Part shown: positions 1 through 28,381 of the stretch, one piece after another
Position numbering within the stretch: the first letter of the stretch is position 1
Layout: every line of letters starts with the position of its first letter
Assembly (NCBI GenBank): GCA_016188625.1
Contig: JACPHL010000285.1
Coordinates: forward strand, 1-28,381
Length of the DNA: 28,381 nucleotides
DNA from: Candidatus Rokuibacteriota bacterium
GTDB lineage: Bacteria; Methylomirabilota; Methylomirabilia; Rokubacteriales; JACPHL01
Reading direction: 5' to 3'
Made by a program: the position numbers and the translations under genes
Notes under the pieces: generated by a model
The model's input: only the letters and a program-made list of their open reading frames with translations
What the model was told of the DNA's origin: nothing
The model's database searches: none

Positions 1-818
1 ACCAGGAGGGCGAAGGAGAAGTCCCGGAGGACCTCCCCCCCGAAGAGGTACAGGACCACAAGGACCAGGAAGACCGTCAGGGAGGTGAGGAGGGTGCGGG
101 AGAGGGTCTGGTTGATGCTGGCGTTGATGACGTCGGCCAGGGTCTGGCCCTTGCGGATCCCCTTCCCCCGGTTCTCGCGGATCCGGTCGAAGACCACGAT
201 CGTGTCGTTGATGGAGTAGCCCACGATGGTGAGGAGGGCGGCCAGGACCGGGAGGTTCAGCTCACGGCCGGTCAGGGAGAAGGCCCCGAGGGTCACCAGG
301 ACGTCGTGGAGGAGGGCGACGACCGCGGTCACCCCGCCCTTGAAGTCGAAGCGGATGGCGGTGTAGATCAGGATCCCCACGATCCCCCAGGCGACCGCCT
401 GGAGGGCCTGGAGCTGGAGGTCCCGCCCCACCTGGGGCCCGACGAACTCGAGGCGCCGGACCTCGAAGCCGGGCAGGCCCTGGCCCTGGAGCGCCCCCGT
501 CACCCGCTGGGAGATCTCTTCCAGTTCCCCCCCCGCCGCGACGCGGATGAGGTACTCCTGCGGGTCCCCGAACTGCTGGATCACGCTCTCCCCCAGCTGG
601 ACCCCGGCCAGCGCCGCGCGGATCGCCTCCACCCGGACCGGCTCGGCGAAGCGGAGCTGGACGAGGGTCCCCCCGGCGAAGTCGATCCCGTAGCGGAGCC
701 CGACCCCGGGCATGAGGATGGAGCCGACCCCCACCACGATGAAGACGGCGGAGAGGAGGTAGGCCCAGCGCCGCTTGCCGATGAAGTCGTAGTTGGTGTC
801 GCCGAGGATCCGGAACAT
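1..818 (-). CDS. secF: Protein translocase subunit SecF (3' end outside the window)
   Basis: SecF is an inner-membrane RND-type subunit that works with SecD to pull exported proteins through SecYEG using the proton-motive force. The visible part is about 272 residues read from an ATG at 818. It begins MFRILGDTNYDFIGKRR, followed by a first membrane segment and the SecF hallmark GIDFAGGT just after it. The C-terminal part contains the RND membrane bundle with the VGYSINDTIVVFDRIRE motif. The coding sequence continues beyond base 1, so the C-terminus is not seen. It starts 9 nt after the secD stop, so the two are almost certainly co-translated. Identification is firm from motifs and from the secD neighbour. 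Confidence 0.95.
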   Translation of the reverse strand, partial: MFRILGDTNYDFIGKRRWAYLLSAVFIVVGVGSILMPGVGLRYGIDFAGGTLVQLRFAEPVRVEAIRAALAGVQLGESVIQQFGDPQEYLIRVAAGGELEEISQRVTGALQGQGLPGFEVRRLEFVGPQVGRDLQLQALQAVAWGIVGILIYTAIRFDFKGGVTAVVALLHDVLVTLGAFSLTGRELNLPVLAALLTIVGYSINDTIVVFDRIRENRGKGIRKGQTLADVINASINQTLSRTLLTSLTVFLVLVVLYLFGGEVLRDFSFALL

Positions 819-827
819 GGGCCTCCC

Positions 828-2387
828 CTAGATGCTGAGGGTCTGGAGCCGGCGGCGCCGGGTGTAGATGAGGTCGAAGACCAGCCGGGTGAAGAACACG
901 GCGGTGAACAGGCTGGCCGCGATCCCGATGGTGAGCGTGACCGCGAACCCCTTCACGGGGCCGGTCCCGAACTGGTAGAGGATCACCGCCGCCACCAGGA
1001 CCGTGACGTGGGTGTCGATGACCGTCCGGAAGGCCCGCTGGAAGCCGGCCTCGATCGCCGCGCGCACGGTCTTGCCGGCCCGGAACTCCTCCCGGATCCG
1101 CTCGAAGATGAGGATGTTGGTGTCCACGGCCATCCCGATGGTCAGGACGACCCCGGCGATCCCGGGCAGGGTCAGGGTCGCGCGGAAGCCGGCCATGACC
1201 GCGAGGAGGATCAGGAGGTTCAGGAGCAGGGCCACGTCGGCGACGAGGCCCGAGAGCCGGTAGTAGACGAGCATGAAGGCGATCACGGCCAGCCCCCCGG
1301 CGAGGGTCGAGATGACCCCCTTCCGGATGGAGTCGGCCCCGAGGGAGGGCCCCACGGTCCGCTCCTCGAGGATGGTGACGGGCGCCGGCAGCGCCCCGGC
1401 CCGGAGGACGATGGCGAGGTCGCGGGCCTCCTCCGGGGTGAAGCCGCCCGTGATCTGGGCCTGCCCCCCCGGGATCCGCTCCCGGATCACCGGGGCGGAG
1501 TGGACGTTGCCGTCCAGGACGATGGCCAGCCGGCGCCCGACGTTGGCCTCCGTCAGCTCGCCGAAGACCCTGGCGCCCTTCCTGTTGAACTCGACGGAGA
1601 CGTAGGGCTCCCCGGAGTCCGAGATCCTGACCTCGGCGGTGGAGAGGAGGTCGCCGGTCAGGAGGGTCGGCCGCTTGACGACGTACGGGGCCCGCCGCTC
1701 ACGGCCCGTCTTGCGGTCCACCTCCCGCTGCCAGAGGATCTCGTCCCCGGGCGGCGGGCCCTCGCGGAGGGCCTTGTCCACGTCCGCGGCCTCGTCCACG
1801 AGCTTGAACTCCAGGAGCGCCGTCTTCCCGATGAGGGCCTTGGCGCGCTCCGGGTCCTGGATCCCCGGGAGCTGGACGAGGATGCGGTTCTCCCCCTGCC
1901 GCTGGAGGGTCGGCTCGGCGACACCGAACTCGTCCACCCGGTTGCGGATGGTCTCGAGCCCCTGCCGCACCGCCAGGTCGCGGAGGCGGTTGGCCTCCCG
2001 CTCCCGCATGAGTAGCACGAACCGGCCCGCGGCCTGGTCGGCCGTGGTCCGCTCGAAGTCGGCGAGGTCGGCGACCTGGGTGAGCGCCGCCTGGGCATCG
2101 CCCCACTGCCCGGGGTTCGCGAGGGTGAGGGTGATCCCGGTCGCCCCCTGGCGCGCCAGGGCGGCGACGGCGATCCCCCTCCGGTCGAGGGCGCTCCGGA
2201 GGTCGGTGACGTTCCGCTCCACCCGGTTCTCCGGCGCCTTGTCCGCGTCCACCCCGAGGACGAGGTGGATGCCGCCCTGGAGGTCCAGCCCGAGGTTGAT
2301 GGTCTCCCGCGGCGGGTAGAGGTACCACACCGAGCCGACGATGACCGCCACGACGACGGCGATCCGGAGCCAGAGGTATTTCCGCAT
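828..2387 (-). CDS. secD: Protein translocase subunit SecD
   Basis: SecD is the large membrane partner of SecF in Sec-dependent export. The protein has 519 residues. It has an N-terminal membrane segment (about residues 7-24), then the SecD signature GLDLQGGIHLVL, a long periplasmic P1 region, and a C-terminal six-helix RND domain containing GMAVDTNILIFERIREE. The ATG at 2387 is preceded by a good GAGGAGGG ribosome site on the minus strand. Length and domain order are normal for the family. It lies between yajC and secF, as in most bacteria. Confidence 0.96.
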   Translation of the reverse strand: MRKYLWLRIAVVVAVIVGSVWYLYPPRETINLGLDLQGGIHLVLGVDADKAPENRVERNVTDLRSALDRRGIAVAALARQGATGITLTLANPGQWGDAQAALTQVADLADFERTTADQAAGRFVLLMREREANRLRDLAVRQGLETIRNRVDEFGVAEPTLQRQGENRILVQLPGIQDPERAKALIGKTALLEFKLVDEAADVDKALREGPPPGDEILWQREVDRKTGRERRAPYVVKRPTLLTGDLLSTAEVRISDSGEPYVSVEFNRKGARVFGELTEANVGRRLAIVLDGNVHSAPVIRERIPGGQAQITGGFTPEEARDLAIVLRAGALPAPVTILEERTVGPSLGADSIRKGVISTLAGGLAVIAFMLVYYRLSGLVADVALLLNLLILLAVMAGFRATLTLPGIAGVVLTIGMAVDTNILIFERIREEFRAGKTVRAAIEAGFQRAFRTVIDTHVTVLVAAVILYQFGTGPVKGFAVTLTIGIAASLFTAVFFTRLVFDLIYTRRRRLQTLSI

Positions 2388-2429
2388 GCGCCCTCCTCGG
2401 CGCCCGCCGGAGGCGGAGCGACCGTGTCG

Positions 2430-2762
2430 TCAGGCGGAGTCCTTCCCCTCGCCCCCGGGGGTCCGCACGCCCCCGATGGCGCTCCGGAGGCACTCCACCT
2501 TGACCTGATCGGCGATCCTCAGCACCACGGTGTCCTCGTTGAGGCCCACGATGGTCCCGAGGAGACCGCCGTTGGTGAAGACCCGATCGCCCTTCTTGAG
2601 GGTCCTGAGCATCCGCTCCCGCTCCCGCTTCTGCTTCTGCTGGGGCCGGATGAGCAGGAAGTAGAAGATGGCGAAGATGGAGGCCAGGAAGAGGATCTGG
2701 GTCAGCGCGGCTCCGCCCCCGGCCCCCGGGGACTGGGCGGACGCGTAAGCGAGGTCGATCAC
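2430..2762 (-). CDS. yajC: Sec translocon accessory protein YajC
   Basis: YajC is a small single-span membrane protein that associates with SecDF. The protein has 110 residues, with one hydrophobic helix (about residues 20-39) followed by the typical RPQQKQ stretch and a basic/cytosolic YajC domain (LKKGDRVFTNGGLLGTIVGL). The start is a GTG at 2762 that shares four bases (GTGA) with the tgt stop, indicating translational coupling; a GGGAGGAAG ribosome site lies upstream inside tgt. Order tgt-yajC-secD-secF is widely conserved. Confidence 0.94.
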   Translation of the reverse strand: MIDLAYASAQSPGAGGGAALTQILFLASIFAIFYFLLIRPQQKQKRERERMLRTLKKGDRVFTNGGLLGTIVGLNEDTVVLRIADQVKVECLRSAIGGVRTPGGEGKDSA

Positions 2763-3931
2763 GGCACTTCCTCCCTTGCATCAGGCACGCCCGCCGGCAC
2801 GTCCTCCGGGGCGGCGTACGCCTCGAGGACCCCTCGGCGGAGCGCCTCGAAGGTCCCGGCCGCGATCGCCTCCCGCAGCCGGGCCATGAGGTCGAGGTAG
2901 AAGGTCAGGTTGTGGAGCGTGTTGAGCCGGTAGGCGAGGAGCTCCCGGGCCAGGAAGAGGTGGCGGAGGTAGGCCCGCGAGAGGCGCCGGCAGCCGTAGC
3001 AGCGACAGGCCTCGTCCACCGGCCGGGGATCCCGGGCGTGGCGGGCGTGCCGGATCCCGAGCGGCCCCTGCCGGGTGAAGAGCTGGCCCGTCCGGGCGTG
3101 CCGGGTCGGGAGCACGCAGTCGAAGAGGTCGATCCCGCGCGCCACGGCCTCCACGAGGTCGGCCGGCCGGCCGACGCCCATGAGGTAGCGGGGCCGGTCG
3201 GCGGGGAGGAGGCCCGCCGTGAACTCGGTGAGGTCGTAGAGGAGCCCGGACGGCTCGCCGACCGCGAACCCGCCCAGGGCGTAGCCGTCGAAGCCGAGGG
3301 CGGCGGTCTCCTCCACCGCCCACCGCCGGAGGTCCTCGTAGGCCCCGCCCTGCACGATCCCGAACAGGGCCTGCCCTCCGGCCGGGCGGGCGCGGTGGGC
3401 CGCCAGAGCGCGCCGGGCCCAGCGGAGCGTCCGCTCGGCGGAGGCGGCGGTCGCCTCGCGGCTCGCCGGGTACGGGAAGCACTCGTCGAGGGCATGGATG
3501 ATGTCGCCGCCGAGGGCGTGCTGGACCTCGATGGCCAGCTCGGGGGTGAGGAGGTGCTCGGCCCCGCCGTCCAGGTGCGAGCGGAACCAGACCCCTTCCT
3601 CGCGGATCCGGCGGAGCCCGGCCAGGCTGAAGACCTGATAGCCGCCCGAGTCGGTCAGGAGCGGGCCGCCCCGGCCCATGAAGCGGTGGAGCCCGCCGAG
3701 CTCCCGGATCAGGGCGTGGCCCGGGCGGAGGTAGAGGTGATAGGTGTTGGCCAGGACGAGCCGGGCCCCCACCTCCCGGAGGTCGTCCGGGGTGAGCCCC
3801 TTCACCGTCCCCTGGGTCCCGACCGGCATGAAGGCCGGGGTCTCCACCACCCCGTGCGGCGTCAGAAGCCGGCCCAGGCGGGCCCGGGTGAGGGCGTCCG
3901 TCGTGAGGAGCTCGAAGCGGACCGCGGCCAT
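2759..3931 (-). CDS. tgt: Queuine tRNA-ribosyltransferase (TGT)
   Basis: Tgt exchanges guanine-34 of GUN-anticodon tRNAs for the queuosine precursor preQ1. The protein has 390 residues from the ATG at 3931, which I prefer because it gives the family's N-terminus; the frame is open further upstream only as a shadow of queA. Visible catalytic features are the general base D94 in LLTDSGGYQVFSL, the nucleophile D271 in DLFDCVLPTRHARTG, and the zinc site C309, C311, C314 and H340 (CRCYGC ... LNTLH). All key residues are intact. It lies 5 nt after queA, the next enzyme of the same pathway, and overlaps yajC by 4 nt. Confidence 0.96.
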   Translation of the reverse strand: MAAVRFELLTTDALTRARLGRLLTPHGVVETPAFMPVGTQGTVKGLTPDDLREVGARLVLANTYHLYLRPGHALIRELGGLHRFMGRGGPLLTDSGGYQVFSLAGLRRIREEGVWFRSHLDGGAEHLLTPELAIEVQHALGGDIIHALDECFPYPASREATAASAERTLRWARRALAAHRARPAGGQALFGIVQGGAYEDLRRWAVEETAALGFDGYALGGFAVGEPSGLLYDLTEFTAGLLPADRPRYLMGVGRPADLVEAVARGIDLFDCVLPTRHARTGQLFTRQGPLGIRHARHARDPRPVDEACRCYGCRRLSRAYLRHLFLARELLAYRLNTLHNLTFYLDLMARLREAIAAGTFEALRRGVLEAYAAPEDVPAGVPDAREEVP

Positions 3932-3936
3932 GGCCC

Positions 3937-4971
3937 TCACAGGATCAGCATGGCGTCGCCGTAGGAGTAGAAGCGGTAGCCCCGGGCCACGGCGTGGGCG
4001 TAGGCGGCCAGGACCCGCTCCCGCCCCGCGAAGGCGGCGACGAGGAGGAGGAGGGAGGAGCGGGGGAGGTGGAAGTTCGTGAGGAGGCCGGCGAGGACGC
4101 GGAAGCGGAAGCCCGGCGCGATGAAGAGCTCCGTCCACCCGGCCCGCGCCGCGACGCTCGACCCGGCCGCGGCCGATTCCAGGGCGCGGGCCGTGGTCGT
4201 CCCCACGGCGATGACCCGGCGGCCCTCGCCCTTGGCGCGCGTGAGGGCCCGGGCGGTCGCCTCGGGGACCTCGAAGGCCTCGGCCTCGAGGCGGTGGGCC
4301 TCCGCCTGGCGGGTCCTGATCGGGCGGAAGCTCCCCGGCCCGACGTGGAGGGTGACCCGGTGGAGCTCAACCCCCTGCCGGGCCAGGCGCTCGAGGAGGG
4401 CGGGGGTGAAGTGGAGCCCGGCGGTCGGGGCGGCGACGGCCCCGTCGCGGGCGGCGTAGACGGTCTGGTAGCGGGCCCAGTCCTCCCCCTCCGGCTTCCG
4501 GTAGCGGCGGATGTAGGGCGGCAGCGGCGGGAGCCCCCAGCGGAGGAGGAGGTCCCGGGCCGGGCCCGGCCACTCCACGGCCAGCTCGCGGCGACCGGCC
4601 TCCCCCTCGGCCGTGACGGTGGCGCGGACCAGCCCGTCGGCCAGGAGGAGCGCCGTCCCCCGCCGGCAGCGGCGCCCCGGGCGCGCGAGGGCCTCCCAGC
4701 GCCCGGGCGCGAGCTCGCGGAGGAAGAGGAGCTCGACCTCGCGGTCGCACCCGTCAAGCCGCCCGAAGAGCCGGGCGGGGAGGACGCGGGTGTCGTTGAC
4801 GACCAGGCAGTCGCCGGGGCGGAGGAGCTCGGGGAGGTCCCGGACGGTGAGGTCCCGGAGTCGCCCCGAGGCCCGCGGGAGGAGCAGGAGGCGGGCCCGA
4901 TCCCGCGGCTCCACCGGCTCCTGGGCGATCCGCTCAGGGGGGAGGTGGTACTCGAAGGGCGCGAGCTCCAC
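3937..4971 (-). CDS. queA: S-adenosylmethionine:tRNA ribosyltransferase-isomerase QueA
   Basis: QueA transfers and isomerises the ribosyl group of SAM onto preQ1-tRNA to give epoxyqueuosine, the step after Tgt. I read 344 residues from a GTG at 4971 (first residues MELAPFEYHLPPERIAQEP), which follows a GAGGGG ribosome site; the frame is open much further upstream, but that part lacks family similarity. Family motifs present are VVNDTRVLPARL, APTAGLHFT, GTTTARALES and TNFHLPRSSLLLLVAAFAG. Length is typical. The unit queA-tgt encodes consecutive queuosine steps; the csaA stop is 8 nt upstream. Confidence 0.95.
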   Translation of the reverse strand: MELAPFEYHLPPERIAQEPVEPRDRARLLLLPRASGRLRDLTVRDLPELLRPGDCLVVNDTRVLPARLFGRLDGCDREVELLFLRELAPGRWEALARPGRRCRRGTALLLADGLVRATVTAEGEAGRRELAVEWPGPARDLLLRWGLPPLPPYIRRYRKPEGEDWARYQTVYAARDGAVAAPTAGLHFTPALLERLARQGVELHRVTLHVGPGSFRPIRTRQAEAHRLEAEAFEVPEATARALTRAKGEGRRVIAVGTTTARALESAAAGSSVAARAGWTELFIAPGFRFRVLAGLLTNFHLPRSSLLLLVAAFAGRERVLAAYAHAVARGYRFYSYGDAMLIL

Positions 4972-4979
4972 GGTTCCCC

Positions 4980-5309
4980 TCACCCGACCCTGGCTCCCAG
5001 CTCGACCGGGGCATCCGGCGCCAGGAGCACCACCTCGCCGTCCTTCGTGTAGGCCCCGAGGACCAGGACCTCGGAGACGAACGGCCCGACCTGCTTGGGC
5101 GGGAAGTTCACCACGCAGACCACCTGCCGGCCCACCAGCTCCTCGGGGCGGTAGCGGTCGGTGACCCGGGCGCTCGAGGGCTTCTGCCCCAGGGGGCCGA
5201 AGTCGATCCAGAGCCGGTAGGCCGGCCGGCGCGCCTCGGGGAACGGCTCGGCCCGCACCACGCGGCCGACCCGGATGTCGAGCTTCTCGAAGTCGCTCCA
5301 GAGCGCCAT
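4980..5309 (-). CDS. csaA: CsaA-like tRNA-binding OB-fold protein
   Basis: This is a 109-residue stand-alone tRNA-binding (OB-fold) domain of the CsaA/Trbp111 type. It starts with the characteristic FEKLDIRVGRVVRAEPFPEARRP segment split here as FEKLDIRVGRVV and AEPFPEARRPAY, and contains VVCVVNFPPKQVG and SEVLVLGAYTKDGEVVLL, as in CsaA proteins. Members bind tRNA as dimers, and some have been described as secretion-related chaperones; the physiological role is unsettled. The ATG at 5309 is preceded by a GGGGGTGAG ribosome site and lies 3 nt after the spoIID-like stop. Its place between a SpoIID-like exported protein and tRNA-modifying enzymes fits either role. Confidence 0.9.
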   Translation of the reverse strand: MALWSDFEKLDIRVGRVVRAEPFPEARRPAYRLWIDFGPLGQKPSSARVTDRYRPEELVGRQVVCVVNFPPKQVGPFVSEVLVLGAYTKDGEVVLLAPDAPVELGARVG

Positions 5310-5312
5310 CGC

Positions 5313-6428
5313 TCACCCCCGCCGCTCGAGGGTGGTGCCCGGGTAGTAGAACTCCAGGATCTCCCGGAAGGAGTAGCCGCGCTCGGCCATCCCCTTGGCC
5401 CCGTACTGGGAGAGCCCGACCCCGTGCCCCCACCCGCGCCCCTCGAACCGGACCTGGCGACCGTTCAGGGCGACCGTGAAGAGGGTGCTCTTGAGCACGT
5501 TCGGACCGAGCAGTCGCCGGAAGTCCGTCCCCGCGAGCACGACGGCGCCGCGGCTCCCGCGGACGGCCAGCTGGACCACCCGGAACGAGGGGCTCCGCTC
5601 GATCACCTCGAGGGCGGTGACCTCGCCGAGCTCGAGCCCGCCCTTCCGCAAGAGATCCCGGAGCGTCGCCAGGGGCAGGGCGAGGGTCCAGGCGGAGTGG
5701 GGCGAGTCCGCCGAGAACTCGCACCGCACCCCGGGGAGCGGCGGGAGCTCGCCGGCGAAGACGGCCTGGGGCGGCTCGGTCCACCCGCCCGACTCGGCGT
5801 GGTAGAAGCTCGGGAACGGCTCGCCCCGCCAGGTCAGGATGGCCCCCCGCGTCTCCCGGACCGCGATCCAGATCGGCGAGCCGTCCGGGACCCGGCCGTG
5901 GTACTCCTGGGAGGCGGTCGCCCCGACCAAGAGGTGGAAGGACCGGCTGCCGTTCCGCCGCTGGTGGTAGACCGTGTAGGTCCGCGCAGCCACCGCCTGG
6001 GCCTTGAGGGTCTCCAGCGGCCAGGTCTCCGGGACCTCGCCCCGGAGGGTCCCGGCCACGTACACCTCCAGGTCGAGCTCGTTCACCACCAGGAGCGCCG
6101 CGCCCTGGCGGACGACCTCGACGGCGCCGGGGTACTCCCGGCCGCCGAGCCCGAGGGCGCCGCTGCGCGGCTCGAGGCGGACGGCCTCGAGCTCGATCCG
6201 TCGCGAGCCGACCTCGAGCCCCCGCCGCCAGGGGGCGATCCGCACCGGCTCGCCGGGCGGGACGGCGAGGAGCGGCCGCCGCCCGAGGTCGAGGACCACG
6301 AGCCCGTGCCGGCCGGTGACCTCCACGCGCTCCGCCGCCTCGTGGAGGGCGACGCGGATCGGCTCCGCCGCCCACGCCACCGTGGGGAGGGCCAGGCAGG
6401 CCGCCAGGAGCCAGGGGACCGGGCTCAC
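5313..6428 (-). CDS. SpoIID/LytB-domain exported protein
   Basis: This is a 371-residue secreted protein with a signal peptide (MSPVPWLLAACLALPTVAWA, cleavage after the last A) and a C-terminal SpoIID domain. Recognisable blocks are ELDLEVYVAGTLRGEVPETW, LKAQAVAARTYTVYHQ, FYHAESGGWTE and the family hallmark GWGHGVGLSQYGAKGMAERG. SpoIID proteins are lytic transglycosylases acting on denuded peptidoglycan in sporulating Firmicutes; homologues in non-sporulating Gram-negatives are common and probably remodel cell wall. I chose the GTG at 6428 because it gives the signal peptide and has AAGGTGG upstream; the frame is open further upstream without family similarity. A hairpin overlaps that ribosome site (see separate entry). 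Confidence 0.88.
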   Translation of the reverse strand: MSPVPWLLAACLALPTVAWAAEPIRVALHEAAERVEVTGRHGLVVLDLGRRPLLAVPPGEPVRIAPWRRGLEVGSRRIELEAVRLEPRSGALGLGGREYPGAVEVVRQGAALLVVNELDLEVYVAGTLRGEVPETWPLETLKAQAVAARTYTVYHQRRNGSRSFHLLVGATASQEYHGRVPDGSPIWIAVRETRGAILTWRGEPFPSFYHAESGGWTEPPQAVFAGELPPLPGVRCEFSADSPHSAWTLALPLATLRDLLRKGGLELGEVTALEVIERSPSFRVVQLAVRGSRGAVVLAGTDFRRLLGPNVLKSTLFTVALNGRQVRFEGRGWGHGVGLSQYGAKGMAERGYSFREILEFYYPGTTLERRG

Positions 6429-6436
6429 TGGTCCAC

Positions 6437-6469
6437 CTTGGGGGGGAGCGGCGTCGCTCCGCCCCCAAG
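6437..6469 (-). promoter_or_regulatory. GC-rich hairpin overlapping the spoIID-like ribosome site
   Basis: An almost perfect inverted repeat lies here: outer arms CTTGGGGG/CCCCCAAG, inner arms GGAGCG/CGCTCC, a GCGT loop, and one unpaired G at 6461. In minus-strand RNA it lies immediately upstream of the spoIID-like start, and the last three bases of its 3' arm (AAG) are the first three of the AAGGTGG ribosome site at 6433-6439. It could slow translation or act as an intra-operon processing or attenuation site. There is no U-tract, so it is not a classical intrinsic terminator. Function is inferred only. Confidence 0.5.
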
Positions 6470-6523
6470 CCCCCCCCACCGCCCGGGTCCGCGGTGAGGT
6501 GGCGACAGGAAGAGGCGGGTGGC

Positions 6524-6751
6524 TCATCGCCGGAAGAAGAGGGAGAGCGCCAGGGTGAGGAGGAGGCTCACCAGGACCGAGGTCGTGATCGGGAAGTAGA
6601 GGCTCCAATTCCCGCGCCGGATGTAGAGGTCGCCCGGGAGCCGGCCCGCCCAGGGGATCTTCCCGCCAGCCCCCCCGACGAGCATGAGGAGCCCCCCGAC
6701 CACGATCAGGAGGACGCCGAAGCCGACCAGGAGCTTGCCGAGCTCGGACAA
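6524..6751 (-). CDS. DUF2905 family small membrane protein
   Basis: This is a 75-residue protein with two hydrophobic segments (about residues 7-28 and 53-71) separated by IPWAGRLPGDLYIRRGNWSLYFPI in two recognisable halves, GRLPGDLYIRRG and NWSLYFPITTS, which identify the DUF2905 family. The function is unknown; family members are often encoded next to ruvB or queA. The start is a TTG at 6751 after AGGTGGGG, 9 nt beyond the ruvB stop. No alternative ATG start preserves the first membrane segment. Confidence 0.85.
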   Translation of the reverse strand: MSELGKLLVGFGVLLIVVGGLLMLVGGAGGKIPWAGRLPGDLYIRRGNWSLYFPITTSVLVSLLLTLALSLFFRR

Positions 6752-6760
6752 CCCCCCACC

Positions 6761-7777
6761 TCACAGCTGGAGCTGCACCGGCCCCTGCCCCCGGTAGCCC
6801 AGGTGCCGGTAGGCCTGGGGGGTGGCCTTGCGCCCGCTCGGGGAACGGACCAGGAAGCCGATCTTGAGCAGGAAGGGCTCCACCATCTCCGCCAGCGTCC
6901 CCGCCTCGTCGTTGACGGTGGCCGCGATCGCCTCGATCCCCACGGGCCCGCCGCCGTACTGCTCGATGATGGCGACCAGGACGCGCCGGTCCAGGCGGTC
7001 GAGCCCCCGGGCATCCACCCCCTCCAGGGTCAGGGCCGCGTCGGCGCCCTCGCGGGTGATGGTCCCGTCGCCCCGGACCTGGGCGTAATCGCGGACCCGG
7101 CGGAGGAGCCGGTTGGCGACCCGGGGGGTCCCCCGCGCCCGGCCCGCGATCTCCGCGGCGCCGGCGGGCTCGATGGGGGCCCCGAGGATGGCCGCGGAGC
7201 GCAGGACGATCCGGGTCAGCTCGTCCTCGTCGTAGAAGTCCAGGTGGTGGAAGATCCCGAACCGCTCCCGGAGGGGCGAGGAGAGGAGCCCGGGCCGGGT
7301 CGTCGCGCCGACCATCGTGAACGGCTTCAGGGGGATCCGCATCGTCCGCGCGTGGATCCCCTTCTCGACGACGAAGTTGATCTGGAAGTCCTCCATGGCG
7401 GGGTAGAGGAGCTCCTCCACCACCCGCGGGAGCCGGTGGATCTCGTCGATGAAGAAGACGTCGCCCTCGGCGAGGTTGGTGAGGACCCCCATGAGGTCGT
7501 GGCCGCGCTCGAGGGCCGGCCCGGAGGTGGGCACGATCTGGGTCTCCATCTCGTTGGCGAGGATGTGGGCGAGGGTGGTCTTCCCCAGCCCCGGCGGCCC
7601 GAAGAGGAGGACGTGGTCGAGGCACTCCCCGCGCTGGCGGGCCGCCTGGACCGAGACCCGGAGGCTCTCGACCGCCTCGCGCTGGCCGATGTACTCGTCC
7701 AGGCGGCGCGGCCGGAGCTGGCGCTCGTACTGGGCCTCCTCGGCCAGGGGCTCGCGGCTCAGCAACGACTCTTCCAC
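6761..7777 (-). CDS. ruvB: Holliday junction branch migration helicase RuvB
   Basis: RuvB is the hexameric AAA+ motor that drives Holliday-junction branch migration on RuvA. The protein has 338 residues. It has Walker A GPPGLGKT (60-67), Walker B FFIDEIH (D111, E112), a sensor/arginine-finger region ATTRPGLLSSPLRERFG, and the C-terminal winged-helix DNA-binding domain containing GGGPVGIEAIA and EPFLLKIGFLVR. All key motifs are intact. The start is a GTG at 7777, 3 nt beyond the ruvA stop. Confidence 0.97.
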   Translation of the reverse strand: MEESLLSREPLAEEAQYERQLRPRRLDEYIGQREAVESLRVSVQAARQRGECLDHVLLFGPPGLGKTTLAHILANEMETQIVPTSGPALERGHDLMGVLTNLAEGDVFFIDEIHRLPRVVEELLYPAMEDFQINFVVEKGIHARTMRIPLKPFTMVGATTRPGLLSSPLRERFGIFHHLDFYDEDELTRIVLRSAAILGAPIEPAGAAEIAGRARGTPRVANRLLRRVRDYAQVRGDGTITREGADAALTLEGVDARGLDRLDRRVLVAIIEQYGGGPVGIEAIAATVNDEAGTLAEMVEPFLLKIGFLVRSPSGRKATPQAYRHLGYRGQGPVQLQL

Positions 7778-7780
7778 CGT

Positions 7781-8419
7781 CTATGCCCCTCCCCGGCGGC
7801 CGCGGTAGATCTCCTCGAACAGCTCCTCCGGGGTCCCGATGGCGGGGTTCCGGGCCAGGGCCTCCCGGATGAGCTGCTCCGCCTCCCCCGCCCGATGCCC
7901 GAGCTGGCGGACCAGGACCTCCCGCACCAGCCCCCTCAGCTCGTCCTCCGGCTCCTCCGGGGCCGGCGCCGCCGGCGCCTCCCGCGGCATGAGGGCGTAC
8001 TTCGCCACCTTCCCCTCGAGCTGGGCGATGATGTTCCGGGACTTCTGGGGGCCGATCCCGGGGAGCCGCCGGAGGTACTTCTCGTCCTTCCGGACGATGG
8101 CGTCGGCGATCTCGGGGACCGGGGCGACCAGGGCCCGGGCCGCCACCAGCGGGCCGACGTCCTTCACCGTGATCAGCCTCTCGAAGAACTCCTTCTCCAG
8201 CTCGCCGGTGAAGCCGATCAGGACGGGCCGCGGCTGGTCGCGCGAGGCGTGGTAGTAGATGACCAGCTCGATCTCGGGCGCGGCGTCGCCGTCCCCGGTC
8301 GTGGCGAGGCCCTGGAGGACCACGGGCGGGAGGACGACCTCGTACCCGACCCCTCCCGACTCCACGATGACGCGGTCCTCCAGCCGCCGCCGGAGGCGTC
8401 CCCGGAGGGCCGCGATCAT
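7781..8419 (-). CDS. ruvA: Holliday junction DNA-binding protein RuvA
   Basis: RuvA is the tetrameric scaffold that holds the Holliday junction and loads RuvB. The protein has 212 residues: an N-terminal OB domain (MIAALRGRL ... VESGGVGYEV), a central helix-hairpin-helix region including RLPGIGPQKSRNIIAQL, an acidic/proline-rich linker (APAAPAPEEPEDE), and a C-terminal RuvB-binding domain. The ATG at 8419 overlaps the ruvC stop as ATGA, a sign of translational coupling. The central segment (IYYHASRDQPRPVLIGF) differs somewhat from E. coli RuvA but fits distant homologues. Confidence 0.93.
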   Translation of the reverse strand: MIAALRGRLRRRLEDRVIVESGGVGYEVVLPPVVLQGLATTGDGDAAPEIELVIYYHASRDQPRPVLIGFTGELEKEFFERLITVKDVGPLVAARALVAPVPEIADAIVRKDEKYLRRLPGIGPQKSRNIIAQLEGKVAKYALMPREAPAAPAPEEPEDELRGLVREVLVRQLGHRAGEAEQLIREALARNPAIGTPEELFEEIYRGRRGGA

Positions 8420-8937
8420 GGCCAGGGACGGGCGCCGACGCGGGAGAGGCCGGTGAGGGCCAGCCCGAGCGCGTCGGCGACATGGCTCGGGCGTGGGAGC
8501 CGCGGGAGCCCGAGGCGGGCCTGGACCGCGCGCTCCATCTGGCCCTTCCCCGCCGCCCCCGATGCGGTCAGGGCGCGCTTGACCTCCGCGGGGGTGATGG
8601 GCAGGAGCGGGACCTTCTGCTGACGGGCCGCGAGGCAGATGACCCCGCGGGCGTGCCCCATGAGGATGGCGGTCCGTGGGACCTTCACCACGCTGAAGAC
8701 CTCCTCCACGACGACCAGGTCGGGCCGGTACTCCTGGAGGAGCCGGTGGGTCTCGTCGAAGAGCCGCTCGAGCCGGGCATCGAGGGGATCGCTCGTCCGG
8801 GTCCGAATGACCCCCGCCCCGAGGACCGTCACCCGGCCGGACCCGGCCTCGAGCGCCCCGTAGCCCGTCTCCACCAGGCCGGGGTCCACGCCCAGGGCGC
8901 GCACCACCCGGCGCGGCCGCCCGTCCCGGTCCGGCAT
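8416..8937 (-). CDS. ruvC: Crossover junction endodeoxyribonuclease RuvC
   Basis: RuvC is the dimeric nuclease that resolves Holliday junctions. The protein has 173 residues if started at the ATG at 8937, the usual family length; upstream sequence in frame has no family similarity and runs through a hairpin. Catalytic carboxylates are visible: D18 in ALGVDPG, E78 in VVVEEVF, and H152/D155 in SHVADALGLAL, the same D-E-H-D pattern as Thermus RuvC. The ribosome site ahead of 8937 is weak, so a GTG a little upstream (8940) or downstream cannot be excluded. Its stop overlaps the ruvA start. Confidence 0.94.
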   Translation of the reverse strand: MPDRDGRPRRVVRALGVDPGLVETGYGALEAGSGRVTVLGAGVIRTRTSDPLDARLERLFDETHRLLQEYRPDLVVVEEVFSVVKVPRTAILMGHARGVICLAARQQKVPLLPITPAEVKRALTASGAAGKGQMERAVQARLGLPRLPRPSHVADALGLALTGLSRVGARPWP

Positions 8938-8972
8938 CACCGGCGACGACCCGAGCCCGTCCGAGTAGGTAC

Positions 8973-9002
8973 CTCGGAGGGGGGCTTCGCCCCCCTTCCG
9001 AG
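8973..9002 (-). repeat. Strong hairpin between yebC and ruvC
   Basis: This is an inverted repeat with a perfect 7-bp core GGGGGGC/GCCCCCC (8979-8985 with 8989-8995), loop TTC, extended by CTCGGA/TTCCGAG with one bulge. It lies in the 153-bp gap between the yebC stop and the ruvC start. On the plus strand a C-rich tail follows, as it does at the other hairpin (6437-6469). It may be an attenuator, an mRNA-processing site or a REP-like dispersed palindrome. No U-run follows on either strand. Confidence 0.55.
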
Positions 9003-9090
9003 CCTCCCCCCAAGGTTGTGCCGACGAAGCCGGCGCTCGGAGCGGACCATCCAATCCCCGAACCGAGGGTCCAGAGCGTGCGCGCACACG

Positions 9091-9843
9091 TCAGGCCGCG
9101 CCCAGGGTCTCCAGGACATCGTCGGGGATGTCGAAGTTCGCGTACACCGCCTGGACGTCGTCGAGCTCCTCGAGGGCCTCCACGAGGCGGAGGACGTGCT
9201 GGGCCTCCTTCCCCTCGACCCGGATGGAGGAGAGCGGGACCTGGGTCACCTCGGCCTGCGCGATCGGCACGCCGCGCTCCTCGAGGGCGCGCCGGACGCC
9301 CTCGAGCCCGTCGGGCTCGGCCGTGATCTCGAAGACCCGGTCCACCCGGCGGAGGTCCGTCGCCCCGGCCTCGAGGGCCAGGCCCAGCAGCTCGTCCTCC
9401 GAGACGCGCTCCCCCTCGACCTGGACGACCCCCCTGCGCTCGAACATCCACGCCACGCACCCGACCTCGCCGAGGTTGCCGCCGTGCTTGGCGAAGGCGT
9501 GACGGATCTCGGGGGCGGTGCGGTTCTTGTTGTCGGTCAGGACCTTGACCATGATGGCGACGCCGCCGGGCCCGTACCCCTCATAGGTGACCTCCTCGTA
9601 GGCCTCGCCGGGCAGCTCCCCCGTCCCTTTCTGAATGGCCCGCTTGACGGTGTCCGCGGGCATGTTGGCCGCCTTCGCCGCCTCCAGGGCGGCCTTGAGG
9701 CGCATGTTCCCCTTGGGGTCCCCGCCGCCGACCCGCGCGGCGACCGTGATCTCGCGGATCAGCTTGGAGAAGAGCTTGCCCCGCTCCTGGTCAGTCTTCG
9801 CCTTCTTGCGCTTGATCTGGGCCCACTTGGAATGGCCCGACAT
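9091..9843 (-). CDS. yebC: YebC/PmpR/TACO1 family protein
   Basis: The protein has 250 residues and starts with the family signature MAGHSKWA-like MSGHSKWAQIKRKK. Further motifs are AKAANMPADTVKRAIQKGTGE and EGYGPGGVAIMVKVLTDNKNRT. YebC proteins were long annotated as transcriptional regulators; recent work on the family supports a role in ribosomal translation of difficult (proline-rich) stretches. It is placed first in a unit with ruvCAB, a very common arrangement. The ATG at 9843 has GGAGGTGAG upstream and a good promoter about 35-60 bp away. Confidence 0.96.
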   Translation of the reverse strand: MSGHSKWAQIKRKKAKTDQERGKLFSKLIREITVAARVGGGDPKGNMRLKAALEAAKAANMPADTVKRAIQKGTGELPGEAYEEVTYEGYGPGGVAIMVKVLTDNKNRTAPEIRHAFAKHGGNLGEVGCVAWMFERRGVVQVEGERVSEDELLGLALEAGATDLRRVDRVFEITAEPDGLEGVRRALEERGVPIAQAEVTQVPLSSIRVEGKEAQHVLRLVEALEELDDVQAVYANFDIPDDVLETLGAA

Positions 9844-9875
9844 CCCTCGCTCACCTCCCGTCCCTCAACTTCCCA

Positions 9876-9905
9876 ATTCTACGCGCGGAGGCCTCGCGGT
9901 GTAAA
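9876..9905 (-). promoter_or_regulatory. Sigma70-type promoter for the yebC-ruv-queA-tgt-sec unit
   Basis: On the minus strand there is TTTACA at 9905-9900, then an 18-bp spacer, then TAGAAT at 9881-9876. Both hexamers differ from consensus by one base (TTGACA, TATAAT), and this AT-containing patch stands out from its GC-rich surroundings. A transcript would start near 9869, about 25 nt ahead of the yebC ATG, leaving room for the ribosome site. Confidence 0.72.
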
Positions 9906-10191
9906 GCGATTTGGCTCTTCCGGAAACCGTGTGGGCGTGCGGCCAGGGTGCCCCGCTCGCTCAACCTCGACGGCCCGCTGAGGAGACATCGGCCCCTCGC
10001 TCCACACGCTCCGCGGCGCGCCCGCCAGTGGCTCGCCGGCCGGGGCCCCTCCTCCTTCGTTCTGAGCCCGTCAGCCGGCTTCCCCACCCGGCTCGCTCAC
10101 GGCGGGCACCCGCGCCGCCCCGCTTAACGTTCCGCTCGGGACCGACGCCTCCCACGCGGGAGCTCGGAGGGGCGGGGCGCCGGGCCAGCGG
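9906..10191. other. GC-rich intergenic region without a convincing gene
   Basis: Together with the adjoining promoter this leaves about 350 bp between yebC and the upstream permease gene. Open frames exist on both strands (for example 9851-10087 minus) but they are basic, low-complexity and resemble nothing I know. Small inverted repeats are present: CTCCC/GGGAG with a 4-nt loop at 10149-10162, and AGCCGG/CCGGCT with a 9-nt loop at 10073-10093. The first lies about 30 nt after the permease stop and may help end transcription, but no U-run follows. No tRNA or known ncRNA motif was seen. Confidence 0.5.
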
Positions 10192-11037
10192 TCAGATCCG
10201 GAGGCGGGGGTCGAAGCGGTCGCGGAGCCCGTCGCCCAGCAGGTTGATCCCCAGGACCGTGAGCATCAGCGCGAGCCCGGGGAAGATCGCCACCCAGGGC
10301 GAGATGGCGAGGAAGGTCTGCCCCTCGGCGAGCATGGCGCCCCAGCTGATCGTCGGCGGCTGGGCGCCGAGGCCGAGGAAGGAGAGGCCGGCCTCGGCCA
10401 CGATGTTCCCGGCCACCCCGAGGGTCGCCGCCACCAGCAGCGGCCCGACGGCGTTGGGGAGGAGATGGCGCCAGATCAGGGGGGCATCCCCGAGGCCGAG
10501 GGCCCGCGCGGCCAGGACGTACTCGCGCTGCTTCAGGGCCAGGGCCTCCGCCCGCACGACGCGGGCGATGGTCGTCCAGCCGAGGAGCACGAGGACCAGG
10601 AAGACCTTGTCGAGGCCCGGCGCCTGGAAGACCGCCATCAGGCCGATGGCCAGGACCAGGGAGGGGAAGGCCATCACCACGTCGGTCAGGCGCATGAGGA
10701 GGGCGTCGAGCCGGCCGCCGTAGAAGCCGGCCGCCAGCCCGACCAGCACCCCCAGGGTCGCGGCGAGGATCTCGGCGCCGATCCCGATGCCGAGCGAGAC
10801 CCGGGCCCCGTAGAGGATCCGCGACAGGAGGTCCCGCCCCAGGAGGTCGGTCCCGAGCGGGTAGGTTCCGCCGGGCGGCCTGAGGCTGGCGGCCTCGAGC
10901 CCGTGCGGGACCGCGTAGGGGTCGTGGGGGGCGAGGGCCGGGGCGAGGAGGGCCGCGGCGCCGAAGGCCCCGACCAGCACCGCCCCGACCAGGAGGCTGC
11001 GGGACCTAGCGCCGGAGACGGGGATCAATCGCGCCAT
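10192..11037 (-). CDS. Dipeptide/oligopeptide ABC transporter permease (DppC type)
   Basis: This is a 281-residue inner-membrane permease of the DppC/OppC/NikC class. It has an N-terminal membrane segment, a periplasmic stretch with the family phrase YPLGTDLLGRDLLSRILYGAR (read as TYPLGTDLLGRD and LLSRILYGARVSLGIG), five further helices, and the ATPase-contacting EAA loop EYVLAARALGLGDAPLIWRH. It ends with the typical NLLGDGLRDRFDPRLR. The ATG at 11037 overlaps the preceding permease gene by 32 nt. Substrate cannot be told from sequence. No ATPase gene follows; the next minus-strand gene is yebC. Confidence 0.93.
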   Translation of the reverse strand: MARLIPVSGARSRSLLVGAVLVGAFGAAALLAPALAPHDPYAVPHGLEAASLRPPGGTYPLGTDLLGRDLLSRILYGARVSLGIGIGAEILAATLGVLVGLAAGFYGGRLDALLMRLTDVVMAFPSLVLAIGLMAVFQAPGLDKVFLVLVLLGWTTIARVVRAEALALKQREYVLAARALGLGDAPLIWRHLLPNAVGPLLVAATLGVAGNIVAEAGLSFLGLGAQPPTISWGAMLAEGQTFLAISPWVAIFPGLALMLTVLGINLLGDGLRDRFDPRLRI

Positions 11038-11929
11038 AGGCCAGGTCCACGAGGAGATTCCCCACCACGTAGATCACCGCGAAGAGGAGGACCGCGCCCA
11101 TCACCACCGGCAGGTCGCGCTGGCCGACCGCGGCCACCAGCATCCGCCCGAGCCCGGGCCAGGCGAAGACCGTCTCGGTGAGGGGCGCGCCGACCAGGAG
11201 GTCGGCGAGCCCGATGCCGACGACCGTGACCACCGGGAGCAGCGCGTTGCGCAGGGCGTGCTTGCCGAGGACCCGGGCCTCGGCGAGGCCCTTGGCGCGC
11301 GCGGTCCGGATGTACTCCTGCCCGATCACCTCCAGGAGGCTCGCCCGCGCCATGCGCGCGATGACCCCGGTCTGGAGCGCGCCGAGGGTCAGCGCGGGGA
11401 GGACCAGGTGGCGCCACCCCCCGTCCCCGTACCCCGAGACCGGGAACCAGCCCAGCCCGGCGGCGAAGACGAGGATCAGCATCAGCCCGAGCCAGAAGAC
11501 GGGCGTGGAGATCCCCAGGAGGGCCCCGGCCATCACCAGGGCGTCGAGCGCGGTCCCGCGCCAGACCGCCGCCGCAAGGCCGGCCGCGAGGCCGAGGACG
11601 ACGGCGAAGGCCATGGCGGCCAGGGCCAGGCGCAGGGTGGCGGGGAAGCGCTCGGCCACGATCTCGGTGACCGGGCGCTGCTGGTGGTAGGAGCGGCCGA
11701 GATCGCCGCGGAGGAGCCGGCCCATCCAGAGCCCGTACTGCACCCAGATCGGCTCGTCCAGCCCGTACTCGCGCCGGATCTCGGCGATGACCTCGGGGTC
11801 GCCCCGCTGCCCCATGGCCGCCCGGACCGGGTCGCCCAGGGCGATGGCGGTGAGGATGAAGACCAGGAGGGAGACCCCGAACAGGACGGGGACGAGGGCC
11901 AGGAGCCGTCGGGCGACGTAGCCGAGCAT
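11006..11929 (-). CDS. Dipeptide/oligopeptide ABC transporter permease (DppB type)
   Basis: This is a 307-residue DppB/OppB/NikB-class permease. It opens with the classic GYVARRLLALVPVLFGVSLLVF segment (GYVARRLLALVPVLFG, then a membrane helix), then IRREYGLDEPIWVQYGLW and a six-helix core with the EAA loop EYIRTARAKGLAEARVLGKH and FAWPGLGRMLVAAV. The start is ATG 11929, with a GTG immediately before it at 11932 as an equal alternative. It lies 22 nt after the second binding-protein gene. With the DppC-type partner it forms the channel of an importer that takes peptides, nickel-type metallophores or similar ligands. Confidence 0.93.
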   Translation of the reverse strand: MLGYVARRLLALVPVLFGVSLLVFILTAIALGDPVRAAMGQRGDPEVIAEIRREYGLDEPIWVQYGLWMGRLLRGDLGRSYHQQRPVTEIVAERFPATLRLALAAMAFAVVLGLAAGLAAAVWRGTALDALVMAGALLGISTPVFWLGLMLILVFAAGLGWFPVSGYGDGGWRHLVLPALTLGALQTGVIARMARASLLEVIGQEYIRTARAKGLAEARVLGKHALRNALLPVVTVVGIGLADLLVGAPLTETVFAWPGLGRMLVAAVGQRDLPVVMGAVLLFAVIYVVGNLLVDLAYGAIDPRLRR

Positions 11930-11951
11930 CACCCGGCCGACGGGGCGGGGC

Positions 11952-13529
11952 TCACCGATCGAGCCAGACCTTGCGGAGGGGGGCCACGTGCATCTCGGGG
12001 GCGCCCGACAGGGGCGAGCGCTCGAGGTCCCGGACGTAGGGCTTCTGGAGGAGGCGGCTCGTGTAGTGGTAGAGGAAGACCCAGGGCGCGTCCGCCACGA
12101 TCAGGCGCTCGGCCTCCCGGTACTTGGCGAGGCGCCCGGGCCCGAGGGGGAGGCGATCGGCCTCGTCCAGGAGCCGGTCCACCGCGGGGTTGGCGTAGCG
12201 CGAGGTGTTGCCCGCGGCGCCGTGGTTCCGGGAGTGGAAGAGGACGGTGAGGAAGTTCTCGGGGTCGGGGTAGTCGGCGATCCACCCCATCCGGTGCCAC
12301 TGGGTCCCCCCGTCGTCCACCAGCTTGATGTAGGCGGCCCAATCCAGGCTCGCGAGCTGGATCGTGACCCCCAGCTCCCGGAGCTGGGCCTGGACCAGCT
12401 CGGCGATCCGCCGGTGGAGGGGGTTTACGTTGTAGTGGAGGGTGATGGGCGGGAGCCCGCGGCCGCCGGGGTGGCCGGCCTCGGCCAGCAGCCGTCGCGC
12501 CTGCTCCGGGTCGTAGGGGTGGCCGACCAGGGCGGGGTCGTGGCCCGGCATCCCGGGCGGCAGCACGCCGCGCGCCACCACGACGCTCTCCTCGAGGATG
12601 ACCCGCGCGATGGCCTCCTTGTCGATGGCGTGGTTGAAGGCCCGCCGGAGCGTCGGGTTGTCAAAGGGCGGGCGGGTGACGGTGAAGCGGAGGGCGTAGG
12701 TCCCCAGGGTCGGCCAGACGTGGAGCTCCCGGGACAGGGCCGGGTCGGCCCGGAGCGCCCGGAAGTGCCCGGTGGGGACGTCCACGTGCTCCAGGTTCCC
12801 GGCCAGGTACTCGGCGAAGCGCGTGGTCTCCTCCGGGATGATCCGGTAGACGACCCGCTCGAGGAACGGGGCGCCCCGGAAGTGGCCGGGGAAGGCCTCG
12901 AGGGCCACCTGATCGTCGTGGCGCCAGGCGACGAAGCGGAACGGGCCGGTCCCGACCGGCCGGGAGGCGAAGGCGGGCCCGAGCCGCTCGGCCTCCTCCA
13001 CCGGGACCACGAAGGCCGCGTCGTAGGCCATCAGCATGGGGAACGGGGCGAAGGGGCGCTCGAGGGTGATCTCCACGGTGCGGGCGTCCGGCACCCGGAT
13101 CCCGCGGATCGCCTGCGCCTGCCCCCGGATGAACGCCGGGGCCCCCTGGATCTTCTCGAAGACCCAGGGACGCTTGCCCCGGGCCGCCCGCTCGAAGGAG
13201 GCCTTCACGTCCCGGGCCGTGAGCTCCCGGCCGTGGTGGAAGCGGACGCCGGGGCGGAGGTGGAAGGTGTACACCCGCTGGTCCTGGGAGACGCCCCACC
13301 GCGCGGCCAGGCTCGGGACCGGCTGCATCCGCTCGTCCAGCTCGAGGAGGCCGTCGAAGAGCTGGCGGATGATGGCCGAGGAGGTGGTGTCGGTGGCCTG
13401 GGCCGGGTCTAGGGTCGGGGGGTCGGTCACCAGGGCCAGGCGGTAGGTCCCGCCCCGCCGCGCCGCCCATCCCGGATCCGCGAGGAGGCAGAGGACGGAG
13501 AGGAGCAGGACGATCGCCCGGGGGCTCAC
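11952..13529 (-). CDS. ABC transporter substrate-binding protein, family 5 (first of two, permease-proximal)
   Basis: This is a 525-residue extracytoplasmic solute-binding protein of the DppA/OppA/NikA (SBP_bac_5) family. It has a signal peptide (SPRAIVLLLSVLCLLADPGWA), then GGTYRLALVTDPPTLDPAQATD and the family blocks YTFHLRPGVRFHHGRELTARD and VGTGPFRFV. The GTG start at 13529 shares GTGA with the stop of the preceding binding-protein gene, so the two are translationally coupled. The late motif WIADYPDPENFLTVLF is typical of peptide-binding members. The ligand is not predictable. It is clearly divergent from its neighbour, so this is not a recent duplication. Confidence 0.92.
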   Translation of the reverse strand: MSPRAIVLLLSVLCLLADPGWAARRGGTYRLALVTDPPTLDPAQATDTTSSAIIRQLFDGLLELDERMQPVPSLAARWGVSQDQRVYTFHLRPGVRFHHGRELTARDVKASFERAARGKRPWVFEKIQGAPAFIRGQAQAIRGIRVPDARTVEITLERPFAPFPMLMAYDAAFVVPVEEAERLGPAFASRPVGTGPFRFVAWRHDDQVALEAFPGHFRGAPFLERVVYRIIPEETTRFAEYLAGNLEHVDVPTGHFRALRADPALSRELHVWPTLGTYALRFTVTRPPFDNPTLRRAFNHAIDKEAIARVILEESVVVARGVLPPGMPGHDPALVGHPYDPEQARRLLAEAGHPGGRGLPPITLHYNVNPLHRRIAELVQAQLRELGVTIQLASLDWAAYIKLVDDGGTQWHRMGWIADYPDPENFLTVLFHSRNHGAAGNTSRYANPAVDRLLDEADRLPLGPGRLAKYREAERLIVADAPWVFLYHYTSRLLQKPYVRDLERSPLSGAPEMHVAPLRKVWLDR

Positions 13530-15076
13530 GGCGAGGGGACGCGCCAGACGTGCTCGAGCCGGTGGGCGCCGTCCGGGGCGAGCCGGAGGTCGCGCACCTC
13601 GGGGCGCGCCAGGGCCCACTGGAGCCGCGCGTAGAGCGGGAGCCACGGGAGGTCCTGGGCGAGCTGGGCCTGCACCCGCTGGTAGAGGCGGAGCCGCTCC
13701 CGGCGGAAGGCGAGCTGGCTGGCGCGGAAGAGGAGGTCATCCACCTGGCGGCTTCTGTAGAAGGCCAGGTTCGTCGCCCACCCCCGCACGGCCCCCTCCG
13801 AGGAGACGAGCGGGTGGAAGAAGAGGTGGGGGTCGTTCACCTCGAGGCCGACCTCCTCGATGGCGAGGTCGTGCTCCCCGTTCCGCACCAGGGAGCGGAA
13901 GGTCTCGGCCGGCTCGACCCGCACCTCCGCCGGGAGCCCGGCGACCGCCAGCGAGACCCGGACCGCCTCGGCGACCCGGGAGGGATCGAGGTCGAGCCCG
14001 CCGTCGGGGACCACCAGGGAGAGGGTCGTCCCGGCGGCCAGCCGGGCCTCGGCGACGAGCCGCCGCGCCCGCGCCGGATCGTGGGCGGGCAGGGGGAACG
14101 GGTCGAGGAGCCCCCAGACGCCCGCCGGGAGGAGGGCACGGTAGGGGGTGGCCCAGCGACCGAGGGCGGGCTCGAGGAGGCGTGGGTCGAGGGCCAGGGC
14201 CACGGCCTGGCGGAGCCTCCGCTCCTTGAGGGGGCCGTGGTCCGTCTCGAGCGCCAGGAGCCCGAGCCGCCAGGTGGGGGCCGAGAGGACCTGGAGCCCG
14301 AGTCCGCCCCAGAGGGGCGGCATGCGGGGGAAGTAGATGTCGAGGCCGGCGCCGCCGAGCTCGGTGATCCCCGTCGCGTCGTCGTCGATCCGGCGGAAGA
14401 CCAGGCGGGGGGTCCGCGGGGGGGGGCCGCGGAGCTCCGCGGCGACCTCCAGGACCACGCGCTCGGGGCTTGCCTCGGCAATGCGGTAGGGGCCGGTCCC
14501 CACGACCCCCCCGGGCGCGTCCCAGGCGGGCAGGGCGATGGCGAAGGCCGGGTGGGCCAGGATCGCGAGGAGCGGGGCGTAGGGCTGGACGAGCTCCACG
14601 GCGATCGCCGTGGGCGAGACGACCCGGACCCCGCGGACCACGGCGGCGACCCCGCCGAAGACCCCCGGCCGGGCGACCGGGCTCTCCGGCCGCGTCCCGG
14701 CGAGCTGCCGCGCCAGCGAGGCCGCGACCGTCGAGGCCGTGACGAGGGTGCCGTCGTGAAAGCGGACCCCGGGGCGCAGGCGGAAGGTCCAGGAGAGCCC
14801 GTTCCGCGAGACCTCCCACCCCGTGGCCAGCCGGGGCTCGAACTCGTCCCGGTCGCGGTGGTCCACCAGCGTCTCGAACACCTGCCGGAGGAGCGCGAGG
14901 GCCGGCCCGGAGGAGGCGAGGGCGGGATCCAGCGACGCGGGGAGCTCCGCCAGCCCGATGCGGAGCTCGCCCGCGGGCGCCTGGGCGACGGCCGGACGGG
15001 CCGCGGGTAGCAGGAGGAGCGCGAGAAGGGGGAGGACCGGACCCCAGGGACGTGCGGGCACGCGGATCGGCATCAT
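13526..15076 (-). CDS. ABC transporter substrate-binding protein, family 5 (second of two, promoter-proximal)
   Basis: This is a 516-residue SBP_bac_5 protein with a signal peptide (about residues 1-32, ending ARPAVAQA) followed by GELRIGLAELPASLDPALAS. Family blocks present are WTFRLRPGVRFHDGTLVTAS, GVVGTGPYRI and LYQRVQAQLAQDLPWLPLYA. I chose the ATG at 15076 because AAGGAAAG lies 6-8 nt ahead; a second ATG follows directly, and the frame is also open further upstream across the promoter region. It is first in the operon and drifts further from classical DppA than the downstream copy (short, R/L/P-rich). It may bind a different ligand or act as an accessory binding protein for the same permease pair. 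Confidence 0.9.
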   Translation of the reverse strand: MMPIRVPARPWGPVLPLLALLLLPAARPAVAQAPAGELRIGLAELPASLDPALASSGPALALLRQVFETLVDHRDRDEFEPRLATGWEVSRNGLSWTFRLRPGVRFHDGTLVTASTVAASLARQLAGTRPESPVARPGVFGGVAAVVRGVRVVSPTAIAVELVQPYAPLLAILAHPAFAIALPAWDAPGGVVGTGPYRIAEASPERVVLEVAAELRGPPPRTPRLVFRRIDDDATGITELGGAGLDIYFPRMPPLWGGLGLQVLSAPTWRLGLLALETDHGPLKERRLRQAVALALDPRLLEPALGRWATPYRALLPAGVWGLLDPFPLPAHDPARARRLVAEARLAAGTTLSLVVPDGGLDLDPSRVAEAVRVSLAVAGLPAEVRVEPAETFRSLVRNGEHDLAIEEVGLEVNDPHLFFHPLVSSEGAVRGWATNLAFYRSRQVDDLLFRASQLAFRRERLRLYQRVQAQLAQDLPWLPLYARLQWALARPEVRDLRLAPDGAHRLEHVWRVPSP

Positions 15077-15082
15077 TCTTTC

Positions 15083-15112
15083 CTTATAGATGGTGGGAGG
15101 GCAAGGGGTCAA
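15083..15112 (-). promoter_or_regulatory. Candidate promoter for the peptide-transporter operon
   Basis: On the minus strand there is TTGACC at 15112-15107, an 18-bp spacer, and TATAAG at 15088-15083. Both hexamers are one base off consensus. The -10 element touches the AAGGAAAG ribosome site, so a start about 7 nt downstream would fall at or next to the ATG at 15076. This would give a leaderless or near-leaderless mRNA. Alternatively the true promoter is further upstream. Confidence 0.45.
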
Positions 15113-15136
15113 GGCGTCGTTTTGACGGAATTTTCC

Positions 15137-15166
15137 TTGACAATTTTTTTTTCGGGCACCTATACT
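15137..15166 (+). promoter_or_regulatory. Strong sigma70-type promoter for the proteasome operon
   Basis: There is a perfect TTGACA (15137-15142), an 18-bp spacer with a T-tract, and TATACT (15161-15166, one mismatch to TATAAT). It is embedded in an AT-rich island that contrasts with the surrounding DNA. A transcript would start near 15173, about 85 nt ahead of arc. It is divergent from the peptide-transporter promoter about 25 bp away. Confidence 0.75.
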
Positions 15167-15223
15167 TTGCCAATATGTCCGCCCCCGATCACGGACCCGG
15201 TGTCCACGGCGGCGCCGGTCCGG

Positions 15224-15229
15224 TATAAT
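15224..15229 (+). promoter_or_regulatory. Possible second -10 element close to the proteasome operon
   Basis: There is a perfect TATAAT with a poor -35 candidate TGTCCA at 15201-15206 (17-bp spacer, three matches). A transcript from here would start near 15236, a few bases before the six-codon leader ORF at 15242. The weak -35 makes this uncertain. Confidence 0.35.
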
Positions 15230-15241
15230 AGAGGTAGACCC

Positions 15242-15262
15242 ATGAAGGAAGCGGACCCATGA
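15242..15262 (+). other. Six-codon leader ORF overlapping the arc start
   Basis: ATG AAG GAA GCG GAC CCA TGA encodes MKEADP. It has its own ribosome site (GAGGT at 15231-15235), and its TGA overlaps the arc ATG as ATGA (15259-15262). The initiation region is a 13-bp direct repeat, GACCCATGAAGGA, at 15237-15249 and 15254-15266. It may be a duplicated start region or a coupling leader. There is no evidence beyond the sequence arrangement. Confidence 0.35.
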
Positions 15263-17085
15263 AGGAGTTCGACAAGAAGGGCACCCCCTCGCGCGAGGGC
15301 TCGGAGGGGATGAAGGGGCTGTCCAAGTTCCTCCCCATGACCGAGTCCGCCTACCGCCGCCGGCTCACCGAGTACGAGATCCAGATCCAGGAGCTGGAGA
15401 GCTACATCCGCTCCCTGGAGGCGGAGACGGTCCACCTCCGCAAGAAGCTCGAGGAGACGCCCAAGGAGTTCATGATCCTCGAGAACAAGCTCCGCGAGGC
15501 CAACCGCCAGCTCGTCCAGGCCTTCAATCAGAACGAGAAGCTGGTCAACGCCCTCTACGAGGCCCGGGAGCAGATCACCTCCCTCAAGGAGGAGGTGGAC
15601 AAGCTCTGCGCCCCGCCGTCCACCTACGGCGTCTTCCTCTCCTTCAACGACGACGGGACGGTGAACATCCTCGCCTCGGGCCGGAAGGTGAAGGTGAACC
15701 TCCACCCCTCCATCAAGGGGGAGGGGCTCAAGCCGGGCCAGGAGCTGATCCTCAACGAGGGGTTGAACGTCATCGAGACCGCCGGCTACGAGATCCAGGG
15801 CGAGGTGGTCGTCCTCAAGGAGGTCCTGGACGAGGGGCGGGCCATGGTCACCCTCAGGGCCGACGAGGAGAAGGTCGCCATCATCGCCGAGCCCCTCCGG
15901 GAGGCGAAGCTGAAGGTCGGCGACCACCTCCTCATGGACGCCAAGTCGGGGTACGTCCTGGAGCGCCTCCCCAAGAGCGAGGTGGAGGACCTGGCCCTGG
16001 AGGAGGTGCCGGAGATCTCCTACGACGACATCGGCGGGCTCCAGGCGCAGATCGAGGCCATCCGCGACGCGGTGGAGCTCCCCTACCTCTACGCCGACTA
16101 CTTCCGGGAGCACAGGCTCACCCCGCCCAAGGGGGTCCTCCTCTACGGCCCGCCCGGCTGCGGCAAGACCATGATCGCCAAGGCCGTGGCCAACAACCTG
16201 GCCGAGAAGATCTCCGAGACGCGCGGGGAGAAGATCAAGGGGTACTTCCTGAACATCAAGGGGCCCGAGCTCCTCAACAAGTACGTGGGGGAGACCGAGC
16301 GGAAGATCCGGGAGATCTTCCAGAAGGCCAAGGAGAAGGCCGCCGAGGACGTCCCGGTCATCATCTTCTTCGACGAGATGGACGCCCTGTTCCGCACCCG
16401 CGGCTCCGGCATCTCCTCGGACGTCGAGACCACCATCGTCCCCCAGCTCCTGGCGGAGATCGACGGCGTGGAGGGGCTCAAGAACGTCATCGTCATCGGC
16501 GCCTCGAACCGGCAGGACCTCATCGACCCGGCCATCCTCCGCCCGGGCCGGCTCGACGTGAAGATCAAGATCGACCGGCCCGACAAGGCGGCCTCCATCG
16601 ACATCTTCTCCAAGTACCTCACCCCCGAGGTCCCGATCCACGAGGGCGAGATCCACCCCCACGGGGGCGACCTGACCGGCACCATCCATCGCCTCATCGA
16701 AGGGGTGGTGGAGCAGATGTACGCCCTGTCGGACGAGAACCGGTTCCTGGAGGTCACCTACGCCAACGGCGACAAAGAAACCCTCTACTTCAAGGACTTC
16801 GCCTCCGGGGCCATGATCGAATCCGTGGTGCGGCGGGCCAAGAAGACCGCCCTGAAGCGGTACATCGCCACCGGCGAGAAGGGGCTCACCCTCGACGACC
16901 TCATCACCGCGGTCCGCGAGGAGTTCAAGGAGAACGAGGACCTGCCCAACACCACCAATCCGGACGACTGGGCCAAGATCGCCGGGAAGAAGGGCGAACG
17001 GATCGTCTACGTGAAGCCCCTGATGGGCGAGTCCCGGGACAAGGCCCGTCCCGTGGAGCGGATGACCACGGGTCAGTACCTGTAA
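15259..17085 (+). CDS. arc: Proteasome-associated AAA+ ATPase (ARC/Mpa)
   Basis: This is a hexameric unfoldase that recognises pupylated proteins and feeds them to the 20S proteasome. The protein has 608 residues: an N-terminal coiled coil (about 30-118), interdomain OB folds (about 120-250), and an AAA module with Walker A GPPGCGKT (297-304), Walker [11 protein letters not shown] (D372, E373) and sensor/arginine-finger region [18 protein letters not shown]. The C-terminus ends TTGQYL, the penultimate-tyrosine tail (QYL) used by Mpa/ARC to dock on and open the 20S gate. Everything is intact. The ribosome site GAAGGAAG precedes the ATG. It is the first gene of the arc-dop-prcB-prcA-pafA operon. 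It is also named mpa in mycobacteria. Confidence 0.96.
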
Positions 17086-17152
17086 CATGGGACCCGTCAG
17101 GCGGTACGGGGGCGGAGTCTCTCCTCGGGTCTCCTAGCGGTGGGACGGGGCC

Positions 17153-18649
17153 ATGGCCATCCCGAAGGTGATGGGGGTCGAGACCGAGTACGGGATCACG
17201 GTCCGTAACCAGCCAGACTTCAACCCCATCCTCTCCTCCCTCCTCCTGATCAACAGCTACGAGACCTACCGGGCGGCCCGGATCCGCTGGGACTACGAGG
17301 CCGAGAGCCCGCTGCGCGACGCCCGGGGGTTCGAGTACGCCGAGGAGAAGGAGCTCCCCTCCAAGGAGGAGTCGCGCCTCATCAACCTGATCCTTTCCAA
17401 CGGGGCCCGCTACTACGTGGACCACGCCCACCCGGAGTACTCGACCCCGGAGTGCACGAACCCGCGGGATCTCGTGGTCTGGGACAAGGCCGGGGAGCGG
17501 ATCCTCAACCTGAGCCGGATGCGGGCGGAGGCCGTCTCCCCGCCCGAACAGCGCATCGTCATCTACAAGAACAACACCGACTACAAGGGGAACTCCTACG
17601 GGTGCCACGAGAACTACCTCATGGACCGGCGGACCCCCTTCACCCGCATCGCCCAGCACCTCATGCCCTTCCTGGTGACCCGCCAGGTCTTCACCGGGTC
17701 CGGCAAGGTGGGGAGCGAGAACAACACCGAGCCCTGCCAGTACCAGATCTCCCAGCGGGCCGACTTCCTCGAGACCGAGGTCGGGCTGGAGACGATGCAC
17801 TCCCGGCCCATCATCAACACCCGCGACGAGCCCCACGCCGACCCGGAGAAGTACCGGCGGCTCCACGTCATCGTGGGCGACGCCAACATGTCCGAGTTCA
17901 CCACCTACGTCAAGGTGGGGACCACGGCCATCGTCCTCGCCCTGGTCGAGGACGACGCCATCGACCGCGACCTGTCCCTGGAGAACCCGGTGGTGGCCTT
18001 CCGGGGCATCTCCCGCGACCTGACCTGCCGCCAGCCCGTCCGCCTGAAGGACGGGCGCACCCTCACCCCCATCGACCTCCAGCGGGAGTACCTGGAGCTG
18101 GCCCACCGGTACTACCGGGACCGGGAGCTGGACCCCGTCACCAAGGACGTCCTGGTCAAGTGGGAGTACGTCCTGGACCGGCTCGCCGAGGACCCGATGA
18201 CCCTGACCCGCGAGCTCGACTGGGTCATCAAGCGCGACCTCCTCGAGGGGTACGCGGCCAAGTACGCCCTGGACTGGACCGACCCGCGGGTGGCCATGAT
18301 CGACCTCCAGTACCACGACATCCGGCCCGGCAAGGGGCTCTACGGGAAGCTGGAGGAGGCCGAGTCGGTGGAGCGCATCGTCACCGACGACGAGGTCGTC
18401 AAGGCCATGTACGACCCGCCCAAGGACACCCGCGCCTACTTCCGGGGGATGTGCCTGCAGCGGTACTCCGAGGAGATCGTGTCCGCCAGCTGGGACTCCA
18501 TCATCTTCGACCTCAAGGAAGGCCCCCTCAAGAAGATCTTCATGCTGGAGCCTCTCCGGGGGACGGAGGCGTTCGTGCGGCAGCTCCTGGAGGAGTCCCC
18601 GACCGCCCCGGACCTGCTCCGCAACATCTCGAAGCCGTCCGTGGTCTAG
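17153..18649 (+). CDS. dop: Depupylase/Pup deamidase Dop
   Basis: Dop is a glutamine-synthetase-like ATP-dependent enzyme that removes Pup from substrates and, where Pup ends in Gln, deamidates it. The protein has 498 residues. It starts with IPKVMGVETEYGI (E10 in the nucleotide/metal site) and has the Dop-specific loop region after WDYEAESPLRDARGF, and the catalytic aspartate D90 in ARYYVDHAHPEYSTPEC. It shares with PafA the block [11 protein letters not shown] and [16 protein letters not shown]. The Dop-type C-terminus (ASWDSIIFDLKEGPLKK) distinguishes it from PafA. It appears intact. It lies 67 nt after arc and 63 nt before prcB; neither gap has room for a normal Pup gene. Confidence 0.95.
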   Translation: MAIPKVMGVETEYGITVRNQPDFNPILSSLLLINSYETYRAARIRWDYEAESPLRDARGFEYAEEKELPSKEESRLINLILSNGARYYVDHAHPEYSTPECTNPRDLVVWDKAGERILNLSRMRAEAVSPPEQRIVIYKNNTDYKGNSYGCHENYLMDRRTPFTRIAQHLMPFLVTRQVFTGSGKVGSENNTEPCQYQISQRADFLETEVGLETMHSRPIINTRDEPHADPEKYRRLHVIVGDANMSEFTTYVKVGTTAIVLALVEDDAIDRDLSLENPVVAFRGISRDLTCRQPVRLKDGRTLTPIDLQREYLELAHRYYRDRELDPVTKDVLVKWEYVLDRLAEDPMTLTRELDWVIKRDLLEGYAAKYALDWTDPRVAMIDLQYHDIRPGKGLYGKLEEAESVERIVTDDEVVKAMYDPPKDTRAYFRGMCLQRYSEEIVSASWDSIIFDLKEGPLKKIFMLEPLRGTEAFVRQLLEESPTAPDLLRNISKPSVV

Positions 18650-18712
18650 TCCCGTCAGCCCGGGCGGCCCGCGGCCGAGGCCCGATCCCGAGGACGCGAG
18701 CGGAGGGTCACC

Positions 18713-19555
18713 GTGCACGAGCAGTGGCAGCCCCGCTTCCACGACCACCTCTCCTCGAGCTTCCTGGATCTGCTCCGGGCGCGGCACCCCGACCTCCTCC
18801 CGGACCCCCCCCGGCTGCGGGTGGAGGCGGGCCCCGTCCCGGCGGGCCCCGTCCCGGCGGCCCCCGTGGGCACCACCATCCTGGCCCTGAAGTACCGCGA
18901 CGGGGTCCTCATGGCGGGCGACCGGCAGGCCACGGAGGGGTACCAGGTGGCCCACCGCCGGATCGAGAAGATCTACAAGGCCGACGACCACTCGGCCATC
19001 GCCATCGCCGGCGTGGCCGGCCCCAGCCTGGAGATGGCGCGCCTCTTCCAGACCGAGCTGGAGCACTACGAGAAGGTCGAGGGCGAGGGGCTCAGCCTGG
19101 AGGGGAAGGCCAACAAGCTCGCCCAGATGGTCCGCCTGAACCTCCCCGCGGCCCTCCAGGGGTTCATCGTGATCCCCATCTTCGCCGGCTACGACCTCCG
19201 GCGGGGCGAGGGGCGGATCTTCAAGTACGACATCACCGGGGGACGCTATGAGGAGCTGGACCACTACGCCACCGGCTCGGGGGGGAAGGACGCCCGGAAC
19301 GCCCTGAAGCGGCTCTGGCGGCGCGACCTGTCCCGGGAGGACGCGGTCCGGGCCGCGGCGGAGGCCCTGATCGACGCCGCCGAGGAGGACGTCGGGACCG
19401 GGGGGCCGGACCTGGTCAAGGGGATCTTCCCCAGCCTGAAGCTCATCTCGCACGGGGGGTACGAGGAGGTCCCCGAGGACGAGGTGGAGCGGGCCTGTAA
19501 GGTGGTGCTGGACCAACGCCGGGGGGAGGGGCGGCCCCCGGTGGGTGTAGAATAG
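18713..19555 (+). CDS. prcB: 20S proteasome beta subunit
   Basis: PrcB is the proteolytic subunit of the 20S core particle. The protein has 280 residues from a GTG at 18713, with GGAGGG about 6 nt upstream. It has a propeptide of about 53 residues containing a repeated GPVPA, then the autocatalytic cleavage site [10 protein letters not shown], which makes T54 the N-terminal nucleophile. Other family blocks are [26 protein letters not shown] and [18 protein letters not shown]. The active-site lysine is in the expected [16 protein letters not shown] region. It appears fully intact. It is followed 14 nt later by prcA, as in actinobacterial operons. Confidence 0.95.
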
Positions 19556-19569
19556 GGGCCGAGGATCCC

Positions 19570-20259
19570 ATGCCGCTGCCCTACTACGTCTCGCCCGAGC
19601 AGATGATGAAGGACAAGGCGGAGTACGCCCGCAAGGGGATCGCCCGCGGGCGCTCCATCCTCGCCCTCGAGTGCCGGGACGGGATCCTCCTGGTCGCCGA
19701 GAACCCCTCCACCCTGCTGCACAAGATCTCGGAGATCTACGACCGGATCGCCTTCGCGGGGGTGGGGAAGTACAATGAATTCGAGAACCTCCGGATCGCC
19801 GGGGTCCGCCACGCCGACGTCAAGGGGGACATGTAACACCGCGAGGACGTCACGGCCAAGGCCCTGGCCAACGCCTACTCCCAGGCCCTCGGGACGATCT
19901 TCACGGAGGGGGTCAAGCCCTTCGAGGTCGAGGTCCTGGTGGTGGAGATCGGCGAGGGGCCGAACGGCAAGAACGAGATCTACCACATCCTCTACGACGG
20001 GACCATCGAGGACGAGGTCCAGTACGCGGCCATGGGCGGGCAGGCGGAGGAGATCAGCCGGTTCCTCAAGGAGCACTACCGGCCGGGGATGAGCCTGGCC
20101 GAGGTCGTCCAGCTCGGGGTCCGGGCCCTGACCGTCACCCAGAACAAGGCCCTCACCGAGCGCGACCTCGAGGTCGCCGTCCTGGACCGGAACCGCGAGC
20201 GGCGGAAGTTCCGCCGGATCTCCTCCGAGGAGCTCCGCGAGATCCTGGGCCAGGGTTAA
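19570..20259 (+). pseudogene. prcA: 20S proteasome alpha subunit interrupted by one in-frame TAA
   Basis: PrcA forms the outer rings of the 20S core and docks the ATPase. The frame opens at ATG 19570 with [23 protein letters not shown] split by typical alpha-subunit features ([20 protein letters not shown], then [18 protein letters not shown]) and [25 protein letters not shown] follows at 19834-19836, after 88 codons. The same frame continues without interruption for 140 more codons (HREDVTAKALANAYSQALGT ... [18 protein letters not shown]) to the natural stop at 20259. The joined product would be about 229 residues, a normal length. In mycobacterial PrcA a tyrosine (RGYSYDRRDV) stands at the stop position, so a TAC/TAT-to-TAA change explains it. 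The first fragment alone lacks most of the Ntn fold. It could be a true pseudogene, a read-through case or a sequence error. Confidence 0.88.
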
Positions 20260-20263
20260 CATC

Positions 20264-21551
20264 ATGAAGCGCCGGATCTTCGGCCTCGAGAACGAGTACG
20301 GCCTCACCTGCACCCTGAACGGCCAGCGGCGCCTGTCCCCCGACAACGTCGCCCGCTACCTCTTCGAGAAGGTCATCCCGGGGGCCCGCAACGCCAACGT
20401 CTTCCTCGAGAACGGGGCCCGCCTCTACCTCGACACCGGCTTCCACCCTGAGTACGCCACCCCCGAGTGCGACGACATCCTCGAGCTGGTCGCCCACGAC
20501 AAGGCCGGGGAGCGGATCGTCGAGGATCTCCTCCATCAGGCCGAGAAGCGCCTCCGGGAGGATGGGATCTCCGGCAACATCCTCCTCTTCAAGAACAACA
20601 CCGACTCCGCCGGCAACTCCTACGGCTGCCACGAGAACTACCTGGTCTCGCGCTACGTCTCCTTCCAGCGCCTGGCCGAGGCCCTCATCCCCTTCTTCGT
20701 GCCAGCGCGCCCAACACATCTGCCAGGAGATCTCCGGCGCCACCACCTCCTCCCGCTCCATCATCAACACCCGCGACGAGCCCCACGCCGACGCCGAGAA
20801 GTACCGGCGGCTCCACGTCATCGTGGGCGACTCCAACATGTCCGAGTGCGCCACCTACCTCAAGGTGGGGACCACGGCGGTCGTGCTGGACATGATCGAG
20901 GACGGCCACTTCGACCACGACCTCTCGCTGCAGTCCCCGGTCCAGGCCATCCGCGACATCTCCCATGACCCGACCCTCCGGGAGACCATCAAGCTCAAGG
21001 ACGGCCGGGCCATGACGGCCCTCGACATCCAGCGGGAGTACCTCGAGGCGGCCCAGCGCTACTACGACAAGATCGACCCGGACGCCGTGACCACGGACGT
21101 CCTGGACCGCTGGGGGGATCTCCTCGACCGGCTCGCGACCGACCCGATGTCGTGCAGCCGCGAGCTGGACTGGGTCATCAAGAAGGACCTCATCGAGACC
21201 TACATGGCCAAGTACCGCCTCTCCTGGCGGGACCCGCGGGTCTCCCTCATCGACCTCCAGTACCACGACATCCGGCCGGACCGGGGGCTCTACTACGTCC
21301 TCGCCCGCAACGACCTCCTGGAGCGGGTGACCACCGACGAGGCCATCGAGCGGGCCAAACACGTCCCCCCCCAGACCACCCGGGCCCGGCTCCGGGGGGA
21401 GTTCATCCGGCAGGCCAACCTGAAGGGGAAGGACTACCGGGTGGACTGGGTGTACCTCAAGCTCAACGACCCCGAGCGCGAGACCATCCTCTGCAAGGAC
21501 CCCTTCCAGGCCCACGACGACCGCGTCGAGCGCCTGATCCGCTCCTTCTGA
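20264..21551 (+). pseudogene. pafA: Pup ligase PafA with an internal deletion and frameshift
   Basis: PafA attaches Pup to lysines of target proteins. The 5' part (20264-20701, 146 codons) has [16 protein letters not shown] with E9, D57 in [18 protein letters not shown], and [19 protein letters not shown], and ends at LIPFFV. The 3' part continues in another frame from 20703 ([18 protein letters not shown], then [20 protein letters not shown]) to TGA at 21551, ending with the canonical WVYLKLNDPERETILCKDPF and LIRSF. At the joint about 22-25 residues are missing: dop in this window has TRQVFTG...QIS (25 residues) between LMPFLV and QRAD. One leftover C (20702) shifts the frame. The intact length would be about 450, as in mycobacteria. 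The protein is probably non-functional unless the joint is an assembly error. Confidence 0.88.
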
Positions 21552-21567
21552 GCATCCTGCCCGAGCG

Positions 21568-22800
21568 GTGAGCGCCCCCGGGGTCGCGGCCGAGCGGGAG
21601 CTGCCGGCCTACCGCTGGGTCGTGCTCGGGCTCATCATGGGCGTCCTCACCGTTGCCAACATCGGCCCCATGGGCCTCCCCGCCCTCGCCCCCCTCCTCC
21701 GCGACGACCTCGCCCTCTCCCGCCAGCAGGCCGGCTCCTTCCTCTCGGCCTACTACGTCGGCTCGCTGGTGATGGCCTTCCCCGCCGGGTGGCTGGCCGA
21801 CCGGCTCGGGGTCGGGCGCACCATGATCATCGGCCAGGGCCTCGTCGCGGCCTTCCTCGTCCTCATGGCCCTCACCCCGTCCTACCCCCTGCTCATGCTG
21901 GCCGTGGTGCTGGCCGGGATCGGGTACGGGATGGTCAACCCGACCTCGACCAAGGGGGTCATGATCTGGTTCCCGGCCCGGAGCCGGGCGACCGTGGTGG
22001 GGCTGAAGCAGACCGGGCTCCCCCTCGGCGGCGCCCTCGGCGCCCTGCTCCTCCCCGCCCTCGCCGGGCCCCTGGGCTGGCGCGGAGCGGTGGCGGTCTC
22101 GGGGGCGGTGGTCGGGGCGAGCGCGCTGGCCGCCCTCTGGCTCTACGGGGAGCCGCCGCGCCCCGAGGCCGCGCCGGGCGCCCCGGCCGAGCGGCCGTCG
22201 GTCCGGACGGTCCTCACCAACCCCTCGCTCTGGCTGGTCTCGTGCGCCACCCTGCTCTTCGCCGCGGTCCAGGTCGCCTGGATCAGCTACCTCTCCCTCT
22301 ACCTCCAGGAGGTGCTCGGCCTCTCTGTCGTGGTCGCAGGCTTCTACCTGGCCCAAGGGCAGACGACGGGGACCCTAGGGCGGATCTTCTTCGGCATCCT
22401 GAGCGACCGCCTCTTCGGCGGCCGGCGGCGGATCATCCTCGTCTTGGCCGGCTCGCTCTCCGGCTGCCTGGCCCTGCTGATGACGACCGTGTCCGCCGGG
22501 ACGCCGGGGTGGGCCCTGTCGCTGCTGGCCCTCGGCTTCGGCCTGGTGGGGATCGGCTGGAACGGCGTCCAGCACGCGCTGCTGGCGGAGCTGGCCGGGC
22601 GGGAGTCGGCGGGGACGGCGGTGGGGCTCGGCCTCGCGGTCTCGGCCCTCGGCGTCATCCTCGGGCCGCCGCTCTTCGGGCTCGTCGTGGACCGGTTCGG
22701 CGACTACCGCTGGGGGTGGTACTCCCTGGCGGCCGGGATGGCCCTGGCCCTCGCCCTGCTCGCGCCGGTCAAGGAGTCGCGCCGCCGGGTCTGGGAGTAG
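21568..22800 (+). CDS. Major facilitator superfamily transporter
   Basis: This is a 410-residue membrane protein with about twelve hydrophobic helices in two halves separated by a polar central loop (RPEAAPGAPAERPS). MFS motif A is seen as GWLADRLGVGRTM after helix 2, with an equivalent GILSDRLFGGRRR in the second half. Substrate is not predictable; the overall look is of the organic-anion/nitrate-like (CynX/NarK-type) part of the superfamily, but that is weak. The GTG at 21568 lies 16 nt after the pafA stop without a clear ribosome site, so it may be transcribed with the proteasome operon. No functional link to the proteasome is evident. Confidence 0.9.
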   Translation: MSAPGVAAERELPAYRWVVLGLIMGVLTVANIGPMGLPALAPLLRDDLALSRQQAGSFLSAYYVGSLVMAFPAGWLADRLGVGRTMIIGQGLVAAFLVLMALTPSYPLLMLAVVLAGIGYGMVNPTSTKGVMIWFPARSRATVVGLKQTGLPLGGALGALLLPALAGPLGWRGAVAVSGAVVGASALAALWLYGEPPRPEAAPGAPAERPSVRTVLTNPSLWLVSCATLLFAAVQVAWISYLSLYLQEVLGLSVVVAGFYLAQGQTTGTLGRIFFGILSDRLFGGRRRIILVLAGSLSGCLALLMTTVSAGTPGWALSLLALGFGLVGIGWNGVQHALLAELAGRESAGTAVGLGLAVSALGVILGPPLFGLVVDRFGDYRWGWYSLAAGMALALALLAPVKESRRRVWE

Positions 22801-22835
22801 CGTCCAAGAGGAAGAATCCAAGGAGGGACGGAACC

Positions 22836-23717
22836 ATGGACCGCATCCTCGTGCCCCTGGACGGCTCCGCGCTCGCGGAGGCCATCGTCGCGATCATCGA
22901 GCCGCTGGCCCGCGAGCACGGGGCGGAGCTCTTCCTGCTCAGCGCCGTGCCCCCCGGCGTCACCGCGGCCCCGCAACCGCCTCACGCCGAGGCGCTCCTC
23001 GTGAAGGGGGCGGAGACCTACCTCGCCCGGCTGGCCGACGGCCTCCGAGCGCGCGGGATCGCCGGGGTCCGCGCGACCGTGCGCCGGGCCGAGCCGGCGC
23101 AGGCCATCAGCGAATCGGCCCGGGAGCACGGCGCCGATCTCATCGCCATGGCCACCCACGGCCGCAGCGGTCTGGGCCGGCTGGTGGTGGGGAGCGTCGC
23201 CGAGCGGGTCGTCCGGGAGGCGCGTGTCCCCGTCCTCCTGGTCCGCGGGGAGCCCCGATGGGACCCGGCCCGGGCCAGGAAGGTCCTCGTCCCGCTCGAC
23301 GGCTCGGAACGGTCGGCCGCGGTGCTCCCCGTCGTCGAGCGGCTCGCCGGCCCCCTCGACTTCCAGATCGTCCTGCTCCACGTGCTCGAGCCGATCCAGC
23401 CGTCCGCGGCCGCCGAGATCGCCCCGCAGCTCGAGGCGGTCGAACGGAGACGGCGGACGCAGGCGGAGGAGTACCTCCGCGACCTCGCCACCGCCCTGGA
23501 GGCCAAGGGCATCCGGGCCGGGCTGGCGGTCCGGGCCGGGTCGCCGACGGACGCCATCCGGCGGCACGCCCAGGAAGAAGGGTTCGGGCTGGTCGCCATG
23601 GCCACCCACGGCCGCACGGGTCTCGGCCGCCTGCTGTTCGGCAGCATCGCCGAGGACGTCCTCCGGACGGTGCCCCAGCCGCTGCTCCTGTGGAAGGCCC
23701 CGGCGCCGGGGCCATAG
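22836..23717 (+). CDS. Tandem-domain universal stress protein (UspA family)
   Basis: The protein has 293 residues with two USP domains, each starting ILVPLDGS or VLVPLDGS (about residues 4 and 149). Each ends with the ATP-binding signature MATHGRSGLGRLVVGS or MATHGRTGLGRLLFGS. Two-domain USPs act in stress and dormancy responses, often as ATP-binding regulators. The start is ATG 22836 with AAGGAGGG upstream, 35 nt after the MFS gene. The gap to the next gene contains a GC hairpin (GGGGCC/GGCCCC around 23767-23783), so transcription may be interrupted there. It is followed by a putative ribosome hibernation factor, which fits a stress-dormancy theme. Confidence 0.94.
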   Translation: MDRILVPLDGSALAEAIVAIIEPLAREHGAELFLLSAVPPGVTAAPQPPHAEALLVKGAETYLARLADGLRARGIAGVRATVRRAEPAQAISESAREHGADLIAMATHGRSGLGRLVVGSVAERVVREARVPVLLVRGEPRWDPARARKVLVPLDGSERSAAVLPVVERLAGPLDFQIVLLHVLEPIQPSAAAEIAPQLEAVERRRRTQAEEYLRDLATALEAKGIRAGLAVRAGSPTDAIRRHAQEEGFGLVAMATHGRTGLGRLLFGSIAEDVLRTVPQPLLLWKAPAPGP

Positions 23718-23829
23718 CCCGGAGGCTGCTCCCGGGTCTCGCCGACAGTCGGGCTGATCTGATGCGGGGGGCCGACCGGCCCCGACCCCGATCCTGTACA
23801 ATGATACTGGTCGGTGGAAGGTTCACCCT

Positions 23830-24975
23830 ATGAGTCTCCTGTCGCGTGACGAGTTGAGGGCCCTGATCGAGCATGGCGCGGGGCCGTGCATCTCCCTCTT
23901 CACGCCGACCCACCGCGCCGGGGGAGAGACCCAGCAGGATCCCATCCGGTTCAAGAACCTCCTCAAGGGCGCCGAGGACCGCCTGGCGGCGAGCGGGCTC
24001 CGCCCGGCTGAGGTCCGCGCGCTCCTGGAGCCCGCCCGGGCCCTGCTGGCCGACGCGCTCTTCTGGCAGCACCAGCGGGACGGGCTCGCCGTGTTCATCG
24101 CCCGGGGGTGGTTCCGCCACTACCGTCTCCCGCTCGCGCTCCCGGAGCTGGTCGTGGTCGGGGAGCGGTTCCACGTCAAGCCGCTGCTCGCCCTGTACAC
24201 CGGCGACGGGCCCTTCCACATCCTCGCCCTCAGCCAGAACCAGGTGCGGCTCTTCGCGGGCACGCGCCACCGCGTCGAGGAGGTCGCCCTGCAGGGGGTC
24301 CCGACGAGCCTGGCCGAGGCCCTTCAGCTCGACGAACCGGGGCGGCAGCTCCAGTTCCACACCCGGACGCCGGCCGGCAAGGGCGAGCGGGCCGCGATCT
24401 TCCACGGGCACGGCGACGAGGAGGCGAAGGATCACCTCCTGCGGTACTTCCGCCTGGTGGACAGGGGGCTCGCGGACCTCCTGCGGGGCGAGCCCGCCCC
24501 GCTCGTGCTGGCGGCGGTGGAGTATCTCATGCCGATCTATCGGGAGGCGAACACCTTCCCGCACCTCGCTCCGGAGGGGATCCCGGGGAATCCCGAGGGC
24601 CTGGCCGCCGAGGAGCTGCACCGGCGGGCCTGGGCCATCGTCGAGCCGCGCTGGCGGGCCGCCGAGCGGGAGGCCGCGGCGCGGTACCGCCAGCTCCGCG
24701 GGACCGGCAAGACCGCGAACGACGTGGAGGGCGCGGTCGTCGCCGCCTCTCAGGGGCGCGTGGACACGCTCTTCGTCGCCGTCGGCCGCCAGGTCTGGGG
24801 GCGCTTCGATCCCGAGACGGCGACCGTGCGCACGCGGGAAGCCCCGGAGCCCGGAGACGAGGACCTCCTGGACCTCGCCGCGGTCCACACCCTCGTTCAC
24901 GGGGGAACCGTGTACCCCGTGGAGCCGGGCGCCGGCCCGGACGACGCCCCCCTGGCGGCCATCCTGCGCTACTGA
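23830..24975 (+). CDS. Bacterial aeRF1-like (baeRF/Balon-related) putative ribosome hibernation factor
   Basis: This 381-residue soluble protein resembles the bacterial family related to archaeal/eukaryotic release factor 1 (baeRF group, to which the hibernation factor Balon belongs). Typical blocks are GPCISLFTPTHR near the start, FFIARGWFRHYRLP-like VFIARGWFRHYRLP, YTGDGPFHILALSQN, LAPEGIPGNPEGLAAEELH, GRVDTLFVAVGRQVWGRFD, and a C-terminus ending in LRY after LLDLAAVHTLVHGGTVYPVE. Balon binds the vacant A site with EF-Tu during stress; for this protein that role is an inference from family. Weak promoter-like TACAAT lies at 23797-23802. Adjacency to a universal stress protein supports a stress role. 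Confidence 0.8.
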   Translation: MSLLSRDELRALIEHGAGPCISLFTPTHRAGGETQQDPIRFKNLLKGAEDRLAASGLRPAEVRALLEPARALLADALFWQHQRDGLAVFIARGWFRHYRLPLALPELVVVGERFHVKPLLALYTGDGPFHILALSQNQVRLFAGTRHRVEEVALQGVPTSLAEALQLDEPGRQLQFHTRTPAGKGERAAIFHGHGDEEAKDHLLRYFRLVDRGLADLLRGEPAPLVLAAVEYLMPIYREANTFPHLAPEGIPGNPEGLAAEELHRRAWAIVEPRWRAAEREAAARYRQLRGTGKTANDVEGAVVAASQGRVDTLFVAVGRQVWGRFDPETATVRTREAPEPGDEDLLDLAAVHTLVHGGTVYPVEPGAGPDDAPLAAILRY

Positions 24976-25143
24976 GGGACCCAGTCCTGGGAGAGCTCGA
25001 TATCGACTTGGACGACTCGGCCGCCTTCGGGCCCGAGGGCCAGGCGCTCCTCGAGGCCGGCGCCCTCGCCGTCCGCCTCCGGACCCCGCCCGGTGTCTGA
25101 CCACGACCGCCGCGGCCCGGCCGCCTTGCCGGGGGGGCAACCA

Positions 25144-25590
25144 GTGGAACAGTTCCTCGCCTACCTCCGGCGCTTCATGACCGAGTCGATCCCGTTCAAC
25201 CGCCACCTCGGGATCACCGTGACGGCCGCCGAGGTCGGCTTCGTCCGCCTGGAGGTCCCCTTCCGCCCCGAGTTCGTGGGGGACCCGGTCCGGCCCGCCC
25301 TCCACGGGGGGATCATCTCGACCCTGATCGACACCTGCGGGGGCGCGGCGGTCTGGTCGGCGCTCTCCCCTCAGGACCGGGTCTCCACCGTCGATCTGCG
25401 CGTGGACTACCTCCGTCCGGGGGAGATGGCCGCGCTCATCGCCGAGGGGACCGTGGTCCGGCTCGGGAACCGGGTGGGGGTCGTGGACATCCGGGTCTTT
25501 CACCCCGGCCGCGAGGATCACCCGATCGCGACCGGGAAAGGCGTCTACAACATCCGGCGCGGCCGGCGGGAGGAGACCGCGCCCCATTGA
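25144..25590 (+). CDS. PaaI-family hotdog-fold thioesterase
   Basis: This is a 148-residue hotdog-fold protein of the PaaI/YbgC-like acyl-CoA thioesterase group. It has FNRHLGITVTAAEVGFVRLE, then the signature HGGIISTLIDTCGGAAVWSA with its conserved His-Gly-Gly and acidic residue, followed by STVDLRVDYLRPG and a GKGVYNI end. It probably hydrolyses an acyl- or aryl-CoA; the substrate is unknown. I prefer the GTG at 25144, preceded by a G7 run with 6-nt spacing. A GTG at 25093 would add 17 residues but has no good ribosome site. It is separated from the hibernation-factor gene by about 170 bp. Confidence 0.88.
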   Translation: MEQFLAYLRRFMTESIPFNRHLGITVTAAEVGFVRLEVPFRPEFVGDPVRPALHGGIISTLIDTCGGAAVWSALSPQDRVSTVDLRVDYLRPGEMAALIAEGTVVRLGNRVGVVDIRVFHPGREDHPIATGKGVYNIRRGRREETAPH

Positions 25591-25650
25591 TGCGTCTTCG
25601 CCGGCGTTGTACCCTTGGAAGGCGCGGCTCGCCCGAGGGGCCTTCCCACG

Positions 25651-26745
25651 ATGGCGCAGGTCGTCCTGAAGGGGCTTCTGAAGCGGTTCGACGAGGTCGT
25701 GGCGGCCAGGGACCTGACCCTCACGATCCGGGACCGGGAGTTTGTCGTGCTGGTCGGGCCCTCGGGCTGCGGGAAGACCACCGTGCTCCGGATGATCGCC
25801 GGGCTGGAGGAGGCCACGGCCGGGGAGATCTACATCGGGGACCGTCTGGTCAACGACCTCCCGCCCAAGGAGCGCGACATCGCCATGGTCTTCCAGACCT
25901 ACGCCCTCTACCCGCACATGAGCGTGTACGACAACATGGCCTTCGGCCTCCGGATGCGCGGGTTCCCCGGGGCCGAGATCGACCGGCGCGTCCACGAGGC
26001 CGCCGCGCTGCTCGGGATCCAGGACCTCTTCCGGCGGAAGCCGCGCCAGCTCTCCGGGGGCCAGCGGCAGCGGGTCGCCGTGGGGCGGGCCATCGTCCGG
26101 CACCCCCAGGTCTTCCTCTTCGACGAGCCGCTCAGTAATCTCGACGCCAAGCTCCGGGTCCAGATGCGGGTCGAGCTGAAGCGTCTGCACGAGCGGCTCC
26201 TGGCCACGGCCATCTACGTCACCCATGACCAGGTCGAGGCGATGACCCTCGGCGATCGGGTGGTGGTCATGAAGGACGGCGTGGTCCAGCAGGTGGGCGA
26301 GCCCCTCGGGATCTACCGCCGCCCCCGGAACAGGTTCGTGGCCGGCTTCATCGGCTCCCCCGCCATGAACTTCCTGGAGGCAGCCGTCACCGGCTCGCCG
26401 GAGGGGCTCTGGGTCGAGACCCCGGGTCTCCGCCTCCGCGTCCCGCCGGAGAAGGCGCCGGCCCTCGAGCCGTACCGGAACCGGCCGGTGACCCTGGGGG
26501 TTCGACCCGAGGACCTCCGCGAGGCCGCCCCGGGCGACGCGCCCCACGCCCGGGCCGAGGCGGTCGTCGAGGTGGTGGAGCCCCTGGGGAACGAGATCCT
26601 CCTCAACGTCAAGGTGGGGCCGTTCCCGCTGGTGGCCCGGGTGGCGCCGACCTCGGCCGTCAGGGTACACGACAAGATCACCCTGACCTTCGACCCTGAA
26701 CGCCTCTACTTCTTCGACCCCGAGACCGAACAGGCCATCGGCTAG
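25651..26745 (+). CDS. ABC transporter ATPase, MalK/UgpC (CUT1) type
   Basis: This is a 364-residue nucleotide-binding subunit. It has Walker A GPSGCGKTT (36-44), Q-loop Q82 in FQTYALYPHM, signature LSGGQRQR (134-141), Walker B FLFDEP with D158/E159, H-loop H192 in YVTHDQVEAMTLGDR, and a C-terminal TOBE-type regulatory region with RPVTLGVRPEDL and ending DPERLYFFDPETEQ. The class energises sugar and glycerol-phosphate importers. There are no sugar permease or binding-protein genes next to it in the window, so it may be a shared, orphan ATPase. The start is ATG 25651; the gap upstream from the thioesterase is 60 bp. Confidence 0.93.
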   Translation: MAQVVLKGLLKRFDEVVAARDLTLTIRDREFVVLVGPSGCGKTTVLRMIAGLEEATAGEIYIGDRLVNDLPPKERDIAMVFQTYALYPHMSVYDNMAFGLRMRGFPGAEIDRRVHEAAALLGIQDLFRRKPRQLSGGQRQRVAVGRAIVRHPQVFLFDEPLSNLDAKLRVQMRVELKRLHERLLATAIYVTHDQVEAMTLGDRVVVMKDGVVQQVGEPLGIYRRPRNRFVAGFIGSPAMNFLEAAVTGSPEGLWVETPGLRLRVPPEKAPALEPYRNRPVTLGVRPEDLREAAPGDAPHARAEAVVEVVEPLGNEILLNVKVGPFPLVARVAPTSAVRVHDKITLTFDPERLYFFDPETEQAIG

Positions 26746-26793
26746 CCGGTGGGCGAATGCTCCACGTCCGGACCCGGCACGGAGGGGCCCCGC

Positions 26794-27966
26794 GTGCGAC
26801 GCCTGGCCCTGATCCTCGCGCTCCCGGCGCTCCTGGCCGGCCCCATGGAGGCCGCCGAGCCGATCCTGCTCGGGGCGATCAACTCCCGGACCGGCATCCG
26901 GGCGGCCGAGGGGACGGCGGTCCAGCAGGGGATCGGCCTGGCGATCGAGGAGGCGAACGCCCGGGGCGGCGTCGGAGGGCGGCCGATCCGGCTCATCGAG
27001 CGGGACGACGAGGGGAAGCCCGAACGGGCCATCGCCGCGGCCGAGGAGCTGACGGCCCGGCACCGGGTCGCGGCCCTCGTCGGGGGGTACGTAGACAGCC
27101 TGGTCGCCCCGGTCAGCGAGGTGGCCGAGCGCACCCGCACCCCCTACCTGGCCACGGCCTCCCTGGACGAGCGCCTGACCGCGCGGGGCTACCGCCACTT
27201 CTTCCGCGTCTCGAGCCTCGAGAGCTACGTCCGGGTGACGGTCGGGATCGTCCGCGAGGTCTTCCGCCCGCAGCGGGTGGCGATCCTCCACTCGACGACG
27301 CCCGGCGCCAGCCAGCTCGCCCGCCGCCAGCGCGAGGGGCTCCTGGCCGCCGGGATCGCGGTCCCCGTCTTCGAGCCGTTCACCCCGGGCCTCGCCGACT
27401 TCAGCCCGCTCCTGGCGCGGGTTCGCGACCGGGGGGCCGAGGTGCTCCTCTCGGACACCTTCTTCGCCGACCACCTCCTGATCGTGCGGCAGATGGCCGG
27501 GGCGGGGATCCGGGTCAAGGCCTTCCTCGGCGCCTTCGGGCTCGAGTTCCCCGCGGTGGTGGGAGAGCTCGGGGCGGCCAGCGAGGAGCTCTTCGGGACC
27601 ACCGCCTGGCAGCCCGGGGTGTTCGTCCCCGGGGACGAGGACCGCTCGCGCGCTTTCGCCCGCGCCTTCCGGGCGCGGTTCGGCCGAGACCCGATCCCCC
27701 TGGCGATGCACGGCTACGCCGCGGCCACCGCCCTCCTCGCCGCGCTCGAGGCGGTTGTGGCCCGGGGCGAGCCGGTCAGCGGCCCCGCCGTCCGCGACGC
27801 CCTGGCCCGGGTGGACGTCGAGACGCCCCTCGGGCGCGTGGCGTTCGACGGACGGGGCGACCCGCGCTTCTACGAGCGCGCCGTGGTGCAGATCCAGGAC
27901 GGGCGGCACGTGGTCGTCTACCCCCCGCCCCGCGCCCAGGCCCCGCCCCGCTACCCCGCCCCCTGA
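26794..27966 (+). CDS. Branched-chain amino-acid-type ABC transporter substrate-binding protein
   Basis: This 390-residue extracytoplasmic binding protein belongs to the Leu/Ile/Val (Peripla_BP_6) family. It has a signal peptide (RRLALILALPALLAGPMEAA), then ILLGAINSRTG, GIGLAIEEANARGGVGGRPI and a C-terminal lobe with AMHGYAAATALLAALEA. Family members bind branched-chain amino acids, amides, or aromatic acids; the ligand cannot be read here. The GTG at 26794 is chosen for the GGAGGGG 6 nt upstream and the signal peptide immediately after; the frame is open 15 codons earlier without a good ribosome site. A LivH-type permease starts 6 nt after its stop. Confidence 0.92.
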   Translation: MRRLALILALPALLAGPMEAAEPILLGAINSRTGIRAAEGTAVQQGIGLAIEEANARGGVGGRPIRLIERDDEGKPERAIAAAEELTARHRVAALVGGYVDSLVAPVSEVAERTRTPYLATASLDERLTARGYRHFFRVSSLESYVRVTVGIVREVFRPQRVAILHSTTPGASQLARRQREGLLAAGIAVPVFEPFTPGLADFSPLLARVRDRGAEVLLSDTFFADHLLIVRQMAGAGIRVKAFLGAFGLEFPAVVGELGAASEELFGTTAWQPGVFVPGDEDRSRAFARAFRARFGRDPIPLAMHGYAAATALLAALEAVVARGEPVSGPAVRDALARVDVETPLGRVAFDGRGDPRFYERAVVQIQDGRHVVVYPPPRAQAPPRYPAP

Positions 27967-27972
27967 GCGGCC

Positions 27973-28381
27973 GTGTCGCCCGCCACCCTCGTCCACTCCC
28001 TCGTCGTCGGGCTCGTCACGGGGAGCTTCTACGCCTTCCTCGCCCTGGCCTTCGCCCTCGTCCTGGCGATCACGCGCGTCCTCAACCTGGCCCACGGCGA
28101 GCTGGTCGTCCTCGGCGGCTACATCGGGTACTCGCTCTGGAAGGCCTGGGGCCTCCCCCTGCCCCTCCTGGTCCCGCTGGCGGCCCTGGCCTCGCTCCCG
28201 CTCGGGGTGATCTGGCGGGGGCTCCTCGGCCGGGTGCGCGAGCCGCTTCAGCTCAACAGCCTCGTCCTCACCTTCGGGCTCGGGCTCCTGCTCCAGAACC
28301 TCATGCTCGGCGTCTTCACCGGCGACTACCGTCTGATCGCCGGCGACGGGGGACCGCCGCTCGCCCTCGGCGGCATCGCCC
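27973..28381 (+). CDS. Branched-chain amino-acid ABC transporter permease, LivH type (3' end outside the window)
   Basis: The first 136 residues are visible from a GTG at 27973, 6 nt after the binding-protein stop. They show several hydrophobic helices and the LivH/BPD_transp_2 landmarks LVTGSFYAFLALAFALV, RVLNLAHGELVVLGGYIGY and PLQLNSLVLTFGLGLLLQNL. It is the first membrane subunit of a Liv-type importer; livM and the ATPases livG/livF would be expected beyond the right edge. Confidence 0.92.
   Translation, partial: MSPATLVHSLVVGLVTGSFYAFLALAFALVLAITRVLNLAHGELVVLGGYIGYSLWKAWGLPLPLLVPLAALASLPLGVIWRGLLGRVREPLQLNSLVLTFGLGLLLQNLMLGVFTGDYRLIAGDGGPPLALGGIA

Follow-up and report, generated by a model that had tools for sequence, protein, structure and literature searches.

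A stop codon within the proteasome alpha subunit gene of a Rokubacteriales MAG is probably a local assembly error

We analysed a stretch of 28,381 bases, hereafter the window, which comprises bases 1-28381 of contig C93 in a scaffolded Rokubacteriales MAG (G000; 2.6 Mb, 344 contigs, 84.5% completeness). The window carries a proteasome operon in the order mpa, dop, prcB, prcA, pafA (Table 1). The genes mpa, dop and prcB are open, and an earlier note on this DNA had said as much of prcB and the ATPase, while neither prcA nor pafA reads open in the sequence as given. Among the window genes that were checked, no break was found in yebC, ruvA, ruvB, queA, mpa, dop or prcB. One base past the window end the contig enters a 40-N scaffold gap (C93:28382-28421), and it then runs on to position 38641.

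Table 1. Genes of the proteasome operon in the window and the lesions located within them.
Feature	Product and state	Position	Strand	Evidence
mpa/arc	proteasomal AAA ATPase, intact, 608 aa	15259..17085	+	TIGR03689, E 1.4e-228
dop	depupylase/deamidase, intact, 498 aa	17153..18649	+	TIGR03688, 619 bits vs cut-off 492
prcB	proteasome beta subunit, intact, GTT active-site motif present	18713..19555	+	TIGR03690, 295 bits; translation
prcA	proteasome alpha subunit, interrupted	19570..20259	+	TIGR03691 matches to both halves
prcA patch	corrupted patch GAC ATG TAA at the place of conserved Tyr-Ser-Tyr codons	19828..19836	+	alignment with relatives
pafA	Pup ligase, broken	20264..21551	+	TIGR03686: profile 1-144 in the frame of 20264, 169-456 in another frame
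pafA junction	junction of 68-bp loss and frameshift	20698..20703	+	alignment with G003

The interruption of prcA had been described as a single in-frame TAA at 19834-19836, and both the stop and the lack of any further internal stop between 19570 and 20259 were confirmed. As written, the frame therefore does not give a full-length open reading frame, and the two parts on either side of the stop each match the TIGR03691 profile with 156.9 bits (profile positions 1-86 and 91-228). When the gene was read through the stop, the score rose to 326 bits, which lies above the cut-off. The prediction that a tyrosine belongs at this position was also borne out, every relative read having TAC or TAT there. 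What did not hold was the description of the change as affecting one base, because the two codons before the TAA are wrong as well. Three consecutive codons, GAC ATG TAA, stand in place of a Tyr-Ser-Tyr that is conserved in 37-38 of the 38 distinct relatives, so that the window reads Gly-Asp-Met-stop where the relatives read Gly-Tyr-Ser-Tyr. At the DNA level the window has GACATGTAA where the nearest relative, G003, has TACTCCTAC, a difference of five bases out of nine. The alignment of the 38 distinct relatives contains 151 prcA columns that are at least 97% conserved, and the window departs from them at ten. Three of the ten, at positions 87, 88 and 89, follow directly on one another; four of the others, at 90, 92, 113 and 114, are common to the window and G003 in the DNA alignment. 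No template for the odd nine bases was found in the window on either strand.

All the relatives come from the same order, and among named records those closest to the window PrcA are Candidatus Rokubacteria. The window shares the gene order of the Rokubacteriales operon, and its PrcA has 87% amino-acid identity to that of G003; the difference is that the relatives have Tyr-Ser-Tyr at the motif whereas the window has a TAA within a corrupted patch. The earlier note had left it to a comparison with relatives whether the stop is shared, and among the genomes compared it is not: no relative in the order or the class has an internal stop in prcA, and none of the more distant same-order and class genomes compared carries the lesion. 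The genome G000 itself has one prcA match only, with 84.5% of the genome represented, and rescue by a second copy was rejected on this basis.

A further lesion, which the earlier note had missed, lies about 0.87 kb downstream of the prcA patch. The gene pafA begins just after prcA, at 20264, and is 68 bp short of its counterpart in G003, with a frameshift at about 20700. Microhomology was considered as the cause of this loss and rejected: the only repeat is one of 7 bp, which does not fit the junction. Some other genomes are also irregular in this part of the operon. In G052 a gap of 16 N falls on the same motif of prcA, and pafA has lost 65 bp close to its start; in G035 pafA is 51 bp shorter, in frame. 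In G005, G021 and G058 the contig breaks off within pafA, at profile positions 414-424, and the match in G040 stops at 414. The idea that contigs break too often across prcA and pafA was rejected, the expectation over 58 genomes being 8 to 16 and the observed number alone not unusual; what stands out is only that breaks recur at pafA 414-424.

Outside the lesions, both broken genes look constrained. In the comparison with G003, dN/dS was about 0.10 in prcA and in pafA, below the values for mpa and dop, and against more distant relatives it was no higher than between intact pairs. Neither relaxed selection nor further lesions of the kind seen in a genuine pseudogene were detected in the two genes, and neither contains further stops. 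Since prcA and pafA are constrained as in the relatives, a real inactivation would need to be very recent.

Comparable lesions were found elsewhere in the same MAG. A LivG-like ABC ATPase gene on C160 contains a TAG and an SsuB/TauB-like ATPase gene on C252 is frameshifted (both PF00005). On C99 another LivG-like ABC ATPase gene of PF00005 is misjoined at an exact 40-bp tandem duplication (bases 9044-9133 of locus L162, the copies lying at 9044 and 9094 of that locus), and the domain is incomplete. At about position 11565 of C143, a FabG gene (PF13561) has lost some 70 bp that include the YxxxK active-site motif, and is frameshifted. By hand count, roughly three of 60 PF00005 genes are damaged in G000, compared with none of the approximately 130 ABC ATPases of G028 and G004, two relatives with better assemblies of 60 contigs each, in which no stop or split was seen. 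Among the matches listed for PF02653, PF13458 and PF00528 in G000, there was no internal stop or split. Lesions are thus spread over unrelated conserved genes and are rarer in better assemblies, with four in the sampled families of G000 and none in G028 and G004. Outside the window, however, some of the damaged genes may be true pseudogenes, which would weaken the case for assembly error. Runs of N were present within six contigs of G000, including the run that starts at C93:28382, as would be expected of a scaffolded assembly prone to local error.

Taken together, the scrambled patch of nine bases, the 68-bp loss in pafA and the similar breaks in other conserved genes of this MAG make a local assembly error in a fragmentary genome the probable origin of the TAA in prcA. 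The N gap and pafA loss in G052, the endings that recur at pafA 414-424, the low dN/dS outside the lesions and the lack of the stop in relatives point the same way. Assembly would fail where strong conservation leaves related species with almost the same sequence, and the break would then be bridged, by assembler or scaffolder, with a consensus unsupported by reads; the organism itself would have a normal Pup-proteasome system. The operon has exact runs of up to 63 nt in common with other species, and we infer that it is difficult to assemble because related species, which may occur together, share such conserved DNA. Local assembly errors without even one supporting read are documented in MAGs, as are false gaps at scaffold joins whose ends are duplicated (Chen et al. 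2020, PMC7111523). In G000, likewise, genes that are otherwise intact contain short corrupted stretches of consensus, and there are N gaps and the false tandem duplication in C99; the documented errors are defined by missing read support, whereas the lesions described here are known from the consensus alone. Counting against an assembly error are the location of both window lesions in one pathway, with the other checked window genes unbroken, and the mostly clean state of the rest of the MAG. The earlier note had offered a recent change, a base error or readthrough, and an error is indeed the best of these options; a single miscalled base does not account for the patch, and readthrough is unsupported, there being no relative with the stop, no conserved signal, and a TAA at the end of the gene. 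Should the TAA prove artefactual, it would illustrate why a pathway that seems to be lost from a MAG has to be backed by reads, above all where the operon is highly conserved.

The same lesions could instead be genuine null mutations of prcA and pafA in a lineage that is losing pupylation and the proteasome, which we regard as unlikely. The best support for such a very recent inactivation is that two independent lesions strike neighbouring genes of the same pathway and spare the other window genes checked. It is also consistent with the absence of a prcA match from 5 of the 36 Rokubacteriales MAGs that are 90% or more complete and no more than 5% contaminated. However, neither gene shows relaxed constraint, mpa, dop, prcB and pup are intact, similar lesions affect unrelated genes of the MAG, and the replacement of nine bases at once would be an unusual mutation. 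Moreover, at least one of the apparent losses elsewhere, that in G005, is a contig ending inside pafA. G005 looks similar to G007, a genome rated 100% complete whose Pup ends in GGQ and which nevertheless has no match to prcA, pafA or dop, through either real loss or a binning gap. It is doubtful that we are looking at a Rokubacteriales lineage at the first step of Pup-proteasome loss, with the alpha subunit and the Pup ligase freshly inactivated and the beta subunit, ATPase, depupylase and Pup kept. Were the inactivation real, a bacterial proteasome pathway would have been caught at the onset of its decay.

A mixture of strains would explain the lesions in another way, with a minority or chimeric haplotype written into the consensus and the main population intact. 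MAGs are population consensuses, and the longest exact runs in common with other species measure 62 nt in prcA and 63 nt in pafA, but the patch is not simply the sequence of another species, because no relative matches it, and we consider a mixture very improbable. Programmed readthrough of the stop, its recoding, or a PrcA split by design is the most far-fetched of the readings and has almost no probability in our estimation. The one point in its favour is that the frame stays open and conserved past the stop. Yet readthrough would need a stop conserved at the same codon, which is found in none of the relatives; conserved residues flanking it are replaced too; the open reading frame listed after the stop in this frame starts at a GTG (19939) well inside the domain; and the deletion in pafA is beyond what readthrough can explain. 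The same gene is also terminated by a TAA at 20257-20259, its normal stop, and an alternative genetic code was rejected for this reason.

The remaining member of the pathway, pup, lies outside the operon; all components (Pup, Dop, PafA, Mpa and PrcBA) are present in G000. Its absence from the operon might be taken for a sign of decay, and this was rejected: a Pup match occurs in all 59 genomes searched, and the copy in G000 is intact on C197. A position outside the proteasome operon was likewise observed in G007 (C202) and G005 (C122), and in these genomes the neighbour of pup encodes a small zinc-ribbon protein resembling FmdB. The Pup of G000 ends in Gly-Gly-Glu, whereas those of G005 and G007 end in GGQ.
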